Virus record (IMG/VR): IMGVR_UViG_3300042566_002057
Span: 1-64,000 of that record
Length of the DNA: 64,000 nt
Direction: 5' to 3' (one strand)
Source: a virus
A program made the translations under genes and the position numbers. Below, piece by piece: positions 1 through 64,000 of this stretch (the first letter of the stretch is position 1; every line of letters starts with the position of its first letter). The notes beneath the pieces were generated by a model. The model made no database searches and was not told the origin of the DNA. It was given only the letters and a program-made list of their open reading frames with translations.

Positions 1-378
1 AAACTAAGTTTTTTCTTTAATGACGTAGATTATATTGATCAAGAAGTAATACAAGAAGACATTGAGTTACTTGCTAGATTTGCAAAAAATGCTCCAAACT
101 CCATTGAGAACTTAAAAGGTCTTAAACTATCAGAGCAGATTTCACTTATCAAAAAGTTTTTCGAGAAATTTAAGGACGATCCAATTGTGGCTATTTCAAT
201 TTTAGAAAAACAAAAGGTTGATAAAGACATTGAATTAGATGAAACAACATCTTTACTTTTAGAATTATCAGTCAGAAAAGAAATTATTAATGATACTAAA
301 GGTAAAGTTTATAAAATATTTGGTGTCGAACCAAATACTGAAAATTCTAAAGATGATGATATATCTTGGCTTTTTTAG
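1..378 (+). CDS. C-terminal part of an unidentified gene (cut by window edge)
   Basis: An open frame runs from base 1 to a TAG stop at 376-378 (125 visible codons); the start lies outside the window. A GTG at 187 is in frame but looks internal, because the frame upstream of it is equally open and reads as a normal protein. The visible part is helical and charged. It ends in an acidic tail followed by I-S-W-L-F. Acidic tails ending in hydrophobic residues occur in phage replication and late-transcription proteins that bind sliding clamps or partner enzymes, but that parallel is only suggestive here. Family not recognised. The thioredoxin gene follows after 48 nt on the same strand. Confidence 0.6.
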   Translation, partial: KLSFFFNDVDYIDQEVIQEDIELLARFAKNAPNSIENLKGLKLSEQISLIKKFFEKFKDDPIVAISILEKQKVDKDIELDETTSLLLELSVRKEIINDTKGKVYKIFGVEPNTENSKDDDISWLF

Positions 379-426
379 TAATAAACTTTTAGATTTTTAA
401 TTAATATAAAAAAGAAAAATAATTTT

Positions 427-750
427 ATGGTAGCATATATAACAGAATTAAACAGTGAGAACTGGGAGACATTCAAAAATGGCGAGTTAGTACTTATTGA
501 TGTTTGGGCTCCTTGGTGTGGACCTTGTAAAATGGTTTCTCCAATTATTGACGAGATATCTAATAAATTTCACGGTCAATTATCTGTTGGTAAATTAGAA
601 GCTGATGGTAATAGAGATATCGTAGGTGAATTATCTGTTAGAAACATCCCTACTATTCTTATCTTCAAAAATGGAGTTGAAGTTGAAAGAAAAGTTGGAG
701 TTACTAAACTAGAAGAATTATCTGAACTTATCGAACAACACCTTTCTTAA
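427..750 (+). CDS. trxA: Thioredoxin
   Basis: A 107-residue protein of standard thioredoxin length. The redox motif W-A-P-W-C-G-P-C-K places the two cysteines at about residues 31 and 34, and the cis-proline context N-I-P-T is present further on. Thioredoxins reduce protein disulphides in the cytoplasm; phage versions can supply reducing power to ribonucleotide reductase or act as polymerase processivity factors, and which applies cannot be told here. The next gene starts inside its stop codon (TAATG), so the two are probably translationally coupled. Confidence 0.95.
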   Translation: MVAYITELNSENWETFKNGELVLIDVWAPWCGPCKMVSPIIDEISNKFHGQLSVGKLEADGNRDIVGELSVRNIPTILIFKNGVEVERKVGVTKLEELSELIEQHLS

Positions 751-1319
751 TGAAAACATTAAACGATTTGTTTGATTTAATCAAACAATCAGATGTAACC
801 TTAATTGGTTATACCTTTCAGAATGAAAGAATGAAAGACGAGTTAATTTCCAATTTCAATTATATTGAGGTTGGTCAAATTGATTCGTCTTTTTCTTTTC
901 GTTCTTTTTTAAGAGACCTTAAACTTAAATCAATTTTAGAAAATGATTCTGTAAAGTACCCAGATTATATTCTTTTAGATACAAATAATATACCTTTTAA
1001 GAATAATGATGCGTTATACGGAAGACAAAAATTCTTAAAAACCCTTGTTGAAGATTTAAGAAGTCAACTCTATACAGATTGTTCCGGATTTCCAGGGAAA
1101 CCTCAATTTAAAATTATATTAACTACATCTTTATATAGAAGTGGTGTAAACTCTGAAGGTAATGACATAAAAAACTTTAGTGGAGGAAGTTCCACATTAT
1201 ATGTTTCCGATTTAGTATTTACAATATCAGATAACAAAATTAAAGTCATTAAAAATAGATTTGGAATGGATGGTGATGAAATACTTTATAATACCGAACA
1301 ACAAATTGTAGAAATTTGA
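750..1319 (+). CDS. RecA/DnaB-fold-like protein without Walker A
   Basis: A 189-residue protein whose ATG overlaps the thioredoxin stop. Its C-terminal half resembles the end of the RecA-like ATPase core: a hydrophobic strand (F-K-I-I-L-T-T-S), a G-G-S-S segment, an S-D-L-V-F-T-I strand, then K-N-R-F-G-M-D-G, which recalls the arginine/lysine-finger region of DnaB, RadA and UvsX proteins. No Walker A P-loop is visible in the N-terminal half, so it probably does not hydrolyse ATP by itself. It may be a degenerate recombinase or a helicase-accessory subunit. The fold assignment is inference from motif pattern only. Confidence 0.45.
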   Translation: MKTLNDLFDLIKQSDVTLIGYTFQNERMKDELISNFNYIEVGQIDSSFSFRSFLRDLKLKSILENDSVKYPDYILLDTNNIPFKNNDALYGRQKFLKTLVEDLRSQLYTDCSGFPGKPQFKIILTTSLYRSGVNSEGNDIKNFSGGSSTLYVSDLVFTISDNKIKVIKNRFGMDGDEILYNTEQQIVEI

Positions 1320-1320
1320 T

Positions 1321-1328
1321 TATATTTG
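1321..1328 (+). promoter_or_regulatory. TATATTTG -7 box 4 nt before smpB start
   Basis: TATATTTG matches the Bacteroidota -7 consensus TAnnTTTG. Only four bases separate it from the smpB ATG, so a start site at the usual distance would give an almost leaderless mRNA. The same 4-nt spacing recurs at three other genes in this window. Confidence 0.6.
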
Positions 1329-1332
1329 TAGT

Positions 1333-1767
1333 ATGAGTATTGTAACAAATAAAAAAGCCTACTTTGAGTATTTCGTATTAGAAGAATATGAAGCTGGAAT
1401 TGTTTTGCTTGGTTCTGAGGTTAAATCAATCCGTCAGTCGAATGTAACACTAACAGATTCTTTTATTTATCTTAAAAATGGTGAAGTATGGATTAAGAGT
1501 TTAAGAGTGGCTAGATATAAACAAACTCATATGGCTGAACCTCATGATGAAAATCGTGACAAGAAACTTTTATTAACTAAAAAAGAAATTGCTCGTATTA
1601 GTAGACTTTTAGATGATAAAGGTACAACTTGTGTACCTCTTACAATTTTTGCAAAAAATAATAAAGTAAAAGTAAAAATTGGTGTAGTTAAAGGAAAAAA
1701 ATTATGGGATAAACGTCAAACAATAAAAGAAAGAGACCAGAAAAGAGAAATGCAAAAAGGTTATTAA
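1333..1767 (+). CDS. smpB: SmpB (tmRNA-binding protein)
   Basis: A 144-residue protein close to the usual SmpB length. The signature L-G-S-E-V-K-S-I-R near residues 26-34 and the basic tail G-K-K-L-W-D-K-R with following K/R-rich helix are diagnostic. SmpB binds the tRNA-like domain of tmRNA and brings it to stalled ribosomes for trans-translation. No tmRNA is recognisable in this window, so the phage protein may use host tmRNA or one encoded elsewhere. It fits with GluRS, YqeY, a Pth2-like protein and the tRNA clusters as a phage translation-maintenance set. Confidence 0.95.
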   Translation: MSIVTNKKAYFEYFVLEEYEAGIVLLGSEVKSIRQSNVTLTDSFIYLKNGEVWIKSLRVARYKQTHMAEPHDENRDKKLLLTKKEIARISRLLDDKGTTCVPLTIFAKNNKVKVKIGVVKGKKLWDKRQTIKERDQKREMQKGY

Positions 1768-3314
1768 CGTAAGATAGTATCGATGTATCTTTCCATAAGA
1801 TTTACGGTTTTCATATCTTTATCTAAATTTTGTTCTTTAGATGCGTATTCTGCTCCTCTATTAACATCACCATCATTATAATAGAAATTTTTGATGATTA
1901 TTTCTACACCTCCTGAAAAATAACCACTCTGTTCGTTTACAAAATTTCTAATACTTTCCAATTTATATCTAATAAATAGTAGATCATCTAATGTTTCAAT
2001 TTTAGAATCTGTTAAATACTTCTGAATTTTCTGACTTAAAAGTACCATTTTACCAATCAGTTCATTTGTTTTCTCATCACCAGAACCTTTAACTCTTTCT
2101 ATTGAACCTTTATATCTATCATTAAATTTCACAGATTCTTCCTTTTTATCTTTAAATCTTCTACTAAGTTCTTCTAAGTAATGTGGTTTTTCTTCATCCG
2201 AAGAATTAATTAAATTTTTAATATTTCTAGATATTCTGTCAATAGTAGTTGGTATTGAAGGATTATCAGATATAAGAGCAAATAATATCATGTCTCCACA
2301 AGAAACAGATTTTATCATATTCTGAAGATTTCTTAATTCACTTTCGGTTGTTTTTATCGTAAGGCCATATAATTCAACTATCTTTGACAAATATCTTTGA
2401 TAGTTTAGTTTTTTTATTTCACTATCAGACATAAGAGCGGTTGCTCCTTTTTTCTCTTCAGATCTTAATTTTTTAATACCAGATACACTTTCATCACCTA
2501 TCAACTCGTCTATGTAAAGAACTATTGCAAAATCAACATCCTCTAAATTTGCTCTTTTAATAGAATAAGCATCTCTTCTTGTAGTCAAATTTCCATCTCT
2601 ATCTATAGCAAGTTCTTTATCCGATCCAACAATTTCCAAATCTTCTGATCCTCTTCTATAGATATGTAATTTTGAGTGGTCATCAGCGGGGTGATCAATT
2701 CGACCCAAATTCCAAGATCTTCTACCATATTGCCTCCAGTCACCATCTGGTGTTCCACCATCAGCTACATCTTGTATTCCAAAAAGTTTTTCTCCTTCAA
2801 TAAAAATTGTACCTAAAGCTAGATAACTCAGATGTTCATAGTCACTGAAATAACAAACTATCTCGTCACCTGTTTTTAGAACTGAATAATTAGTGACTGG
2901 TATTAATTTACCAGTTTTTAAACCTAAATTATCTTTAATATAGTTCATTTCTGTATCTGTAAACTCACCTGATGTATCTGAAATATCTTCTGATTTTCCA
3001 ACACCAGTAAATCCTAAATAACCTTTATCAATAGAAAACCAAAATTTAAGAGCATAAACACCTCGTGGGTTTGAGATATCATAATTTTCAGGGACTTGAA
3101 TCTCAAAAGCTTTTTTCGCAGACATATATCTAACTTGTCCATCAGATATTTTATCGATTGGAAAGTCATAAGATTCCATTAAGATATTTCTTAAGTGATT
3201 TAAAAACTTTTCCTTTTCACTTTTTGAGACCTTATCACCAATATAACTCAATACAGATCTAATTGCAGAAGATTCAAATGCTTCAAATAGCTTAAGATAT
3301 TTAAATTGTTTCAT
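1764..3314 (-). CDS. Putative capsid-targeted internal protein, unknown function
   Basis: A 516-residue protein transcribed leftwards, overlapping the end of smpB by 4 nt. Its N-terminus (F-K-Y-L-K-L-F-E-A-F-E) belongs to a motif shared by nine otherwise unrelated proteins here and resembles the T4 capsid-targeting sequence. The rest is charged and largely helical after about residue 280, with K/E-rich stretches, and has no recognisable catalytic motif. A TTAATATATA element lies 5 nt before its start. Inferred role: an internal virion protein made late. The motif family is visible; the role is inference. Confidence 0.55.
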   Translation of the reverse strand: MKQFKYLKLFEAFESSAIRSVLSYIGDKVSKSEKEKFLNHLRNILMESYDFPIDKISDGQVRYMSAKKAFEIQVPENYDISNPRGVYALKFWFSIDKGYLGFTGVGKSEDISDTSGEFTDTEMNYIKDNLGLKTGKLIPVTNYSVLKTGDEIVCYFSDYEHLSYLALGTIFIEGEKLFGIQDVADGGTPDGDWRQYGRRSWNLGRIDHPADDHSKLHIYRRGSEDLEIVGSDKELAIDRDGNLTTRRDAYSIKRANLEDVDFAIVLYIDELIGDESVSGIKKLRSEEKKGATALMSDSEIKKLNYQRYLSKIVELYGLTIKTTESELRNLQNMIKSVSCGDMILFALISDNPSIPTTIDRISRNIKNLINSSDEEKPHYLEELSRRFKDKKEESVKFNDRYKGSIERVKGSGDEKTNELIGKMVLLSQKIQKYLTDSKIETLDDLLFIRYKLESIRNFVNEQSGYFSGGVEIIIKNFYYNDGDVNRGAEYASKEQNLDKDMKTVNLMERYIDTILR

Positions 3315-3319
3315 CTTTT

Positions 3320-3329
3320 TATATATTAA
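3320..3329 (-). promoter_or_regulatory. TTAATATATA late-type element
   Basis: On the minus strand TTAATATATA sits 5 nt upstream of the ATG at 3314. The element recurs before every protein with the capsid-targeting-like N-terminus and before structural genes. Confidence 0.5.
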
Positions 3330-3332
3330 TTT

Positions 3333-3363
3333 TTTGGTGTTTAAAACTTATTTTCTATCTTTG
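3333..3363 (+). promoter_or_regulatory. Bacteroidota-type promoter of a candidate ncRNA
   Basis: TTTG at 3333-3336 and TATCTTTG at 3356-3363, 19 nt apart, match the -33/-7 pattern. No long reading frame follows for over 400 nt, so it probably drives the structured region described next. Confidence 0.6.
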
Positions 3364-3369
3364 TATACA

Positions 3370-3790
3370 ATTAAAGAGACATCAAACAATAGTTTCTATT
3401 TTAACAGCTATGAAACAAGTATTTATACTTCAAGTGCTGAATATTTTTTTGTGAGTTTGATGTAATTATGGTAGTAAGTAGCTGGTAAATAAATTTGCAT
3501 TCTTATTAAAAAACAGTGAACTACCTCGTATTATAAATATAAAGATATAATAACTAAAGAATGCGGGTGTTGAAATTGTTGGTGATAAACATCTTAAACT
3601 AATTAAACTAAGAAACCCAACGAAAGAAGATTTAATCGAGTAGAATGGTAACACTACTCAAAGAAGGGTGATGAGCCCATTAAAAGGTAATCCTAAGTGA
3701 TGAGGTCACTAAAAGTCAAGATACTAAAGGTTCTAGGGTTCCGACCATACTTGACAGACGTTCCAAAATCTTCTTTTTTTAAGAAAGTTA
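3370..3790 (+). ncRNA. Candidate structured non-coding RNA, family unknown
   Basis: About 420 nt between a good promoter and the yqeY gene hold no plausible protein. Several pairings are visible. GACATCAAAC (about 3378) faces GTTTGATGT (about 3455). GGTAGT (about 3470) pairs with ACTACC (about 3521), and the interleaved GCATTCTT (3498) pairs with AAGAATGC (about 3558), suggesting a pseudoknot. Further pairs are a G-G-G...C-C-C hairpin near 3665, a GTGAtgagGTCAC-type hairpin near 3697, and GTCAAG (3715) with CTTGAC (about 3748). A U-rich tract ends the region near 3780. A 14-codon frame at 3410 is probably chance. It is not tmRNA: no tRNA-like 3' end or tag is seen. Family not recognised. Confidence 0.45.
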
Positions 3791-3803
3791 AATAAAAAAT
3801 AAA

Positions 3804-4238
3804 ATGATAAAAGAACAAATTAATGCAGATTACATGACGGCATTCAAAGCAAAGAATACTGTTGCAAAAAACTTACTTTCTGTTGTGAAAGGTGAGATTC
3901 AAACCATTGAGAAAAATACTGGTGTTGAAAATATGTCTGATGAAGATGTTCTTAAAATTCTTCAAAAGTCTGCTAAGTCTTTACGAGAAACTATTTCATC
4001 TTTAGAAAAAGCACAAACAGGAATGTATTTTTCAAATGATTTAGTTTCAGCAAAAGAAGAATTGAGTATTATCGAATCTTATCTTCCAAAACAAATGTCT
4101 AAAGAAGAAATAACTGAAAAAGTAACTGAGTTGGTAAATTCTGGAGTTACTCAGATGGGAGCAATTATGAAAGAATTCTCAACTCTTCCGGTTGATAAGA
4201 AAATGGTTTCTGAAATTGTAAAAGAATTAGTAAAATAA
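3804..4238 (+). CDS. yqeY: YqeY/GatB-domain protein
   Basis: A 144-residue protein matching the YqeY family in length and pattern: an N-terminal helix with M-K, the R-E-T-I-S region around residues 72-76, the E-E-L-S-I-I-E-S-Y-L-P-K-Q motif around residues 93-105, and a C-terminal G-x-M-x-x-S-x-L-P-V-D-K-K-M-V segment. YqeY is related to the tail domain of GatB, which contacts tRNA in Glu-tRNA amidation. Its own role is not firmly established. Phage carriage is unusual and fits the tRNA theme here. Confidence 0.85.
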   Translation: MIKEQINADYMTAFKAKNTVAKNLLSVVKGEIQTIEKNTGVENMSDEDVLKILQKSAKSLRETISSLEKAQTGMYFSNDLVSAKEELSIIESYLPKQMSKEEITEKVTELVNSGVTQMGAIMKEFSTLPVDKKMVSEIVKELVK

Positions 4239-4262
4239 TTTGTGAAAATAAATTAATTTCTC

Positions 4263-4270
4263 TATATTTG
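4263..4270 (+). promoter_or_regulatory. TATATTTG box 4 nt before the lipoprotein start
   Basis: TATATTTG ends 4 nt before the ATG at 4275, the same spacing as at smpB, gltX and the kinase gene, predicting a near-leaderless transcript. Confidence 0.55.
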
Positions 4271-4274
4271 AATT

Positions 4275-4499
4275 ATGAAAAAATTAATATTTGTTTTAGT
4301 TGTTTTGGTTTCTCTAACTTCTTGTAATGGTAGAAGATTTAATTTAAGAGTTTGTAGTGGTGATGGCATCGCTTATACAGAAACTTGGATTGAGTGTGAT
4401 TCTTTCCAGATGGTTTCCAGAGACGAAGCAGTTATCTGGGTAGATGGTCAACAGATGAGAATTTTTGGAGACCGAGGAATTAAACCTGAAACAAATTAA
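4275..4499 (+). CDS. Small putative lipoprotein
   Basis: A 74-residue protein. The N-terminus has a K-K charge pair, a hydrophobic stretch (L-I-F-V-L-V-V-L-V) and a lipobox L-T-S-C with the cysteine at residue 17, so it is probably exported and lipid-anchored after cleavage. The mature part is short, contains further cysteines at about residues 19-40, and is not recognised. Phage lipoproteins sometimes act in superinfection exclusion; that role is only a possibility. A shared terminator separates it from the convergent gene on its right. Confidence 0.7.
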   Translation: MKKLIFVLVVLVSLTSCNGRRFNLRVCSGDGIAYTETWIECDSFQMVSRDEAVIWVDGQQMRIFGDRGIKPETN

Positions 4500-4528
4500 A
4501 CCAGTCTTTTGGTTGTTATATGATAATA

Positions 4529-4556
4529 AAAAACCCACTATTAAGTGGGTTTTTTA
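4529..4556. terminator. Bidirectional Rho-independent terminator
   Basis: AAAACCCACT - loop ATTA - AGTGGGTTTT with A-run and U-run flanks lies between two convergent genes and can terminate both. Confidence 0.85.
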
Positions 4557-5479
4557 ATAAGTTTATTGGTTGAAAATTCCCCAGTCGAATATTTTGGTTC
4601 CTTTGACATCTGCTGAATAGATTTTTTCTTTAGTTCATCATCTTTCTTTATAGATCCAATACAATCTATATCTACAACACATATCTCAAGAGAGCTTTGT
4701 TTATATTTTTTTCCTATAACTTCCCAACTATCCGGTTTATATTTAACATTTCCTTGATCATCAAGTTCTGGTTCTAATTTGTCTTCACCATATGGTCTTT
4801 CACTATATACACCAGAAAGACCCAAACTTTTAACCAAGTTCATTGAATCTTGATCCATTTCGGATATCATTTTGAAATCAAAATAGTCTGCTCTCAAAAA
4901 CTTACTTCCTGGTTTGATATTTATAGAATAAACAAATATACTATCAATATCTTCGGAAGCCCTTGCCATATAGTGTATAGTGTCCCAATCCGTTTTTTCG
5001 TCTTCGTCATAAGTACTCAGATAAAATCCCCATTTATTCTTGATATTTGCATCACCTTTTGATTTATCTTCTAAAGTTTCTGCTCTATCAGAAGACATTG
5101 GATTCATTGAGTTTTTTATAGAACCTGTGTTAAGATTAGGATTTAAAGAAACATGAGTAAAAAAACTAACATTGTTTTCTTTGATTATATCTTCAATAGA
5201 AATCCACATTTTTGACCAATGTTCTTTAAGATAAAAAGATTTTTTTTCTATCCACAGTTTATTTCTCTCTTCATCTGTTTTGTTATCAATATCTTTAATT
5301 TTAAGAAAGTTTTCTCTAGCAACATCATCTATCGTATAATTTTTAAAAAAATCTACGAATTTATCATTTTCACTCAGAATTCCTTTCCAAGGTAGTTGAT
5401 TTTTTACATCTAATGGATATTGATTAAATATATTATTTCCATCAATAGAAAAACTTTCAAATGTCTTAATATAAATCAT
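4541..5479 (-). CDS. Putative capsid-targeted protein, ADP-ribosyltransferase-like possibility
   Basis: A 312-residue protein with the N-terminal motif M-I-Y-I-K-T-F-E-S-F, shared with other putative internal virion proteins. The middle (F-F-T-H-V-S-L-N-P-N near residue 95; a later S-I-N-I-K-P-G-S-K-F-L segment) loosely recalls ADP-ribosyltransferase folds, many of which phages inject (for example T4 Alt). No complete R-S-E triad can be assigned, so this is weak. A TTAATATATA element lies 18 nt upstream of the start. The stop codon sits inside the bidirectional terminator. Confidence 0.5.
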   Translation of the reverse strand: MIYIKTFESFSIDGNNIFNQYPLDVKNQLPWKGILSENDKFVDFFKNYTIDDVARENFLKIKDIDNKTDEERNKLWIEKKSFYLKEHWSKMWISIEDIIKENNVSFFTHVSLNPNLNTGSIKNSMNPMSSDRAETLEDKSKGDANIKNKWGFYLSTYDEDEKTDWDTIHYMARASEDIDSIFVYSINIKPGSKFLRADYFDFKMISEMDQDSMNLVKSLGLSGVYSERPYGEDKLEPELDDQGNVKYKPDSWEVIGKKYKQSSLEICVVDIDCIGSIKKDDELKKKSIQQMSKEPKYSTGEFSTNKLIKKPT

Positions 5480-5497
5480 ATCTTTTTTATTTTTTAG

Positions 5498-5507
5498 TAT
5501 ATATTAA
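5498..5507 (-). promoter_or_regulatory. TTAATATATA late-type element
   Basis: Minus-strand TTAATATATA 18 nt upstream of the ATG at 5479, in the same configuration as before other virion-type genes. Confidence 0.45.
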
Positions 5508-5519
5508 ATAAAAAATCCG

Positions 5520-5578
5520 TATCTTTGTATCACTGAATTGGTAACCAATCCAACTGGGGTCGAGCTGTAACTGGTTTT
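5520..5578 (+). promoter_or_regulatory. TATCTTTG box followed closely by a U-run; possible tiny transcript
   Basis: TATCTTTG at 5520-5527 is followed after about 45 nt by AACTGG and eight T's. A weak AACCA/TGGTT pairing can be drawn. No convincing -33 box is present. It may encode a very short RNA, or be chance. Confidence 0.25.
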
Positions 5579-5580
5579 TT

Positions 5581-6015
5581 TTATTTAATATCTCCTCTTT
5601 TTCTTAGAGTGTATAAAATCTGTTTTACTGTTTCTTCACTTAAATCTAATTCAATTGATAGTTGACTTACATCAGTTAGCCCTTCTTCATAAAGTTCTTT
5701 TACCATTTCCATATCATCTAATGTGAAGTCCTCAAATGTATAACCTTCTTTGATAAACTGATTAAAAGTTAAAACTTTCTCTTCAATTTTTTCTGGAAGT
5801 TTATCGTGTTTTGTTTTAGCAAAATCTCTTAATTTATTGATGGCTCTTTTTTTAGCCTTTTCTTTTGCAGTTTTACTTTTAGAACCTTCTGTTTCATTTT
5901 TGATAAATGATTTCGCAACATCTTTTGCTGCTTTTGGAACGTCTTTATTTTCACCAGTAGCGAAAGCATAAGCGGCTCCCATAAGTCTTTGTTGTGTTTT
6001 AGAACGCGATGGCAT
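5581..6015 (-). CDS. DUF3008-like phage protein with C-terminal HTH-like tail
   Basis: A 144-residue protein. The first ~90 residues follow a pattern common in small phage proteins (S-K-T-Q-Q-R-L-M-G-A-A-Y near residues 5-16; a later D-F-A-K-T-K-H-x-x-L-P-E-K), as in DUF3008-type proteins. An internal L-T-F-N-Q-F-I-K-E (about residues 84-92) resembles the capsid-targeting-like motif found at the N-terminus of other proteins here. The C-terminal ~45 residues look like a helix-turn-helix (L-S-I-E-L-D-L-S-E-E-T-V). Function unknown; possibly a virion-associated DNA-binding protein. Confidence 0.6.
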   Translation of the reverse strand: MPSRSKTQQRLMGAAYAFATGENKDVPKAAKDVAKSFIKNETEGSKSKTAKEKAKKRAINKLRDFAKTKHDKLPEKIEEKVLTFNQFIKEGYTFEDFTLDDMEMVKELYEEGLTDVSQLSIELDLSEETVKQILYTLRKRGDIK

Positions 6016-6059
6016 AAGAAACTATATTTTTTACTATATATAGAAAAATTAAAATAGAT

Positions 6060-6272
6060 ATGAGTCAGTTAAGAAACAATGGTATCTACTCTAAAAACGA
6101 GTATGTTGGGAAAACTTTAGAAGAAGCTAGTAAATATGCTGAACAAGGTGGATTCATAATACGAATAGTAGAAAAAGAAGGTATACCACTTATGCTTACA
6201 CACGATGTAAAAGAAAATAGATTAAACTTTAGAACAAAAGGTAATAAAGTTGTTGATGTCTTTGGTGGATAG
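6060..6272 (+). CDS. Small protein resembling peptidase inhibitor I78 fold
   Basis: A 70-residue protein. The pattern V-G-K-T-L-E-E-A-x-x-Y-A-E-x-x-G, followed by a basic strand and R-L-N-F-R-T-K-G-N-K-V-V-D-V at the end, is that of small inhibitor-like proteins of the I78 (potato inhibitor I-like) type, also common in phages as hypotheticals. The I78 assignment rests on pattern only. It is transcribed away from the neighbouring DUF3008-like gene and towards tRNA cluster 1. Confidence 0.55.
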   Translation: MSQLRNNGIYSKNEYVGKTLEEASKYAEQGGFIIRIVEKEGIPLMLTHDVKENRLNFRTKGNKVVDVFGG

Positions 6273-6335
6273 AAAATAAATACTTATATTTATATGCCTG
6301 GTTTGGATATTTAAATTGAAAAATATTGAAATAAA

Positions 6336-6367
6336 TTTGGTAGAATTAAAACTTTTATCTAATTTTG
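6336..6367 (+). promoter_or_regulatory. Promoter of tRNA cluster 1
   Basis: TTTG at 6336-6339 and TAATTTTG at 6360-6367 with 20 nt between them. Nearly the same promoter block recurs before cluster 3 (19830-19861), where over 30 bases are almost identical. Confidence 0.8.
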
Positions 6368-6400
6368 TATAAAATAATGACAAAGGAAGAATAACTTTTT

Positions 6401-6408
6401 AATATATA
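6401..6408 (+). promoter_or_regulatory. AATATATA late-type element before leader peptide
   Basis: AATATATA 7 nt before the leader ATG at 6416. The segment TTTAATATATAAGAAATAA is shared with the leader at 35310. It would allow late transcription of the same attenuator and tRNAs. Confidence 0.4.
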
Positions 6409-6415
6409 AGAAATA

Positions 6416-6517
6416 ATGACAACAAATCGCACACATAAACATTTTAGTAAATCGAGCAAGTGGTTTAGCACCCAGTTCGGTACTGAAAAAGTATTGCGTG
6501 ATTTGACTACACTATAA
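6416..6517 (+). CDS. Leader peptide rich in His, Phe and Trp (attenuator control region)
   Basis: A 33-codon frame starting ATG-ACA-ACA. It has His at 7 and 9, Phe at 10, 17 and 21, and Trp at 16. The next four tRNAs are Phe, His, Phe and Trp. AGTTCGG inside codons 20-22 (6474-6480) is complementary to CCGAACT (6547-6553), the 5' arm of the terminator that follows. A ribosome stalled at the His/Phe/Trp codons would leave that segment free to form an antiterminator; a completing ribosome would cover it. Layout is visible; mechanism is inferred from classical amino-acid operon attenuation. Confidence 0.75.
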   Translation: MTTNRTHKHFSKSSKWFSTQFGTEKVLRDLTTL

Positions 6518-6541
6518 GTAGTAAAATTAAATACAATATTT

Positions 6542-6577
6542 AAGGTCCGAACTCAAAAAGTTCGGACTTTTTTGTTT
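6542..6577 (+). terminator. Attenuator terminator for Phe-His-Phe-Trp tRNAs
   Basis: GGTCCGAACT - loop - AGTTCGGACTTTTTTG: a 9-bp GC-rich hairpin followed by a U-run, 12 nt before tRNA-Phe. Its 5' arm (6547-6553) can pair with 6474-6480 in the leader frame. Confidence 0.85.
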
Positions 6578-6588
6578 TATAATAAATT

Positions 6589-6661
6589 GGAACGGTGGCA
6601 GATCAGGTGATTGCGCTGGACTGAAAATCCAGAGGAATGGGTTCGATACCCATCCGTTCCA
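6589..6661 (+). tRNA. tRNA-Phe(GAA) 1
   Basis: Complete cloverleaf: acceptor GGAACGG/CCGTTCC, anticodon stem CTGGA/TCCAG with loop CTGAAAA, T-arm with GGTTCGATACC. No encoded CCA. First gene after the His/Phe/Trp leader attenuator. Confidence 0.85.
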
Positions 6662-6738
6662 CGGAGTCCTGAAATAACAGGAAACCCCCACTCCCATATG
6701 GCAGCCAGTCCATTAACCTGGTGAAGTGGGGTTTATAT
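6661..6738 (+). other. Structured spacer, possible tRNA relic or RNA hairpin
   Basis: AACCCCCACT (about 6683) can pair with AGTGGGGTTT (about 6725), enclosing CCAG...CTGG. There is no T-arm consensus, so it is not a standard tRNA; there is no U-run, so it is not a terminator. It may be a decayed tRNA. Confidence 0.3.
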
Positions 6739-6739
6739 G

Positions 6740-6812
6740 GTGAATGTAGCTCAATCGGTAGAGCACTGGTTTGTGAAGCCAGAGGTAGCGGGATCGTAAC
6801 CCGTCGTTCACC
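6740..6812 (+). tRNA. tRNA-His(GTG)
   Basis: Acceptor GTGAATG/CGTTCAC, anticodon loop TTGTGAA (GTG), extra G just upstream (6739) and C discriminator as expected for His. The leader peptide upstream has two His codons. Confidence 0.85.
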
Positions 6813-6817
6813 CAAAA

Positions 6818-6889
6818 GGAGACTTAGCTAAGTAGGTTTAGCGTCCGGTTGAAGCCCGGAAGAGGTCGGTTCGATTCCGTCAGTCTCCA
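6818..6889 (+). tRNA. tRNA-Phe(GAA) 2
   Basis: Acceptor GGAGACT/AGTCTCC; anticodon stem TCCGG/CCGGA with loop TTGAAGC gives GAA. Second Phe gene in the operon; the T-stem has one mismatch. Confidence 0.75.
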
Positions 6890-6896
6890 CTAAAAA

Positions 6897-6969
6897 GCGT
6901 CATTTGTGTAATGGCTTAGCATCTTCGGTTCCAACCCGAAGGGTCAGGGTTCGAGTCCTTGGTGACGCG
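6897..6969 (+). tRNA. tRNA-Trp(CCA)
   Basis: Acceptor GCGTCA/TGACGC, anticodon stem TTCGG/CCGAA, loop TTCCAAC (CCA), T-arm GGGTTCGAGTCC. Matches the single Trp codon in the leader. Confidence 0.85.
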
Positions 6970-7063
6970 CAATTACAAGTATGTAATCCAATTTAACTCC
7001 GAATGAGTTAATTGAATGATGTAAGAAGATTTTAGAGTTTAATAATTATAAAATAGAAAAAAA

Positions 7064-7099
7064 ATGAAAAAGAAAATGGAAACTAAACGAAAACGTTAA
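7064..7099 (+). CDS. Candidate Lys-rich leader peptide
   Basis: An 11-codon frame (M-K-K-K-M-E-T-K-R-K-R) with five Lys codons, immediately upstream of three Lys tRNAs. A hairpin (GTGATG 7100-7105 with CATCAC 7124-7129 and an inner CTTA/TAAG) follows but has no U-run, so transcription termination is not evident. It may regulate differently, or be chance in an A-rich spacer. Confidence 0.4.
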   Translation: MKKKMETKRKR

Positions 7100-7143
7100 G
7101 TGATGGCTTACTAAGTTATAAGTCATCACATCGGAAAAATTAT

Positions 7144-7216
7144 GACTTCGTAGCTTAGTAGGTAGAGCACCTGGCTTTTAACCAGGGGGTCGCGAGTTCG
7201 ATTCTCGCCGGGGTCA
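7144..7216 (+). tRNA. tRNA-Lys(TTT) 1
   Basis: Acceptor GACTTCG/CGGGGTC, anticodon stem CCTGG/CCAGG, loop CTTTTAA. Standard length with a well-formed T-arm. Confidence 0.9.
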
Positions 7217-7227
7217 CAAGGTAATAA

Positions 7228-7315
7228 GCACCTATGGCTCAATTGGTAGAGCATCGCACTTTTAATGCGAGGGGTAGACGTAAGTCCGTTGAAGGTTCGA
7301 GTCCTTCTGGGTGCA
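7228..7315 (+). tRNA. tRNA-Lys(TTT) 2 with enlarged variable region
   Basis: Acceptor GCACCTA/TGGGTGC, anticodon stem TCGCA/TGCGA, loop CTTTTAA. The variable region is about 20 nt with a small GAC-GTAA-GTC hairpin, which is unusual for a lysine tRNA (normally 4-5 nt). Confidence 0.8.
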
Positions 7316-7321
7316 CTAAAT

Positions 7322-7396
7322 GACTTCGTATCCGTAATTGGTTTCCGGACCTGACTCTTAATCAGGGATATGTGGGTTCGAGTCCCACCGGAGTCA
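7322..7396 (+). tRNA. tRNA-Lys(CTT)
   Basis: Acceptor GACTTCG/CGGAGTC, anticodon stem CCTGA/TCAGG, loop CTCTTAA (CTT). Together with the two TTT genes it covers both Lys codons. Confidence 0.8.
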
Positions 7397-7407
7397 CAAA
7401 TATAAAT

Positions 7408-7534
7408 GGGGATGTAGCTCAGTGGTAGAGAAAACTATCTCTTTTGAAATTTTACCTCGTGAGAGTGTTGATTGAAAGAGTTACTTCGTATATTTGAAAT
7501 TATAAGGTCGTGGGTTCGAATCCCACCATCCCCA
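7408..7534 (+). tRNA. Interrupted or aberrant tRNA with ~50-nt insertion
   Basis: A 127-nt locus with a normal acceptor (GGGGATG/CATCCCC), D-arm start (TAGCTCAGTGGTAGAG) and T-arm (GTGGGTTCGAATCCCAC), but about 50 extra nt between D-arm and variable loop. The insert has its own hairpin (CTCTTTT with GAAAGAG). TTTGAAA near 7489 could be a GAA loop, but a clean anticodon stem cannot be drawn. It may be a spliced, processed or decayed tRNA. Confidence 0.45.
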
Positions 7535-7555
7535 CAAAAAGAAAAAGAAAAAATT

Positions 7556-7563
7556 AATATATA
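7556..7563 (+). promoter_or_regulatory. AATATATA late-type element before Ser/Arg leader
   Basis: ATTAATATATAA 12 nt before the leader ATG at 7576; no TAnnTTTG box is seen here, so early expression probably comes by read-through. Confidence 0.35.
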
Positions 7564-7575
7564 AAAAATAAGATT

Positions 7576-7650
7576 ATGAAAACTATTATGTCAACATCGA
7601 AAAGTTCTAGTCGCTCGTCAAAGATGAGGGAGGTTCGATCGTATTCATAA
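7576..7650 (+). CDS. Leader peptide rich in Ser and Arg (attenuator)
   Basis: A 24-codon frame with nine or more Ser codons (TCA, TCG, AGT, TCT), including the run S-K-S-S-S-R-S-S, plus three Arg codons. It is followed by a terminator and then by tRNA-Arg and three Ser tRNAs (TGA, GCT, GGA). AGGTTCGA (7631-7638), just after the Ser-rich stretch, is exactly complementary to TCGAACCT (7679-7686) in the terminator's 5' side. Stalling at Ser or Arg codons should therefore favour antitermination (inference). Confidence 0.8.
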   Translation: MKTIMSTSKSSSRSSKMREVRSYS

Positions 7651-7672
7651 TAGTCATAATAAGATATTGTGT

Positions 7673-7705
7673 TAACCCTCGAACCTAAAGTTTGAGGGTT
7701 TTTTG
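7673..7705 (+). terminator. Attenuator terminator for Arg-Ser-Ser-Ser tRNAs
   Basis: AACCCTCGAAC - loop CTAAA - GTTTGAGGGTT then a U-run: an 11-bp stem with G-U pairs, 9 nt before tRNA-Arg. Overlaps the predicted antiterminator pairing with 7631-7638. Confidence 0.9.
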
Positions 7706-7713
7706 TTTTATAT

Positions 7714-7787
7714 AGTTCCATAGTTTAATTGGATAAAACACCGGATTACGGCTCCGGAGATTGAGGGTTCGAGTCCTTCTGGAACTA
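7714..7787 (+). tRNA. tRNA-Arg(ACG)
   Basis: Acceptor AGTTCCA/TGGAACT, anticodon stem CCGGA/TCCGG, loop TTACGGC (ACG). The A at position 34 is normally modified to inosine by TadA. Confidence 0.85.
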
Positions 7788-7793
7788 CAAATT

Positions 7794-7880
7794 GGAAAAG
7801 TAAGAGCAGTTGGTCTAAGCTCGGCGGTCTTGAAAACCGTAGGCCCTAGTGGTGTGTGAGTTCGAGTCTCACCTTTTCCG
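7794..7880 (+). tRNA. tRNA-Ser(TGA)
   Basis: Class II tRNA with acceptor GGAAAAG/CTTTTCC, anticodon loop CTTGAAA, long variable arm and G discriminator, as in serine tRNAs. Confidence 0.85.
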
Positions 7881-7885
7881 CAAAA

Positions 7886-7969
7886 GGAGAATAAACTAAT
7901 CTGGTGATTAGGACCGCCTGCTAAGCGAGTCGTACTTTATAGTATGGGGTTCAATTCCTCTGTTCTCCG
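7886..7969 (+). tRNA. tRNA-Ser(GCT)
   Basis: Class II tRNA with acceptor GGAGAAT/TGTTCTCC, loop CTGCTAA (GCT), variable arm and G discriminator. Reads AGY serine codons. Confidence 0.8.
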
Positions 7970-7975
7970 CTATTT

Positions 7976-8061
7976 GGAGAGTAAACTGATGAGGTCATCA
8001 GCCACGCCTGGAAAGCGTTGGGTGCGTTCAATCGTATGGGTTTCGAGTATTCTGCTCTCCG
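7976..8061 (+). tRNA. tRNA-Ser(GGA)
   Basis: Class II tRNA with acceptor GGAGAG/CTCTCC, loop CTGGAAA (GGA), variable arm and G discriminator. Last gene of cluster 1, convergent with the fibre gene. Confidence 0.8.
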
Positions 8062-8070
8062 CAAAAATGA

Positions 8071-11000
8071 TTACACAACACCAGTTATTATACCACCAGT
8101 AACAGTAACTATTTGACCATCTGCACTAAATGTTCCTGTCCATCCACTTGATACCGCTGAATCGACATAACCTTTAGTAACAAGTGAGTAAGTAGAAAAA
8201 TTAGCGGTATAATCATCTGTATATACCAGTCCCTTTTGATTAGCATCTGTGACTAATAATCTATTGTCTGAACTTCCATCATTTATATTCTGATCGATAT
8301 TTGTAATTAATATACCAGTAGATAATGATCCATCAAATGCAAAAATTGATGTACTTTGGTTATCTACAAAGACCCTCGAATATGTAGATGAGTCATATGT
8401 TACCTTTAAGTCTATAGCTGTGCCAAAGTTGTATATTCTTGACTCATTCAAGTTATTGTAGACTTTGTTATCAATAAATACAGAAGCTGTCACTGAAAAT
8501 CTTCCTAAGTTATTGATATAAAAGTTCTTTAGATCTCCTTCAATAAAAACTTGTGATGTAAGTGTTCCACCTAATTCAATATTTCCCGAAATACTTTGTG
8601 TTAGACCATTTTCACCCTGAACTTTTTGTGAATCAACATATCCTTTAGTTACAAGTGAATAAGTTGTGAAGTTTCCTACATAATTACCATCATAAACAAT
8701 ACCTTTATTATTGATATTATCAACAACTATTAAAGTGTTATTTATCGAACCATCTGAAATTGCTTGAGATCCAGCATAAGTACTAATAATGCTACTATAT
8801 GTACCAACTCTTGATTCTATTTTAATAGTGTCCATCTCACCTACTAAACCGGATCCCGTTACACCAGGAGCTCCATATATGAGCAAACCACCTGAAATGT
8901 CATGTGCTAAAAATCTAAGTGTGTTAGGACCATGTATCAAAAGTGTTGAACTATTTAAAAATTGTGATCTTGATGAGAAATAAACACTCGAAGTTAATGA
9001 AATTCTAGATGCGCCTAAAAAATGCAAATTTTTGTTGTCTACTTGAACAGTTGTATCTTGAGAAAGTGTTCCACCTAGTCCAATCACTCCTGATGATACA
9101 TAACTTAGACCATTTCCTGGTGTAGTAGATGAAATTGAATCAACATACCCTTTAGTTACAAGTGAATAAGTAGTGAAATTTGCAGTATAATCAGATCTAT
9201 ATACTATACCCTTCTGACTAATATCATCAGCTACTATAATTCTATTATTTGTTGATCCATCGCTTAATGGTTGGTCTTGTGAGTGAAAATTTATTCCAGA
9301 GTATCCAACACCATCAAAATTATATATATTTAATACTCCTGGTGTAATATCTACAATTGAGTAAGTTCCACTAGGATCATCAACTCTAGTATAGTAATTA
9401 TCACCATCATTCCACTGTGCACTAGTATTTGTGGATGGAGAAAAAACTGTATTAACTATAAAAGCTGAAGCTGTGACTGAAAATCTACTAAAATCGTTAA
9501 AATATACATTATTATCATAACCGTCAATAATCACTGGTCCACTTAGAGTTCCTCCTAAACCAATGTATCCTGAACTAAAAGTAAGACCATTATTTACATA
9601 TTGTTGTTTTTCATCAACATATCCTTTAGTAACTAATGAGTAAGTAGTAAAGTTTGGAGAATAATCTCCAACATATACTATTCCTTTATTTGATACATCT
9701 GTGACTAATATATTATTATCCGATGAGCCATCACCAATTGGTTGTGTTTCGTTATGAACTGTAATAGACGATACTCCGTTATTACCCACACTTTCAATAT
9801 TTATTGTACCAATATTTATTCTTGTTCTAGAATAAGTTGCATTATCAATTGTTGCTACTATGTTTTGGTAATCAGCTTGTTGTAAATAAACTTGACTATA
9901 ATAATCAGATGATATAACTCTATTATCTATGTTGTTAGATGCGGTCATTGTAATTCTGTATGCATCTGATATCTCTAAATCATATCCCTGTCCATAGATA
10001 ATTGTATTTAGTGAAAGCACACCACCTAATCCAATTTTATTATCAGTCTGTGACAGACCATTCATCGCATCACTAACAATAGTTTGTTCAGAACCAGAAA
10101 GTCCTGCATTCCAGTATTGAGATGAAGAACTCCAGAATATTTTAGAATAAGTTCCATCTCCTAAATTAACTTCAATTCCAGCATCAATTGCTGGTCCGCT
10201 ATATGTTCCATTAAGAGTTATAAAATTATCCTCGACAACAAGATTTTCTGTATAAATTGTTGATGTAGTTCCTAAAATAGCTAAGTCACCTAAGATAGTA
10301 ACAGAGTCATTAAACTGTCTATTACCATCAATTATGGATTTAAGTGAAACTTGATTACTTCCATTTAATTCAATTGACGTATTATCTACTTGTGATAAGA
10401 AATTACTATCTACATAATTCTTATCTATTAATGAATAAGTAACAAAAGTAGCTGAGTAATCAAATGCGTATCTTAGTCCTTCTAAGTTTCCGGATATAAC
10501 TGTTGAGTTACCGAAATTCAAATTAAATACACTTGGTGAGTAAATAATCAAATCACTTGTATTCATATCAATATATGTCTCTGAAATAGAACCATTATTT
10601 GTTGATATTACGACATTACCACTTGTAAATCCTTCATCTAAGTATATTCTACCACCACCATTACCACTAACTAAAGATGTACCAGTACCCATTACTATAT
10701 TTTGACCCAACGAATCATTGCCCTGAGTTAGTACTTGTTCCAATGTTGGTGTTGTAGAGGCTGGGGCCGTTCCCCAGTAAGCTTGACCAGCACCATCTGT
10801 TAACAATACTTCTGATAATGAACCATCAACATTTGGTAGTTTATAAGCATTATTTATATTAACACTGTTACCTAAATAAACTGTATTTGATTCAGTAGCT
10901 GATAAATTCACACCTCCAATAATAACACTATTATAGATTCCTGATTCAATGAATGCTGACTCAGATGAAATTGATGTTATCGGTGACTGAACAGCTGGTG

Positions 11001-11895
11001 TAGTTGAATAAGTAGTAGTATCTCTTACTAAAATACCATTTTTCCCAGTTAGGTGAGTAGATGAACTAGTTGATGAAAATATACCAATAATTGAGTTTGA
11101 TAAAAATGGTTTGTCTGTTGCTAAAATAACATCATTTGCACTATTAAACTCTAATAAGCCATATCCAGCACCTGATTTAATTCTATCACCATCTTTAATA
11201 ACTAACTGAGGAACATAAACTGTATTATTCTCATCTGCTATCATATCACTTCCTCCAATAATAACTGAGTTTGCTATTCCACCATATGTTGTTGAATTAT
11301 AGCTATTTAAATGTAAACTTGATTTATTAAGAGAACCAATGTCATATGTTGATTCTGATTTTATTATATCAATTTGACCAGAAAGTAAAGATGTATCATT
11401 TAGTGTCACATAATATGAATTCGGTGTGATATTTTGTACACTATAAATGGTTAAGTCTCCTACTCGATTGTTAATACTAATTGAATTTAAGTCAATAGTT
11501 GAAGCAGTATTACTTGTTAAATCAGTCATACTTATTGAAATTTCACCAAGACTTTGCTTGATACTATTTAAACCAAAGTAAGTACCATCATTAGTACTTA
11601 TCTCTAAGGCAGATGTTCCAAAATTAATTTGATTATTGCTTCCAGATGTAATAAGTGAGGTATTAGAACCCATCTCAATAGAGTAGGTTCCAGTGGATGA
11701 ACCCACTTTAAGAACATCTAAAAGTGATGGAGTCGCTGAGATTCCTGCAGTTCCACCAACACCGATTTGTATTATTGTACCGGAAGTATCTTTTTGTTTA
11801 AGAAAGCCATCTAAATCATAACCTATTATCCAACCCTGTGAAGGAGTTGCTGCGGTTGTCATCGAAACGGTAGATCCAAAATTTATAGTGCTCAT
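8071..11895 (-). CDS. Long repetitive tail fibre / adhesin
   Basis: A 1274-residue, Ser/Thr/Asn/Gly-rich, Cys-free protein made of repeated blocks. The hallmark T-Y-S-L-V-T-K-G-Y-V-D occurs four times, with a fifth diverged copy (T-Y-S-L-I-D-K-N-Y-V-D), each followed by a G-L-G-G-T-L-S segment and a beta-rich stretch ending near F-S-V-T-A-S. Beta-strand repeats of this kind form trimeric fibre shafts. The C-terminus (G-W-T-G-T-F-S-A-D-G...) may be the tip or a trimerisation segment. A late-type AATATATA element lies 22 nt upstream of the start. It probably binds the host surface. Confidence 0.8.
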   Translation of the reverse strand: MSTINFGSTVSMTTAATPSQGWIIGYDLDGFLKQKDTSGTIIQIGVGGTAGISATPSLLDVLKVGSSTGTYSIEMGSNTSLITSGSNNQINFGTSALEISTNDGTYFGLNSIKQSLGEISISMTDLTSNTASTIDLNSISINNRVGDLTIYSVQNITPNSYYVTLNDTSLLSGQIDIIKSESTYDIGSLNKSSLHLNSYNSTTYGGIANSVIIGGSDMIADENNTVYVPQLVIKDGDRIKSGAGYGLLEFNSANDVILATDKPFLSNSIIGIFSSTSSSTHLTGKNGILVRDTTTYSTTPAVQSPITSISSESAFIESGIYNSVIIGGVNLSATESNTVYLGNSVNINNAYKLPNVDGSLSEVLLTDGAGQAYWGTAPASTTPTLEQVLTQGNDSLGQNIVMGTGTSLVSGNGGGRIYLDEGFTSGNVVISTNNGSISETYIDMNTSDLIIYSPSVFNLNFGNSTVISGNLEGLRYAFDYSATFVTYSLIDKNYVDSNFLSQVDNTSIELNGSNQVSLKSIIDGNRQFNDSVTILGDLAILGTTSTIYTENLVVEDNFITLNGTYSGPAIDAGIEVNLGDGTYSKIFWSSSSQYWNAGLSGSEQTIVSDAMNGLSQTDNKIGLGGVLSLNTIIYGQGYDLEISDAYRITMTASNNIDNRVISSDYYSQVYLQQADYQNIVATIDNATYSRTRINIGTINIESVGNNGVSSITVHNETQPIGDGSSDNNILVTDVSNKGIVYVGDYSPNFTTYSLVTKGYVDEKQQYVNNGLTFSSGYIGLGGTLSGPVIIDGYDNNVYFNDFSRFSVTASAFIVNTVFSPSTNTSAQWNDGDNYYTRVDDPSGTYSIVDITPGVLNIYNFDGVGYSGINFHSQDQPLSDGSTNNRIIVADDISQKGIVYRSDYTANFTTYSLVTKGYVDSISSTTPGNGLSYVSSGVIGLGGTLSQDTTVQVDNKNLHFLGASRISLTSSVYFSSRSQFLNSSTLLIHGPNTLRFLAHDISGGLLIYGAPGVTGSGLVGEMDTIKIESRVGTYSSIISTYAGSQAISDGSINNTLIVVDNINNKGIVYDGNYVGNFTTYSLVTKGYVDSQKVQGENGLTQSISGNIELGGTLTSQVFIEGDLKNFYINNLGRFSVTASVFIDNKVYNNLNESRIYNFGTAIDLKVTYDSSTYSRVFVDNQSTSIFAFDGSLSTGILITNIDQNINDGSSDNRLLVTDANQKGLVYTDDYTANFSTYSLVTKGYVDSAVSSGWTGTFSADGQIVTVTGGIITGVV

Positions 11896-11917
11896 CTATC
11901 TGAAATTATTGTTAGAG

Positions 11918-11925
11918 TATATATT
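11918..11925 (-). promoter_or_regulatory. AATATATA late-type element of the fibre gene
   Basis: Minus-strand AATAATATATA ending 22 nt before the fibre start codon. Confidence 0.45.
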
Positions 11926-11949
11926 ATTTTACAAAGTGTCTTTTATTTT

Positions 11950-11957
11950 TAACTTTG
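11950..11957 (+). promoter_or_regulatory. TAACTTTG -7 box upstream of mgsA
   Basis: Matches TAnnTTTG; about 40 nt before the mgsA ATG. No clear -33 TTTG at the expected distance. Confidence 0.4.
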
Positions 11958-11997
11958 CAAAAATTTGAGATATAATTTAAAAACACTCACTTAAATT

Positions 11998-12375
11998 ATG
12001 AAATTAGCCTTAATCGCACACGATGGTAAAAAAGCAGATATGGTTGCCTTTGTTATGAAAAGATTAGAATTCTTCAATCATAAAGAGGTAGAGATTGTAG
12101 CGACTGGAACAACCGGTGGTATGATTCAACGAGCCGGAGTGGATAAAGTTAAAACCGTACTTTCAGGACCACTTGGTGGTGACGCTGAAATAGGTTCGAT
12201 GGTTGCTAATGGAGAACTAGATGCTGTTATTTTCTTTAGAGATCCTTTAGACAAACACCCACATGATGTTGATATATCTATGTTAATGAGACTTTGTGAT
12301 GTTCATAATGTTCCATTAGCAACTAATTATAGGAGTGGTGATATTATGGTGAAATATTTTAGAAAAAAGATATGA
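11998..12375 (+). CDS. mgsA: Methylglyoxal synthase
   Basis: A 125-residue protein matching MgsA almost along its length: A-L-I-A-H-D-G-K-K at the N-terminus, T-G-T-T-G (37-41), S-G-P-L-G-G-D (56-62) with the catalytic Asp, F-F-R-D-P-L (79-84) and P-H-D (88-90). It converts dihydroxyacetone phosphate to methylglyoxal and phosphate, a glycolytic bypass that relieves sugar-phosphate stress. A usual Gln after G-G-D is Ala here. An unusual phage gene; the toxic product could also affect competitors or the host. Overlaps the next gene by 4 nt. Confidence 0.93.
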   Translation: MKLALIAHDGKKADMVAFVMKRLEFFNHKEVEIVATGTTGGMIQRAGVDKVKTVLSGPLGGDAEIGSMVANGELDAVIFFRDPLDKHPHDVDISMLMRLCDVHNVPLATNYRSGDIMVKYFRKKI

Positions 12376-12623
12376 CTTGTGGTCAGACAATAGAATTTCT
12401 GACTAGGATATTACAGACTTCTATTGAAAAAAATTTATACGAGTTATCAAATACAATTATCACGATTCAACAACGACTTCTTGAAAAGTATAAATTAGAA
12501 GATATAGTTGAGTTATCTTACTTCACTGAAGTTTTACAGAAATCAATCGGAGGTTTATCTCATGAGGGTAAAGAAATACTATTACCAATTTTAAGAGAAC
12601 TGAAATTAAATACAATTCTTTAA
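12372..12623 (+). CDS. Hypothetical protein coupled to mgsA
   Basis: An 83-residue, mostly helical protein whose ATG overlaps the mgsA stop (ATGA). Leu/Ile/Glu-rich with heptad-like spacing and one Cys near the start. No family recognised. The overlap suggests it is co-translated with methylglyoxal synthase. Confidence 0.6.
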   Translation: MTCGQTIEFLTRILQTSIEKNLYELSNTIITIQQRLLEKYKLEDIVELSYFTEVLQKSIGGLSHEGKEILLPILRELKLNTIL

Positions 12624-12991
12624 TACTTAGGTAATTTCATATCAGTTGTGATTTCAATTCTAAAGTTAAATCCAGTATCTTCATCACTTCCATATTTTAC
12701 TTCAGCGTCATAACCCATCTCACCACCAAATGTTGTTGGTTTTGGACCATTCTGAAGTTGTCTACGTCTTTCTTCTTCTCTTCTTCTTTTTTCTTCTTCC
12801 TGAGCAACCATTTGCTCAAATGTTAAGTTATTTTGAGGATTCTGATTATGTTGTATTTCTTCTTGTCTAGTGGAAAATTGAGTAGCATCATATCCATATT
12901 TTCTTAACAGTTCTTCAGCTTCCCAACCGGTAACTTCTCTTTCTGATTCAATGTGTTGTTGATCAACTATTCTTGCTTGTGGTCTTTCCAT
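12620..12991 (-). CDS. Hypothetical charged protein with E/R-rich coil
   Basis: A 123-residue protein with a polar, Gln/Glu-rich first half, a strongly charged E-E-K-R-R-R-E-E-E-R-R-R segment near residues 70-82 (probably a single helix or coiled coil) and a beta-like C-terminus. A variant of the late-type element lies upstream. Possibly a small virion or scaffold-like protein; no family recognised. Confidence 0.55.
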   Translation of the reverse strand: MERPQARIVDQQHIESEREVTGWEAEELLRKYGYDATQFSTRQEEIQHNQNPQNNLTFEQMVAQEEEKRRREEERRRQLQNGPKPTTFGGEMGYDAEVKYGSDEDTGFNFRIEITTDMKLPKY

Positions 12992-13008
12992 GATTACATA
13001 TTATTTTT

Positions 13009-13476
13009 TCACAATCTTTTCATTTGTATTGCATTTCCAGCTTGGCTAATACTAAATCCAACCGGTGAGTTCATATCTAAATACCTCTTATATATTTTAG
13101 TTCTAGATGTTACATAGTCTTTTTCTAAGTCTTTTGCTAAACCAACAAAGAAAATGTTTTTAGCCCAATAACATCTTTTCGTAAAGTCATTTAAGATATC
13201 ACCAAATACAGTTTCTAATACTTTATAAGGATTTACATTTACAATCTTACTAACTGAATAAGAACCTTCGTCTTCTACAAAATAAAGTAACTCATAAACA
13301 GTACTTAATTCACCAACTTTATTAACTGGTATGTTTTTAAATTCAACTAAGTAGTTATTATTTTCTGAATCTAAAAATTCATACTTATACATAAATGGAT
13401 CATCTGATATTAAATTAAATCCATAAGAGTCAACTTTTTCATTTATAAAGTTATCATATAATGATATTTTTCTCAT
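13009..13476 (-). CDS. Putative capsid-targeted protein, unknown function
   Basis: A 155-residue protein starting M-R-K-I-S-L-Y-D-N-F-I-N-E, a member of the shared N-terminal motif set (basic residues, aromatic, then F-I-x-E). The rest is mixed alpha/beta with no recognised motif. A TTTAATATATA element lies 5 nt before the start. Inferred to be a late internal virion protein. Confidence 0.55.
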   Translation of the reverse strand: MRKISLYDNFINEKVDSYGFNLISDDPFMYKYEFLDSENNNYLVEFKNIPVNKVGELSTVYELLYFVEDEGSYSVSKIVNVNPYKVLETVFGDILNDFTKRCYWAKNIFFVGLAKDLEKDYVTSRTKIYKRYLDMNSPVGFSISQAGNAIQMKRL

Positions 13477-13481
13477 AAATC

Positions 13482-13491
13482 TATATATTAA
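13482..13491 (-). promoter_or_regulatory. TTAATATATA late-type element
   Basis: Minus-strand copy 5 nt upstream of the ATG at 13476. Confidence 0.5.
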
Positions 13492-13560
13492 ATTAAAAAA
13501 AAGTATTAAAATCCAAAAACAGAGAAAACTTTTTGTTATATATACATATAATTAGAACAT

Positions 13561-13633
13561 CGCGGGGTGGAGCAGTCGGTAGCTCGCTAGGCTCATAACC
13601 TAGAGGTCACACGTTCGAGTCGTGTCCCCGCTA
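13561..13633 (+). tRNA. Initiator tRNA-fMet(CAT) 1
   Basis: CGCGGGG/CCCCGCT acceptor leaves position 1:72 unpaired (C:U), the hallmark of bacterial initiator tRNA. Anticodon stem CTAGG/CCTAG, loop CTCATAA. A second initiator-like gene lies at 43732. Confidence 0.85.
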
Positions 13634-13652
13634 CTAAAAAAATAAAAATAAA

Positions 13653-13684
13653 TTTGGTAGATTAAAAAAGTCTACTTATATTTG
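13653..13684 (+). promoter_or_regulatory. Promoter of the Tyr attenuator
   Basis: TTTG at 13653-13656 and TATATTTG at 13677-13684, 20 nt apart. Confidence 0.8.
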
Positions 13685-13703
13685 TAAAACAATTAAAGAA
13701 ATG

Positions 13704-13778
13704 ATGACAACAGTTGCAACATATTATTATGAGGTCGAGAGCAAAAGCTCCGTCAGACGAGTATTAGTTATGTCGTAA
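13704..13778 (+). CDS. Leader peptide with Tyr-Tyr-Tyr (attenuator)
   Basis: A 24-codon frame starting M-T-T like two other leaders (an extra in-frame ATG is directly upstream at 13701). It has three consecutive Tyr codons at positions 7-9, followed by Glu. The first downstream gene is tRNA-Tyr. GTCAGAC (13752-13758) pairs exactly with GTCTGAC (13807-13813) in the terminator. Glu codons at 10 and 12 might also sense Glu charging, since a Glu tRNA follows, although that gene has its own promoter. Confidence 0.78.
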   Translation: MTTVATYYYEVESKSSVRRVLVMS

Positions 13779-13799
13779 TTGAAAAATATTATATAACTT

Positions 13800-13836
13800 A
13801 AACCCAGTCTGACTTCAGATTGGGTTTTTTGTTTTT
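13800..13836 (+). terminator. Attenuator terminator before tRNA-Tyr
   Basis: AACCCAGTCT - loop GACTTC - AGATTGGGTT and a U-run; 10-bp stem with one G-U. The 5' arm also pairs with 13752-13758 in the leader. Confidence 0.9.
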
Positions 13837-13846
13837 AAATTAATTT

Positions 13847-13914
13847 GGGATGGGTTATGGTGACGGCCGGATCTGTAAAATCCTAGCAGGTGAGTTCGAG
13901 TCTCACGCATCCCA
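13847..13914 (+). tRNA. tRNA-Tyr(GTA) 1, short form
   Basis: 68 nt. Acceptor GGGATG/CATCCC, loop CTGTAAA (GTA), T-arm GTGAGTTCGAGTCTCAC. It lacks the long variable arm usual for bacterial tRNA-Tyr and has a short D-region. Confidence 0.65.
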
Positions 13915-13919
13915 CAAAT

Positions 13920-13954
13920 GGTCCTGTCGACTAATGGTTAGGTCAACACCCTTA
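13920..13954 (+). pseudogene. 5' half of a Glu-type tRNA
   Basis: GGTCCTGTCGACTAATGG and following bases resemble the first half of the intact Glu tRNA at 14020, but the sequence changes to A-rich promoter DNA inside the anticodon loop. It looks like a duplication or recombination remnant. Confidence 0.6.
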
Positions 13955-13975
13955 AAAAATAAAAACAAAAAAGAT

Positions 13976-14006
13976 ATTGTGGATTAAAAAAGTTTAATTA
14001 TCTTTG
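13976..14006 (+). promoter_or_regulatory. Promoter of tRNA-Glu
   Basis: TTG near 13978 and TATCTTTG at 13999-14006, placed directly before tRNA-Glu. Confidence 0.6.
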
Positions 14007-14019
14007 TAAAACAAAAGAC

Positions 14020-14091
14020 GGTCCCATCGTCTAACGGTTAGGACATTAGGTTTTCATCCTAAAAATCGGAGTTCGATTCTCCGTGGGACTA
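14020..14091 (+). tRNA. tRNA-Glu(TTC) 1
   Basis: Acceptor GGTCCCA/TGGGACT, D-arm GTCTAACGGTTAGGAC, anticodon stem TTAGG/CCTAA with loop TTTTCAT. A good substrate candidate for the phage GluRS at 22159. Confidence 0.88.
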
Positions 14092-14186
14092 CAAATGTCG
14101 GAGTAATTAACCGATACTAACAAGAAGATGTATCATATATCGCAGTGAGATTTGGTACCAGTAATTTCTGATATGTCTACTTGAAT
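14092..14186 (+). other. Unassigned spacer in tRNA cluster 2
   Basis: About 95 nt with partial pairings (CATATATC with GATATG) and no reading frame longer than a few codons. Possibly a decayed tRNA; nothing definite can be seen. Confidence 0.3.
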
Positions 14187-14265
14187 AACTGCTTATGGTG
14201 TAAATTGGTTTGCACGTCGGTCACTAAGGCCGAAGGGTTATAGGTTCGAGTCCTATGGGTAGTTC
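14187..14265 (+). tRNA. tRNA of uncertain identity (loop reads CTA)
   Basis: Acceptor AACTGCT/GGGTAGTT with G-U pairs, anticodon stem TCGGT/GCCGA, loop CACTAAG, T-arm TATAGGTTCGAGTCCTATG. Read literally the anticodon is CTA (amber), but position 33 is A rather than the near-universal U, so the assignment is doubtful. TAG is used as a stop at least once in the window. Confidence 0.45.
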
Positions 14266-14271
14266 AACATT

Positions 14272-14352
14272 GGAAGGTGGCAGAGTGGTTAAATGCGGCG
14301 GACTGTAAATCCGCTCTCTTACGAGTACGGGGGTTCGAATCCCTCTCTTCCA
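14272..14352 (+). tRNA. tRNA-Tyr(GTA) 2
   Basis: Class II tRNA. Acceptor GGAAGG/CTCTTCC, anticodon stem GCGGA/TCCGC, loop CTGTAAA, long variable arm. The canonical Tyr form, unlike the gene at 13847. Confidence 0.88.
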
Positions 14353-14448
14353 ACAAATAATATAATACTGTATCATGATGTTCCATGATTGAAAGTTTAT
14401 AATAGGGAAAAGAAAACTTTTTATATATACAATAATATAAATAATACA

Positions 14449-14526
14449 ATGAAGAATTTACTTAACATATCAGCATTTATAGCGAACGGCGCGGGGAGTG
14501 ACCGTAGTTGGCTGGTTGTTATGTAA
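14449..14526 (+). CDS. Leader peptide with Ala/Gly and AUA-Ile (attenuator)
   Basis: A 25-codon frame containing S-A-F-I-A-N-G-A-G-S: three Ala, two Gly, and two Ile codons that are both the rare ATA. Downstream tRNAs are an Ile-like one (loop reading TAT, cognate to ATA), Gly, Ala, Gly and Ala. GGCTGG plus TT (14510-14517) can pair with AACCCAGTC (14554-14562) of the terminator with one bulge. No TAnnTTTG box is seen upstream; a TATATATA-like stretch at about 14421 may be a late element. Confidence 0.7.
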   Translation: MKNLLNISAFIANGAGSDRSWLVVM

Positions 14527-14553
14527 ATTTCAGATATTGAAACTAACATACTT

Positions 14554-14583
14554 AACCCAGTCAGAAATGATTGGGTTTTTTTA
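14554..14583 (+). terminator. Attenuator terminator before Ile-like/Gly/Ala tRNAs
   Basis: AACCCAGTCA - GAAA tetraloop - TGATTGGGTT followed by seven or more T's; 10-bp stem with one G-U. Confidence 0.92.
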
Positions 14584-14586
14584 TTT

Positions 14587-14667
14587 CGGCAAGTACCGTT
14601 GGAATCTTATACATTCTATACACGTAGCGGGAAGTTGAAAACGTGGGTTCGAATCCCACCTTGCCGA
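14587..14667 (+). tRNA. Atypical tRNA, anticodon possibly TAT (Ile)
   Basis: Acceptor CGGCAAG/CTTGCCG and T-arm GTGGGTTCGAATCCCAC are good. GGAAT/ATTCT with loop CTTATAC gives TAT, but then the D-region is too short and the variable region too long. Ends resemble the class II locus at 20111. Probably functional only if it folds unusually. Confidence 0.5.
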
Positions 14668-14679
14668 CAAATGATACAA

Positions 14680-14753
14680 GCGGGTATCGTATAATGGTTT
14701 AATTACACCGGCCTTCCAAGTCGGTGATGTCGGTTCGATTCCGGTTACCCGCA
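14680..14753 (+). tRNA. tRNA-Gly(TCC)
   Basis: Acceptor GCGGGTA/TACCCGC, loop CTTCCAA (TCC), T-arm CGGTTCGATTCCG. Confidence 0.88.
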
Positions 14754-14758
14754 CAAAT

Positions 14759-14834
14759 GGGCTAGCATGTTCCAAGGCTTCGGCGACTTACCCTTGCAAG
14801 GTAGGTGTGGTGGGTTCGATTCCCATCTGGTCCA
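14759..14834 (+). tRNA. tRNA-Ala(TGC)
   Basis: Acceptor GGGCTAG/CTGGTCC with G-U pairs, anticodon stem TACC/GGTA, loop CTTGCAA (TGC), T-arm GGGTTCGATTCCC. The D-region is somewhat long. Confidence 0.75.
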
Positions 14835-14855
14835 CAAAAAAAATAAATATGAGGA

Positions 14856-14981
14856 ATGAAAGTAGTAATTAAAGGCGAATTTAAATCAAGTAAAGTAAAT
14901 CTAAGAAATTCAGAAGAAATTAAATTAGATGTTTATTTAGAAAGACTAATTAAAAAGATTAAAAAGAGAATTAAAAAATAA
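14856..14981 (+). CDS. Small Lys-rich hypothetical protein inside tRNA cluster 2
   Basis: A 41-codon frame beginning M-K-V-V-I-K-G-E-F-K and ending in a basic helix (I-K-K-I-K-K-R-I-K-K). It has no terminator after it and no Gly/Ala enrichment, so it does not behave like the attenuator leaders. Probably a small nucleic-acid-binding protein, or chance. Confidence 0.4.
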   Translation: MKVVIKGEFKSSKVNLRNSEEIKLDVYLERLIKKIKKRIKK

Positions 14982-14986
14982 AATAA

Positions 14987-15060
<74 letters not shown>

Positions 15061-15066
15061 CAAAAT

Positions 15067-15100
15067 GCCGGGTGATCCACCGTTGAATCACGGTGCCGGC
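15067..15100 (+). other. GC-rich hairpin between two tRNAs
   Basis: GCCGG pairs with CCGGC, and inside either GTGAT/ATCAC or CACCG/CGGTG can form, giving alternative folds. It has no U-run. It may be a tRNA-processing signal or a relic. Confidence 0.35.
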
Positions 15101-15104
15101 TCCA

Positions 15105-15178
15105 GGGGGATTAGCTCATTTGGCTAGAGCGCTTGTCTGGCAGACAAGAGGTGACGAGTTCAATCCTCGTATCCTCCA
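15105..15178 (+). tRNA. tRNA-Ala(GGC)
   Basis: Acceptor GGGGGAT/ATCCTCC, anticodon stem CTTGT/ACAAG, loop CTGGCAG (GGC). Confidence 0.88.
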
Positions 15179-15180
15179 CA

Positions 15181-15215
15181 AAAAAGTCTAGTTATTTATT
15201 TAACTAGACTTTTTT
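15181..15215. terminator. Terminator at end of tRNA cluster 2
   Basis: AAAAAGTCTAGTTA - loop - TAACTAGACTTTTT: a long stem with A- and T-runs on both sides. It ends the Ala/Gly operon. Confidence 0.9.
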
Positions 15216-15223
15216 AATATATA
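15214..15223 (+). promoter_or_regulatory. TTAATATATA late-type element
   Basis: 5 nt before the ATG at 15229 and overlapping the terminator's U-run. Confidence 0.5.
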
Positions 15224-15228
15224 ACATT

Positions 15229-15726
15229 ATGAAATATCTTAGAAGATTTAATGAAAATATTAGCATGTACGATCCTGAATGGAAGGAGTCTTTACCTGAA
15301 ACTTTTTCAATATTAAAAGGAGAGGATGATGGTGTACATAAACACGTTTATAAGAAAGGTAATATTATGTTAAATTCTGATATGGTCCAGATAACTTATT
15401 ATAATGAAGACTGGGGTATACCAGATACTTTAGAATTCGATATTCATACAGTTAGAGACACGCAAACTGGTGACTTGAGACTAGATATTGACATTACATA
15501 TGGTAATGAAGTTGCTTGTGAATTTTCAATTGACAAAACAAATGGAGTTAGAGTAATCCAAGACACCACTTATCATTCCAAGTTTGACCCATCTAATACT
15601 GTATTTGCTTTTACTGATGATAGTCTTAAGCAATTTGTGGAATTCTTAAACAGATTTAACACTGGTATAAAAGTAACCACTCATGATTTGAGATTTTTAG
15701 ACGGTTATGATAATTATCAACATTAA
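15229..15726 (+). CDS. Putative capsid-targeted protein, paralogue of N-half of 33836-35218
   Basis: A 165-residue protein beginning M-K-Y-L-R-R-F-N-E-N. Its body is clearly related to residues ~95-225 of the amidotransferase fusion at 33836: both have E-F-D-I-H, a D-I-T-Y-G strand, S-K-x-D-x-S and F-N-x-G-I-x-x-x-x-x-D-L. The shared domain is unrecognised, about 130 residues, beta-rich. Here it stands alone, suggesting it is an independently folding, duplicated module. Late-type element 5 nt upstream. Confidence 0.6.
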   Translation: MKYLRRFNENISMYDPEWKESLPETFSILKGEDDGVHKHVYKKGNIMLNSDMVQITYYNEDWGIPDTLEFDIHTVRDTQTGDLRLDIDITYGNEVACEFSIDKTNGVRVIQDTTYHSKFDPSNTVFAFTDDSLKQFVEFLNRFNTGIKVTTHDLRFLDGYDNYQH

Positions 15727-15757
15727 TTTGACTAATTGATTTTTTTATTTATATTTG
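15725..15757 (+). promoter_or_regulatory. Promoter upstream of the restriction-endonuclease-like gene
   Basis: TTTG at 15727-15730 and TATATTTG at 15750-15757, 58 nt before the start codon. Confidence 0.65.
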
Positions 15758-15814
15758 TTATTGAGGAAACTTATTTTCAATTTTCTCGTATATTTATAAA
15801 TACAAACACATTTT

Positions 15815-16468
15815 ATGCTTAGTAACGAACAAGTTCAACAAATAAAACAAATTATCGAATCAGATCCAAGATTTGTAACAAAAATCAATGAGGCTATTTC
15901 TTATACTGGTAAAGAAAGTGGTCATTCGCACGCTTCTCCAATGGAAGATATGATTCGTGAAATTCTTATTGATAAATTAGGAGCTAAAAAATCATCCAAA
16001 GACCGTTCACTTGCTGATATCTACTTAAATGATAATTTAATAAATGTTAAGTTTGGTTCTCCAAAAATCCAACCGAATGGTCGACCTAAATATGGTCAAC
16101 CAAATATGTGTGCTATGAGAAGAATTATGAAAGAGTTTTATTATGACTCTACTATTGATTCTTATTACATTATCAAAGTTAATCTAAAAAATGGTGAATA
16201 TACTTTACATGTCTTTGATATGTTAGATTATATTGACTATCTTACTTGGAATTCGGGTACTGGTCAAATTATGTTGAAAGAAAATGACTTTTATAATATA
16301 ATAAATACTTATGTACCAAGTTTAAATATTGAAGAGAAAAAGACTAAAATCAAAGATTTATATGATTTTGGATGTGAGAAGCATATTCTTCTTAGAATAA
16401 ATCAATATATGTCACAGTCTAATAATTCTGAAAGATTTAAAACTCAACTACGAAAACTGTTAGAGTGA
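15815..16468 (+). CDS. Putative type II restriction endonuclease (PD-(D/E)XK-like)
   Basis: A 217-residue protein, a typical type II endonuclease size. M-E-D-M-I-R-E-I-L (E at about 44) followed by S-L-A-D-I-Y-L-N-D-N-L-I-N-V-K-F-G (D68, N77, K79) fits the E...D...xxK arrangement of PD-(D/E)XK nucleases, with Asn where Asp/Glu is usual. Convergent with an adenine methyltransferase 27 nt away across a hairpin, which is the layout of a restriction-modification pair. Nuclease role inferred from motif and neighbour. In a phage it could degrade unmodified competing DNA. Confidence 0.6.
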   Translation: MLSNEQVQQIKQIIESDPRFVTKINEAISYTGKESGHSHASPMEDMIREILIDKLGAKKSSKDRSLADIYLNDNLINVKFGSPKIQPNGRPKYGQPNMCAMRRIMKEFYYDSTIDSYYIIKVNLKNGEYTLHVFDMLDYIDYLTWNSGTGQIMLKENDFYNIINTYVPSLNIEEKKTKIKDLYDFGCEKHILLRINQYMSQSNNSERFKTQLRKLLE

Positions 16469-16470
16469 AG

Positions 16471-16498
16471 AAGCCACCGCTTGTCGGTGGTTTTTTTA
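16471..16498. terminator. Terminator between restriction and modification genes
   Basis: GCCACCG - CTTGT - CGGTGGT plus T-run. It lies between the convergent genes. Confidence 0.85.
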
Positions 16499-18097
16499 TA
16501 CTTTATAAAGTTCTTCAATATTTAAGTTAAAGTCTTCTGGTGTAATTCCATTATTTTTCTTATAGTTAATACTTTCCTTTACTAACTGAATTGCTTTCTG
16601 TTTGTTTTCTTCACTTACCCAGAACGGATAAGGTAATCTTTCGATATCTTTACTTTGTATATTTTTAGTGTGATTAATAACACTTTTTAATATCTCATTA
16701 CATTTAGATGTAAGTAACCACCCAATAATAAAAAGTAGTTCTGATTTATTAACACCTTCTTTTAATACAGCTATCGGAGCTCCTGAGTCTAAAATATAAC
16801 CAGATGGTAAGTATCTTGCTTTTATGGATGATGAAATAAGTTGCCAAGTAAGACCTTCTCTTTTAAAATAAGGTTTACCACCAACACCGTGTAAGTACCA
16901 GTTACCATTTTTCTTAAAAGTTATACAAGCATCGCCATCATCTTTCCAGAATATCACAGTATTTGGTTTACTATAAAGAGTCTCATTAGTCGCTTTATTA
17001 TAATAACAATAATCACTATTTGGAATAGTTATTACAGACGGAGTTTCTTTCTTAGTTATTGAAATATTTCTACGAGTTGATCCAGATTTTTCTAAATCCT
17101 GATACTCTTTTATTTTACCTAATGATAACTTATTATTTCTAGCTTTTGATATTTCTCTTTCTAATGTAATTGGATCATCAAAGAATGTAAAGTCATACTC
17201 TTCAATAATTGTATTGTCTTCTCTGATATCCCTTAAAAAAAGTTCGTTTTTACCAACAGTCATTCCACTTGTTCCAATTAAGTAACTTTGTAGTTTTTCT
17301 CCAACAAAATACTTTACATATTCTTGTTGAATATACCAAGAAAAATTACTTGTTAGAATCATATTATCATAAGGTATTTCAACGCTATCTAATAATATGT
17401 GGTTTTGATGATTTGATTTATGATGTGTTAAAACTATCATTGGATAATCAGTTTCTTCTGAGAAGTTTAATAATCTTTCTATTTGATTATAACCTTGTTC
17501 ATAAAGAAATAATCTTAAACCAGTCATTGTTTTGATTGTAAGAAATGTATCAGATGATATAAAAACTAATTTACCATCTGGTTTAAGACATTCAATTGAT
17601 TTAATCATAAAGAATGAGTAAGTCTCTTTTTTAATTTTGTGACCGTTTCTTATACCATACTTTTTATCCATTTCATCTTGATACTTTGGATCGATTGTTC
17701 CTCCAAATGGTGGATTTCCTATGATATAATCAAAACCATCTACTGTAGGATTGTAAAGAAAGTAATCTGAAAGTAATAAGTTATGAGTTTCTGGTAAGAA
17801 TCCATACTTTTCTTTTATGTTTTCAAGACACTCGTTGTAAAGTTCAGAATCATATTCTACACCATAAAGATTATTATTAAGAATCTTGGTAAGTTTTTCT
17901 TCTACTGTACCTTCATAAATTTCTAAAAATTCATCTATTATACTGATAATAAAATTACCACATCCAAAAGAAGGTTCTAATACTTTATTTGATTTAGTGA
18001 AAGTGTATCTTTTAACAATTGACCGACATTTGTCAATTGGTGTCATAAATTGACCTAATTGTTTCTTCTTTGTTCTCTGTGTTTTAACTTCTGCCAT
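16496..18097 (-). CDS. N6-adenine DNA methyltransferase
   Basis: A 533-residue class I methyltransferase. L-G-Q-F-M-T-P (14-20) and V-L-E-P-S-F-G-C-G-N-F (39-49) form the SAM site. G-N-P-P-F-G-G (127-133) is the catalytic (N/D)PPY/F motif, in the order of gamma-type N6-adenine enzymes. The C-terminal half, with G-x-Y-x-L-x-S-G-A-P, resembles target-recognition regions. It would protect phage DNA from its partner endonuclease or host enzymes. A small ribbon-helix-helix gene diverges upstream and may regulate it. Confidence 0.9.
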   Translation of the reverse strand: MAEVKTQRTKKKQLGQFMTPIDKCRSIVKRYTFTKSNKVLEPSFGCGNFIISIIDEFLEIYEGTVEEKLTKILNNNLYGVEYDSELYNECLENIKEKYGFLPETHNLLLSDYFLYNPTVDGFDYIIGNPPFGGTIDPKYQDEMDKKYGIRNGHKIKKETYSFFMIKSIECLKPDGKLVFISSDTFLTIKTMTGLRLFLYEQGYNQIERLLNFSEETDYPMIVLTHHKSNHQNHILLDSVEIPYDNMILTSNFSWYIQQEYVKYFVGEKLQSYLIGTSGMTVGKNELFLRDIREDNTIIEEYDFTFFDDPITLEREISKARNNKLSLGKIKEYQDLEKSGSTRRNISITKKETPSVITIPNSDYCYYNKATNETLYSKPNTVIFWKDDGDACITFKKNGNWYLHGVGGKPYFKREGLTWQLISSSIKARYLPSGYILDSGAPIAVLKEGVNKSELLFIIGWLLTSKCNEILKSVINHTKNIQSKDIERLPYPFWVSEENKQKAIQLVKESINYKKNNGITPEDFNLNIEELYKV

Positions 18098-18118
18098 CTA
18101 AGAAATAGTTTTTAATTA

Positions 18119-18161
18119 TATCGGAAATTTGATAATATGTTTAATTTGTTTATTATCGGAA
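18119..18161. repeat. Repeated TATCGGAA sites between methylase and RHH gene
   Basis: TATCGGAA occurs at 18119-18126 and 18154-18161, and a third copy lies at 18359-18366 at the end of the RHH gene, just before the next start. They are plausible operators for the RHH protein, by position only. Confidence 0.45.
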
Positions 18162-18200
18162 GTATATACATTTATATATATGTAAAAATAAGTATAGATT

Positions 18201-18371
18201 ATGCCAGCAAAAGATAAAATGTTTTCTTTAAGAATTCCTGAAAAACTTCTGGAAGAATACAGACAATTCTGTGAAGAAAACTCAATTAATATATCTAAAA
18301 GACTTAGAAAGTTTATGGAAAGAGATTTAGAGGTGTGGTATCAGAAGAAAAAATCTAATATCGGAAAATAA
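18201..18371 (+). CDS. Small ribbon-helix-helix DNA-binding protein
   Basis: A 56-residue protein. F-S-L-R-I-P-E-K-L-L-E-E-Y (about 8-20) followed by a turn and S-I-N-I-S-K-R-L-R-K-F-M is the strand-helix-helix pattern of Arc/MetJ/CopG regulators. It is divergent from the methyltransferase gene across a 100-bp gap with TATCGGAA repeats, so it may act as a control protein for the restriction-modification genes. The RHH fold is well supported by pattern; the target is inference. Confidence 0.7.
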   Translation: MPAKDKMFSLRIPEKLLEEYRQFCEENSINISKRLRKFMERDLEVWYQKKKSNIGK

Positions 18372-18377
18372 TATATA
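18370..18377 (+). promoter_or_regulatory. AATATATA late-type element
   Basis: AATAATATATA overlapping the RHH stop codon, 18 nt before the ATG at 18396. Confidence 0.4.
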
Positions 18378-18395
18378 CAAAAAATAGAATAAACA

Positions 18396-19805
18396 ATGAG
18401 ATATATTAAAGGCTACTCAAAATTTATAAATGAATCAAAAAGAGAAATTGAAAAAAATGCTTTAATTGTTGAAAAGCAAGTACTTAATGAGTTTTCCTCT
18501 GACTTTTGGTCATTGTGTTTAAGATCTAAAATATTCACTAATGAGGAAAAATCTTATATCGAAAATAACTTGATTGGTCAAAATGTTTCTTTGGTAACTG
18601 AAGAGTGGGAATGGTTAGATAAAGCTGTAGATTGGGCTAAAGACAAAGGAGAGAAAATGTTAAACTTTGTCGGTGATAAAATTAAAGCTGTTAAAAATGG
18701 TCTTAAAGAATTTGTCAGCTCAATGGTTGCTTTTGCTAAGAAATTATTTATTTCTGGATTAAATGGTGTTTTATCACAAGCTGCTAAGTTCAAACAAAAA
18801 ATTTCAGGAGACGGTAAAGTAAAAAAACAAATTGAGGAACTAGATCCTCAAAAGTCTAAAAATGAAATCGAAGATTTAAAGAAGACCTTTCAATTTTGGG
18901 CACCTGGTAAAACAGCAGCTGAAGCAAAACCATCAGCTGATGTAGCAGCAGGTCAAATTGAGGCTAAACTAAAAACAGCAGAAGGTGAAGCTGTTTCATC
19001 AACTGAGAAAAACTTAACAGAAGCTGAAGAAGAAGCAAAGAATGAATCAGTATCAACAATTATCTATTCTACTTCAGATGATATTTTAGAAAGTTTTTAT
19101 AATCTTTCATTAATAAAAGAAGCTGAAGAAGCTCCAGAAGGTGGTGAAGAAAAAAAGACAACTGGTCAAAAATGTATTGATTGGATTTTAGGATTCTTAG
19201 GTCAAGAGAAAATGGATCCAGATGCTAAAACAGGAAAGAAATTATTCTGGTGGGGTAAATTATTCTTAAAAATTCTTTCTACTTGTTTAAGTCCTATTCT
19301 AAAAGTAGTTGAAGTTTTAGTTAAAACTGGTGCTAATTTAGCACTTAAAGGTGTTTCAATGATTACAGGAGCTTTAGGTGGTCCCGGTGCTTTTGAATTT
19401 GCTTTACTTGGTGGTTTATGTGGTGGAATTATCGGTATAATATATGATTCACTTATGTTATTTGGTGATGCTGGAGCATCAACTGGTGCTGATACAATGG
19501 GTATGGTTAAAAAGTGGTTAGCACACGCTATAAATGAATCACTTGAATTATTTCCATCTTATAAAACATTAAAGTATATCTTTGCTGGATTTTGTGCTGG
19601 AATGACACTTTGGCATGTTATTGAAGAAATCAAACATTTAATGCATGCTGGTCACGGAGAACACAAAGAAGGCGAAGCGAAGGAAGGAGAAGCTGTAAAA
19701 CCAGGAGAAAAACCTGTGGTAACAAAACCTGGAGAGAAACCTGAACCTGTTAAACCAGGAGAAAAACCAGCAACTGGAGGAGCACCTGCACCAGCAGCGG
19801 CATAA
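18396..19805 (+). CDS. Putative capsid-targeted protein with membrane segments
   Basis: A 469-residue protein starting M-R-Y-I-K-G-Y-S-K-F-I-N-E-S, one of the shared N-terminal motif set. An amphipathic, Lys-rich first half and an Ala/Glu-rich middle (residues ~165-210) precede hydrophobic stretches around 300-360 (G-G-L-C-G-G-I-I-G-I-I) and 385-410. The C-terminus has three P-G-E-K-P repeats and a Pro/Ala tail. If packaged in the head, a membrane-inserting protein could help DNA or protein delivery across the host envelope. Family not recognised; the role is inference. Confidence 0.55.
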   Translation: MRYIKGYSKFINESKREIEKNALIVEKQVLNEFSSDFWSLCLRSKIFTNEEKSYIENNLIGQNVSLVTEEWEWLDKAVDWAKDKGEKMLNFVGDKIKAVKNGLKEFVSSMVAFAKKLFISGLNGVLSQAAKFKQKISGDGKVKKQIEELDPQKSKNEIEDLKKTFQFWAPGKTAAEAKPSADVAAGQIEAKLKTAEGEAVSSTEKNLTEAEEEAKNESVSTIIYSTSDDILESFYNLSLIKEAEEAPEGGEEKKTTGQKCIDWILGFLGQEKMDPDAKTGKKLFWWGKLFLKILSTCLSPILKVVEVLVKTGANLALKGVSMITGALGGPGAFEFALLGGLCGGIIGIIYDSLMLFGDAGASTGADTMGMVKKWLAHAINESLELFPSYKTLKYIFAGFCAGMTLWHVIEEIKHLMHAGHGEHKEGEAKEGEAVKPGEKPVVTKPGEKPEPVKPGEKPATGGAPAPAAA

Positions 19806-19829
19806 AAAATTAAAAATATTTTAATTAAA

Positions 19830-19861
19830 TTTGGTAGAATTAAAACTTTTATCTAATTTTG
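19830..19861 (+). promoter_or_regulatory. Promoter of tRNA cluster 3
   Basis: TTTG at 19830-19833, TAATTTTG at 19854-19861. Almost identical to the cluster 1 promoter over more than 30 bases. Confidence 0.82.
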
Positions 19862-19904
19862 TATAAAATAATGACAAAAACCTCGAAAGAGAGTAATAAC
19901 TTTT

Positions 19905-19912
19905 AATATATA
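19905..19912 (+). promoter_or_regulatory. AATATATA late-type element before leader
   Basis: TTTTAATATATAA 6 nt before the leader ATG. Confidence 0.4.
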
Positions 19913-19918
19913 ACAACA

Positions 19919-20032
19919 ATGAGAACAAATAATACAAATATGATGAACCTGACACTCAATGTGGTGAATATTACGTTATGTAATATTAGACCGTCTGAGG
20001 GTTCCTTCCTATTTAGAAAATTTGTCTCGTAA
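19919..20032 (+). CDS. Leader peptide rich in Asn, Thr, Leu, Val, Met, Ile, Cys, Arg (attenuator)
   Basis: A 37-codon frame with seven Asn, four Thr, three Met, plus Leu, Val, Ile, a single Cys and three AGA Arg codons (for example M-M-N-L-T-L-N-V-V-N-I-T-L-C-N-I-R). The 15-gene cluster that follows contains Arg(TCT, reading AGA), Asn, Thr x2, Leu x4, Val x2, Ile, Cys and Met. TCTGAGGGTTC (19994-20004), right after this stretch, is perfectly complementary over 11 nt to GAACCCTCAGA (20064-20074) in the terminator. Confidence 0.8.
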   Translation: MRTNNTNMMNLTLNVVNITLCNIRPSEGSFLFRKFVS

Positions 20033-20063
20033 AATGTGACGTATTTATAACTAAATATAAAAA

Positions 20064-20097
20064 GAACCCTCAGATAAAAATCTGAGGGTTTTTTTAT
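20064..20097 (+). terminator. Attenuator terminator before tRNA cluster 3
   Basis: AACCCTCAGAT - AAAA - ATCTGAGGGTT then seven T's: a perfect 11-bp stem. Competes with the 11-bp leader pairing at 19994-20004. Confidence 0.93.
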
Positions 20098-20110
20098 GTC
20101 TAAAAAATTA

Positions 20111-20195
20111 CGGTAGGTACCCGAGCGGTCTTCAGGGACCAGTCTGATACACTGGGTGAGAAATCACAACGTGGGTTCAAATCCCACCCTACCGA
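20111..20195 (+). tRNA. Class II tRNA with GAT (Ile) anticodon
   Basis: Acceptor CGGTAGG/CCTACCG, serine-like D-region (TACCCGAGCGGTC), anticodon stem CCAGT/ACTGG, loop CTGATAC (GAT), and a variable arm GTGA-GAAA-TCAC. Ile tRNAs are normally class I, and SerRS reads the long arm rather than the anticodon, so charging identity is uncertain. Confidence 0.65.
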
Positions 20196-20203
20196 CAAAA
20201 TAT

Positions 20204-20275
20204 GGCTCCTTCGTCCAATGGATAGGACGTCGCTCTTCTAAAGCGAAGATACTGGTTCGAATCCAGTAGGGGCTA
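20204..20275 (+). tRNA. tRNA-Arg(TCT)
   Basis: Anticodon stem TCGCT/AGCGA, loop CTTCTAA; acceptor GGCTCCT/AGGGGCT. Reads AGA/AGG. Confidence 0.88.
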
Positions 20276-20285
20276 CAAATAAAAT

Positions 20286-20367
20286 GCCGAGGTGGTGGAA
20301 TGGTAGACACACCAGTTTAAGAAGCTGGTATCCTCAGGGTGTGAGAGTTCGAGTCTCTCCCTCGGTA
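20286..20367 (+). tRNA. tRNA-Leu(AAG)
   Basis: Acceptor GCCGAGG/CCTCGGT, D-arm GTGGAATGGTAGACAC as in Leu tRNAs, anticodon stem CCAGT/GCTGG, loop TTAAGAA (AAG), short class II arm. Confidence 0.8.
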
Positions 20368-20373
20368 CAAAAT

Positions 20374-20462
20374 GGGCTTGTAGCTGATTTGGTTTTAGCT
20401 GGTGACTGTTAATCACTGTATGAAAAATTGAAATAAAGTAGGTTCGAATCCTACCTGGCCCG
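20374..20462 (+). tRNA. tRNA-Asn(GTT) with enlarged variable region
   Basis: Acceptor GGGCTTG/CTGGCCC, anticodon stem GTGA/TCAC, loop CTGTTAA (GTT). An A-rich variable region of about 20 nt is abnormal for Asn. Seven Asn codons lie in the leader. Confidence 0.75.
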
Positions 20463-20468
20463 CAAATC

Positions 20469-20539
20469 GCCCCGATGGCGTAAAGGTAGCGTATCTCTTT
20501 TACATGGAGAAGGCAGTGGTTCGATACCACTTCGGGGTA
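20469..20539 (+). tRNA. tRNA-Val(TAC)
   Basis: Acceptor GCCCCGA/TCGGGGT, anticodon stem TCTCT/GGAGA, loop TTTACAT (TAC). Confidence 0.82.
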
Positions 20540-20546
20540 CTAAAAT

Positions 20547-20619
20547 TGTCAGTTAGCTCATTTGGTAGAGCACTTGTCTGATACACAAGAGGTGGTGGGA
20601 TCGTAACCCGCACTGACAA
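20547..20619 (+). tRNA. tRNA-Ile(GAT)
   Basis: Acceptor TGTCAGT/ACTGACA, anticodon stem CTTGT/ACAAG, loop CTGATAC. Normal class I form, unlike the locus at 20111 with the same anticodon loop. Confidence 0.85.
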
Positions 20620-20625
20620 CAACAA

Positions 20626-20708
20626 GCACCTGTGGTCGAGTGGTGTCGTAAGACGAGAGGCACTGGATTGCAAACCCAGTCACGGGGGTTCGAATCCCTC
20701 CAGGTGCT
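20626..20708 (+). tRNA. tRNA-Cys(GCA)
   Basis: Acceptor GCACCTG/CAGGTGC, loop TTGCAAA (GCA), U discriminator as in Cys tRNAs. An enlarged D-region has a small GTCGTAAGAC hairpin. Confidence 0.82.
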
Positions 20709-20716
20709 CAAAATAT

Positions 20717-20788
20717 GCTGATGTCGTATAATGGTTATTACATTGCCTTTGTAACGCAAATATGTGGGTTCGACTCCCTCCATCAGCT
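20717..20788 (+). tRNA. tRNA-Thr(TGT)
   Basis: Acceptor GCTGATG/CATCAGC, anticodon stem TTGC/GCAA, loop TTTGTAA (TGT). Confidence 0.82.
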
Positions 20789-20794
20789 CTAAAA

Positions 20795-20866
20795 TGTCTC
20801 GTAGTTTAATGGGAAAACGTTACCTTGACATGGTAAAGAGAGTGGGATCGTTACCCACCGAGACAA
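20795..20866 (+). tRNA. tRNA-Val(GAC)
   Basis: Acceptor TGTCTCG/CGAGACA, anticodon stem TTACC/GGTAA, loop TTGACAT (GAC). Confidence 0.85.
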
Positions 20867-20883
20867 CAAAAAATAATGGATGG

Positions 20884-20966
20884 TGATTGCAAGGGTTACT
20901 TCGTTTAATGACTAAACAATTGACTTTTAATCAATCTACACTGGTTCGATCCCAGTAGTATATCAC
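20884..20966 (+). tRNA. Degenerate Lys-type tRNA (TTT)
   Basis: Anticodon stem ATTGA/TCAAT with loop CTTTTAA, and T-arm ACTGGTTCGATCCCAGT, are good. The acceptor pairs poorly (GTGAT with ATCAC, misplaced) and the D-region is enlarged with GTTACTTCGT, a string also present in the insert of the tRNA at 7408. Confidence 0.5.
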
Positions 20967-20996
20967 TCTTCAAGGCTTTCCTCCGTTATTTTATTT

Positions 20997-21069
20997 GCCT
21001 CTATGACGTAATTGGCAGTCGTATGCGCCTTAGAAGCGTAGTGTCCGAGTTCGAATCTCGGTAGAGGTA
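20997..21069 (+). tRNA. tRNA-Leu(TAG), class I form
   Basis: Acceptor GCCTCTA/TAGAGGT, anticodon stem TGCGC/GCGTA, loop CTTAGAA (TAG). The variable loop is only about 5 nt, whereas bacterial Leu tRNAs normally carry a long arm. Confidence 0.82.
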
Positions 21070-21083
21070 CAAACAAAACGAAT

Positions 21084-21156
21084 GCCCCGGTGACGTAATT
21101 GGCAGTCGTATCCGGCTTAAAATCGGAGTGTGCGGGTTCGAATCCCGTCTGGGGTA
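21084..21156 (+). tRNA. tRNA-Leu(TAA), class I form
   Basis: Acceptor GCCCCGG/CTGGGGT, anticodon stem TCCGG/TCGGA, loop CTTAAAA (TAA); short variable loop. D-arm nearly identical to the gene at 20997. Confidence 0.8.
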
Positions 21157-21164
21157 CAAAATAA

Positions 21165-21237
21165 GCAGTTATCGTATAATCGGTGATTACACGTCCTTGG
21201 TAAGGATGAGACCCCAGTTCGATCCTGGGTATCTGCT
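21165..21237 (+). tRNA. tRNA-Thr(GGT)
   Basis: Acceptor GCAGTTA/TATCTGC with one mismatch, anticodon stem CGTCC/GGATG, loop TTGGTAA (GGT). Confidence 0.78.
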
Positions 21238-21243
21238 CTAAAT

Positions 21244-21313
21244 GCCGCGGCTTAGTGGAAAAGGACATTGGCTCATATCCGATGTTAAGTGAGTTCGAAC
21301 CTCATACGCGGTA
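21244..21313 (+). tRNA. tRNA-Met/Ile2 (CAT)
   Basis: Acceptor GCCGCGG/ACGCGGT, paired at 1:72, so not an initiator type. Anticodon stem ATTGG/CCGAT, loop CTCATAT. Could be elongator Met or, if lysidine-modified, Ile2. Short D-region. Confidence 0.72.
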
Positions 21314-21323
21314 CTAATAAAAA

Positions 21324-21396
21324 GCCTCTATGACGTAATTGGTAGTCGTATTTGTCTCAAAAGCAAAGTGTCCGGATTCGAATTCCGGTAGAGGTA
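21324..21396 (+). tRNA. tRNA-Leu(CAA), class I form
   Basis: Acceptor GCCTCTA/TAGAGGT identical to the gene at 20997, anticodon stem TTTGT/GCAAA, loop CTCAAAA (CAA); short variable loop. Probably a tandem relative of the TAG gene. Confidence 0.82.
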
Positions 21397-22092
21397 CTAA
21401 GAAAGTATATAACTTTCAAGTTTATCAAAGTACTCTAAATCTACAAGATAGTATTCGTCACATATAAAAGTAATCTCTTGTAAATTGACTTTATTTATAT
21501 TACCCTCTTGATATCCATTGACTATGTAGTTTACATCACTTAGAACTTCATCAGTAATTTCTATATTATTGTATTCTTTATACCAATCAAAATTATCTCT
21601 TAATTCGGTAAAAAGATCATCTATATTTGGATTCCAAAAATATCTAAATCCATTTTTAGGAAAAAACATATATGTGTTTTTTAGTCTGTCTGGTCCAGCA
21701 TAATCAGATGCAATAGAAAGATTTTTAGTAGCAAACACACCACGACTTCTAAGTGGTATTCCAAATTTTCTTTCTAGACCTTTATTTATCAGTTCATTTA
21801 TTTCCCAATTTGTGTCTTTTGCTTTTCTTTTTTCGATTGGTTCTATCTTCCAAACTCCATCCAATATATTTGTTTGATTAACAGGTTCTTTATAATCCAT
21901 TTTATTTCTAAACATTTCCGCCTCCCATGCTGTGTCAGGACTAGTTAAAAATCCTCTATATAAAGAACTTATTCTATTAGTTTTTAGAAGATTTAAAAAT
22001 TCACCACATTCAGATTCTAAGATATCTACCATCTTCTCAAATGTATTATCATTATTTTCTGTAAAAATTCTAAATTCTTTGAGGTATTTCAT
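21397..22092 (-). CDS. Putative capsid-targeted protein, ADP-ribosyltransferase-like
   Basis: A 231-residue protein starting M-K-Y-L-K-E-F-R-I-F-T-E-N. S-L-Y-R-G-F (about 43-48) and R-S-R-G-V-F-A-T-K-N (about 117-126), followed by an S-D-Y-A-G segment, resemble the first two motifs (R, then a strand with T/S) of ADP-ribosyltransferase folds seen in other phage proteins. The catalytic Glu cannot be pinned down. T4 packages such enzymes (Alt) to modify host RNA polymerase at infection; a similar role is possible. Late-type element 5 nt upstream. Confidence 0.5.
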   Translation of the reverse strand: MKYLKEFRIFTENNDNTFEKMVDILESECGEFLNLLKTNRISSLYRGFLTSPDTAWEAEMFRNKMDYKEPVNQTNILDGVWKIEPIEKRKAKDTNWEINELINKGLERKFGIPLRSRGVFATKNLSIASDYAGPDRLKNTYMFFPKNGFRYFWNPNIDDLFTELRDNFDWYKEYNNIEITDEVLSDVNYIVNGYQEGNINKVNLQEITFICDEYYLVDLEYFDKLESYILS

Positions 22093-22097
22093 ATTTG

Positions 22098-22107
22098 TAT
22101 ATATTAA
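22098..22107 (-). promoter_or_regulatory. TTAATATATA late-type element
   Basis: Minus-strand copy 5 nt before the ATG at 22092, divergent from the gltX promoter. Confidence 0.5.
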
Positions 22108-22146
22108 TTTAACAAAAAATAATTTGATAGTCTAAGGTAATATAAC

Positions 22147-22154
22147 TATATTTG
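22147..22154 (+). promoter_or_regulatory. TATATTTG box 4 nt before gltX
   Basis: Ends 4 nt before the gltX ATG at 22159, predicting a near-leaderless mRNA. A TTTGATAG string lies near 22122-22129, about 18 nt further upstream (TTTG -33 type). Confidence 0.65.
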
Positions 22155-22158
22155 TCTT

Positions 22159-23616
22159 ATGAAAAATATTGTTACAAGAATTGCGCCTTCTCCTACAGGA
22201 CCATTTGCTCATATTGGAAATGTTAGAACCTTACTTTATAACTACTTTCTTGCTAAAAGACACGGTGGTAAATTCATTGTTCGTTTAGAAGATACAGATC
22301 GTGACCGTTATACACCATCGTTTTTAACATATTTCAAAGATATGTGTGATTGGCTTGGAATAGTTCCAGATGCTTCTTACTGGAATCCTGATCCAACTAT
22401 TGGTTCTTTTACACAATCAGAAAGAGATTACTCTAAATATGTTAAATTCTTACTAGATAATGGTCTGGCTTATTACGCTTTTGACACTAAGGATGATTTA
22501 GATTCTCTTAAATCAAAAGGTCTTAAATATGACGCGACTACTCGTATGTCTATGAATAACTCTTTGACTAATCCATCAACTGATTTGATGTTACAAAGTG
22601 GTGTTCCCTATGTTATTCGTTTCGCAGTAACTCCTGATGTTGATATCACTTTTGATGATGCTATTTTAGGAACTATTACTATAAACACAAATACACTTGA
22701 TGATAAAGTTCTTATTAAGTCTAATGGTATTGGTTCTTATCATCTTTGTAATGTTTGCGACGACCACGATATGGGAGTTACTCATGTTCTTAGAGGTAAC
22801 GAGTGGGTAAATTCTACACCTTTTCATATTCTAATGTATAATGCTCTTGGATGGGATGTTCCAACATTTGCTCACTTACCATTAATTATGAATCCGGATG
22901 GTAAGGGAAAGTTATCAAAAAGAACAGCAATGAAGTATGGTATTCCAATTGCTCCAATCGGATATACCGATGATTCAGGTACTTATGTTCCTGGTTGGAA
23001 GGATTTAGGATATGATCCTAAGGCATTTATGAACGCACTTGCTCTTATCGGTTGGAACCCAGGAGACGATGTTGAAATTATGTCAATGAGTGGTATGATT
23101 AATTCATTCTCTTTAGATAGAGTTAATAAATCAGGTGCTCGTTTTGATATGGATAAAGCAAAGTGGATTAACGCTTATCATTTAAGAATGACCTCAAACT
23201 CTTGTCTTAAACCTTTTATCAATATAAAAGACGATAGATACTCTGATGATAAGTTAGATATGATTATTAATTTGGCTAAAGAAAGATCAAACTTCAAGTC
23301 TGACTTAAATGTAATTGTTGATTTATTTTACAATAATCCTATCATAACAGATGTTAAAAAGTTAGATGATAATTTTGTAAAAGTATTTTCTAAATTTATT
23401 TTATCTGATGTTGATTACACTAGTTCTGACTCTATCAAAGATTCTATATTGTCTGTGTGTAATGATGTTGATGTGAAAATTGGAAAAGTAATGCCTGGAT
23501 TAAGAATGGCTTTAGTTGGTGGAATTTCTGGACCAGACTTACCAACAACTATGTTTATTTTAGGTAAAGATGAAGTTATCAAAAGAATTTCAACTTCTTT
23601 ACCAGTACTAAACTAA
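22159..23616 (+). CDS. gltX: Glutamyl-tRNA synthetase
   Basis: A 485-residue protein of normal bacterial GluRS length. The class I signature R-I-A-P-S-P-T-G-P-F-A-H-I-G-N (7-21) contains the HIGH-type motif, then V-R-L-E-D-T-D-R-D-R. A K-M-S-K-S equivalent G-K-L-S-K-R is near residue 250, and a helical anticodon-binding C-terminal region follows. It charges tRNA-Glu with glutamate. The phage carries its own Glu tRNAs (14020, 44720, 44878), natural partners. Phage aminoacyl-tRNA synthetases are rare. The gene appears intact. Confidence 0.95.
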   Translation: MKNIVTRIAPSPTGPFAHIGNVRTLLYNYFLAKRHGGKFIVRLEDTDRDRYTPSFLTYFKDMCDWLGIVPDASYWNPDPTIGSFTQSERDYSKYVKFLLDNGLAYYAFDTKDDLDSLKSKGLKYDATTRMSMNNSLTNPSTDLMLQSGVPYVIRFAVTPDVDITFDDAILGTITINTNTLDDKVLIKSNGIGSYHLCNVCDDHDMGVTHVLRGNEWVNSTPFHILMYNALGWDVPTFAHLPLIMNPDGKGKLSKRTAMKYGIPIAPIGYTDDSGTYVPGWKDLGYDPKAFMNALALIGWNPGDDVEIMSMSGMINSFSLDRVNKSGARFDMDKAKWINAYHLRMTSNSCLKPFINIKDDRYSDDKLDMIINLAKERSNFKSDLNVIVDLFYNNPIITDVKKLDDNFVKVFSKFILSDVDYTSSDSIKDSILSVCNDVDVKIGKVMPGLRMALVGGISGPDLPTTMFILGKDEVIKRISTSLPVLN

Positions 23617-24189
23617 CTACTTTATTAATGTAACATGACCGGTGATCATTTTAAGTTCACCGGTTTCTTTCATGTCTATTAACATAGTCCAGACATAAAC
23701 TCCATCTTGAACCAAACTACCATTGTGAGTACCATCCCATTTATCGTTCGCGTTGTGAGATTCCCAAATCACATCACCCCATCTATTATAAATTAATAAC
23801 TCAAAATTTTCTATTGAGATACCACTTGTTAATATTGGACCCCATGTTTGATTAAATTCATTCCCATCTGGAGTAAAACTGTTTGGTACCCAATATATGA
23901 GTGGATCACATTCGGTTACTACTATTTGTAAGACTTGAGGTACACTTTCACACCCAATATCATTATATCCAATAGCAACAAGTTCATATTGACCTGGATC
24001 GCTAAATATAATATCTGTGCTACTTCCTTCATCTATTAAACTACCATTTAAGAACCAAGATATTGTACCACTTACATCTAATGATGTAGAATAAGTAAAT
24101 ACTTTTTCATACTCACAAATCTCAAACTCTTGTTGTGAGTATGATATAAAGTAACTGAATAAAAATAATATCAAAAATAAGTGTCTCAT
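23617..24189 (-). CDS. Secreted protein with gliding-motility C-terminal (CHU_C / T9SS type B) domain
   Basis: A 190-residue protein. A signal peptide (L-F-L-I-L-F-L-F-S-Y) is followed by a short Ig/PKD-like part with G-Q-Y-E-L-V-A. The last ~90 residues follow the CHU_C pattern: Y-W-V-P-N-S-F-T-P-D-G-N, then I-Y-N-R-W-G-D-V-I-W-E-S, W-D-G-T-H-N-G, G-V-Y-V-W and G-H-V-T-L-I-K. In Bacteroidota this domain directs proteins through the type IX secretion system. Unexpected for a phage gene; likely host-derived and exposed on the infected cell surface. Confidence 0.85.
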   Translation of the reverse strand: MRHLFLILFLFSYFISYSQQEFEICEYEKVFTYSTSLDVSGTISWFLNGSLIDEGSSTDIIFSDPGQYELVAIGYNDIGCESVPQVLQIVVTECDPLIYWVPNSFTPDGNEFNQTWGPILTSGISIENFELLIYNRWGDVIWESHNANDKWDGTHNGSLVQDGVYVWTMLIDMKETGELKMITGHVTLIK

Positions 24190-24190
24190 T

Positions 24191-24757
24191 TTAGTTATGT
24201 TGTATTGGTGTCAATGTTGGTTGTGGTGCTACACCAGTATTTGACGTAGCAGTAAAAGTACAACCACCATTTGAGTAAGTATATGTAATTGTTGCTGCTC
24301 CTGCTCCAGCGACTTGTGGACAAAATTGCCCATTAACTACACCTGTTCCTGACCAAACACCACCCACTGGTAATCCTACTAATGGTACACATGGATCAGT
24401 TACACAAAATGGACCAACAGATGTAATAGTTGGAACAACTTGATAAATCAAAACATTTAAGTTCACAGGATTTGATGGACAACCTTGTTGTGAAGTATAA
24501 ACAACACTTACCGCGTTATTAATAAGTCCTGGAGGACAATTTGACCAGTTAACATTGATTGAGTTTGTACCCTGACCCGATGTAATAGTAGCACATGCTG
24601 GTACGGTCCAAGTATAAGTACCAGCACCAATTGAAGTAACTTGATACTGTGATAAAGATTGTGTTTGATAACAAACTGTGTCTGGGTTTGTTGTTGTTAG
24701 TTGACCAAAAGCCACTGATGTTAAGAGAACAAAGAATAATAAAATTAATTTTTTCAT
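24191..24757 (-). CDS. Secreted PKD/SprB-like surface protein
   Basis: A 188-residue protein with a clear signal peptide (K-K-L-I-L-L-F-F-V-L-L) and A-F-G-Q cleavage site. The mature part is Thr/Val/Pro/Cys-rich and beta-like, with G-A-G-T-Y-T-W-T-V-P and paired cysteines typical of Bacteroidota extracellular repeat domains. It ends T-P-I-Q-H-N with no sorting domain, as does its left-strand neighbour, so it may assemble with the CHU_C protein encoded next to it. Confidence 0.7.
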   Translation of the reverse strand: MKKLILLFFVLLTSVAFGQLTTTNPDTVCYQTQSLSQYQVTSIGAGTYTWTVPACATITSGQGTNSINVNWSNCPPGLINNAVSVVYTSQQGCPSNPVNLNVLIYQVVPTITSVGPFCVTDPCVPLVGLPVGGVWSGTGVVNGQFCPQVAGAGAATITYTYSNGGCTFTATSNTGVAPQPTLTPIQHN

Positions 24758-24775
24758 TTTTTCATTTAATTTTTA

Positions 24776-25825
24776 TTAGTTGTGGCTTATTGGGCCTAAA
24801 ACTATTTGAGGTGGTTGTGTTATTGTTACACTACCAGTGGCAGTGCAACCATTTAAGTTTATTGTTACAGTATAAGTACCTGGACAAAGTCCATTTATTG
24901 ATTGAGTTGTTGCTCCATTTGACCATAAATATGTTGCACCTGGATAATTAGCATTCGCCGTTCCGTTACAAAGACCAAAACAAGTTACATTAGTAAAGGT
25001 AGGATTTATTACTAATGGTGTTGGTGTGTAAGTTATTGTAGCATAACCATTTCCTGCATTGTTTGCCGGTAGACAAGTGCCACCTAATGGCATAAGTGAA
25101 GAACCAGCTCCTCCACCTCCTCCGCCATTTGATCCAGTACAACAACCGTCATTTCCACCACCACCTCCACCGTAGTATCCACCTCCACCACCTCCACCTG
25201 AGGCAGTTGACCAAAGACCACCATTACCACCTTGACCTAAAGTTCCAGCTTGACCACCTGGTGGTGTGAAATTCCAAGGGGCTCCCCCAACACCTCCAGT
25301 AGCTTGAGTGCCTCCACCACCACCAGTTCCAAATGAAGATGCACCGGCACCGCCATTTATACAGTTTGCTGTACCACCGGCTGCTGGTGACGAACCTCCG
25401 CTTTTTCCACCACCACCTCCAGCAACAATTACTCTATTACCTAAAGCAGTTCCACCGATTCTGATATCAGTGGATCCACCACCTCCACAAGAATTATAAT
25501 TTGCGTTTGCTGGATTTGATGCAAATCCGGTACCTCCACCATTCCAACCACCAGAGTTGTTACCACATGTTCCCATACCACCAACGTAGATATTTAATGT
25601 TTGTCCTGGTGTTACATTTAGAGTTGCTGTTATTCTGGATCCATTTCCTCCGGTGTTACCACCACCTTTGGCTCCAGCTACTACAACATTAATAGACGTG
25701 ACACATGGTGGAACAATCCAATTTTGTACTGAACCGGTATAGTTGAAATTAACAGTTTGAGTCTGTGAAAATGAAATATTGATTAAACAAGATAATAAGG
25801 CCAATAGTAAAAACTTTAATTTCAT
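24776..25825 (-). CDS. Secreted glycine-rich protein with SprB-like repeat
   Basis: A 349-residue protein. A signal peptide precedes a glycine-rich central domain (repeated G-G-G runs, residues ~55-240). Then comes an SprB-like repeat: V-T-C-F-G-L-C-N-G-T-A, Y-L-W-S-N-G-A-T-T-Q-S-I and G-T-Y-T-V-T-I. SprB-type repeats occur in Flavobacterium adhesins that are moved along the cell surface during gliding. It ends P-I-S-H-N, similar to its neighbour. The codon composition here is markedly GC-richer than in flanking phage genes, owing to the Gly run. Confidence 0.75.
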   Translation of the reverse strand: MKLKFLLLALLSCLINISFSQTQTVNFNYTGSVQNWIVPPCVTSINVVVAGAKGGGNTGGNGSRITATLNVTPGQTLNIYVGGMGTCGNNSGGWNGGGTGFASNPANANYNSCGGGGSTDIRIGGTALGNRVIVAGGGGGKSGGSSPAAGGTANCINGGAGASSFGTGGGGGTQATGGVGGAPWNFTPPGGQAGTLGQGGNGGLWSTASGGGGGGGYYGGGGGGNDGCCTGSNGGGGGGAGSSLMPLGGTCLPANNAGNGYATITYTPTPLVINPTFTNVTCFGLCNGTANANYPGATYLWSNGATTQSINGLCPGTYTVTINLNGCTATGSVTITQPPQIVLGPISHN

Positions 25826-28285
25826 TTACCTAATCTCAATTTTTATTACAGATGTTGTTAGACTACTGTTTCTGATGTATATATAGTATAATCCAGTCGA
25901 ATTTTTTAATTCTTCGATTAAAAAGCTGTTTATTCCAGGTTTTACATCAATTATTTTGTTAAAAATTTGTGAACCCTTAGTGTCATTGATTATAACCTCA
26001 CTTTCACCGAGCAAATTTTTATCATTTAATATCACTTGAAAATCTCCCGTGCTTGGATTTGGAAATATTGAAAAATAACCCTTTGTATTTCCATTACAAA
26101 TAACATTTATTGGTCCATACTCTTTGAGTTGTCCGTCAATGTCATATTGAATTAGTTTGTAATAATTATTCCCGTCAATTGCGTTCCCGTCTTTTGTGTT
26201 ATATGTTAATTCTTGAGTTGAGTTGCCAGCAGATTCCAAAGTTGTTAATGACGACCAATTTTCACCATCTCTTGATTTTACAACTTCAAAATAGTCTGAG
26301 TTATGTTCGGTTGCCGTTTTCCACTCTAAAGATATGATATTATTATTACAAGTTCCGTCAAATGATAATAATTCCACAGGTAATGCTCCGTTTGTAATTA
26401 TATTAAAAAATCTAACTTGAGTTCCACAGTTTGATGAATTTGAAACTGTAGCTCTAACAGACCCATCGGTTGTTGTTTGAGGCCAATAAAAAGATATTGA
26501 TGGTGTGTTAGAGTTTGGTATGTTATTCCATAAAGGTGCTGTAACTGACTCTGTATATGCCCATTGATAATTTGCGTTTGGAACAGGTGTTATTGAATAT
26601 GTTTCTTGTGTTCCTGCAATAATTGTATTGTTCCCCGACACTGTAGAAACAAATCCAACTGAAGGGTTTACGGTTATTGTTGTTGATGTTGCATTTGAAC
26701 AACCGTTTGATGATACTGTTAGTGTGTATGTTTGATTGGTTGTTGGTGAAGCAAAAGGACTTGGTGCGTTTGGATTTGTTAGTCCTGTAGATGGAGACCA
26801 TGAGTAAGTCACTGGTGATCCCCCATTATTCCCCACTGATGAAATCAATTGTGTGTTAGATCCCGAACAAATTGTGTTTGTTACTGAACTCACCGAAACC
26901 GTTGGTGTTGGGTTAACGGTAACCGCAGTCGAGACACATCCATTACTAAAAAGACCTCCGTTGAAATTTCTAGCATTATAAGTAGTGGTTGTGGTAGGAG
27001 ACACCGTGATGGAATTTCCTACACCAATCTGAGTTACACCACATCCATTAATATACCAATAAACCGTTCCAACGGCTCCATTCGCAGTTAAAGTGGTTGA
27101 TCCTCCCGAACAGATTGGATTACTTGACTGCGTGATTGATGTTGGTGAAGGAGGTGGTGGTGTAGCACAAGTTAATGCAATTGAAAATGGACTTGTAGTG
27201 CTATACCCATGAACTAATATGTAATAATTTACTCCTACCGATGAATTCCAAGTATAAGACGCAGATGATGAAGAACATATTGGGCCCCAATCATCATTTC
27301 CACCAACACAAGTTAGTGATGAACAATTAGGACCACTAAATACCGATATTTTACTATCCCATGCGGTTGCACATAAGTTAGCACTCATGTTTTGACCATT
27401 TCCTGCAACCATATACCAAACACCACCAGTTGTTTGACTAACACCACAAAAACCCCCCATTTCACCTGTCCCTGTAGTTGTTGAGTTTACGGTAGTTCCG
27501 GCGATTGATTGTCCACATACTATTGGTGTTGCGTTACAGACTAAATCATTTACGGGTGCTGCAGGTGCAGAACAAGAAAGACATTCAATCGTTGTTGTCC
27601 CACAAGATGACGCAGTTCCACATGATGAATTAGTATTGTAGTGAATATAATAAGTTCCCGACACAGGAGCAGTCCATGTTAAAGGTGAAAAACCTGCAGC
27701 AACCACAGTTCCATTGTATGATGTGTGTCTAACCGTTATATAACCACCTAAATTATATGTCGATCTATATTGTCTTCCCGAAACAACACTAAAAATGGTA
27801 TTATACTCTGATTGAAAGGTGCAAGTGCTAATTGTTTGAGCACCCGGTATAGATGGTGCGGTTAACGACCCATAAGAATATATATTAACACATCCTCCAC
27901 CACCACCTCCACCAGAACACGAAGCAATACAAGTGTTTCCACCAAAACTTGCTGATCCTGTGGTTGGTTGTATGGTATTTAATAGAATTGTCCCTGTGTT
28001 ATTTCTGATTTGAACTCTCATTTCTGAAGGCCAAGATCCTGACAATGTTCTCCAAACTCTAATTGTTTGCCCACTACTTGCCGTAAAATTAAATATTGTT
28101 GGTCCATAACCTGATGATAAAGTTATATTATTTAACACAGTCAATCCATTTACACTAACAGAAACATAACCACCGTTCCAACCATCACCATAAGTGTCTG
28201 TTAAATAAATTTGATGTGTGCAAGATTGTGATAAAGTGACGAAACTTGCAAAAAAAACAAAAATTGATAATAATAAATTCTTCAT
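25826..28285 (-). CDS. Large secreted adhesin with T9SS type A sorting domain
   Basis: An 819-residue protein. A signal peptide (L-L-L-S-I-F-V-F-F-A) is followed by Cys/Gly-rich modules (D-T-Y-G-D-G-W-N-G-G near residue 31, typical of Bacteroidota surface proteins), PKD/Ig-like repeats, and a C-terminal domain F-S-I-F-P-N-P-S-T-G-D-F ... G-L-Y-Y-I-Y-I-R of the Por/T9SS type A class. That domain is cleaved on export and the protein is anchored outside. Head of a four-gene leftward set of secreted proteins. It lacks the late-type AATATATA element. Confidence 0.85.
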   Translation of the reverse strand: MKNLLLSIFVFFASFVTLSQSCTHQIYLTDTYGDGWNGGYVSVSVNGLTVLNNITLSSGYGPTIFNFTASSGQTIRVWRTLSGSWPSEMRVQIRNNTGTILLNTIQPTTGSASFGGNTCIASCSGGGGGGGCVNIYSYGSLTAPSIPGAQTISTCTFQSEYNTIFSVVSGRQYRSTYNLGGYITVRHTSYNGTVVAAGFSPLTWTAPVSGTYYIHYNTNSSCGTASSCGTTTIECLSCSAPAAPVNDLVCNATPIVCGQSIAGTTVNSTTTGTGEMGGFCGVSQTTGGVWYMVAGNGQNMSANLCATAWDSKISVFSGPNCSSLTCVGGNDDWGPICSSSSASYTWNSSVGVNYYILVHGYSTTSPFSIALTCATPPPPSPTSITQSSNPICSGGSTTLTANGAVGTVYWYINGCGVTQIGVGNSITVSPTTTTTYNARNFNGGLFSNGCVSTAVTVNPTPTVSVSSVTNTICSGSNTQLISSVGNNGGSPVTYSWSPSTGLTNPNAPSPFASPTTNQTYTLTVSSNGCSNATSTTITVNPSVGFVSTVSGNNTIIAGTQETYSITPVPNANYQWAYTESVTAPLWNNIPNSNTPSISFYWPQTTTDGSVRATVSNSSNCGTQVRFFNIITNGALPVELLSFDGTCNNNIISLEWKTATEHNSDYFEVVKSRDGENWSSLTTLESAGNSTQELTYNTKDGNAIDGNNYYKLIQYDIDGQLKEYGPINVICNGNTKGYFSIFPNPSTGDFQVILNDKNLLGESEVIINDTKGSQIFNKIIDVKPGINSFLIEELKNSTGLYYIYIRNSSLTTSVIKIEIR

Positions 28286-28492
28286 TGCATATAAAATTAA
28301 AACACATTAATTATTATACTCACTTGAAGAATCCTAATTAGAAACCCCCATCTACCATGGGCCGGTCGAGTTTAGTTATACCAGGCATAACAATATATAT
28401 ATTATGATTATCTAAATTTTATCAGTGATTATAAGAGCACATTATTATATACTGTATTTATTTTATAATTTGATGAGATTCGTTGAATATTT
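28286..28492. other. Spacer upstream of the secreted-protein cassette
   Basis: 207 nt between two leftward genes. It contains CCCCCATCTACC, CATGGGCCGGTCG and AT-repeats. No tRNA, clear promoter or reading frame of note is seen. It marks one boundary of the possibly acquired T9SS cassette. Confidence 0.3.
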
Positions 28493-30727
28493 TTACTCGT
28501 AAAGAGGATATTTAGGTAAATAAAGTCTTGTTGTTGCGTTATCTGCTAAAACTAAATATTTAGAATCATCTCTAACAATATATTGATTTAGTTGTTTAGT
28601 ATGTTCTTTTTCTGGAATTAACTCAGCGAATAATCTAACATTAGTGATTTTCATATCAGAACCTAAAATTTGTGCTGTGAATCCTCTAGCCTCAAAGTTT
28701 ATAGGTGTTATTGATTGTTCATTTTTATATAACATTTTCAATATTGTATTAGGTAAATCAGCTGCGTCTTCTTCATCATCAACATTTCGCTTGTAGATGT
28801 ATTGGTTCATTTTACCGTTTCTTTGGTCTATATTACAGATATAACCATGCCACACCTCTTCATTAAGAGCAGTTGTAGTATTTGTAGGTTGATTATATAA
28901 ATGGAAACTGTAAGTATCTGAGTTCATTGTTACAATTACTTCATCATTTCTTAAATCAATTTTAAATCCTTTTTGTATATTTTCATCATAGAAATTAATA
29001 AAGTTATAAAGTTCATCCTGTATGTAATTATTGATGTTAAACCATAATTGGAATCCAATATTATTAGTTTCATTAATTAAAGACCATAAGTTTTTATAAA
29101 TAACTCCTGGACTTCTATACTCAACTGATGCCATATCATAGTGAGATTTAGCAATAATTGTTGATGAGTTTTCAACCAATTCTTTATCAATTTGTACTTT
29201 ATACTCTAATCTAATAGGATCTCGTGTAAGTGGTTGAAATTGTGGTTTGTTTGCGATAGCATTTTTCTGATCATTTATTTCATTACCAAATAGTTCTTCA
29301 ATAGTAGTGTTTTTAGTAAGCTCATCAATTTTATTTCTAATTTCAATATTATCAGCAATAACATTTGCTTTCTGAGTAAATTTCTTCAATATCAATTTAT
29401 AATAAACAGCTGAGTTATTAAAGTTCCTAAATTGTTGAGCATGGTCAACTTGATACATTCTATTAACATCACAGAAATAAAGAAAATCTTCTTTTGATGG
29501 TCTTCTTTGTATACCAAATACTTCCTTAAATGATTGTTTAGTTATGTGCGCTTCCATAGTCTCAAATAAGTTAAGATCAAATTGATTCATAACAATCTGA
29601 GAATCTGGAAAATTATTACCATTAATTGAAACTTTAATTTCAGCCTCACATACTACGTTATAAAGAGCGTACTCGTTTAATATGTGATCCTGTCCTTTCT
29701 TATCAGGGTCAGTACAAAAGTATTTGACTTTATGACCAAATATTTGTTGAGCGTCAGTACTCAATTTAGTTAAAAGATTTATAGCTGTATTTTGTTGATA
29801 CGGATTATAAAGTTGAGCTTTTTCATCTGTTGACATTTGTGGAAGATTTGATTGTCCTGGTGGACAAGCGGCACCCCCAGATTGATTCATATTAGTATTT
29901 GGTACGAAATTCCCATTAGCGTCATATGTACCAAGCATGTTTGATTGACAACATTCTCTTATACCAAAAAGGTTAGTTTTTTTATAGTCGTTTGTTATAT
30001 TCTGAAAATCACCAATCAAGTTTATATCTTGAATTCTTACATCTTGATTTGACTCATTCTCTATAAGGTATTCAATCTGAAAAAATCTTATAGGTGATAT
30101 TCTTTTTGATACTATATTTCCTCTATTAAACTTTTCCCATTCAGACCAAGTTCTTGTTGAGTCTTGTGAATATCTATATTTTATTGTACATCCTTCTGGA
30201 ATACCAGTTGGTGATATTATTTCAATATCAGTTATGTTAAATATTTTAAGAATGTATGGAGGTCTTATTACCTTCATCTCACCGGAACCGATAGTTACAT
30301 TACTACCATCATCAACTAAATCTCTTTCTAATTCTCCATCAAGACTATATCTTATTAGTCTAATTTCTCCTCCGCCTTCTGATCCACCTCTTACCCATTT
30401 TACTTCTAAATAAAGTGGATCTTTGGTATCTACTAGTGGAAAGTTGTCAACAAAAAGACCTAAAGTCAACCAATCAGTCCAGACATTTCCATTTCTTGAA
30501 ATTCTGTAAAATGTAGTTAAATATCTATTTGGACTAAAATTAAGACCTTCATAATAAAATTTTGTAAGTTTTTTTATATTTTGTAAATCTGGAAAACTCA
30601 AAATATACTCATCTCCCGGATTTCTTAAATAAGGTGCACTATTAACATCACTTTCAGGAAGTGTATAGTCAAACTTATCGGAGATATTAAAAATCCCATC
30701 AGAATAATTGTAATCAACATTATACAT
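28493..30727 (-). CDS. Virion structural protein (baseplate/tail-type), unknown family
   Basis: A 744-residue protein with a beta-rich N-terminal half (repeated S-x-D-x-x-R-T-W-S-E-W-type and W-T-D-W-L segments like carbohydrate- or fibre-associated domains) and a lectin-like C-terminal region (N-I-G-F-Q-L-W-F-N-I-N, W-H-G-Y-I-C-N-I-D, resembling LamG/concanavalin folds). Residues ~255-345 are polar with clustered Cys-Cys. Late-type element 7 nt upstream. Probably a tail or baseplate component that may contact the host glycan. Confidence 0.6.
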   Translation of the reverse strand: MYNVDYNYSDGIFNISDKFDYTLPESDVNSAPYLRNPGDEYILSFPDLQNIKKLTKFYYEGLNFSPNRYLTTFYRISRNGNVWTDWLTLGLFVDNFPLVDTKDPLYLEVKWVRGGSEGGGEIRLIRYSLDGELERDLVDDGSNVTIGSGEMKVIRPPYILKIFNITDIEIISPTGIPEGCTIKYRYSQDSTRTWSEWEKFNRGNIVSKRISPIRFFQIEYLIENESNQDVRIQDINLIGDFQNITNDYKKTNLFGIRECCQSNMLGTYDANGNFVPNTNMNQSGGAACPPGQSNLPQMSTDEKAQLYNPYQQNTAINLLTKLSTDAQQIFGHKVKYFCTDPDKKGQDHILNEYALYNVVCEAEIKVSINGNNFPDSQIVMNQFDLNLFETMEAHITKQSFKEVFGIQRRPSKEDFLYFCDVNRMYQVDHAQQFRNFNNSAVYYKLILKKFTQKANVIADNIEIRNKIDELTKNTTIEELFGNEINDQKNAIANKPQFQPLTRDPIRLEYKVQIDKELVENSSTIIAKSHYDMASVEYRSPGVIYKNLWSLINETNNIGFQLWFNINNYIQDELYNFINFYDENIQKGFKIDLRNDEVIVTMNSDTYSFHLYNQPTNTTTALNEEVWHGYICNIDQRNGKMNQYIYKRNVDDEEDAADLPNTILKMLYKNEQSITPINFEARGFTAQILGSDMKITNVRLFAELIPEKEHTKQLNQYIVRDDSKYLVLADNATTRLYLPKYPLYE

Positions 30728-30734
30728 ACGAATT

Positions 30735-30744
30735 TATATATTAA
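30735..30744 (-). promoter_or_regulatory. TTAATATATA late-type element
   Basis: Minus-strand copy 7 nt before the ATG at 30727. Confidence 0.5.
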
Positions 30745-30805
30745 AAAACAAAGGGCATTTACAATTTTTTTATTCACAAATTTGTATTTATTCTAAATAG
30801 TCCTT

Positions 30806-30813
30806 ATATTTGT
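30806..30813 (+). promoter_or_regulatory. TATATTTG -7 box upstream of the peptidase gene
   Basis: Consensus box with TTTG about 24 nt earlier (30780); 34 nt before the ATG at 30848. Confidence 0.6.
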
Positions 30814-30847
30814 AATGTTAAAAGTATAAAAGACAAAAATAAATACG

Positions 30848-32101
30848 ATGAATATAAAAGAAACATTCTTAAAACTAACAAATCGTACATATCCACACGG
30901 TACAGAAGGAAAATTATTTCCTTATTTGTATTCCGAAATTGAAGGTCTACAAGTCGATGAATTTGGAAACTTATTCGTAAAAGTAGGTGAAAGTGATGTT
31001 ATGTTCACTTCTCACTTAGATACAGCAACTTCTGCAAATACTGAAGTAAATCACGTATTTGATGGTAACATTATAAAAACTGATGGTAAATCTATTCTTG
31101 GTGCTGACGATAAAGCAGGTGTAACAGTGATGATGTATATGATTAAAAATCAAGTACCAGGACTTTACTACTTTTTCTTAGGTGAAGAAGTCGGATGTGT
31201 TGGTTCTAAAAAAGTAGCAGCTGCTCAGAAAGAAACTAAAATTGAAGGTATCAATAAAGTAATTTCGTTTGACCGTAGAAATACTAAATCAGTAATTACC
31301 TATCAAAGTTCTCAACGATGTGCTTCTGATGCATTCGGTCGAGCATTGGCTGGAGAATTAAATAGAGCAAACGACTCATTTGAATATGAAATTGACCCAA
31401 CTGGTGTATTAACTGACTCTGTTCAATTTATTAAGATTTATGCAGAGTGTACTAACATTTCAGTTGGTTATCAATCAGAACACACTTTTTCAGAGTCGCA
31501 AGATATTGACCACTTAGAAAAATTGGCAGTGGCTTGTACTAAAGTAGACTGGATTGGATTACCTGTTGAAAGAGATCCTTCTAAAGTTGAATACCGAAGC
31601 TACGGTGGTTACGGTGGTGGTTGGGATTGGGAAGATGATTACGCTTACTCTAATCGATACAAAAACTATAAAGGTAATAGTTGGAATAGTTGGAATGGTT
31701 GGGATAAGTCACCAGCTGCTAAGAAGAAAGAAAATGAGAAGATTTGGTTCCAAGACAAAACATATAACTATGTTTCTCAAGTGACATTAGATCCATATAC
31801 TAAGAAATATGTTAGTGTTGACTTATGTAAAGACCGAATCTTATTTGAGAAGATTTTAATTGATAAGTTATTAACATCACTTGATTTGAGTTTTATTTCA
31901 ACTACTTGGGATGGATTTAAACTTAAAGTCAACTACACTGATAATCATTCTTCTGAATGTGACCGTAATGATTTGATTGAATATCTACCAGAGTTAGACT
32001 ATAAGAAACTAGATGATGATTTAGATAACTCAAAATTTAATAGTAACTCTAACAATTATGACTATGACTATGGAGACTGGTGTGACTCATTCTACGATTA
32101 A
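30848..32101 (+). CDS. Zinc-dependent peptidase of the M20/M28/M42 type
   Basis: A 417-residue protein. All expected metal-ligand motifs are present: T-S-H-L-D-T (about 54-59), G-A-D-D-K-A-G (about 85-91), F-L-G-E-E-V-G (about 111-117), a further Asp in S-F-D-R-R, and S-E-H-T-F-S-E (about 215) for the last histidine. This is the di-zinc aminopeptidase/tripeptidase fold. The C-terminal ~150 residues are Trp/Tyr/Asp-rich and not part of the family. Substrate unknown; perhaps recycles peptides during infection. Confidence 0.85.
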   Translation: MNIKETFLKLTNRTYPHGTEGKLFPYLYSEIEGLQVDEFGNLFVKVGESDVMFTSHLDTATSANTEVNHVFDGNIIKTDGKSILGADDKAGVTVMMYMIKNQVPGLYYFFLGEEVGCVGSKKVAAAQKETKIEGINKVISFDRRNTKSVITYQSSQRCASDAFGRALAGELNRANDSFEYEIDPTGVLTDSVQFIKIYAECTNISVGYQSEHTFSESQDIDHLEKLAVACTKVDWIGLPVERDPSKVEYRSYGGYGGGWDWEDDYAYSNRYKNYKGNSWNSWNGWDKSPAAKKKENEKIWFQDKTYNYVSQVTLDPYTKKYVSVDLCKDRILFEKILIDKLLTSLDLSFISTTWDGFKLKVNYTDNHSSECDRNDLIEYLPELDYKKLDDDLDNSKFNSNSNNYDYDYGDWCDSFYD

Positions 32102-32291
32102 TAAAAAGAGTCCTAATTTAGGACTCTTTTCTTCTATAAATAAATATAATAGAAAACAAAGACTCAAGGCTGTTCTTTTTCAACAACTAAATGATGCTGT
32201 AGATAGACGAGATACTAAAAGAATTGAAACGATTTGTAAACGATATTTTAAAATTGATAAAAATGGAAATTGGAAAAATGACAATATCTGA
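32058..32291 (+). CDS. Small basic hypothetical protein; start uncertain
   Basis: A 77-codon frame with the basic, helical segment N-R-K-Q-R-L-K-A-V-L-F-Q-Q-L near residues 31-44. The only ATGs lie inside the end of the peptidase gene, and the frame crosses that gene's terminator hairpin, so the real start may be a non-ATG codon after 32131. Moderate coding appearance only. Confidence 0.4.
   Translation: MTMTMETGVTHSTINKKSPNLGLFSSINKYNRKQRLKAVLFQQLNDAVDRRDTKRIETICKRYFKIDKNGNWKNDNI
32104..32131. terminator. Terminator after peptidase gene
   Basis: AAAAGAGTCCT - AATTT - AGGACTCTTTT: an 11-bp stem with a T-rich end, immediately after the peptidase stop codon. Confidence 0.85.
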
Positions 32292-32409
32292 GGCACTTCC
32301 TCATTTACAAGCTATAGCATCCGTTTATGGCTTAAGACTAAACAGAGTAAAAGAATTTAAGTTAGCTAGAGTAATTTTGGCTAATCTTTACTGTAGAGAA
32401 GTAGTATAA
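32278..32409 (+). CDS. Small hypothetical protein (43 aa)
   Basis: Starts M-T-I-S-E-A-L-P-H-L-Q-A-I-A and overlaps the preceding frame by 14 nt. The in-frame extension up to 32224 is possible but reads as low-quality coding. A helical Ala/Leu-rich peptide with no recognised family. Confidence 0.45.
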   Translation: MTISEALPHLQAIASVYGLRLNRVKEFKLARVILANLYCREVV

Positions 32410-32427
32410 TAAAAAAATAAATAAATT

Positions 32428-32862
32428 ATGACTTTTGAGGATAAAGTAAAATATTTTAATGTAGTGAAAAACTATAAACGAATGGCTTCTAATTTAGTAA
32501 GTGAAATATCATCTTATGAAAATTGGTCTGATGAATTTTGTAGAAAACAAGTAAAAGAACTTTACGCTAAATTGGTTGAAAAGTTTGATGGAGTTGATTT
32601 CACAGAATTCACTGTTGAGGAATTAAAACAATTAGACTTTCAACTTTGGGATGAAAATACAATCTTAATGCCAGTTTGGGCATTAGATTGCTTAATTGAT
32701 GGTACCAAAGTCGTAAGTATTGATGGTCAAGAAATAACTTTTGATAAATCAAAAGGTTTAGATAAAGATACGAGATTCGGTTGTACCGCTTATGGTTTTA
32801 CTTTATCACAACTAAGAGACTCTGCTATTGAGAACATTTTAGAAAAAGGTGAAGAAGAGTAA
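32428..32862 (+). CDS. Hypothetical protein (144 aa)
   Basis: A helical N-terminal half with aromatic residues (Y-F-N-V-V-K-N-Y-K-R) and a beta-like C-terminal half with a short strand V-V-S-I-D-G-Q-E-I-T. Not recognised. It overlaps the formyltransferase gene downstream by 14 nt, so the two are probably co-translated. Confidence 0.6.
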   Translation: MTFEDKVKYFNVVKNYKRMASNLVSEISSYENWSDEFCRKQVKELYAKLVEKFDGVDFTEFTVEELKQLDFQLWDENTILMPVWALDCLIDGTKVVSIDGQEITFDKSKGLDKDTRFGCTAYGFTLSQLRDSAIENILEKGEEE

Positions 32863-33403
32863 ATATAAAATAGCAATTTTTATATCAGGTAAAGGTTCTA
32901 ACGCTAAAAAACTGGTTGAGTATTTTAGAGAACATAATGATATAGAAGTTGCTATTATTGTTTCAAATAAACCAAACATTGATATTGAAAATCTTTGTTT
33001 ATCAAATGGAGTAGATTATATTGAAACCTCAGAAGTGATTGATATAATCGAAAATAAAAATATTGATTTAATAGTTCTTGCTGGTTACTTAAAGTTAATA
33101 CCTAATGAACTAATATCTATATTTACAAATCGTATAATTAATATACACCCATCACTTCTTCCAAAGTTTGGTGGTAAAGGTATGTATGGTAGAAAAGTAC
33201 ATCAGTCAGTAATTGAGTCTGGTGAAAAAGAATCTGGTATAACAATTCACTATGTTAATCAAAACTATGATGAAGGTGAAATTATTAAACAGATAAAAAT
33301 CAAACTTTCGGATTCTGAAACTCCTGATACTTTAGAATCCAAAATACACGATATTGAACTAGAAAATTTCCCTAAGATTATTGAACAAATTTTATGCAAA
33401 TAG
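32849..33403 (+). CDS. purN: PurN-like formyltransferase
   Basis: A 184-residue protein from a GTG start, the length of glycinamide ribonucleotide formyltransferase. I-S-G-K-G-S-N (12-18), L-A-G-Y-L-K (78-83), N-I-H-P-S-L-L-P (98-105, catalytic Asn98 and His100), G-x-T-x-H-Y-V and Y-D-E-G-E-I-I (Asp141) are all present. PurN transfers a formyl group from 10-formyl-THF in purine synthesis. Related folds formylate Met-tRNA or nucleotide sugars, so given the initiator tRNAs and glycan cluster the acceptor should not be assumed. Confidence 0.85.
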   Translation: MKKSKYKIAIFISGKGSNAKKLVEYFREHNDIEVAIIVSNKPNIDIENLCLSNGVDYIETSEVIDIIENKNIDLIVLAGYLKLIPNELISIFTNRIINIHPSLLPKFGGKGMYGRKVHQSVIESGEKESGITIHYVNQNYDEGEIIKQIKIKLSDSETPDTLESKIHDIELENFPKIIEQILCK

Positions 33404-33801
33404 AAGTATTAAAATTAGGTTATATTATACCAAAAGTTGTTGGTGGTAATATAGATAGAGAAAAAGAAACTATTATGATTGTCTATAATGGTGGTCCTAT
33501 CTTCGATCACTATGTTTCAATTCTAAAAGAAAAATGTGGTGATGAATACAAGTTTTTAAAAACTGACAAAAATATCATAGGTGGTCCACTTAGATACATA
33601 CCTGGTAATATTGATAATAGACTATTTGGTGAATTAGATGATAATTTGGTGGTAGGAATGTCATTTGCAGTTGGAAGTTGGCACAGTTCGATTGTCCAAA
33701 AAATCATAAATAAAAACATAGCTATTACAAATAATTCTGTTTATGCTATTCACAATATTTCTGAATTTAGAAATAAAAAAATACAAGATTTAGGTTTGTA
33801 A
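33394..33801 (+). CDS. Hypothetical protein (135 aa)
   Basis: Overlaps purN by 10 nt. Alpha/beta in pattern, with V-V-Y/I-V-Y-N-G-G-P-I near residue 29 and an F-A-V-G-S-W-H-S-S segment near 90. No family recognised; probably co-translated with the formyltransferase. Confidence 0.55.
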   Translation: MQIEVLKLGYIIPKVVGGNIDREKETIMIVYNGGPIFDHYVSILKEKCGDEYKFLKTDKNIIGGPLRYIPGNIDNRLFGELDDNLVVGMSFAVGSWHSSIVQKIINKNIAITNNSVYAIHNISEFRNKKIQDLGL

Positions 33802-33822
33802 ATATTCTCATCTTAAAACTAT

Positions 33823-33830
33823 AATATATA
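33823..33830 (+). promoter_or_regulatory. AATATATA late-type element
   Basis: 5 nt before the ATG at 33836. Confidence 0.45.
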
Positions 33831-33835
33831 GTATT

Positions 33836-35218
33836 ATGAGATATCTTAAGACTTTTGAGGGTATTGTACCGGTAAGACCTGGTACTAACAAAGAATATAG
33901 AATTCAGAATCTACCACATAAGGGAGAACCTATTGAGGATGATAATAATATCTCTATAATGCAACAAGATTGGTTTGAAAAATTACTACCAGATACTCTT
34001 TATATTGTATCTGATCCAAAATTGAGTAAATTAAACTTCGACCAATCATTAACTCCAGTTCCAAAAGGAGAATATGCCTTCGATAAAAATGATTGTACCA
34101 TAGATAATGGATTAGTTCAATTTAATTATTGGTATGATCCAAGATTACATCCAGGTACTGAGTTAGAAGATGGTGAACCATCTTGTATTGAATTTGATAT
34201 TCATTTCTCAAAAAATGATAGTGGATTTAAATTAATTGTTGATATAACTTATGGTGATCATAAAGCAACTGAATTTACAATTGAAGCTCCAAATAAGATT
34301 AATGTTGTTCACTATACTGGTGTTGATTCTAAATACGATGACTCTACACACTGGGGATTCAAAGATGAATCTATAAAAGATTTAGTGAAATTCTTTAATG
34401 CTTTTAATCATGGTATACAAATACAACCTGAAGATTTATCATTTATTGATGAGCATTTTGATAGTTATAAACACGATATACATAATCAAGATCATCTTTA
34501 TACAGATGAATCTGATTTAATTGAGTTTGGTAATTCAGTGAAAGAATCAAATGATTCTGATATATTTTTGATTATTAATAATGCTAAACCACCTCAGTAT
34601 AAATATTATCCAAAAGTAGTTAAGTATTTAACTATTAAAAATTTACCATTTAGAGTGGCTACTACACCTGAAGAAGTAGAAAAATATAATTCAGAATATA
34701 ATATTATAGGTGCTTTTTCAACCGGTTCTGATTTTAGTATGACTAATCCAGATTCAACTTCTGAATATTCAACAAATGAAAAAGCGTTAGAAATATTAAG
34801 TTGTCCTATAATTTCTATGTGTTATGGTTTCCAATCAATGGCTAAGTTTTATGGTCAAGAAATAACAGGTGGAGACTTAAACTGTAATCAATTCTTACTA
34901 ACTGATTATGATGATTCACACTTCTTGTTTAGTGGAATTGATCTATCAACTCAGAAATTAAGTTTTTGTTTTCATGATTATCCAGTTAATGTACCTTCTG
35001 GTTTTAGAAATATTGCAATGTTAGGTGATGTTATTTCTGGAATATCAAACACATCAACCGAAAGATATGGTATACTTTTTCATCCTGAAGAATTAGAACA
35101 AACTTATATTATCTTAGATAATTTTGTAAATCATTGTTATTCTAAGGTAAGTTTTAATAAAGAAAGTGAGTTTATTCTACAAACTTATGAATCTTTTATT
35201 AATAAAATCAAAAAATAA
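33836..35218 (+). CDS. Putative capsid-targeted class I glutamine amidotransferase fusion
   Basis: A 460-residue, three-part protein. (1) N-terminal motif M-R-Y-L-K-T-F-E-G shared with putative internal virion proteins. (2) Residues ~95-225 are a module paralogous to the protein at 15229 (F-D-I-H, D-I-T-Y-G, F-N-x-G-I). (3) Residues ~240-450 are a class I glutamine amidotransferase: I-S-M-C-Y-G-F-Q-S with nucleophile Cys329 and G-I-L-F-H-P-E-E with His416 and Glu418. The elbow M-C-Y-G varies from the usual G-x-C-x-G. No synthase partner domain is present, so it may act on a host substrate or peptide. Late-type element upstream. Confidence 0.75.
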   Translation: MRYLKTFEGIVPVRPGTNKEYRIQNLPHKGEPIEDDNNISIMQQDWFEKLLPDTLYIVSDPKLSKLNFDQSLTPVPKGEYAFDKNDCTIDNGLVQFNYWYDPRLHPGTELEDGEPSCIEFDIHFSKNDSGFKLIVDITYGDHKATEFTIEAPNKINVVHYTGVDSKYDDSTHWGFKDESIKDLVKFFNAFNHGIQIQPEDLSFIDEHFDSYKHDIHNQDHLYTDESDLIEFGNSVKESNDSDIFLIINNAKPPQYKYYPKVVKYLTIKNLPFRVATTPEEVEKYNSEYNIIGAFSTGSDFSMTNPDSTSEYSTNEKALEILSCPIISMCYGFQSMAKFYGQEITGGDLNCNQFLLTDYDDSHFLFSGIDLSTQKLSFCFHDYPVNVPSGFRNIAMLGDVISGISNTSTERYGILFHPEELEQTYIILDNFVNHCYSKVSFNKESEFILQTYESFINKIKK

Positions 35219-35250
35219 TTTGGTCAGATTGAAACTTATCTATATCTTTG
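35219..35250 (+). promoter_or_regulatory. Promoter of tRNA cluster 4
   Basis: TTTG at 35219-35222, TATCTTTG at 35243-35250, 20 nt apart. Confidence 0.82.
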
Positions 35251-35294
35251 TAGTATAAATCTGACAAATAATTAAAAAGAGAGTAATAATATTT

Positions 35295-35302
35295 AATATA
35301 TA
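35295..35302 (+). promoter_or_regulatory. AATATATA late-type element before leader
   Basis: TTTAATATATAAGAAATAA identical to the block at cluster 1, 7 nt before the leader ATG. Confidence 0.4.
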
Positions 35303-35309
35303 AGAAATA

Positions 35310-35405
35310 ATGACAACAATTAACGTAAATATCGCACAAGTTAACCCGCAACCTCAGGATCAGGATCGTGAGAGAGTGGCTAACTATGTCTTTACAATAA
35401 GTTAA
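35310..35405 (+). CDS. Leader peptide with Pro-Gln-Pro-Gln-Asp-Gln-Asp (attenuator)
   Basis: A 31-codon frame starting M-T-T. Codons 13-19 read P-Q-P-Q-D-Q-D, and the following six tRNAs are Gln, Pro, Asp, Gln, Pro, Asp: an exact match of amino-acid identity. GGCTAACT (35378-35385) can pair over 8 bp (with G-U) with GGTTAGTC (35435-35442) of the terminator. The last control codon lies 12 nt before the antiterminator strand, suitable for a stalled ribosome to leave it exposed. The clearest case in the window. Confidence 0.85.
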   Translation: MTTINVNIAQVNPQPQDQDRERVANYVFTIS

Positions 35406-35427
35406 TGTTTAAGTTAAATAAATTTGT

Positions 35428-35463
35428 AAAACCCGGTTAGTCACAAACTAATCGGGTTTTTTT
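35428..35463 (+). terminator. Attenuator terminator before Gln/Pro/Asp tRNAs
   Basis: AAACCCGGTTAGT - CACAA - ACTAATCGGGTTT with T-run: a 13-bp stem with one G-U. The 5' arm overlaps the leader-complementary site. Confidence 0.93.
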
Positions 35464-35465
35464 AT

Positions 35466-35538
35466 TGTCCTATGGTGTAATTGGCAACACGTCTGGTTTT
35501 GATCCAGAAGAGTTGAGGTTCGAGCCCTTGTGGGACAG
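35466..35538 (+). tRNA. tRNA-Gln(TTG) 1
   Basis: Acceptor TGTCCTA/TGGGACA with U1-A72 and G discriminator as in Gln tRNAs; anticodon stem TCTGG/CCAGA, loop TTTTGAT. Confidence 0.88.
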
Positions 35539-35543
35539 CAAAA

Positions 35544-35617
35544 CGAGAAGTGACTAAGGTTTTAAGCACGGGCGGTCTGGAGCCGTCAGTTAGTGGGTTC
35601 GATTCCCACCTTCTCGA
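35544..35617 (+). tRNA. tRNA-Pro(TGG) 1
   Basis: Acceptor CGAGAAG/CTTCTCG, anticodon stem GGCGG/CCGTC, loop TCTGGAG (TGG). Position 33 is C, not U, which is unusual. Confidence 0.78.
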
Positions 35618-35622
35618 CAAAT

Positions 35623-35695
35623 GGTCTATTGGTGAAATGGCTTATCATCCCATCCTGTCACGATGGAGTAGACGGATCGTAACCGTCATAGACCG
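35623..35695 (+). tRNA. tRNA-Asp(GTC) 1
   Basis: Acceptor GGTCTAT/ATAGACC, anticodon stem CCATC/GATGG, loop CTGTCAC, G discriminator as in Asp tRNAs. Nearly identical to the copy at 35944. Confidence 0.9.
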
Positions 35696-35759
35696 CACAA
35701 AGTAACTGTTTGGCGGTGAAAGTACTCTTTAGAGAATAGAGTAAAATAATTCTCAATAT

Positions 35760-35842
35760 TGTGGAGTCGGCTAATTGGCAGGCCACCTGACTTTGAATCA
35801 GGGAGATAACACTCAGTGTAGGTTCGAGTCCTACCTCCACAA
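35760..35842 (+). tRNA. tRNA-Gln(TTG) 2 with long variable region
   Basis: Acceptor TGTGGAG/CTCCACA, anticodon stem CCTGA/TCAGG, loop CTTTGAA (TTG). Variable region is about 15 nt longer than in copy 1 and the discriminator is A, so charging is less certain. Confidence 0.7.
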
Positions 35843-35849
35843 CAAAAAA

Positions 35850-35937
35850 CTAGGTGTGTAGGCAATTGGAAGCCGACCTGATTTGGGGTCAGGAATGAAC
35901 ATAAAGTTCTATGTGGGTTCGAGTCCCACCACTTAGA
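35850..35937 (+). tRNA. tRNA-Pro(TGG) 2 with long variable region
   Basis: Acceptor CTAGGTG/CACTTAG, anticodon stem CCTGA/TCAGG, loop TTTGGGG (TGG). Enlarged variable region with GAAC...GTTC pairing. Confidence 0.75.
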
Positions 35938-35943
35938 CAAATT

Positions 35944-36016
35944 GGTCTATTGGTGAAATGGCTTATCATTCCATCCTGTCACGATGGAGTAGACGGATCG
36001 TAACCGTCATAGACCG
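35944..36016 (+). tRNA. tRNA-Asp(GTC) 2
   Basis: Same as the gene at 35623 except for one base in the region before the anticodon stem. Shows that the Gln-Pro-Asp set is repeated. Confidence 0.9.
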
Positions 36017-36042
36017 CAAAAATTTAGAAATTTAATATAAGT

Positions 36043-36270
36043 ATGTTTGGTTGGAGAAAAGAAATATCAAATTTAGAATGTGATATAATCGCAGTTGAAG
36101 GTTATTTATCAGGTCTAAATTATCGTCTTAACTCACTTGTAAATCTTAGTAATAATCCTGATTATAGAGGTGATTTAACAGATGAAATAAAAAGAGTTAG
36201 ATTAGAAATAGAAGAAAATGAGATTAAATTAAACGAATTAAGACTCAGATTGAATCCACCTTCCATCTGA
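36043..36270 (+). CDS. Small coiled-coil protein
   Basis: A 75-residue protein. W-R-K-E-I-S-N-L-E-C at the start, then heptad-like Leu/Ile spacing over two helices separated by an N-N-P-D turn, suggesting a helical hairpin. It overlaps the convergent gene by 33 nt. Family unknown. Confidence 0.5.
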   Translation: MFGWRKEISNLECDIIAVEGYLSGLNYRLNSLVNLSNNPDYRGDLTDEIKRVRLEIEENEIKLNELRLRLNPPSI

Positions 36271-36624
36271 TAAAAACTCAAAAGTTCCAACATAATCAAA
36301 TCTATCACCCCACTCTTTTGGTGATATAAGTGATAGAAACTCCTCACCATTTTCTTTTATATAAAGATGATATGATTTACCAGGTATTGGTTCAAAACTG
36401 TGTTTTGCTAGGTAAAGTCTTTCATTGATATTTATCTCTTCAATTAACTTTTTGTATTCGGATTGTAACTCAGAAAATTTAGAACTGAAATGGTGTTTAA
36501 GTTTAGAAGTTTTTTCTAACTTAAATAATTGTATATCGTCTGGTGAAAATTTTTGAGAACCAATTTCTGTAGGATATGCCTTTAATCTACGATCATCAAC
36601 AAAACTATCCGGTTTTTCTTTCAT
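36238..36624 (-). CDS. DUF2452-like protein
   Basis: A 128-residue protein. Y-P-T-E-I-G-S-Q-K-F near residues 17-26, a long helical K-L-K-H-H-F-S-S-K-F segment, then H-S-F-E-P-I-P-G-K-S-Y-H-L-Y and F-L-S-L-I-S-P-K-E-W, match the pattern of DUF2452 proteins known from Bacteroidota and their phages. Function unknown. Divergent from the next gene across a short AT-rich gap with TTTTATATATAG. Confidence 0.65.
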   Translation of the reverse strand: MKEKPDSFVDDRRLKAYPTEIGSQKFSPDDIQLFKLEKTSKLKHHFSSKFSELQSEYKKLIEEININERLYLAKHSFEPIPGKSYHLYIKENGEEFLSLISPKEWGDRFDYVGTFEFLSDGRWIQSES

Positions 36625-36668
36625 ATACTTTATATAAAATAGATTAATATTGTTTTATATATAGTTAG

Positions 36669-37121
36669 ATGAAGACCTGCGTTTACAAAATACAATTTGA
36701 TAAAAACTCTTTTGATCTCAATGATGATTATGATAGATTATCTGAAGTAGAGAAAGAAAGAATTTCGGATTTAGATGCTGAAACTTTTTTTGACTATGAA
36801 AAAGATGGAAACTATACTTGTTTTGTAATAACTACTCCAGTCGAAATGAAGAAGTATATTTCAATACTAACTAACAATCTTATTATTTGTGACTGTCAGG
36901 ATATTTCTTCAGATGTTTTAAAATTCAAATTAGATTTAGAAGAAGAGTTAAGAGACCAAATCTCAACTATCAATTCAATAAAATATAGTTTCTTTATAGA
37001 TGATATTTATGAATGGATTGAAAGTAATTTAGATATGGATATGGTTTTAGATAGAATATCAGAAGTCGGTATTGATTCTCTTTCTAAAATTGAAAAAGAT
37101 TTCCTAAATAACTTTCATTAG
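36669..37121 (+). CDS. Hypothetical acidic protein (150 aa)
   Basis: A strongly acidic, Asp/Glu-rich protein with alternating strands and helices (I-S-I-L-T-N-N-L-I-I-C-D-C near residue 63). TTTTATATATAG lies 5 nt before its start, a variant of the late-type element. No family recognised. Confidence 0.6.
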   Translation: MKTCVYKIQFDKNSFDLNDDYDRLSEVEKERISDLDAETFFDYEKDGNYTCFVITTPVEMKKYISILTNNLIICDCQDISSDVLKFKLDLEEELRDQISTINSIKYSFFIDDIYEWIESNLDMDMVLDRISEVGIDSLSKIEKDFLNNFH

Positions 37122-37146
37122 GTTTGTTTATTACTTAACTTTTATT

Positions 37147-37154
37147 TATATTTG
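37147..37154 (+). promoter_or_regulatory. TATATTTG -7 box
   Basis: Consensus -7 box 17 nt before the ATG at 37172; TTTG about 25 nt upstream (37122). Confidence 0.55.
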
Positions 37155-37171
37155 CACTATAAACTATCATT

Positions 37172-37342
37172 ATGCAAAAATTTAAAACAAAAATTGTTAA
37201 AAATATTGGTCAATCTATGGCTGATTTTATAATCAAAAGACTTGAATCTACATCGACTCAAGAAGAATTTGATTTCTGGTTTTCAATGGGTACTAAATTA
37301 AATGCCTATTGTGTAGTTTTTCATGACATTTACTTAGACTAA
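37172..37342 (+). CDS. Small hypothetical protein (56 aa)
   Basis: Starts M-Q-K-F-K-T-K-I-V-K and ends Y-C-V-V-F-H-D-I-Y-L-D. Helical, amphipathic, with a promoter just upstream and the receiver-domain gene 1 nt downstream of its stop. It is short but well placed in an operon. Family unknown. Confidence 0.55.
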   Translation: MQKFKTKIVKNIGQSMADFIIKRLESTSTQEEFDFWFSMGTKLNAYCVVFHDIYLD

Positions 37343-37343
37343 T

Positions 37344-37739
37344 ATGAAAAAATTATTTTTAGACGATATAAGACAACCAAAAGATGCAATCAATCTTGTA
37401 CCATCACATCACAATAGAATGTATTGGGAACAAGATTGGCATGTTGTAAGAAATTACAAAGAGTTTACTAACTGGATATCATTTCATGGTGTACCTGACT
37501 TAATTAGTTTTGACCACGATTTGGCTGATATTCACTATGAAGTAGACTTCTCTGATTGGGAATTTTCTTCTGACCAACTTGGTGTTGAAGAAACTGGACT
37601 TGACTGTGCAAAATGGTTAGTTGATTACTGTGTAGACAATGGATTTGGTTTACCACAATATATCGTTCATTCTGCAAACCCTGCTGGTAAGAAAAATATC
37701 CAAGGATATTTAGATAACGCAACAAAACACTTATTTTAA
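37344..37739 (+). CDS. cREC-type receiver-like protein (cyclic-phosphate processing receiver)
   Basis: A 131-residue protein. L-F-L-D-D-I-R-Q-P-K-D (4-14), I-S-F-D-H-D-L-A-D (54-62), E-T-G-L-D-C-A-K-W-L-V-D-Y and V-H-S-A-N-P-A-G-K-K-N-I are the conserved blocks of the small receiver-fold family proposed to act in RNA 2',3'-cyclic-phosphate or RNA-end repair contexts. Both acidic pockets are intact. With the kinase-like gene at 40730 it could belong to a phage RNA-repair set that mends cleaved tRNAs. The role is inference. Confidence 0.7.
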   Translation: MKKLFLDDIRQPKDAINLVPSHHNRMYWEQDWHVVRNYKEFTNWISFHGVPDLISFDHDLADIHYEVDFSDWEFSSDQLGVEETGLDCAKWLVDYCVDNGFGLPQYIVHSANPAGKKNIQGYLDNATKHLF

Positions 37740-37740
37740 T

Positions 37741-38046
37741 ATGATTAGTTTTATTGAAAAACATTTAATAACAGCTATCACAAATCAAGTTAAAGAAAAA
37801 TATAAAATTCTAAAATTTAGTGGATTTCTTTATTTTGATGAAACGATACCTGATGGTAAAAAAGAGATTAATAGAGTAAATGAAAGTAATCCTTTTCCTA
37901 AAGAAGAAGTTTTGCCTTTAAGTTGGTACTTTATTAGACCAGCTACTTTGGCTAAAATTTATCTTAAACTCAAATTTAATCAATTTTATATCTATAAAGA
38001 GATAGATGGTAAAAGCCACAAAATGAGAATTAAAAATAGAAAGTGA
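37741..38046 (+). CDS. Hypothetical protein (101 aa)
   Basis: Starts 1 nt after the previous stop and overlaps the next start by 4 nt. Basic, with W-Y-F-I-R-P-A-T-L-A near residue 60. No family recognised; position suggests a shared operon with the receiver protein. Confidence 0.55.
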   Translation: MISFIEKHLITAITNQVKEKYKILKFSGFLYFDETIPDGKKEINRVNESNPFPKEEVLPLSWYFIRPATLAKIYLKLKFNQFYIYKEIDGKSHKMRIKNRK

Positions 38047-38759
38047 TTTTAGAAAAGGACTTTTCTTGGGCTACTAAACTTAGTTACGACACTGAGTACT
38101 ACTGTGATGAATACGGATGTAATGAAGAACGTATTTGTAGGTGCTCAGTGATTAGTAACGCTCAAGTCACTGGAGTCAGATTTTCGGACTTAAATAAAGA
38201 AATTTTTGACGAGTATCGAGATAACTCTACTATCACTAAAAGAAATAATAAACTAAATTCTTTACTTCATAACATTACCTATAATATAGATTGGTATACA
38301 GTAAATAGAATTCTTGTTGCAAACAAACTTTTTCTACCTCAGTCTTGGAACATAAATATATTCAACGGATACTATGGTCAGGAAATTGGTGAAGTAACAA
38401 TCGAACCAGAGCTATCTAAAAAGATAGACACTGAAATTAATAAGGCTCTTGAAATTTTAGACCTACAAAAAAGAATAGAATATTTACTTACTATCGAATA
38501 TGGTGGTGTTCTTCCAGAACTTAAAAATTGTAAATGGGAAGAGATAGAAATTGATTCAGATAAAATTTATTACGGTAATACTCGTCACAAAGATAATGTT
38601 CTATCAAAAGAACTGGATTATTATTCAGATAGTCAATATAAAGGAATTCGAGGAATTGTTATCAATAAATTTGGAGGTTATCAATTAATAGATGGTTATC
38701 ATAGATGTTTATCAACTAAACTATCTACAGTAAAGGTTTTAAGAGCTTCTAAATATTAA
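38043..38759 (+). CDS. ParB/sulfiredoxin-fold-like protein
   Basis: A 238-residue protein from a GTG start. The C-terminus I-R-G-I-V-I-N-K-F-G-G-Y-Q-L-I-D-G-Y-H-R (~205-224) has the G-x-x-x-x-D-G-x-H-R pattern of ParB N-terminal/sulfiredoxin-type NTPase domains. The N-terminal part has four closely spaced cysteines (Y-Y-C-D-E-Y-G-C, R-I-C-R-C) that could bind a metal. Function unknown; in phages such domains appear in DNA-binding or phosphate-transfer proteins. Confidence 0.5.
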   Translation: MILEKDFSWATKLSYDTEYYCDEYGCNEERICRCSVISNAQVTGVRFSDLNKEIFDEYRDNSTITKRNNKLNSLLHNITYNIDWYTVNRILVANKLFLPQSWNINIFNGYYGQEIGEVTIEPELSKKIDTEINKALEILDLQKRIEYLLTIEYGGVLPELKNCKWEEIEIDSDKIYYGNTRHKDNVLSKELDYYSDSQYKGIRGIVINKFGGYQLIDGYHRCLSTKLSTVKVLRASKY

Positions 38760-40693
38760 AGATTATGCCACTCTTCGGAGTCTAGCTCTTCAAATCTTGT
38801 AGACAACTTAGTTTTGAGTTCATGAATAGATTTTCTATATTCTTCATCATCATCAAATTTCATTCTAGTTTGACCCTCAACTTTTATTATATCGTCTAGT
38901 TGTTTGATTTTAGTTTCTAACTTATTGAGAACATTCTCTAATACTTCATCCACATTTTTATTGTATTGTATAATATCAATCACTCTTGAGTTATCCATAT
39001 TTATCTCATAATCTAAAGCAATTGCATCTTCTTCTAATAACCATTCTACTCCATAGATATCTGGTGAGTCAGATGATTTAGGCTCACCTACTTTATAAAT
39101 TGTTCTTTCTAAAATCTTAGGGATATACTTATCTTCATAGTCTTTTGTAAGAAGGTCTTTTTGTATGTACTCATAATCATCCCAGTCAGAATATTTATCA
39201 CATAGTTTTTCATACCATAACATATTTCTCATTTCTCTGAGTTTGATTATGTCTCTATCATTCATATAACACCAGTTTCCTTCTGAATTTTCAACATCAC
39301 CATCTGTATAGATTTCAGTAATTGTTTTTACTGCTCTTTCATCCCAAATCCAATTTCCATAAATATCTGAATAAACAGCATCATCAACGTGAACATATTC
39401 ATCTGAATGCTCATCATAAACGATATCATCGTCATCTTGATGGTACCAACCTCTTCTTCTACTTGAACCGACATCAATTCTAACTGCATAATCTCTTAAC
39501 AAATGGTCGCCATATGCGTCTGAATAAACAGCTTCATCTTCTGGTATCATTCTATCATGCCATTCAGACCAAACACCACCTTCAACTTCACTATACCCAC
39601 CACCAGTATCTTCTAATATGTAACAACCTTCTTGGTCACTTTCTTGATTATCATCATTATAAAGTTTACCTATTCTTGGGTCATATCTTCTAAAAGTGTC
39701 CATATAAGGATATCTTTGATAGTCATAGTCACCTCCGAATCTATCAACTTGAACATCCATATCAACATTTATTTCATTTCCGTTATAAGTTATATTAGTA
39801 AAACTATGGTGATTATTATTTGTTTTGTAAATCCATCCTTGTTCTTTTGCAAAGTTTCTAAATTTATTAACATCTGAATCTTTAATAGTATATTGTCTAT
39901 CCATAAAATATTCAACACCTTCAAATTTTTCACCAATTCCACTATGAATTGATTTAAATTTCCAAATTAAGGCTCTTCCTAAAATTTTATCATCTTCTCT
40001 GAGAATTAATAATCTACAAACATCTGGATTTTTAACATAGATATTAAAGATGTTTCTTTTTTGAGCCATGCAAGAATTACCAAGTGTTCCACTTTTTTCT
40101 TTATAATTATCAGAGTTATACCAAAATGCGATATCATCTCCAGATACTAACTCAAAGTGTTCTCCAGATTTTTCTACAGCTGCCTTAAATGAGTTTACGA
40201 ATTCCTCGACTTGTTTAGAATTATATTTACCAGGAAATACTTTATTAACTAATCTACCTATAGCAATTTGATTTCTTCCTTTAACATATGGATCTACACC
40301 ATCATCAAAGTTACCCATTCCTCTAAGAGAACTTTTTAGATTACCATATTCTTTATTATGAATATACCAAATATCATCAGCTAAATCTTTGTTGGGTTTT
40401 TGGTCTAAGTCAATACCATTAATGTATAAATCTTTAAGATCCGGAAACTTTTCATCTAATATCTTTTTAACATTTCGCATTGTAGAGAATGAAAGAAATC
40501 CTTCTTTATCTAAATCAATAAAAGTAATATCTGGTTTTATATCAGTTGATTCTATACCTAATAAATCATCACTAATATCATCAGAAACTTTATTTAATTG
40601 TTTTCTTAAAGCGGGTGAAAAGTAAATCATCGATTCATTAATTAGACTTTCTAATAACAAATCTTCAACAAATGAATTATATCTATATAACAT
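38756..40693 (-). CDS. Conserved phage protein with repeated D/Y/W modules; putative capsid-targeted
   Basis: A 645-residue protein starting M-L-Y-R-Y-N-S-F-V-E-D-L-L-L-E, a looser member of the N-terminal motif set. Residues ~205-260 contain G-T-L-G-N-S-C-M ... C-R-L-L-I-L-R-E-D-D-K-I-L-G-R-A-L-I-W, a block found in uncharacterised large-phage proteins. Residues ~385-480 repeat D-E-A-V-Y-S-D-x-Y-G and D-D-A-V-Y-S-D-I-Y-G units rich in Asp, Tyr and Trp. Coiled C-terminus. Function unknown. Late-type element 4 nt upstream. Confidence 0.6.
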   Translation of the reverse strand: MLYRYNSFVEDLLLESLINESMIYFSPALRKQLNKVSDDISDDLLGIESTDIKPDITFIDLDKEGFLSFSTMRNVKKILDEKFPDLKDLYINGIDLDQKPNKDLADDIWYIHNKEYGNLKSSLRGMGNFDDGVDPYVKGRNQIAIGRLVNKVFPGKYNSKQVEEFVNSFKAAVEKSGEHFELVSGDDIAFWYNSDNYKEKSGTLGNSCMAQKRNIFNIYVKNPDVCRLLILREDDKILGRALIWKFKSIHSGIGEKFEGVEYFMDRQYTIKDSDVNKFRNFAKEQGWIYKTNNNHHSFTNITYNGNEINVDMDVQVDRFGGDYDYQRYPYMDTFRRYDPRIGKLYNDDNQESDQEGCYILEDTGGGYSEVEGGVWSEWHDRMIPEDEAVYSDAYGDHLLRDYAVRIDVGSSRRRGWYHQDDDDIVYDEHSDEYVHVDDAVYSDIYGNWIWDERAVKTITEIYTDGDVENSEGNWCYMNDRDIIKLREMRNMLWYEKLCDKYSDWDDYEYIQKDLLTKDYEDKYIPKILERTIYKVGEPKSSDSPDIYGVEWLLEEDAIALDYEINMDNSRVIDIIQYNKNVDEVLENVLNKLETKIKQLDDIIKVEGQTRMKFDDDEEYRKSIHELKTKLSTRFEELDSEEWHNL

Positions 40694-40697
40694 GTAA

Positions 40698-40707
40698 TAT
40701 ATATTAA
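40698..40707 (-). promoter_or_regulatory. TTAATATATA late-type element
   Basis: Minus-strand TTTTAATATATA 4 nt before the ATG at 40693, back to back with a TATATTTG box serving the opposite strand. Confidence 0.5.
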
Positions 40708-40717
40708 AATTATTTTT

Positions 40718-40725
40718 TATATTTG
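40718..40725 (+). promoter_or_regulatory. TATATTTG box 4 nt before the kinase-like gene
   Basis: Ends 4 nt before the ATG at 40730: the fourth case of this exact spacing. Confidence 0.6.
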
Positions 40726-40729
40726 TAAT

Positions 40730-41206
40730 ATGAATTTACCAGAACCATTTGTTATACTACTTATAGGTCCCCCACTTTCAGGTAAGACTACCTGGATACG
40801 TGAAAATTTTCCAACAACTGATGTTATTTCGCGTGACGAAATTGTAATGGAAGTTTATGGGTCTAAAAACTACACCGAAGCATTTGGTAGTGTTGATCAA
40901 AAAGAAGTCGATAGAATTCTTAATCAAAGATTTTTAGATTTTTCAACTGAAAAAAGAAATGTGATAGTTGATATGACTAACATGACTATTAAAAGAAGAA
41001 GAGCCACTCTTAATTACTTCTCAAATGATTACTATAAAATGGCTGTAATCTTTCCTATACTTTCAGATGATGAGTATGGAAGAAGAAATCTTAAAAGAAT
41101 TAAAGAAGAAAATAAAGATTTACCAATGCATGTTATAAAAAATATGATATCTTCTTACAATCCTATCTCACCAGACGAAGGATTTGATAAAGTAATTTCT
41201 TTATAA
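40730..41206 (+). CDS. Polynucleotide-kinase-like P-loop kinase
   Basis: A 158-residue protein. Walker A G-P-P-L-S-G-K-T-T (13-21), a S-R-D-E segment near residue 34, D-M-T-N-M-T at ~85-90, and an R-R-x-x-x-K-R-I-K lid match the 5'-kinase domain of T4 PseT-type enzymes. It lacks the phosphatase domain of full-length Pnkp. It would phosphorylate 5'-OH ends of RNA or DNA, a step in repair of tRNAs cut by host anticodon nucleases. Kinase fold firm; substrate inferred. Confidence 0.78.
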   Translation: MNLPEPFVILLIGPPLSGKTTWIRENFPTTDVISRDEIVMEVYGSKNYTEAFGSVDQKEVDRILNQRFLDFSTEKRNVIVDMTNMTIKRRRATLNYFSNDYYKMAVIFPILSDDEYGRRNLKRIKEENKDLPMHVIKNMISSYNPISPDEGFDKVISL

Positions 41207-41229
41207 ATTTTAATAGAACCTTTGTAAAA

Positions 41230-41261
41230 TTTGGTTTTTAGAGGTTTTGTGCTTATATTTG
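41230..41261 (+). promoter_or_regulatory. Bacteroidota-type promoter
   Basis: TTTG at 41230-41233 and TATATTTG at 41254-41261; 18 nt before the ATG at 41280. Confidence 0.75.
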
Positions 41262-41279
41262 TTATAAATCAAAATATAT

Positions 41280-41636
41280 ATGACTTCATCTAATTCTAAA
41301 TACGTCTTAAATCTTAATGATTTAGTTATCAAAGAAAAAGAAGTAGTATCAGATTGGGAAGAACTGATTTGTGAGGATGAAGATGAGTATTTTACTCGAG
41401 ACGACCAATATATTCTATTTGATATGAATGGAATAGAAGTCTCTGTGAATTTTGAGTTGACTGTTCGTGGAAGAGTTTACTCAGATCCAGGTGACTATTG
41501 GACACCACCGAGTTGTGATGTTGATATTGTGAGTGTTGAAGTTGATGTGACTGATTTGTTTATTGACGACTATGATGTTTTATTAGATAGAGAGTTAACA
41601 AAAACAATGGAGTCATTAGTTAAAAAATATTTATAA
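41280..41636 (+). CDS. Hypothetical acidic protein (118 aa)
   Basis: Very acidic, with several D-D/E-D pairs and beta-like V-D-I-V-S-V-E-V-D-V. It resembles DNA-mimic or anti-defence proteins in charge only. No family recognised. Confidence 0.55.
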   Translation: MTSSNSKYVLNLNDLVIKEKEVVSDWEELICEDEDEYFTRDDQYILFDMNGIEVSVNFELTVRGRVYSDPGDYWTPPSCDVDIVSVEVDVTDLFIDDYDVLLDRELTKTMESLVKKYL

Positions 41637-41639
41637 ACT

Positions 41640-41960
41640 ATGGACAAAGTTTATTTTAATAAAGACTACTACGGTAGTTGGTGGTTAAAATCACTTGAAG
41701 ATTTTTATTCATTTGACTGTGTTAATATAACTACAAATGAAATATCAAATCATATACTTTCTTGGACTCGTAATATCGACGTTTCTATTTATGATGAAGA
41801 AGTAATTAGAGTCTATGATATTGAAGTAGATAAAGAGAAATATTACTTTTTAGTAATTCCTAAAAATAATGCTTTTATTCTTAAAGCTAAAAATCCACTT
41901 GAATTAGAAAGATTAGTAAATAACAATAATCTAATATTAGTAGGTACTACTTTAGATTAA
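41640..41960 (+). CDS. Hypothetical protein (106 aa)
   Basis: Starts 3 nt after the preceding stop. Aromatic-rich N-terminus (Y-F-N-K-D-Y-Y-G-S-W-W) and a beta-rich middle (K-Y-Y-F-L-V-I-P). Not recognised; part of the same small-gene run. Confidence 0.55.
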   Translation: MDKVYFNKDYYGSWWLKSLEDFYSFDCVNITTNEISNHILSWTRNIDVSIYDEEVIRVYDIEVDKEKYYFLVIPKNNAFILKAKNPLELERLVNNNNLILVGTTLD

Positions 41961-41981
41961 TCTAATTTTATATATAGTCAT

Positions 41982-42842
41982 ATGAGAGTAAGAAAACTCG
42001 GAGACTATAAACCGAAAGTGCTAATATTTCAAGGTTCACCAAGAGACGAAGATACTTGTTCAGATATGGATTCTAAAACCCATAAAGTAGTAAAGTATAT
42101 AAAGTCAAAATGGTCACCTTTCGTTAGTTTTCATGAAATAGACTTAGCTGTCAATCAAAGTAAAAGACCAATAATTCAACCATGTAAGGGTTGTATATCT
42201 ACATCTGGTGGATTTCATTGTCACTTTGCTTGTTCTTGTTATTCTAAAGGTGATAAACAAAAGAAAGATTTATTAGCAGAAGCTGATGTTTATCAATTAT
42301 TACAGGATTGTGATGCATTTATAATTGTTTCACCAATACACTGGCATTCTCTTACATCACAAGTAAAATTACTTTTTGATAGACTGGTGTGTATAAATCA
42401 AACTTTAACTGTTGATGATGCAAAGAAATTAATGGGTGATGGAAATATCAAAAACTCAGAAATTACTGGTAAGTTTTCTAAGTCTGGTAAATATGATCAT
42501 ATGTTGAGAAATCACTTAGAAGGAAAAGTTGCTGCTTTTTACGTACACGGTGATGATGGTGCTGATGATTATGAGGGTAAAGAACTTCCAGAATCATATC
42601 AAGATGTTTTTGATGATGGATTTGGTAAAAATCCTAAAAATGTTGTAATGCCATTTGTAATGCAACTTAAATACTCTGGTGTATTTGTACCTGATGAATT
42701 AATTGAAGCTTTTTATATAAATAAAGGTGTCAATTATTATGTGGCTAATCAAAAATTTAATAAAGAAAAAGAATTTTTTGATAAAGCTGATACACTTATA
42801 GATAATCTATTGAACTATTTAGACGAAAAATCTAATATATAA
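41982..42842 (+). CDS. Flavodoxin-like NAD(P)H-dependent FMN reductase
   Basis: A 286-residue protein. I-F-Q-G-S-P-R-D near residue 15 is the FMN phosphate loop. P-C-K-G-C and C-H-F-A-C-S-C-Y form a Cys cluster as in flavin oxidoreductases with extra metal or disulphides. I-I-V-S-P-I-H-W-H-S-L-T-S-Q-V-K-L-L-F-D-R is the typical second flavin-contact segment. Catalyses flavin-dependent reduction; substrate unknown. C-terminal ~100 residues diverge. A TTTTATATATAG element lies 6 nt upstream. Confidence 0.78.
   Translation: MRVRKLGDYKPKVLIFQGSPRDEDTCSDMDSKTHKVVKYIKSKWSPFVSFHEIDLAVNQSKRPIIQPCKGCISTSGGFHCHFACSCYSKGDKQKKDLLAEADVYQLLQDCDAFIIVSPIHWHSLTSQVKLLFDRLVCINQTLTVDDAKKLMGDGNIKNSEITGKFSKSGKYDHMLRNHLEGKVAAFYVHGDDGADDYEGKELPESYQDVFDDGFGKNPKNVVMPFVMQLKYSGVFVPDELIEAFYINKGVNYYVANQKFNKEKEFFDKADTLIDNLLNYLDEKSNI
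42834..42841 (+). promoter_or_regulatory. AATATATA late-type element
   Basis: 4 nt before the ATG at 42846, overlapping the end of the flavodoxin-like gene. Confidence 0.45.
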
Positions 42843-42845
42843 GAT

Positions 42846-43352
42846 ATGTATATTAAAAGATTCAATGAAATGGTCGGTTTTGATGATGAAGAAACCAGAG
42901 ATAGATTAGAGATACCTAATCTCAGAGGTGAACTTGAGCCATCAAGTGTTTCCATGAAACCTTACTCTAAACCTTTTGAGTCAGAAACAACAGAGACTTT
43001 TGTTAAAAAACTATTATATAGATACCCTGTTTTAGACAGATTTCATGGAAATATTCAGAAAATTGATTCAACCGAAGTTTATAATTTTTACGCAACGAGC
43101 TTAGAACCCAAAGACGGAATGGAATTTTATACTCAATTATCATTAGCCTTTAATAAAGGTGACTACTATTGCTTAGCGGTATTAAGAGGACTAGAAGATT
43201 TTGATGATGAAGATAAATGGTATAAAAAAGACATTACTGTAGAAAATGTCGATGATACATTTGAGTTTGTAGATGCTTTTCTAAAAGCTTGTAAAGGTCT
43301 ACATATAGTTGCTAAATCTCATTTAGAGGAAGATAGATTTAGAAATAACTAA
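42846..43352 (+). CDS. Putative capsid-targeted protein, unknown function
   Basis: A 168-residue protein starting M-Y-I-K-R-F-N-E-M. Acidic, mixed alpha/beta; the middle (F-Y-T-Q-L-S-L-A-F-N-K-G-D-Y-Y, then a long helix F-V-D-A-F-L-K-A-C) resembles in layout the module shared by 15229 and 33836, but sequence identity is not evident. Inferred internal virion protein. Confidence 0.5.
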   Translation: MYIKRFNEMVGFDDEETRDRLEIPNLRGELEPSSVSMKPYSKPFESETTETFVKKLLYRYPVLDRFHGNIQKIDSTEVYNFYATSLEPKDGMEFYTQLSLAFNKGDYYCLAVLRGLEDFDDEDKWYKKDITVENVDDTFEFVDAFLKACKGLHIVAKSHLEEDRFRNN

Positions 43353-43379
43353 TCTTTTTTAATTTTTTTTTATTATTTT

Positions 43380-43411
43380 TTTGGTCAATTAAAACTTTCG
43401 CTTTATATTTG
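43380..43411 (+). promoter_or_regulatory. Promoter of tRNA cluster 5
   Basis: TTTG at 43380-43383, TATATTTG at 43404-43411, 45 nt before the first tRNA. Confidence 0.75.
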
Positions 43412-43455
43412 TATAAATAAAGTCGGTAACGATTTTACGTTCATTGAAATATTAA

Positions 43456-43543
43456 GGGGAAGTTCCAGAGAGGCAAATGGGGTTTCAGTTGGTGCTGAAA
43501 TTGGTCTTAAGATCTTCGTAGGTTCGAGTCCTATCCTTCCCCA
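43456..43543 (+). tRNA. Class II tRNA, identity uncertain (possible GGT)
   Basis: Acceptor GGGGAAG/CTTCCCC, T-arm TAGGTTCGAGTCCTA and a long variable arm (GTCTTAAGATC). The anticodon stem TTTCAG/CTGAAA leaves a 6-nt loop TTGGTG, so the anticodon is unclear. Confidence 0.6.
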
Positions 43544-43569
43544 CAAAAAGTAAATTTTTTTACAAAAGA

Positions 43570-43601
43570 TTTGGTAGATTAAAAAAAAGTCATTATCTTT
43601 G
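43570..43601 (+). promoter_or_regulatory. Promoter of a ~50-nt transcript
   Basis: TTTG at 43570-43573 and TATCTTTG at 43594-43601, followed directly by a terminator hairpin. Confidence 0.65.
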
Positions 43602-43608
43602 TAAAACG

Positions 43609-43656
43609 AAATTGAGATAGGCAACGATTCAGATACAAGTCTCAATTTTTTTTACA
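43609..43656 (+). terminator. Terminator only ~8 nt after a promoter; possible tiny sRNA
   Basis: AAATTGAGA - loop of about 22 nt - TCTCAATTT and T-run: a perfect 9-bp stem. With the promoter it would make an RNA of about 50 nt with no leader peptide. Confidence 0.6.
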
Positions 43657-43661
43657 AAAGA

Positions 43662-43693
43662 TTTGGTAGAATAAAATAAAATATCTATCTTTG
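43662..43693 (+). promoter_or_regulatory. Promoter of tRNA-fMet 2 and the large ncRNA
   Basis: TTTG at 43662-43665, TATCTTTG at 43686-43693. The sequence is a close duplicate of the promoter at 43570. Confidence 0.75.
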
Positions 43694-43731
43694 TAAAACA
43701 AAATTGAAAAAAGAAATATAAAAATACACAT

Positions 43732-43804
<73 letters not shown>

Positions 43805-43814
43805 CTAAAGAAAA

Positions 43815-44713
43815 ACGTTCTTTGATTTATTGATTTTACAGATTCTTTGACTTCGGTCATTGATGAATGTAACGGCCGCTTATGGTCGATAAATAAACCT
43901 CGAAAGGGGGATAAAGTGGATACAAAAGCTAATTGTATCTGCGTCTTGAGAGTTCTTCGGAACAATTGAGGTCGAGTAAGCAAGTGGGGCACCACAAGTT
44001 CTGAGTAGTCGAGGGTAACACTGTAGACCAAATGAGTTTGTGACTGGGCAATTGTAGATTGTTCAGTTGACTTCGGAAGAGGAATAGGAATAACCCATAG
44101 GAATTTTGTAAGAAATAAAGACTCACCGGTTTTTACTATTGCGAGTTCCAACTCAAAAGGTGTCTTAAAGTTGAAAGACAATCAGTCGTACAGGTGGTGC
44201 TGTTGACTGACACTAATCTCTCTACCAAGAGAGTAGATAAACCGAAAGGTAAGTCGTGGTGAAGATATCTTGAAGAGTTGTGATGGAGGCATCACACGGA
44301 GTAGTCCAGTATTCTTGAGACCAAAAGTTTTGAGAGCTGAGAGGTGACCACTACTTCGACATATCTACTAGCACTAAATTTCTAACTGTTAATTGGAAAC
44401 ATTTAAAAAATAAGAAATCGAAAGTGTTACCTAGTTACTGATGAAAGGTACCTACTTAGTCGTGAGTGTTCACGGCCACTGAAGCTCGAAAGGCTGACGT
44501 GATTTCATCGAAAAACTTATAGAGGGTCGAACCTCGAATCAGCTCGCAAGGTTGAATAAGCGGATTAAATGGAGAGTAAACAGTAACTCAAGAAGTGGTT
44601 AGTCTAACTAACCGGTACTGACAGAATACTACTCAAAAGGTAGTGGATAAGAAGGGAAACAATAATCCAACTAAAGTTCTGTCGCCATAGGATGTAATCT
44701 CAGTCCTTTTTTT
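43815..44713 (+). ncRNA. Large ornate non-coding RNA (GOLLD/ROOL-like candidate)
   Basis: About 900 nt between tRNAs with no credible coding on this strand and dense hairpins. Visible ones are TGAC-TTCG-GTCA (about 43849), GTTC-TTCG-GAAC (43952-43963), CTCTC-TACCAA-GAGAG (about 44217), ACC-GAAA-GGT (44241-44250), GTGATG-GAGG-CATCAC (44280-44295) and AGC-TCGAAA-GGCT (about 44483). It ends in AGGAT...GTCCT followed by nine T's. Giant ornate RNAs such as GOLLD (~800 nt) and ROOL are known from phages next to tRNAs. Class assignment is inference from size, location and structure density. Confidence 0.6.
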
Positions 44714-44716
44714 TTA
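44690..44716 (+). terminator. Terminator of the large ncRNA
   Basis: AGGAT - loop - GTCCT followed by a nine-T run; weak 5-bp stem but strong U-tract. Confidence 0.55.
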
Positions 44717-44719
44717 TAT

Positions 44720-44793
44720 GGTCGGTTCGTCTAGCGGTTTAGGACGATAATCTTTTCAGATTAGAAACAGAGGTTCGAATCCTCTACCGACTA
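44720..44793 (+). tRNA. tRNA-Glu(TTC) 2
   Basis: Acceptor GGTCGGT/ACCGACT and Glu-type D-arm. Stem TAATC/GATTA encloses TTTTCA, a 6-nt loop (or 8 nt with the top pair open), reading TTC. Anticodon arm geometry is abnormal. Confidence 0.7.
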
Positions 44794-44794
44794 C

Positions 44795-44869
44795 GAGTTT
44801 TCGTAGTGGTTAACTTATCCTCTAAACAGAGGGGTCTGTCTCAGAGACAGGGTGGATACCCAACTCCAC
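44795..44869 (+). tRNA. tRNA-like element, probably degenerate
   Basis: GAGTT/AACTC ends, two strong hairpins (CCTCT/AGAGG and CTGTC/GACAG with a loop reading CAG in one register) but no canonical T-arm (GGGTGGATACCC). A decayed or divergent tRNA. Confidence 0.35.
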
Positions 44870-44877
44870 ACTAATAT

Positions 44878-44984
44878 GGCCCGTTCGTCTACTGGACCCG
44901 TAAGGGAAACTGAAACTAAGGTGGAAGTTTAGGATGTCCAATTTTTCGATTGGAAGACAGAGTGTTCGAATCCTCTACGGGCTA
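44878..44984 (+). tRNA. tRNA-Glu(TTC)-like with ~35-nt D-arm insertion
   Basis: 107 nt. Acceptor GGCCCGT/ACGGGCT and Glu-type start TCGTCTACTGGAC; then an insert with CCC-GTAA-GGG; stem TCCAAT/ATTGGA around TTTTCG; normal T-arm. It is the third Glu-type gene and the second tRNA here with a large internal insertion. Confidence 0.55.
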
Positions 44985-44991
44985 CAAATAA

Positions 44992-45031
44992 AAACCCAGA
45001 CGTGTACTCCCATCTTCGGATGGGTTTTTTA
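44992..45031 (+). terminator. Terminator at end of tRNA cluster 5
   Basis: AAAAACCCA ... TGGGTTTTTT with an inner CCCAT-CTTCGG-ATGGG hairpin. Confidence 0.85.
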
Positions 45032-45066
45032 TGCTTTTTTTGATAATTGTGTAATATTATAACTTG

Positions 45067-45549
45067 ATGAATATAGAAATCGAAAGAAAATTTTTACTTA
45101 AATCAATGCCAGATGTTAAACCAACTGAAGTAATTAAAATTGAACAATGGTATTTTAAAAATAACGAAGGCATCTGGGAAAGAGCTCGATACTGCAACTC
45201 GAATATTAAAGGCAAGTATTATATACACACCATCAAAACAACAATCTCAAAAGGCGTAAATATGGAAGATGAACATCCTCTAACAAAAGAGGAGTTTAAC
45301 CTATTTGTTGAGAATTGTAAAAAAGATGGAGTAGAATCTAGAAGTATATCTAAAAAAAGATGTATCTATCCACAAGGTAAATTAAAATGGGAAGTTGATA
45401 AATTTGAAGGTCACCTAATTATTGCTGAAATTGAAATTCCGGAACAAGACTATGAAGTTGTAATTCCTGAACATATCAAAAAAAGAGTCATAATTGAAGT
45501 GACTGGAATAAAACAATTTAGTAACAAAAACCTTTCTAACAAAATCTAA
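45067..45549 (+). CDS. CYTH-domain protein (triphosphate tunnel metalloenzyme)
   Basis: A 160-residue protein from the ATG at 45067; a TTG directly before it is a possible but less likely start. The N-terminal E-I-E-R-K-F signature (ExExK) and alternating charged beta-strands (W-E-R-A-R-Y, K-L-K-W-E-V-D-K-F, I-I-A-E-I-E-I) define the CYTH family, whose members hydrolyse inorganic or nucleoside triphosphates or make cAMP. Substrate not predictable. First of a rightward run that includes the Pth2-like gene and ClpC. Confidence 0.85.
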   Translation: MNIEIERKFLLKSMPDVKPTEVIKIEQWYFKNNEGIWERARYCNSNIKGKYYIHTIKTTISKGVNMEDEHPLTKEEFNLFVENCKKDGVESRSISKKRCIYPQGKLKWEVDKFEGHLIIAEIEIPEQDYEVVIPEHIKKRVIIEVTGIKQFSNKNLSNKI

Positions 45550-45559
45550 TATAAATTCT

Positions 45560-46135
45560 ATGAAAAATTTAGAACTTAGAATGTATGGTTTAGTGCCATA
45601 TAATATCTCACCGATTCAACAAGCTATACAATTTGGACACGCAGTTGTTGAATATGGTCAAAAAGTAAAAGGACATGGATTTGAATTGGCTTCGGTTACA
45701 TACAATGATTGGGCTGATAACTGGAAAACATTTATCATCTTAAATGGTGGAACTACAAATCACAAAACTTCTTTGGAAGATGGATTACCGTTTGGTACTC
45801 TAAATAATCACTTACTTACTTTAATGGATAATGGTATTGACTTTGCTCAATTTAATGAACCAGACTTAGGTGATCAATTAACAGCAGTTGTATTTATTGT
45901 TGATGAAAGAGTTTTCAATCGTAAAAAGTATCCGGACTTTGAGGATTGGGTAATTGAAAACTATGGTGAATTAATAAGATCTGACTATTATACAACATCT
46001 TATATGTTAGCTCAAAGAATTAAAAACTCTGAAAGTAAAAGTGACCAAAAAGTTTATCAATCCTGGATTAAATTTATTGGTGGTGAAAAGAATGTTTTCT
46101 TGAGAGACTTTCTAAAAAACTTTAAACTAGCATGA
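45560..46135 (+). CDS. Pth2-like protein (possible peptidyl-tRNA hydrolase)
   Basis: A 191-residue protein. S-P-I-Q-Q-A-I-Q-F-G-H-A-V-V-E-Y (17-32) parallels the K-x-x-x-Q-x-x-H-A motif of Pth2, and F-N-E-P-D-L-G-D-Q-L-T-A-V near residues 98-110 parallels the E-P-D-L-x-x-x-x-T-A motif of that family. Pth2 releases peptides from tRNA, which would suit a phage that manages its own tRNA pool. Longer than standard Pth2 (~120 aa), with a helical C-terminal extension. Activity unproven. Confidence 0.6.
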   Translation: MKNLELRMYGLVPYNISPIQQAIQFGHAVVEYGQKVKGHGFELASVTYNDWADNWKTFIILNGGTTNHKTSLEDGLPFGTLNNHLLTLMDNGIDFAQFNEPDLGDQLTAVVFIVDERVFNRKKYPDFEDWVIENYGELIRSDYYTTSYMLAQRIKNSESKSDQKVYQSWIKFIGGEKNVFLRDFLKNFKLA

Positions 46136-46512
46136 TAGATAGTTGGATGAAAATAGACGATTCTTACTTTGATGTGAATATCATTAGTACTCAGTTAAGT
46201 ATTGGATCACATGCTAATCTAAATATAAGTCTAAACACTATAAAAAATCCAGACTGTTATGGTTTTTTTACCAACTGGTTTGATAGTTCTTCTATAAGAA
46301 CTGGATATGCTAGTCAATATAAAAAAGATATATCATGTAAAAACTTTGACTCAAAAGGTTGTTTTATTAAAGCAATTGATTTTGATCCAAACACAAACAC
46401 TTTGAGTGTTGATGTTTCTTGTGATTATTTACAAACAGCAAATGTATCTGAAAGAAGAGATTCTAAAATCGATGAACTGTTAAACGAAACTTATAACAAA
46501 AAAACAATATAA
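46132..46512 (+). CDS. Hypothetical protein (126 aa)
   Basis: ATGA overlap with the Pth2-like gene. Beta-rich with S-I-G-S-H-A-N-L-N-I-S and C-F-I-K-A-I-D-F-D. Not recognised; likely co-translated with its neighbour. Confidence 0.55.
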   Translation: MIDSWMKIDDSYFDVNIISTQLSIGSHANLNISLNTIKNPDCYGFFTNWFDSSSIRTGYASQYKKDISCKNFDSKGCFIKAIDFDPNTNTLSVDVSCDYLQTANVSERRDSKIDELLNETYNKKTI

Positions 46513-46535
46513 ATTAAAATCTAAAATAAAGTTCT

Positions 46536-48644
46536 ATGGAAGAAAACAAACAATACTTAGAGACTGTACCTGATGTAAGAGCAGCTCTTGAAGACGATGA
46601 TGATGATAGAGGATATGGTTCCTCAAAAAAATCAGAGTCTAAATCTAAGACTCCGGTCTTAGATACTTACAGCCGAGACCTTACTAAAATGGCCGAAGAT
46701 GGTAGACTTGATCCTATCGTAGGTAGAGAAAAAGAAATTGAAAGAGTTTCACAAATTTTATCTCGTAGAAAAAAGAACAATCCAATTTTAATTGGTGAAC
46801 CAGGTGTTGGTAAATCTTCTATTGCGGAAGGTTTAGCTTTAAGAATCGTTCAGAGAAAAGTTTCAAGATTACTTTTCAATAAAAGAATCGTTATGCTTGA
46901 CTTAGCTTCTATGGTTGCTGGTACTAAATATCGTGGTCAGTTTGAGGAAAGAATTAAAGCTCTTATGGCTGAAATGGAAAAAGAACCAGATGTAATTCTT
47001 TTCATTGATGAAATTCACACAATGATTGGGGCTGGTGGTGCTTCTGGATCATTAGATGCTTCTAATATGTTCAAACCGGCACTTGCACGTGGTGAAATCC
47101 AAATCATCGGAGCTACTACTTTGGATGAATATAGAAAACACATTGAGAAAGACGGAGCTCTTGAAAGAAGATTCCAAAAAGTAACTGTTGAACCTGCTAC
47201 TTCTGATGAGTCAATTCAGATTCTTAATAACATTAAAGACAAGTATGAATACCATCATAATGTTACTTACACTGAAGGTGCTATCAAAGCTTGTGTTGAA
47301 TTAACAAATCGTTATCTTACTGATAGACATTTACCAGATAAAGCAATTGATGCTTTAGATGAAGTAGGTGCTCGTGTTCATATTTCTAACATCAACGTTC
47401 CTAAAGAAATTACAGACATTGAGAAGAAGATTGTTGAAATTAAAGAAAAGAAAAACGATGTAATTCGTTCTCAAAAATATGAAGAGGCGGCTCGTCTTCG
47501 TGATGTTGAACGTCAACTTAATACCGAACTTGAAGAAGCAAGAAAAGCTTGGGAAGAAGAACAAAAAAATCATCGTCAAATTGTAAATGAAGAAGCTGTT
47601 GCTGAAGTTGTTTCAATGATGTGTGGTATTCCTTTACAAAAGATTTCACAAAACGAGAATGACAAACTTGCTAAGATGCCAGAGAGTATTCAAGGTAAAG
47701 TAATTGGTCAAGATGAAGCTGTTGGAAAGATTGTAAAAGCGATTCAACGTGGTCGAGTTGGTCTTAAAGATCCTAATAAACCAATTGGTTCATTTATGTT
47801 CTTAGGACCTACGGGTGTTGGTAAAACACAATTGGCTAAAGTTTTGGCGAAGTATCTATTTGACTCAGAAGATTCTTTAATTAGAATTGATATGTCTGAG
47901 TATATGGAAAAATTCGCAGTATCTCGTTTGATTGGAGCGCCCCCGGGATATGTTGGTCACGATGAAGGTGGTCAGTTAACTGAAAAAGTTAGACGTAAAC
48001 CTTATTCGGTAGTTCTTTTAGATGAGATTGAAAAAGCTCACCCTGAAGTATTTAACTTACTTCTACAAGTTCTTGATGATGGTCAATTGACTGACTCACT
48101 TGGTAGAAAAGTAAACTTTAAGAACACCATTATCATTATGACTTCTAATACTGGTTCTCGTCAGTTGAAGGACTTTGGAACTGGTGTAGGATTTGCTACT
48201 AAACACAAAGAAGATAAAAAAGATGAAGAAGCAAATGCTGTGATTGAAAAAGAACTTAAAAAGAAATTTGCTCCAGAATTCTTAAACCGTGTTGATGATG
48301 TTGTGATGTTTAACTCTCTTGAAAAAGAAGACATCAATAAAATTATCAAAATTGAGTTAGAAAGACTTGTTGATAGAGTGAAACAAATGGAATACAATCT
48401 TGAAATTACAGATAATGCCGTTGAATACATTGCTTCACAAGGATTTGATCCTCAATACGGAGCTCGTCCTCTAAAAAGAGCGATTCAGAAAAATGTAGAA
48501 GATGTTCTTACTGAAGAAATTATTACATCAAATCCAGAAAAGAATTCACTTATGATATTGGATTACAATTCTGAGGATGATAAAATGGTCGTCATTTTAG
48601 AAAAGAAGAAAAAAACTACTCGTAAGAAGAAAACTGAAGAGTAA
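46536..48644 (+). CDS. clpC: ClpC-like AAA+ unfoldase lacking the N-domain
   Basis: A 702-residue protein with two AAA+ modules. D1: G-E-P-G-V-G-K-S (87-94), I-D-E-I-H. A UVR-like coil ([11 protein letters not shown]) follows. D2: [23 protein letters not shown] near residue 550 fits the ClpP-docking loop (VGF in ClpC). The usual ~145-residue adaptor-binding N-domain is replaced by a short acidic/polar segment. It could redirect host ClpP proteolysis to new substrates. C-terminus Lys-rich. Confidence 0.9.
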
Positions 48645-48669
48645 AAATTAAAAGAGAGAGTATTATTAA

Positions 48670-49593
48670 ATGAATAAAGATTCTAAAATTTATGTAGCTG
48701 GTCATCGAGGTATGGTTGGATCTGCAATAGTAAGAAGACTAGAAGAGTTAGGTTACACTAACATTGTTACTGCTCCACGAAATAAACTAAACCTATTAGA
48801 CCAGTCGGAGGTTGATAATTTCTTCACAAAACAAAAGCCAGAATATGTTTTTTTAGCAGCAGCTAAGGTTGGTGGTATAAAAGCCAACAGTGAAATGAAA
48901 GGAGATTTCATCTATGATAATCTTATGATACAAACAAATGTCATTAGAGCTTGTAAAGAACAAGGTGTAGAAAAATTACTTTTTTTAGGGAGTTCTTGTA
49001 TTTATCCAAAGTTAGCACCTCAACCTATCAAAGAAGATTACTTACTAAGTGGTAAGTTAGAACCAACTAATGATGCTTATGCTATTTCTAAAATAGCCGG
49101 AATCATGATGTGTCAGTCATTTAATCAACAATATGGAACTAATTTCATCTCAGTAATGCCAACTAATCTTTATGGTAAAAATGATAATTATGATTTAAAT
49201 AATTCTCACGTTTTACCTGCTATGATTCGTAAGTTTCACGAAGCTAAGTTAGAAGGAAAAGATAAAGTTGAAATTTGGGGAACTGGTACTCCAATGCGTG
49301 AGTTTCTTTATGTAGATGACTTAGCAGATGCTTGTGTTTATCTTATGAGCAGTTATGACGAATCTGAAATAGTAAATATTGGAACAGGTGAAGATATAAC
49401 AATTAAAGACTTAGCTTACTTAGTAAAAGATGTTGTTGATTTTCAAGGTGAAATTTATTTTAACACTGACATGCCGGATGGAACACCTAGAAAACTTTTA
49501 GACGTATCAAAACTAAAAGATTTAGGTTGGACCTACAAAACATCTCTTAAAGAGGGAATACAAAAAACTTACTTAGATTATGTCAGTAAATAA
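48670..49593 (+). CDS. fcl: GDP-L-fucose synthase
   Basis: A 307-residue SDR enzyme: V-A-G-H-R-G-M-V-G-S (8-17) binds NADP, S-S-C-I-Y-P (catalytic Cys) at ~109-114, Y-A-I-S-K (Tyr/Lys pair) and S-H-V-L-P-A (His) are all present. It epimerises and reduces GDP-4-keto-6-deoxymannose to GDP-L-fucose. It opens the glycan operon, and overlaps gmd by 14 nt, so the two fucose-pathway genes are coupled. Confidence 0.93.
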   Translation: MNKDSKIYVAGHRGMVGSAIVRRLEELGYTNIVTAPRNKLNLLDQSEVDNFFTKQKPEYVFLAAAKVGGIKANSEMKGDFIYDNLMIQTNVIRACKEQGVEKLLFLGSSCIYPKLAPQPIKEDYLLSGKLEPTNDAYAISKIAGIMMCQSFNQQYGTNFISVMPTNLYGKNDNYDLNNSHVLPAMIRKFHEAKLEGKDKVEIWGTGTPMREFLYVDDLADACVYLMSSYDESEIVNIGTGEDITIKDLAYLVKDVVDFQGEIYFNTDMPDGTPRKLLDVSKLKDLGWTYKTSLKEGIQKTYLDYVSK

Positions 49594-50620
49594 AAAAGCT
49601 TTAATAACTGGAATTACCGGAATGGATGGTTCACACTTAGCTGAACTACTACTTGAAAAAGGATATGAAGTTCACGGTATTATTAGAAGAACATCAACTT
49701 TTAACACAGTTAGAATTGACCATATCTTCGATAGATTAAAATTACACTATGGTGATGTCACGGATCCATTAGTTATTTCTAGTCTAATCTCAGAAATTCA
49801 ACCTGATGAGGTTTACAATTTAGCAGCTCAATCTCATGTTAAGGTTTCATTTGAAATACCTTATTATACTGCTCAAGTTGATGGACTTGGAACACTTGTT
49901 GTATTGGATGCTGTTAGAAATCACTGTCCAAAAGCTAAAGTTTATCAAGCATCAACTTCAGAACTTTATGGTGGTATGGGTTATAATATGCCAGAAACTG
50001 GATATACTGAAGAATCTAAAATGCATCCAAGAAGTCCTTATGGAGTTGCTAAATTATATGGTCTTTGGATTACTAAAAATTATAGAGAATCATATAATAT
50101 GTTTATCTGTAATGGTATTCTTTTTAACCACGAAGGTGAGCGTAGGGGAGAAACATTTGTTACTCGTAAAATAACTTTAGCACTCGCTAAGATTAAAAAA
50201 TCTATTGAAAATGGTGAAGACTTCCAAACATTAAAATTAGGCAATCTTTATTCCAAAAGAGACTGGGGATATGCCAAAGATTATGTAAGGGGTATGTGGA
50301 TGATGTTACAAAAAGATGAACCAGATGATTATGTATTATCAACAAATGAAACATACTCAATTAAAGAGTTTGTTGAAATGGCTTGTAAAGAGTGTGGTTG
50401 GAACATAAACTGGATCGGTGAAGGTGTAAATGAAAAAGGAATTTTAGATAATGGATTAACTATTATAGAAGTAAGTCCAAAATACTATAGACCAGCTGAA
50501 GTACAAATACTCTTAGGTGATTATACAAAAGCTAAAGAAAAATTAAACTGGATTCCAGAAGTAAAACTTCCAGAGTTAGTTAAAATCATGATGCAACATG
50601 ATATTAAAAATATAAAATAA
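49580..50620 (+). CDS. gmd: GDP-mannose 4,6-dehydratase
   Basis: A 346-residue SDR: T-G-I-T-G-M-D-G-S (10-18) cofactor loop, R-R-T-S-T-F, A-A-Q-S-H-V and S-P-Y-G-V-A-K (Tyr/Lys). It converts GDP-mannose to GDP-4-keto-6-deoxymannose, the substrate of Fcl encoded just upstream. A second, shorter homologue is at 55725. Confidence 0.93.
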   Translation: MSVNKKALITGITGMDGSHLAELLLEKGYEVHGIIRRTSTFNTVRIDHIFDRLKLHYGDVTDPLVISSLISEIQPDEVYNLAAQSHVKVSFEIPYYTAQVDGLGTLVVLDAVRNHCPKAKVYQASTSELYGGMGYNMPETGYTEESKMHPRSPYGVAKLYGLWITKNYRESYNMFICNGILFNHEGERRGETFVTRKITLALAKIKKSIENGEDFQTLKLGNLYSKRDWGYAKDYVRGMWMMLQKDEPDDYVLSTNETYSIKEFVEMACKECGWNINWIGEGVNEKGILDNGLTIIEVSPKYYRPAEVQILLGDYTKAKEKLNWIPEVKLPELVKIMMQHDIKNIK

Positions 50621-50623
50621 AAG

Positions 50624-51328
50624 ATGATACATATTTTATGGTGTACACTTAGACCTTCTCAATTTATTAACATGCATCAGGAGTGGATGAGAAGAGCTGA
50701 AAATCCTGAAAACATACAAACTTATGTGGCTGTCAATTGGGAACAACACGCAAACGAATTAAGAGATTACTTAAAAAAGAATTATTTAATTACACTTAAT
50801 ACTAATCGTATTGGTGTTTGTTATCCATCATATCAATTATCTTCTAACTTAGGTGTAAATATGGGTCAATGTAAAGATGATGATATTGTTGTTTTTGCAT
50901 CTGATGATTTTATGGCACCTCAAGGATGGGACACTTATCTTATTGATAAATTAAAAGAAAGAACATCTGCTCTTTTTGTAAGAGATGGTTATCAACTACC
51001 AGACTCTTCTAATATGTTACATCCAGCAATCACTATTCCAATTATGACATATGATTGTTTACTAAAGATAAACAGAGCTATTTATCATCCATCTTATAAC
51101 CATATGTTTTCAGATTGTGAGCTTTATCTAACATTAAAAGATTTAGGTCTTTTATATGATGATAGATTAAATGATGAAACAACATTTGAGCATCACCATT
51201 ATGCCGCTGGTAAAAGAACTGCTGACCAGGCCGACCAAGCTTATAGTAATAAGTGGAAAGAAGATGAGATAACTTGGAATAAAAGAAAAGATATGTCAGT
51301 AGAAGAAAGAATTTTAGTATCGGAATGA
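50624..51328 (+). CDS. Glycosyltransferase-like protein (GT-A type)
   Basis: A 234-residue protein with V-V-F-A-S-D-D-F-M-A-P (about 87-97), the strand-plus-acid motif of GT-A glycosyltransferases, and an H-H-H-Y stretch near 195. Sugar and acceptor not predictable. Overlaps the GT10 gene by 4 nt. Confidence 0.65.
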   Translation: MIHILWCTLRPSQFINMHQEWMRRAENPENIQTYVAVNWEQHANELRDYLKKNYLITLNTNRIGVCYPSYQLSSNLGVNMGQCKDDDIVVFASDDFMAPQGWDTYLIDKLKERTSALFVRDGYQLPDSSNMLHPAITIPIMTYDCLLKINRAIYHPSYNHMFSDCELYLTLKDLGLLYDDRLNDETTFEHHHYAAGKRTADQADQAYSNKWKEDEITWNKRKDMSVEERILVSE

Positions 51329-52155
51329 AAAAGAAAATTAAAATAGACTTTACAGACTTCTGGGGTGGATTTGATAAGACAAATAATTACTTCTACAACT
51401 TATTGAAAGATGAATTTGATGTGGTGATAACTTCTAATCCTGACTTTTTATTTTTCTCTGTTTTTGGTAACCAACATCAAAATTATAAGTGTAAAAAGAT
51501 TTTTTACACTGGTGAGAATGTTGCACCACCGTTAGGATATTGTGATTACTCTTTCTCATTCGATTATTTAGATGATGTGAGAAACTATAGACTACCACAT
51601 TATTTATTATATGATGGTTATTATGAATTAGAAAGAGAAAAGATAATTGATAATAGTTTATCCAATCGTAAGTTTTGTAATTTTATTGCTTCTAATGGTA
51701 ATTGTCAAGAAAGAAATCAATTTGTTCAATTATTATCACAGTATAAAAAAGTAGATTGTGGTGGTCAATGGATGAATAACATTGGTTATGCGGTAACTGA
51801 TAAGAGAAAATTTCAATCAGAATATAAATTTTCCATCTCATTTGAGAATAATGCTTATAGACCTCAATTTCCTGGATACACGACTGAGAAAATTATGGAA
51901 CCTATGACAGTCAACTCAATGCCAATATACTGGGGTAATCCAGAGATTTATAAAGAATTTAATACTAAATCTTTTGTAAATTTTTACGATTTCAACAATA
52001 TAAACGAAATGGTTGACTATATTATAGAACTCGATAAGAATGATAACTTATATTTAGATAAGTTAAGAGAACATTGGTTTGTTAATAATGAAACACCAAC
52101 TAATAATAAGATAGAAAATATAAAGTCTTTCTTATATAAAATATTTAATAACTAA
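51325..52155 (+). CDS. GT10 fucosyltransferase
   Basis: A 276-residue protein with the GT10 (alpha-1,3/4-fucosyltransferase) signature: F-S-I-S-F-E-N-N near 165, Y-T-T-E-K-I-M-E-P-M near 186-195, then P-I-Y-W-G-N-P and F-V-N-F. It would use the GDP-fucose made by Gmd and Fcl from the same operon to fucosylate a phage or host glycan. Confidence 0.88.
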   Translation: MKKKIKIDFTDFWGGFDKTNNYFYNLLKDEFDVVITSNPDFLFFSVFGNQHQNYKCKKIFYTGENVAPPLGYCDYSFSFDYLDDVRNYRLPHYLLYDGYYELEREKIIDNSLSNRKFCNFIASNGNCQERNQFVQLLSQYKKVDCGGQWMNNIGYAVTDKRKFQSEYKFSISFENNAYRPQFPGYTTEKIMEPMTVNSMPIYWGNPEIYKEFNTKSFVNFYDFNNINEMVDYIIELDKNDNLYLDKLREHWFVNNETPTNNKIENIKSFLYKIFNN

Positions 52156-52779
52156 ATGACTGGAATAGTAGTAGCAAGATACAATGAAGACACAAAGTGG
52201 TTAGAAGAATTTAATGATTTTAATATTCACTTGTATAATAAAGGTGAAGATGAATTAGTAAATTCAATAAAACTACCAAATGTTGGAAGAGAAGCACATA
52301 CTTATCTAACACATATTGTTAATAATTATGATAATCTTGATGATGTTATAATTTTCACTCAGGGTAATCCTGATCACGCCTCTGATATAAATGAATTTAG
52401 AAGTTTAGAAAACTTCAGTGGTTACAAAACATTTGTTGAATATTATGGGAATATGACTGATGGTGAAATAATATCTAGAAAGAATCAACCAGGTGCTTAT
52501 TGGATGGCTTTTTCACAAAGAAGTCAAATAACACCAAATGTTGTTTACAAATTTCTATATGGAAAAGAAATTTCTAATTGTTGGGTTGCTGTTTGTGCAA
52601 TTTTTGCGGTAGACAAAGAAACAATATTAAAACACCCAAAAGAAAAATACCAACAATTACTTATGTTATTTGATAGACCAGATTTTAACTGGATGGCTTA
52701 TGTTCTTGAATATAGTTGGACACTTATGTTTAAACCAGAGGGATTCAATACTGAAGAAGTAAAAGAAAATATAATATAA
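52156..52779 (+). CDS. DUF3431-like protein
   Basis: A 207-residue protein. N-V-G-R-E-A-H-T-Y-L-T-H-I-V-N-N-Y (about 42-58), I-I-F-T-Q-G-N-P-D-H and an aromatic C-terminal half match DUF3431-type proteins, often found near polysaccharide genes and regarded as glycos(yl)transferase-related. Starts directly after the GT10 stop. Confidence 0.7.
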   Translation: MTGIVVARYNEDTKWLEEFNDFNIHLYNKGEDELVNSIKLPNVGREAHTYLTHIVNNYDNLDDVIIFTQGNPDHASDINEFRSLENFSGYKTFVEYYGNMTDGEIISRKNQPGAYWMAFSQRSQITPNVVYKFLYGKEISNCWVAVCAIFAVDKETILKHPKEKYQQLLMLFDRPDFNWMAYVLEYSWTLMFKPEGFNTEEVKENII

Positions 52780-52827
52780 ATGAATTTTTATTACAAAACA
52801 ATAAGATAAATAATTATAAAATTAAAT

Positions 52828-54063
52828 ATGAAACAAATTTCACAAATTGAAAATAAAGAAAAAAATATCAATTGTTTAATATCAGGTGAGCAACTATTAA
52901 AGATATTAGATTTTGGAATGCATCCTTACGCAGATACATTTATTCCTGAAAATTTAGTTGATAAAAGTGAACCTGTATTTCCATTAGAAGTTTACTTGAA
53001 TCCTAATAATGGTAATATACAATTAGGTTGTGTTACAAACGATTTTGATAGATATAATTTATATGATTACTCATATACTTCATCTAACTCAAATTTTTCT
53101 AAAACACACTGGAGAAAATATAAAGATAGAATTGTAGAAAAATTCAATCCAGTTGATAAGTTTATCATTGAAGTAGGATCTAACGATGGTTTTTTATTAG
53201 GTATGTTCTCTGAATCAAATTCAATTCTTGGGGTTGATTCTTCGAAACAAATGGTAGATGTTGCTAATAGTAATGGTGTGAGAAGTATTCATAGAATTTT
53301 TAATACTGATACCGCTAATGAAATAAAAAGTAATTATGGTTTGTGTGATATACTTATTGCGAATAATGTATTTAATCACTCTAATAATCCTGTAGACTTT
53401 GCAACTGGTGTGTCTAACATTCTAAATACCGATGGTGTTTTTGTATTTGAATTACCCTACTGGTTTGATACTGTAAGAAGTGGTAAATTTGATCAAGTTT
53501 ATCATGAGCACATAAGCTACTTCACAGTAAATTCAGCTTATCATTTACTAAAAAAGGCAAATTTAGAAATCTTTGATGTAGAATTAGTTGACTACCACGG
53601 TGGAAGTATAAGAGTTTACTCTAGAAAATCATCAAGTCCTAAAATGAATCCATTAGTCAAGAAACTAATAGATGATGAAGTGTCATATGGTTTATTTAAC
53701 TCTGAGACATATGTAAAATGGCAGAAAGAACTTGAACTTAAAAGAAATCAATTTTTATCTGAAATATTTGATCTTAAGATTAAAAATCCTAATTCAATAA
53801 TAATAGGTGTTGGTGCTGCAGCTAAAGCAAATACATTTCTTAATTATTACAGAATTGATAAAAGTATATTAAATTATATCACTGATTCGTCAGAGTATAA
53901 AATTGGAAAACTTACACCACTTAGTAGGATTCCAATTGTATCAGATGATATTTTTTCCGAGTTTGATGATGTTTACGCGATGATTTTATCTTGGAACATT
54001 TCACAAGATTTGATAGATATACTTAAAAAAATAAATCCAAAAATTAAATTTATAAAAATATGA
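52828..54063 (+). CDS. Sugar C-methyltransferase-like SAM enzyme
   Basis: A 411-residue protein with the layout of Methyltransf_13/12/14 sugar methyltransferases. SAM motif V-G-S-N-D-G-F-L-L near residue 114, V-Y-H-E-H-I-S-Y-F-T near 230, G-G-S-I-R-V and I-G-V-G-A-A-A-K-A-N near 330. The usual zinc-binding Cys pairs at the N-terminus are largely missing. Likely acts on a 4-keto sugar nucleotide. The 48-nt gap before it is the longest in this part of the operon. Confidence 0.8.
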   Translation: MKQISQIENKEKNINCLISGEQLLKILDFGMHPYADTFIPENLVDKSEPVFPLEVYLNPNNGNIQLGCVTNDFDRYNLYDYSYTSSNSNFSKTHWRKYKDRIVEKFNPVDKFIIEVGSNDGFLLGMFSESNSILGVDSSKQMVDVANSNGVRSIHRIFNTDTANEIKSNYGLCDILIANNVFNHSNNPVDFATGVSNILNTDGVFVFELPYWFDTVRSGKFDQVYHEHISYFTVNSAYHLLKKANLEIFDVELVDYHGGSIRVYSRKSSSPKMNPLVKKLIDDEVSYGLFNSETYVKWQKELELKRNQFLSEIFDLKIKNPNSIIIGVGAAAKANTFLNYYRIDKSILNYITDSSEYKIGKLTPLSRIPIVSDDIFSEFDDVYAMILSWNISQDLIDILKKINPKIKFIKI

Positions 54064-54464
54064 AAGTTATTAATATATTCGACGGAGATAATCCTAATTT
54101 AGAAGTTCATAGAGATGGTAGAGGAACTATCGCTGATATTTTTTACAATACAAAAATTGAGCATGTTGCAATTATTCAATCCGAACCTAATGTAATTAGA
54201 GGAAATCACTACCATAAAGAAACTACACAGTCTATGTTAATGACTAAAGGATCACTTGAATATTGGTACAAGCCAGTAGAAAGTGATGAGCCAGCTAAGA
54301 TGTATCTTTGTAAAGTTGGTGATCTAATCACAACTGGGCCATATGAAATACACGCTCTAAAAATTACAGAAGAAGGAAACGAATTTATTGTTTTTACAGA
54401 AGGTAAAAGAGGAGGAATGGATTATGAGTCCGATACTTATAGAGTTGATTCAATAATTCCATAA
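54060..54464 (+). CDS. Cupin-fold sugar isomerase/epimerase-like protein
   Basis: A 134-residue protein. D-G-R-G-T-I-A near 19, G-N-H-Y-H-K-E-T near 49, and I-H-A-L-K near 99 give the RmlC/FdtA-like cupin pattern. Probably modifies or binds a keto-deoxy sugar nucleotide. ATGA overlap with the methyltransferase. Confidence 0.75.
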   Translation: MKVINIFDGDNPNLEVHRDGRGTIADIFYNTKIEHVAIIQSEPNVIRGNHYHKETTQSMLMTKGSLEYWYKPVESDEPAKMYLCKVGDLITTGPYEIHALKITEEGNEFIVFTEGKRGGMDYESDTYRVDSIIP

Positions 54465-54486
54465 ACAGAATAAATTAATAAATTTT

Positions 54487-55008
54487 ATGAAAGTTGGTGA
54501 AGATGTTATCATAGATAATGATGTTGTATTTAAGAGACCTGAATTTGTCTCTATCGGAGATCATGTTGCAATTGACAAAGGATTTTATTGTACAACTAAA
54601 ATAGAGATAGGTAACTACGTTCACATATCACCATATGTAACTTGTATAGGTGGTGTAGATGGTCACTTCATTTGTAAAGGTTTTAACAACATTATGGCTG
54701 GAGCTAGAATAGTTTGTTCATCTGATAGGTTTGATGATAGTGGTTTATTTGGTGCTATGATTCCTAATCAACTAAAAGGAAATCAAATAATAAAACCTGT
54801 GATAATGGAAGAGTTCTCTAATATAGGAACGAATTCAATAGTGTTACCAGGTTCTATATTAAGAAAGGGTGTATTGTTAGCCGCTGGTTCTCTATTAATC
54901 GGAGATACAGAAGAATGGGGAGTTTATAAAGGAAATCCGGCTGTTTTGGTAAAAAAGATTAATCCTGAAAAAATTATAAAAAATGCAAAACTATTAGGTT
55001 ATGAGTAA
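54487..55008 (+). CDS. Left-handed beta-helix acyltransferase
   Basis: A 173-residue protein of hexapeptide repeats (I-G-D-H-V-A-I-D, I-G-N-Y-V-H-I, I-G-T-N-S-I-V) and the C-terminal G-V-Y-K-G-N-P-A segment typical of O- or N-acetyltransferases for sugars. Overlaps the next gene by 8 nt. Confidence 0.85.
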   Translation: MKVGEDVIIDNDVVFKRPEFVSIGDHVAIDKGFYCTTKIEIGNYVHISPYVTCIGGVDGHFICKGFNNIMAGARIVCSSDRFDDSGLFGAMIPNQLKGNQIIKPVIMEEFSNIGTNSIVLPGSILRKGVLLAAGSLLIGDTEEWGVYKGNPAVLVKKINPEKIIKNAKLLGYE

Positions 55009-55732
55009 ATATGTTTATAATAGTTGGCCTTTGGGTAAAGTCTCTAAAGATTTACAAAGACCAGAATTAGAAATAATAAAAGAAATGGGATATCATTGGT
55101 CGGATCCAAGAGATGTAATTGATATGTTTGAGGAAAAAATTGCTAAGTTTGCTGGTTCCAAATTTGCAGTTTCTGTAGATTGTTGTTCTAATGGACTTTT
55201 TCTTTGTATGAAATACCTACAAAGTATTTCGTCTGAAAATAAAAAATTAGAAGTTACTATCCCTAATAGAACTTATGTTTCAGTAGCTATGCAAATCAAA
55301 CATGCTGGTTGGATTCCTAAATTCGATGAGATTAACTGGAATGGTGTATATCAATTAGGTGATACAAGAATCTGGGATGGTGCTGGAAGATACACAAAGG
55401 ATATGTATTTAGGTGGTGATGTTTTACAAGTATTATCTTTTCAAATAAAAAAGAAAATTCCAATTGGTAAGGGTGGTGTTATTCTAACAGACGATGAACA
55501 AGCATATAACTGGTTGAAGTTAGCATCTTATGATGGTAGAGATTTAAGGACTCCTTATACAGATGAGAACCATATCAGACAAATAGGTTGGCATATGTAT
55601 ATGACACCTGAGGATGCCGCTAGAGGTATTATACTTATGGATAAAACACCTGAAATCAATGAAGACTTTCAAAATGATGGTATGTATCCAGAAATAAAAG
55701 AATTATTAAAAAATATAAATTTATATGAGTAA
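55001..55732 (+). CDS. Short DegT/DnrJ/EryC1-type aminotransferase
   Basis: A 243-residue protein versus the usual ~370. F-A-V-S-V-D-C-C-S-N-G-L (about 55-66) and S-F-Q-I-K-K-K-I-P-I-G-K-G-G-V (about 148-162, with the PLP lysine) are present. The central loop and C-terminal small domain are reduced. It may be a compact active version or have lost activity. Confidence 0.75.
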   Translation: MSKYVYNSWPLGKVSKDLQRPELEIIKEMGYHWSDPRDVIDMFEEKIAKFAGSKFAVSVDCCSNGLFLCMKYLQSISSENKKLEVTIPNRTYVSVAMQIKHAGWIPKFDEINWNGVYQLGDTRIWDGAGRYTKDMYLGGDVLQVLSFQIKKKIPIGKGGVILTDDEQAYNWLKLASYDGRDLRTPYTDENHIRQIGWHMYMTPEDAARGIILMDKTPEINEDFQNDGMYPEIKELLKNINLYE

Positions 55733-56717
55733 GAAAAAAGCGTTTATAACAGGAATATCCGGCCAAGATGGTTCATATCTTTCAGAGTATTTACTATCTA
55801 AAGATTATGAGGTTTATGGTATAGTAAGAAGAAGTTCGGTAGCTGAAAATCAACTATCAAGACTTAATCCAGTAATTGATAAAATAAATGTCTCTTATGG
55901 TGATATGTTGGATCAAACATCATTAGAAAAAGCACTTACTGATATCAAACCAGATGAAATTTATAATTTAGCAGCTCAGTCGCATGTTAGAGTAAGTTTT
56001 GATGTACCTCAATTCACAGTACAGACTAACTCAATTGGTGTTGTGAATATATTAGAAGCTTATAAAAGAATAGTTCCTGAAGCTAAATTCTATCAAGCTT
56101 CAAGTTCTGAAATGTTTGGACTTAGTGTAGACGATGATGGTTATCAAAGAGAAACAACATCTCTTAATCCGGTATCACCATATGGTTGCTCTAAGGTCTT
56201 TGCGTATAATATGGTTAGACATTATAGAAGAGCACACGGATTACATGCGGTTAATGGTATATTATTCAACCATGAGTCTCCAAGAAGAGGAAGTAACTTT
56301 GTAACTAATAAAGTTGTAAAGAGTGCTTGTCTTATAAAACTTGGTAAATTAGATAAACTTGAACTCGGTAACTTGGACTCTTATAGAGATTGGGGTCACT
56401 CAAAAGACTATGTAAGAGCAATGCACTCAATATTAAATCACGATACTCCTGATGACTTTGTTGTATCAACTGGTAGAACAAATAGTGTAAGAGAGATGTG
56501 TGATGTGGTTTTTAAATATTTAGACTTAGATTATAAAGATTATATTTTACAGAATCCTAAGTTTTTGAGACCGGAAGAACTTCCATATCTTAAGGGTGAT
56601 TGTAGTAAATTAAAAAATACTATTAATTGGGAACCAGAGTACTCATTTGAGGAAATGATGTATGAGATGTGTGATCATTGGATGGATGTTTTACAAAATA
56701 AAGAATCTCTTCGATGA
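55725..56717 (+). CDS. Second GDP-mannose 4,6-dehydratase-like enzyme
   Basis: A 330-residue SDR: T-G-I-S-G-Q-D-G-S-Y (9-18), A-A-Q-S-H-V-R-V-S-F, S-P-Y-G-C-S-K. Close in layout to Gmd at 49580 but diverged, with the G-Q-D-G loop common to GMD and some related rhamnose-forming enzymes. It may feed a second deoxysugar branch; RMD-type activity cannot be excluded. Confidence 0.85.
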   Translation: MSKKKAFITGISGQDGSYLSEYLLSKDYEVYGIVRRSSVAENQLSRLNPVIDKINVSYGDMLDQTSLEKALTDIKPDEIYNLAAQSHVRVSFDVPQFTVQTNSIGVVNILEAYKRIVPEAKFYQASSSEMFGLSVDDDGYQRETTSLNPVSPYGCSKVFAYNMVRHYRRAHGLHAVNGILFNHESPRRGSNFVTNKVVKSACLIKLGKLDKLELGNLDSYRDWGHSKDYVRAMHSILNHDTPDDFVVSTGRTNSVREMCDVVFKYLDLDYKDYILQNPKFLRPEELPYLKGDCSKLKNTINWEPEYSFEEMMYEMCDHWMDVLQNKESLR

Positions 56718-57427
56718 AAAAAATAATAGCTTTCTCACTATGGGGTGATAATTCGATTTATTGGACAGGAGCAGTTAGAAATATAGAACTTGCTAAAAAG
56801 TTTTATCCAGATTGGTTTTGTAGATTTTACGTTGATTCAAATTGTAAAAAAGAACTTATAGAAACTCTTTCAGGTGAGAACGTTGAGATTGTTCTTATGA
56901 ACTCTTCTAACTATGATTATAGTAATATTTCACCTAGATTTAATCACTCTGGTTTATTTTGGAGATTTTTGGCTTTATCAGATGAATCTGTTGATTATGT
57001 AATTTCGAGAGATTGTGATTCGCGTATTTCTAAAAGAGAGTCAGATGCTGTAAATGAGTGGTTGAATTCAGATAAGAGATTTCATATTATGAGAGACCAT
57101 CCTTACCACAGAGTTCCTATATTAGCTGGAATGTGGGGTTGTAAAAGAGAGTTTTTATCAAATATAAAAGAACTTCTTAACTTTTGGGAAAACTATCCAC
57201 ATAAAGGTGTTTTTCATGCAGAGGATCAAGACTTTTTAGGTCAATTAATTTATTCTTTAGTGAAAAATGAGTGTATGGAGCACTCTGAGTTTAATATATC
57301 CTATGGTAATGAAATAAGAAACTTTCCTGAAAAAAGAGTTGATTATGAATTCATAGGAGATGTATTTGATGAAAATGATAATAGAAATCCAGATTATTGG
57401 ATATTAATAAAAAATATAGAAGGTTAA
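56714..57427 (+). CDS. Putative glycosyltransferase (GT-A-like)
   Basis: A 237-residue protein. V-I-S-R-D-C-D-S-R (about 95-103) is a DxD-type site; H-A-E-D-Q-D-F-L near 175 is typical of such enzymes. Overlaps its upstream neighbour by 4 nt. Specificity unknown. Confidence 0.65.
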   Translation: MKKIIAFSLWGDNSIYWTGAVRNIELAKKFYPDWFCRFYVDSNCKKELIETLSGENVEIVLMNSSNYDYSNISPRFNHSGLFWRFLALSDESVDYVISRDCDSRISKRESDAVNEWLNSDKRFHIMRDHPYHRVPILAGMWGCKREFLSNIKELLNFWENYPHKGVFHAEDQDFLGQLIYSLVKNECMEHSEFNISYGNEIRNFPEKRVDYEFIGDVFDENDNRNPDYWILIKNIEG

Positions 57428-58279
57428 ATGAAAATAGATAAGATACTATTCATTAGTGACTCGAATATAAACTATTTGAGTTTTTGGAATTCAATTTCCA
57501 AGTATTACAAAAAAAGATTCAATTTAGACAGTAAGTTGTTTTTTATTGGTGAGAAAACTTCAGAAAATGAACAATTCTTATCAGAAGAGTGGGGTGAAGT
57601 TGAAGTAGTAAAACCACTTGAAAATGTTCCAATAATTATACAAAGCTTATGGGGTAAATTTTGGTTTACTCAAACTGAGCCAGATACAAACTGGTTGATT
57701 GGTGATATTGACTTATACCTTCTTAATAAAGAATATTTTGAGTATTGTATGTCTATTATACCAGATGGTACTTATGCACATATTAACGCAAATGGTTACA
57801 AAGATGGTAATTGGTGGGAAAGACCGTTGACTGGTATTCCTGGGTATTTTCACTGTGGGCCTGGTAAAAAATTTAAGGAATACTTAGAACTATCTGATTC
57901 TTTTGAGGAAGATTGTCTTTATATCTACAATTCTAAAAAATATGGAATACTTTATAATGGATTAATTCAACACGAAGATCAAGCTCCTCAAAGAGTTAAA
58001 GATAAAAAAGAATTTGGATTTATTTGTTGTGAGGAAAACTTAACTACTGAAAGGTTAAAAAGACACAAAGATCAAATAACTTCAATTACTTATCCTACAA
58101 ATTTAGTAAGAGTTGAAACTCCTTATGCTCTTCATGGTCAAGCTACTCCAGAAGATTTTGATTTTGTACATATTTTCAATCCAACACATAAGAACTTTTA
58201 TATTGACTTTCATGCACCAAGACCATACACTGTGTTTGGTGATAGAATAGAAAAAATATTAGACTACTATTATGAATAG
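57428..58279 (+). CDS. Putative glycosyltransferase
   Basis: A 283-residue protein with W-L-I-G-D-I-D-L-Y-L-L (about 95-105), a DxD motif on a hydrophobic strand, and Q-H-E-D-Q-A-P near 180. GT-A like; family not recognised. It begins immediately after the previous stop. Confidence 0.65.
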   Translation: MKIDKILFISDSNINYLSFWNSISKYYKKRFNLDSKLFFIGEKTSENEQFLSEEWGEVEVVKPLENVPIIIQSLWGKFWFTQTEPDTNWLIGDIDLYLLNKEYFEYCMSIIPDGTYAHINANGYKDGNWWERPLTGIPGYFHCGPGKKFKEYLELSDSFEEDCLYIYNSKKYGILYNGLIQHEDQAPQRVKDKKEFGFICCEENLTTERLKRHKDQITSITYPTNLVRVETPYALHGQATPEDFDFVHIFNPTHKNFYIDFHAPRPYTVFGDRIEKILDYYYE

Positions 58280-59081
58280 CATTTATCAATGGTGTGGAAG
58301 ATTTGGAAATAATGTTCAACAAATATCTAATGCTATATTTTTTTGTAAAGAGAATTCATTGAACTTTCAGTCACCTGATAACGAAGTTATAAATTCATTT
58401 TCTGTGAATTTTGGTCAAAATCTTTGTAATCCAGGACTTTATTTTTTTCATATACCAAGTAAAATAGGCTCAGGTATTCCTGATTATACTACTGGTGATA
58501 TTCCTCTTTTATATAAAGTTCGTAGAGAAATTTGTAAAGAATATATCTATCCAAATCTAAAAATAAATTTTGATAACGTAAAAGAGTTAGATAATGATAC
58601 TGTTGTGATGCACATAAGAAGTGGTGATATCTTTTCAAGAAAAGATTATTATTGCTCGGTGGTATCAAACTACTTACAAAATCCTCTCGACTACTATATA
58701 AAAATCTCAGAAAACTATAATAAAGTAATTGTATTAACTGAAGACTATCAAAATCCTGTCATAGCTGAGTTAAACAAAATTGAAAAGTTTGATATTCGTA
58801 TATTAGGTATACAAGAGACAATAGAAATTATGTTATCTGCAAAGAATATAGTAACTTCTGGAGTATCAAGCTTTGGTATAGCTTGTGCTTTACTATCCAA
58901 AAATGTGAAGAGAGTTTATGCTTCTGATTTGATTGTTGATGAAATACTTAACTTCAATGATTTGATACAAACTGATATTGAAGTAAAAGTGACTAGTATA
59001 GATACCGAACGATATATTAAATGGAATAATTGGTTAAATAGTGATGAACAAAGAAAAATAATGATAGAATATGTTTTATAG
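58272..59081 (+). CDS. GT11-like fucosyltransferase
   Basis: A 269-residue protein. W-C-G-R-F-G-N-N-V-Q-Q (7-17), M-H-I-R-S-G-D-I-F (about 114-122), N-P-L-D-Y-Y and S-G-V-S-S-F-G (about 196-202) correspond to the three conserved regions of alpha-1,2/1,6-fucosyltransferase folds (H-x-R-x-G-D binds GDP-fucose). A second fucosyl donor-user in the operon. Confidence 0.78.
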   Translation: MNSIYQWCGRFGNNVQQISNAIFFCKENSLNFQSPDNEVINSFSVNFGQNLCNPGLYFFHIPSKIGSGIPDYTTGDIPLLYKVRREICKEYIYPNLKINFDNVKELDNDTVVMHIRSGDIFSRKDYYCSVVSNYLQNPLDYYIKISENYNKVIVLTEDYQNPVIAELNKIEKFDIRILGIQETIEIMLSAKNIVTSGVSSFGIACALLSKNVKRVYASDLIVDEILNFNDLIQTDIEVKVTSIDTERYIKWNNWLNSDEQRKIMIEYVL

Positions 59082-59691
59082 TCAGTCAGGTGAAGACCAA
59101 ATTTTATACGATAAGTATTTAAATTACAGAGATGGATTTTTTATAGAGTTGGGTGCAATGGATGGTGTTTGCTATTCAAATACACACTTTTTTGAGAATA
59201 ATTTAAATTGGACCGGGGTTTTGATAGAACCTACAAATCAATACAATCGGTTAATTGAAAATAGACCAAAATGTCATAATTTTAATTATGCTATTACTAA
59301 AGAAGAAGGATATGTAGACTTTGTTGGTGATGGTGCTGTTGGTGGTGTGGTTGAAACTATGCATGAAAATCATAGAATTGGAAATCATATAGATAATAAT
59401 ATCTATCAAGTAAAATCAATTCCAATCTCTGATTTACTAAAAGACTTAAATATAGAAAGAGTAGATTTATTTTCGATAGATGTTGAAGGTGGTGAGTTGC
59501 AAGTTTTAGAGACATTTGATTGGAGTATTCCTGTTTACATAGTATTAATTGAAATGGCAAGGTATTACCCTGAGAAAGATGAGAACTGTAGAAAAATACT
59601 TAGATCTAAAGGATTTGAACTAGACGCAACACTTAATATTAATAGTGGGTGTGAAGAAGTGTGGGTCAATAAAAATAATTCAAGAAAATGA
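59071..59691 (+). CDS. FkbM-family methyltransferase
   Basis: A 206-residue protein: S-Q-S-G-E-D (4-9), F-I-E-L-G-A-M-D-G near 24, G-V-L-I-E-P near 50 and S-I-D-V-E-G-G-E near 130 are the FkbM blocks. Probably O-methylates a sugar of the phage-directed glycan. Confidence 0.88.
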   Translation: MFYSQSGEDQILYDKYLNYRDGFFIELGAMDGVCYSNTHFFENNLNWTGVLIEPTNQYNRLIENRPKCHNFNYAITKEEGYVDFVGDGAVGGVVETMHENHRIGNHIDNNIYQVKSIPISDLLKDLNIERVDLFSIDVEGGELQVLETFDWSIPVYIVLIEMARYYPEKDENCRKILRSKGFELDATLNINSGCEEVWVNKNNSRK

Positions 59692-60533
59692 AAATACTTA
59701 TATCAGATATTTACTTAGCAGGAAGAGACAATTGTGACTGGAAAGATGGTTATGAACTTTACTATGCATTTCAGAGTTTAGGATATCAAGTTGATATCGC
59801 TGGTAAAAATGGTATTATACCAGAAACCGAAATTCCTAATATAGCTCATAATTATGATTTAATAATCATAACTGAAAACTATCCACAATATAGTAATTGG
59901 CAGTGGTGGAATTGGAGAGAAATTAAAACACCTAAATTATTTTGGGCTATAGATACTCATCTAATTGACTTTACTGACTTTATTAATTATCATAAAATTG
60001 ATTATGTTGCTTTTAACAATAAGAGAGATATAGATAAAATGATAACATCTGCTAAAAAATTCTGGTTACCTTATGGTATTTCTAAAAAACACTATGGTGT
60101 TGATTATGAGACAGAAAAAGTACACGACATATCCTTTATTGGTGGATTAAATCCAGATAGACAATATTATATTGAAAAATATGGTATGAAACATTTTCAA
60201 CTTTATGGTCCAAATTATGTTAGAGAGATGCAAAAATCAAAAATTTGTTTCAATAAATCTATGTCTCACGATTTGAATGCTAAGAATATGGAAATAATAG
60301 GTTCGGGTACTTTTATGTTATCAAATATTAACGAAGACTTTTTACAATTTATGGACTATAATGAAAGTATAAAAGAAATGATGTACGTTGATGATATTGA
60401 TTTAGATAACAAAATCAAATTCTACTTAGAAAATGATGAGAAAAGAAATGAAATATCTAAAAATGCTAGAAATTACATCTTTGATAATCACTCATATGAG
60501 AAAAGAATGGAATATTTAATAAGCAATTTATAA
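59688..60533 (+). CDS. CgeB-like glycosyltransferase (GT-B type)
   Basis: A 281-residue protein. D-I-S-F-I-G-G-L-N-P-D-R near 145 begins a CgeB/DUF3880-type donor half, with K-I-C-F-N-K-S and E-I-I-G-S-G-T-F near 200-210. Substrate unknown. ATGA overlap with FkbM gene. Confidence 0.7.
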   Translation: MKILISDIYLAGRDNCDWKDGYELYYAFQSLGYQVDIAGKNGIIPETEIPNIAHNYDLIIITENYPQYSNWQWWNWREIKTPKLFWAIDTHLIDFTDFINYHKIDYVAFNNKRDIDKMITSAKKFWLPYGISKKHYGVDYETEKVHDISFIGGLNPDRQYYIEKYGMKHFQLYGPNYVREMQKSKICFNKSMSHDLNAKNMEIIGSGTFMLSNINEDFLQFMDYNESIKEMMYVDDIDLDNKIKFYLENDEKRNEISKNARNYIFDNHSYEKRMEYLISNL

Positions 60534-60548
60534 AAAACAATTAAAAAA

Positions 60549-61358
60549 ATGAACAGAATTATTTATCTTCTAAAAAATGATCCTAAAGAGATAGGAATGT
60601 TATTCAAAAGTTTAGAACTATTGAATGCTAACTTTCTTCCTAATAATAACTACCCTATTTATATTTTACATGATGAACCAATTAGTGATGAGACATTTCA
60701 ACAACTCAAAGAATATTCTGGTGTTGATTTTACCACTGTACTTATCAGCTTTGAGACCGATGAATATAAATCTAAAACGGTGGGAGTGCCTGATCAAATT
60801 ATGGTTCCTGGTATTGATAGAGGATTTGGAATAGGTTATAGACATATGTGTAGATTTTACTCATATGGTATGTATCTTATTCCTGAACTACAAGATACCA
60901 ATTACTATTTACGATTAGATTGTGACTCATATTTTACAAAAACTGTAGATTTTGATATATTCAAGCATATGGAAAATGGTGGATTTATCTACGGTTACAA
61001 TCAAATTACAACAGACAATCCACTTGTGTCACAAGGTCTTTGGGAAACAAGTAAAGAATATTCTAAAACCGTTGATGTAATTAAAGTTCCAATAGATGAA
61101 ATTAGACAGTATAATGTTTACTATACAAACTTTGAGATTGCTAAATTTGGTTGGTTTAGTGAATCCGTATATAAAGGCTTCTTCAATCATGTTGATGAAG
61201 TTAATGGAATCTACATCTATAGATGGGGAGACCACTGTATCAAATATCTGGGTGTAGAGATGTTCTTAGAAGACAGTAAAAAATGCCATCTAAACCTACC
61301 TTACTCACATGGAAATATATATAACATAAATGAATTTCAACAATTTATTAATAGGTAA
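60549..61358 (+). CDS. GT15 (Kre2/Mnt1-like) mannosyltransferase
   Basis: A 269-residue protein matching the GT15 layout. Y-P-I-Y-I-L-H-D-E near 36-44 and G-Y-R-H-M-C-R-F-Y-S near 97-106 come first. Y-Y-L-R-L-D-C-D-S near 119-127 carries the metal/donor site, then F-E-I-A-K-F-G and Y-R-W-G-D-H-C near the end. The family is best known from fungal alpha-1,2-mannosyltransferases, so a phage copy is notable. It lacks the N-terminal membrane anchor of the fungal enzymes. Confidence 0.8.
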   Translation: MNRIIYLLKNDPKEIGMLFKSLELLNANFLPNNNYPIYILHDEPISDETFQQLKEYSGVDFTTVLISFETDEYKSKTVGVPDQIMVPGIDRGFGIGYRHMCRFYSYGMYLIPELQDTNYYLRLDCDSYFTKTVDFDIFKHMENGGFIYGYNQITTDNPLVSQGLWETSKEYSKTVDVIKVPIDEIRQYNVYYTNFEIAKFGWFSESVYKGFFNHVDEVNGIYIYRWGDHCIKYLGVEMFLEDSKKCHLNLPYSHGNIYNINEFQQFINR

Positions 61359-62127
61359 TACATCTCAGTTATCACAATATTTCCCTGAGGAAAATTTTGT
61401 TAAAATCTCATCAAGAGATATTGACTTTGATTACATCTGCTCACAAAATTGGAACAGAGTTTATATTTGTTTTGGTGAATCTAGAAAATTCATTACTGAT
61501 ATAAAGTTACATGATGACATTAACTTTTACTTGACACTACAGATAGTAGATAAACTTAAAGATATATCTAAAAATATTATAGTTTACTCATCTTGTGAAT
61601 TGTGGAATAAATATGATGGTCAAATTTCTATAGATTTAAATTTTAATTTCTATAGTACATCTTACTTACAGTCTAAATATAGGTTATCAAAGTATATTAT
61701 ATCAAATAAGTCTAAATACTCAAATGTTATAATACTTTATCCATTCAATTTTAATTCAACGTATAGAAGTGAAAATTTCTTATTTGGAAAAATATTTAAC
61801 TCAATAATAAATAAAAAAGTAGTAGAGATTGGTGATACCTATTTTTATAGAGATATTATACATCCAAAGTTTGTAGTTCAGAAATCATTAGTTTCAACAG
61901 AACATGAGATTATTGGTTCGGGTAGAAAAGTATTTGTGAATGATTTTATAAGAGATCTTTATAACGCATTTGGCTTAAAATATGAAGATTATGTAATTGA
62001 AAATACAAATAAATTCAATGAGTATGAGAAAAAAAACGAATACTATCTAAGATCTAATAGTTGTCTATATAATTATCAACAATTACTTAGTGATACGATA
62101 GAAGATATAAATAATTGTTTATTATGA
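61330..62127 (+). CDS. SDR-family sugar nucleotide epimerase-like protein
   Basis: A 265-residue protein overlapping the GT15 gene by 29 nt. I-V-Y-S-S-C-E-L near 94 and the Y-L-Q-S-K-Y-R-L-S-K stretch near 115-124 are the SDR active-site region; the G-x-x-G-x-x-G cofactor loop is poorly kept (I-G-N-T-S-Q-L). It may bind but not process a nucleotide sugar. Confidence 0.6.
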   Translation: MNFNNLLIGNTSQLSQYFPEENFVKISSRDIDFDYICSQNWNRVYICFGESRKFITDIKLHDDINFYLTLQIVDKLKDISKNIIVYSSCELWNKYDGQISIDLNFNFYSTSYLQSKYRLSKYIISNKSKYSNVIILYPFNFNSTYRSENFLFGKIFNSIINKKVVEIGDTYFYRDIIHPKFVVQKSLVSTEHEIIGSGRKVFVNDFIRDLYNAFGLKYEDYVIENTNKFNEYEKKNEYYLRSNSCLYNYQQLLSDTIEDINNCLL

Positions 62128-63011
62128 TAGATATTATATTAGTTCACACTGGTACTGTTTTTGAGAGTTATATAAATGATTGTATCACTCAACTAAAAAA
62201 ATTTAACTTAAAAATACATCTAATATTAAGTGATTGTTTGTTCGACAAGGTCGAACACAAAGATGTTATTTTAGTAAAAGCAGAAGACTACCTAGATGAT
62301 TATTATAATAATTTTAATCTTATTGGACATGACAATTCTTTTAGAGATGGATTTTGGATAAGAACTTCAACAAGATTCTTCTTGATAAATTCATATGCTC
62401 GTAATAACAACGTACAATCTTTTTTTCACATAGAAAATGATAATTTGATATTCAATGATTTAAACAACATCAAACAATTTTTACAATCACAATCTTATGA
62501 TATGGCCTTAGTTGTTGATTCAGAACAAAGATGTATACCATCTGTTATTTGGTTTAGAGATTCAACTATAACAAAAAGGTTATCAGAACACATTTATAAT
62601 AACAATAGTGTTAATGATATGACAAATTTGTATAATTTTTTTATATCAAATAGAGATATTGTCACAAACTTACCAATAATACCATCTTATGTAGAACAGA
62701 CAAAATTAATTAGTACTACCGGAATAAATTATTCTGGTGAAATTAATTATTCAAATTTTTATGAAGAGCTACAGTGTGTGTTTGATGGAGCTGCTATTGG
62801 TCAATACATAGGTGGAATTGACACAAGAAATAATCCAAGAGAAACTGAAGGTTTTGTAAATGAAACTACAATATTTGATGTTTCTAAATTCAATTTTTTT
62901 TGGAAAAATACAAAACCATATTTTGGTGATGAATTAATTCCTATAGTTAATTTACATTTACATAGTAAAAATCTAAAAAAATTCTTAAATTATGGACTTT
63001 ATACAAGGTGA
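62124..63011 (+). CDS. Putative glycosyltransferase
   Basis: A 295-residue protein taken from the ATG at 62124 (ATGA overlap); an upstream in-frame ATG at 62115 is less likely. F-F-H-I-E-N-D-N-L-I-F near 105 resembles a DxD-containing strand in GT-A enzymes, and F-D-G-A-A-I-G-Q-Y-I-G-G-I-D is a later conserved-looking block. Family not recognised. Confidence 0.6.
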   Translation: MIDIILVHTGTVFESYINDCITQLKKFNLKIHLILSDCLFDKVEHKDVILVKAEDYLDDYYNNFNLIGHDNSFRDGFWIRTSTRFFLINSYARNNNVQSFFHIENDNLIFNDLNNIKQFLQSQSYDMALVVDSEQRCIPSVIWFRDSTITKRLSEHIYNNNSVNDMTNLYNFFISNRDIVTNLPIIPSYVEQTKLISTTGINYSGEINYSNFYEELQCVFDGAAIGQYIGGIDTRNNPRETEGFVNETTIFDVSKFNFFWKNTKPYFGDELIPIVNLHLHSKNLKKFLNYGLYTR

Positions 63012-63837
63012 GAAATTCATATACTTACAAAATGAGAATATAGTTTATTGTGCAACTCACGATGTAAATCAGTTCTTCAGAAGTTGTCAAATTAGTAAAC
63101 CATTTATTTTAATAACACATAATAGTGATGGATATATAACTGACAATCCGAGATATGTAAATACACTTGAACCACATCACCACGCTGATGTGAGTCTAAT
63201 TCCAGAAAACTTACATAAATGGTTTGGTTGTATGGTAGAATATCAACATGAAAAAATAGTTTCAATACCAATTGGAGTTGAAAATGCAATGCACTTCCGT
63301 AACAAAGGAGAAATAATAATCAATACATTAAATAAAAAAAATAATAAGTATTCAGATAAATTACTTTTTGTCAATTTTAAGATTTCTAATAATTACTCAG
63401 AAAGAATATCTGCATACAAGTCTGTTGAAGGTAAACCATTTTGTACATTTTCAGAAAAAATGTTTACAGAAGAACAACTTAATCCACCTACAGAAGCTTT
63501 TCCACCTATACACACAGAACCTTATGAGTATTTTGTTGATGAGATTAGCAAACATAAGTTTGTTTTATGTCCGGTGGGTAATGGATTAGAATCACATAGG
63601 TTATGGGAAGTTCTATACATAGGTTCAATTCCTATTACTCGTAGAAATGTAAACTACTCATTTTACGAAGATAAACTACCTATACTTATGGTAGATGATT
63701 GGTCTGAAATCACAGAAGATTTTTTAATTCAGAAATATTCAGAAATAACAAACAAATTAGAGAATAACTTCTATAATTTAGAAATGTTAAATTTTTCATA
63801 TTGGAGAGATTTAATCATTAACGAATCAAAAAAATAA
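62992..63837 (+). CDS. Exostosin-like (GT47-type) glycosyltransferase
   Basis: A 281-residue protein. H-K-F-V-L-C-P-V-G-N-G-L-E-S-H-R-L-W-E (about 185-203), followed by L-Y-I-G-S-I-P-I, is the signature found in exostosin-type enzymes and related bacterial glycan transferases. It overlaps the preceding gene by 20 nt. Confidence 0.75.
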   Translation: MDFIQGEKFIYLQNENIVYCATHDVNQFFRSCQISKPFILITHNSDGYITDNPRYVNTLEPHHHADVSLIPENLHKWFGCMVEYQHEKIVSIPIGVENAMHFRNKGEIIINTLNKKNNKYSDKLLFVNFKISNNYSERISAYKSVEGKPFCTFSEKMFTEEQLNPPTEAFPPIHTEPYEYFVDEISKHKFVLCPVGNGLESHRLWEVLYIGSIPITRRNVNYSFYEDKLPILMVDDWSEITEDFLIQKYSEITNKLENNFYNLEMLNFSYWRDLIINESKK

Positions 63838-63843
63838 ATTAAA

Positions 63844-64000
63844 GTGAAATTTAGAATTATTCTTCCTCCAGTAGGTGGTTTATTTAGTCAACTACACATG
63901 GGTATTTGTATTCTTATAAAAGAGACAAATTTAGAAGATGTCGAGGCTTTTAATTTGAGTCCTTCCTCAATATATATAAATAAAAAGGATAATTATATAA
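63844..64000 (+). CDS. Start of a further gene (cut by window edge)
   Basis: An open frame from a GTG at 63844 to the last base (52 codons), beginning V-K-F-R-I-I-L-P-P-V-G-G-L-F-S-Q. The frame stays open and continues the operon; probably another glycan enzyme, unidentified. Confidence 0.55.
   Translation, partial: MKFRIILPPVGGLFSQLHMGICILIKETNLEDVEAFNLSPSSIYINKKDNYI

Follow-up and report, generated by a model that had tools for sequence, protein, structure and literature searches.

The stretch of DNA analysed here (the window, 64 kb of a 151,950-base virus record) carries, on the plus strand at 35466–36017, an operon of six tRNA genes in the order Gln(TTG) Pro(TGG) Asp(GTC) Gln(TTG) Pro(TGG) Asp(GTC). 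Upstream of it, sequence inspection identifies a Bacteroidetes-type promoter at 35219–35250 (TTTG at 35219–35222, N20, and TATCTTTG at 35243–35250), followed by an ORF at 35310–35405 encoding a 31-amino-acid leader peptide, MTTINVNIAQVNPQPQDQDRERVANYVFTIS, whose homologue in LR745206.1 is 80.6% identical. Seven consecutive codons of this frame (CCG CAA CCT CAG GAT CAG GAT, 35346–35366) specify P Q P Q D Q D, and 7 of 7 residues match the operon. An intrinsic terminator stem-loop occupies 35428–35460, with a U run reaching to about 35463. An earlier note on this DNA had described the frame and the six tRNA genes as they are found here; the hairpin that it placed between them is also present, with a stem of 14 pairs (one of them G-U) instead of the 13 bp reported.

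The same RNA is predicted to form a structure that excludes the terminator. Duplex energies and folds define region 2, the 5′ segment of a putative antiterminator (35375–35398), and region 3 (35424–35445), which consists of the 5′ arm of the terminator and the preceding bases. Their pairing forms two helices with a predicted energy of −19.9 kcal/mol, a value that none of 200 shuffled sequences attained (mean −9.8 kcal/mol). The shorter pairing proposed previously (35378–35385 with 35435–35442) is contained within this antiterminator, although the segment begins 11 nt, and not 12 nt, after the last control codon; for the extended helix the distance is 9 nt. Folding, which had been suggested as a check on the two alternative pairings, predicted both states: RNA lacking the 3′ terminator arm folded into the antiterminator, and the full RNA formed the terminator together with a protector hairpin between the antiterminator segment and the area around the first control codons. 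These folds follow the 1:2, 2:3 and 3:4 logic of classical attenuators.

Six leader units in the window

A scan of the tRNA clusters required only a terminator ahead of a tRNA gene, with a short ORF 10–50 nt upstream of that terminator; the ORF was chosen by length and distance to the terminator only, and amino-acid content was not used. The window holds five further units of the same layout, absent from the earlier note and all on the plus strand. The scan called leader MTTNRTHKHFSKSSKWFSTQFGTEKVLRDLTTL (K/W/F/H; control stretch HKHFSKSSKWFS) at 6416–6517 and its terminator at 6542–6570, ahead of the operon Phe His Phe Trp Lys Lys Lys (6589–7397), and, downstream of these, leader MKTIMSTSKSSSRSSKMREVRSYS (R/S; SKSSSRSS) at 7576–7650 and a terminator at 7674–7700, ahead of Arg(ACG) Ser(TGA) (7714–7881). 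Also called were leader MKNLLNISAFIANGAGSDRSWLVVM (G/A; IANGAG) at 14449–14526 with a terminator at 14554–14577, before Gly Gly Ala (14680–15179), and leader MRTNNTNMMNLTLNVVNITLCNIRPSEGSFLFRKFVS (I/R/L/N/V/T; control stretch NNTNMMNLTLNVVNITLCNIR) at 19919–20032. The terminator of the latter unit (20060–20095), the 5′ arm of which pairs over 12 bp with leader nucleotides 74–87, is followed by Ile Arg Leu Asn Val Ile Thr Val Leu Leu Thr Leu (20111–21397). The remaining unit comprises leader MMTTVATYYYEVESKSSVRRVLVMS (Y/E; YYYEVE) at 13701–13778, starting at either 13701 or 13704, a terminator at 13800–13827, and an operon at 13847–14354 that begins with Tyr-like and Glu-like sequences missed by ARAGORN and continues with Glu (14020) and Tyr (14271).

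Since the same layout, with other amino acids, precedes five other tRNA operons, the arrangement at the Gln/Pro/Asp operon is not due to chance. Alignment of the regions upstream of the other tRNA clusters revealed a common promoter and start region, followed by quite different short frames. Across the six leaders (K/W/F/H, R/S, Y/E, G/A, I/R/L/N/V/T and Q/P/D), 19 of 19 operon amino acids are represented in the operon's own leader, and the true assignment of leaders to operons is the best of 720 permutations. Within the window, no leader was found at the lone tRNA-Met genes (13561 and 43732) or at a cluster with a GOLLD RNA (44297–44706; Rfam RF02032, 298.9 bits), which also contains tRNA-Met and two unusual tRNA-like genes and lies behind several Bacteroidetes-type promoters.

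Some neighbouring sequences escaped tRNA calling. A 127-nt tRNA with a long insertion (7408–7534) was recognized by Rfam (45.4 bits) and missed by ARAGORN, which also left uncalled the Tyr-, Glu- and Gly/Ile-like sequences at 13847–13985 and 14585–14670, perhaps degenerate or unusual tRNAs. The Ile/Arg/Leu/Asn/Val/Thr operon is followed by a gene for glutamyl-tRNA synthetase (22159–23616; PF00749, E 3.6e-73) that has relatives in 12 IMG/VR loci.

Conservation and specificity of leaders in huge phages

Relatives were located by pattern scans of IMG/VR and one tBLASTn match, and comprised huge-phage contigs, LR745206.1 (634,780 bases) and LR756502.1 (642,428 bases). Curated huge-phage genomes of 634 and 642 kb have been published, and genomes larger than 634 kb were assigned to the Mahaphage clade, with predicted Bacteroidetes hosts (Al-Shayeb et al., PMC7162821); we infer that the two accessions are these genomes. 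The tRNA clusters of 16 contigs provided 73 distinct leaders. Search patterns were derived only from the K/W/F/H and I/L/N/V/T leader types, and the remaining types emerged blind from the scan.

In this set, leaders contain 229 of the 230 amino acids of their own operons, and leaders of other types cover 60% on average. Coverage is complete for 72 of the 73 leaders, the lone absence being Glu of the G004 L072 operon. The fraction of leader residues that match averages 0.37 for the leader's own operon and 0.15 for other operons in frame 0, and frames +1 and +2 exhibit no excess. Ten other genomes have four or more leaders each; on permutation within the genome, the true pairing came first in nine of them, at best as 1 of 5040, and second of 5040 in the remaining one. 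The leaders group into about ten types and lack mutual independence, which makes pooled p-values overly optimistic. The within-genome permutation, the frame control and the coverage rule out chance composition as the cause of the match. A weak tilt of substitutions towards third codon positions (370/436/544) was not counted as evidence.

A TAnnTTTG motif lies no more than 130 nt upstream of 57 of the 73 leaders (4.0 in shuffles), and 50 of them are preceded by the full two-box form of the promoter (0.3 in shuffles). Median spacings are 24 nt from stop codon to terminator and 17 nt from terminator to the first called tRNA. The leader ends pair with their own terminator arm at a mean of −13.7 kcal/mol (73 leaders), compared with −8.9 for the arms of other operons and −8.0 for shuffled leaders, and in 55 of 72 cases a leader pairs better with its own arm than with same-type arms of other genomes (p = 8e-8). 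In the K/W/F/H type, for instance, AGTTCGG faces CCGAACT in most leaders, and GAACTTGG faces CCAAGTTC in G010 and G016. The predicted antiterminator is weak or missing most notably in L074 (R/S), and also in L085, L089 and L096 (YEGIA) and in L080 and L061 (G-type). Region 2 of the K/W/F/H type is located some 30 nt ahead of the stop codon; unlike in trp, a ribosome halted at the stop would leave it uncovered.

These observations bear on one alternative, namely that the hairpin is a plain terminator for upstream transcription, that the small ORF is fortuitous and that the tRNAs have a promoter of their own. Terminators ahead of transcription units are indeed common, and many small frames occur in this AT-rich region; however, such an arrangement would not predict that leader and operon content match in every genome, that a promoter stands upstream of the leader, or that antiterminators are specific to their own arm. 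We regard it as highly improbable.

The correspondence also holds where operons are split or joined. Where Gln tRNAs form an operon of their own (L004, L067, L072, L082 and L105), a second leader consisting mostly of Gln codons stands before them: QQIQQQQ in L004 (20936), QYQQQQQ in L067 and L082, VQQVQQQQ in L072 and QQQQQQQ in L105. The I/R/L/N/V/T operon is divided into two parts in three contigs, each part with its own leader, LTLNVLCLRR before Arg Leu and TVNINVITITNCVNNTT before Asn Val (Ile) Cys Thr. Conversely, a joint Tyr/Glu/Ile/Gly/Ala operon is headed by one leader, EAIGGYEAG or similar, in place of separate Y/E and G/A/I leaders.

Codon choice follows the isoacceptor for arginine. 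Among leaders whose operon has tRNA-Arg ACG, 12 of 13 use CGN as the first Arg codon of the control region, and 10 of 10 with tRNA-Arg TCT use AGA (Fisher p 1e-5, which overstates independence, the leaders being related), a pattern that is repeated in the Cellulophaga phages phi38:1 and phi4:1 described below. For serine, both AGY and TCN codons occur in leaders whose called tRNA-Ser is TGA. The Arg result and the complementarity between leader codons and the anticodons of the operon tRNAs would also be expected if the leader RNA sensed tRNA directly by codon–anticodon pairing, without a ribosome, much as a T-box does. Against this, the match is bound to a single frame running from ATG to stop, both Ser codon families are used with the one called tRNA-Ser, and an Rfam scan of the window at gathering scores returned only tRNA and GOLLD, and neither a T-box nor another known RNA family. 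The T-box hallmark of a single specifier codon without a translated ORF is likewise absent, a multi-codon in-frame match being present instead. Direct sensing is accordingly a very unlikely explanation.

Several candidates from the searches were discarded. The two MAG contigs L103 and L104 from the contig pattern scan have no tRNAs and were taken as chance matches, as were L010 (start-motif pattern) and those among 15 contigs with the ILNVT pattern that lack tRNAs near the match. In LR745206, the lone tRNA-Cys close to a promoter-like match is preceded by an ordinary small frame and lacks a leader. The leader–terminator scan gave no call at the tRNA arrays of T5 and crAss001. In L100, an HNH-endonuclease-like frame lies between the leader–terminator and the Gln/Pro/Asp tRNAs, and L093 has a similar frame upstream of its tRNAs.

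Leaders in cultured Cellulophaga phages

Cellulophaga phages phi38:1 and phi4:1, which are more distant than the huge-phage relatives, have the same layout. In phi4:1 (and phi17:2), MKIQRLHLQELEQP.. precedes Pro Glu Gln His Leu Leu Arg, VQLTKTGITVIDKTKGARA.. (with a GTG start) precedes Ala Lys Ile Gly Met Asp Thr Val Arg Met, and MKTNYCTYNNSNWSFSY.. precedes Tyr Ser Asn Trp Phe. The leaders of phi38:1 are MKTIMNIATDIRTKGVK.. before Lys Ile Gly Met Asp Thr Val Arg, MKTNMTYNNFSWYSNCSFSSY.. before Ser Ser Asn Phe (with a Tyr-like tRNA in between) and MNVTLLHQEPLEQLRLP.. before Pro Glu Gln His Leu Arg. U runs stand before tRNA-Lys in phi38:1 (about 35411) and before tRNA-Pro in the phi4:1 record (about 87186). 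Every leader in phi38:1 and phi4:1 fits its own operon best, and related Calle phages have kept two of these leaders at 86–100% amino-acid identity. As both phages are cultured and carry leaders, the system is open to experiment. The starts of the leaders at 566 in phi4:1 (L107) and at 36744 and 37987 in phi38:1 (L109) are only a few bases past a TAnnTTTG-like box, and these leader mRNAs may therefore be leaderless.

Some of the phi38:1 and phi4:1 leaders are annotated as hypothetical proteins; KC821632 gp075 and NC_021798 gp077 are probably attenuator leader peptides with the annotated start placed too far upstream. Such annotations, and the conservation of the small-frame amino-acid sequence between genomes, could mean that the peptide is a functional small protein, or that the frame is a codon sink that uses up scarce tRNAs. 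However, the leaders of different operons have nothing in common beyond the start and a short N-terminus, their composition tracks the tRNAs and their end tracks the terminator arm, and we give a function of the peptide or a codon sink hardly any weight. Most tRNA clusters in giant phages with predicted Bacteroidota hosts and in cultured Cellulophaga phages start with a leader frame that lists the amino acids of the tRNAs behind it, next to a terminator that, judged by its architecture, could be switched off. Phage phi38:1 also encodes gp030 (L109 19247–20650), annotated as a tRNA-splicing ligase of the RtcB type, which fits repair of cleaved tRNAs.

A model for tRNA supply on demand

The units meet the description of an attenuator in that a short ORF with start and stop lies after a promoter and upstream of the operon, that its control codons are cognate to the operon's product, and that an intrinsic terminator separates the leader ORF from the first gene. 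An antiterminator exclusive of the terminator and 3′ of the control codons is supported by prediction and by arm specificity, less convincingly in the leaders where it is weak. We consider it very likely that each tRNA operon is under ribosome-mediated transcription attenuation and is on when its own tRNAs are short. What we observe is the architecture, the specificity for amino acids and codons, and the conservation, along with folds predicted to be exclusive; that the leader is translated, that transcription terminates, that a stall induces read-through and that a lack of tRNA is the signal are inferences made without RNA or ribosome data. The leaders with a weak or absent antiterminator, the position of region 2 in the K/W/F/H type, the mixed Ser codons and the one missing Glu count against this reading. 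The earlier note, which had read the Gln/Pro/Asp locus as a ribosome-mediated attenuator, is borne out to that same extent, for architecture and conservation and not for translation, termination or the response to tRNA.

According to this model, transcription would begin at the host-type (TAnnTTTG) promoter, and the emerging leader ORF would be translated. With the operon's tRNAs plentiful, the ribosome would clear the control codons and cover or disrupt the antiterminator segment, the terminator would fold, and transcription would end before the first tRNA gene. If one charged tRNA were scarce, the ribosome would stall on its codon, region 2 would be free to pair with region 3, and RNA polymerase would continue into the tRNA genes; the direction of the response, from tRNA shortage to an operon that is on, follows from the geometry, in which an upstream stall frees the antiterminator segment. 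Dense cognate codons in the control region make such switches sensitive, according to modelling (PMC1183508). Each operon would thereby have a feedback switch of its own; jointly the switches would serve 18 amino acids in the window and have each set of tRNAs made only when it runs short. Shortage might arise from cleavage of host tRNAs by defence nucleases, from tRNA decay during takeover, or from phage codon demand exceeding supply. Host defences that cleave tRNAs are documented, as are phage tRNAs that escape them (PMC10264068, PMC11555353), and such cleavage as the trigger of the leader switches is a plausible inference.

The same attenuation could instead respond to amino-acid starvation, that is, to uncharged tRNA. 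Classical attenuators answer to amino-acid supply (PMC1183508), and a ribosome on the leader could not distinguish few tRNAs from uncharged ones. Extra tRNA, however, gives no relief from starvation, and the operons mix chemically unrelated amino acids without a common biosynthesis (Q/P/D; K/W/F/H), so the sensed shortage is more likely one of tRNA. Representation of all operon amino acids in the leader, with the one Glu exception noted above, also fits product sensing. Starvation as the signal remains possible, though we think it unlikely.

Leader-peptide attenuation is a known class of mechanism for amino-acid operons, and what sets the phage units apart is tRNA genes as the controlled genes, for which the literature searched gave no earlier description. 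The trp and his attenuators of E. coli (PMC1183508) likewise have a short ORF, dense control codons, antiterminator and terminator folds, a protector such as the one predicted clearly for the Gln/Pro/Asp leader, and a terminator just before the genes. They differ in that they control biosynthetic enzymes; the phage leaders would control tRNA genes, can each combine the codons of as many as six or more amino acids, are found in phages and occur as six parallel copies in a single 64-kb window. In flavobacteria, leader-peptide attenuation has been inferred for amino-acid operons of Flavobacterium psychrophilum (PMC9723704), where host phylum and promoter type are the same and a leader peptide likewise precedes the operon, whereas the operons are those of amino-acid biosynthesis. 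T-box riboswitches also use a tRNA-responsive antiterminator that reads a codon; in contrast to the phage leaders, they do so without a ribosome or ORF, with one tRNA per element, and control synthetases and biosynthesis. Many clustered tRNA genes are likewise found in huge phages of the Mahaphage clade (PMC7162821) and in crAss-like and T5-type phages, and the literature searched contained no mention of leader attenuators for these arrays. Nor did it contain a report of leader-peptide control of tRNA operons in phages or bacteria; subscription papers were mostly outside the search, which leaves room for an earlier description.

The reason for tRNA genes in phages has been debated for decades, with codon compensation on one side and, on the other, replacement of the tRNAs that host defence destroys (PMC10264068, PMC11555353). 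If the switch reads shortage of exactly the tRNAs that its operon encodes, tRNAs would be made on demand, and the debate would become directly testable in cultured phages. It would also extend leader-peptide attenuation from enzymes to tRNAs themselves, with a single leader able to serve up to six or more amino acids. A practical rule is that a short frame, overlooked in annotation or labelled hypothetical, predicts the content of the tRNA operon behind it. On balance we lean towards a general, modular control of tRNA supply in Bacteroidota phages, from the 73-kb phi38:1 type to those of 640 kb, in which nearly the whole tRNA complement would reside in leader-listed operons and would replace exactly the tRNAs lost in infection, for example through host anticodon nucleases.

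Elsewhere in the window, a gene for a ClpA/B-like AAA protein at 46536 is followed by a long run of genes on the same strand up to 63837. This run includes genes for sugar-nucleotide epimerases, dehydratases and a C-methyltransferase, which suggests glycan synthesis by the phage.
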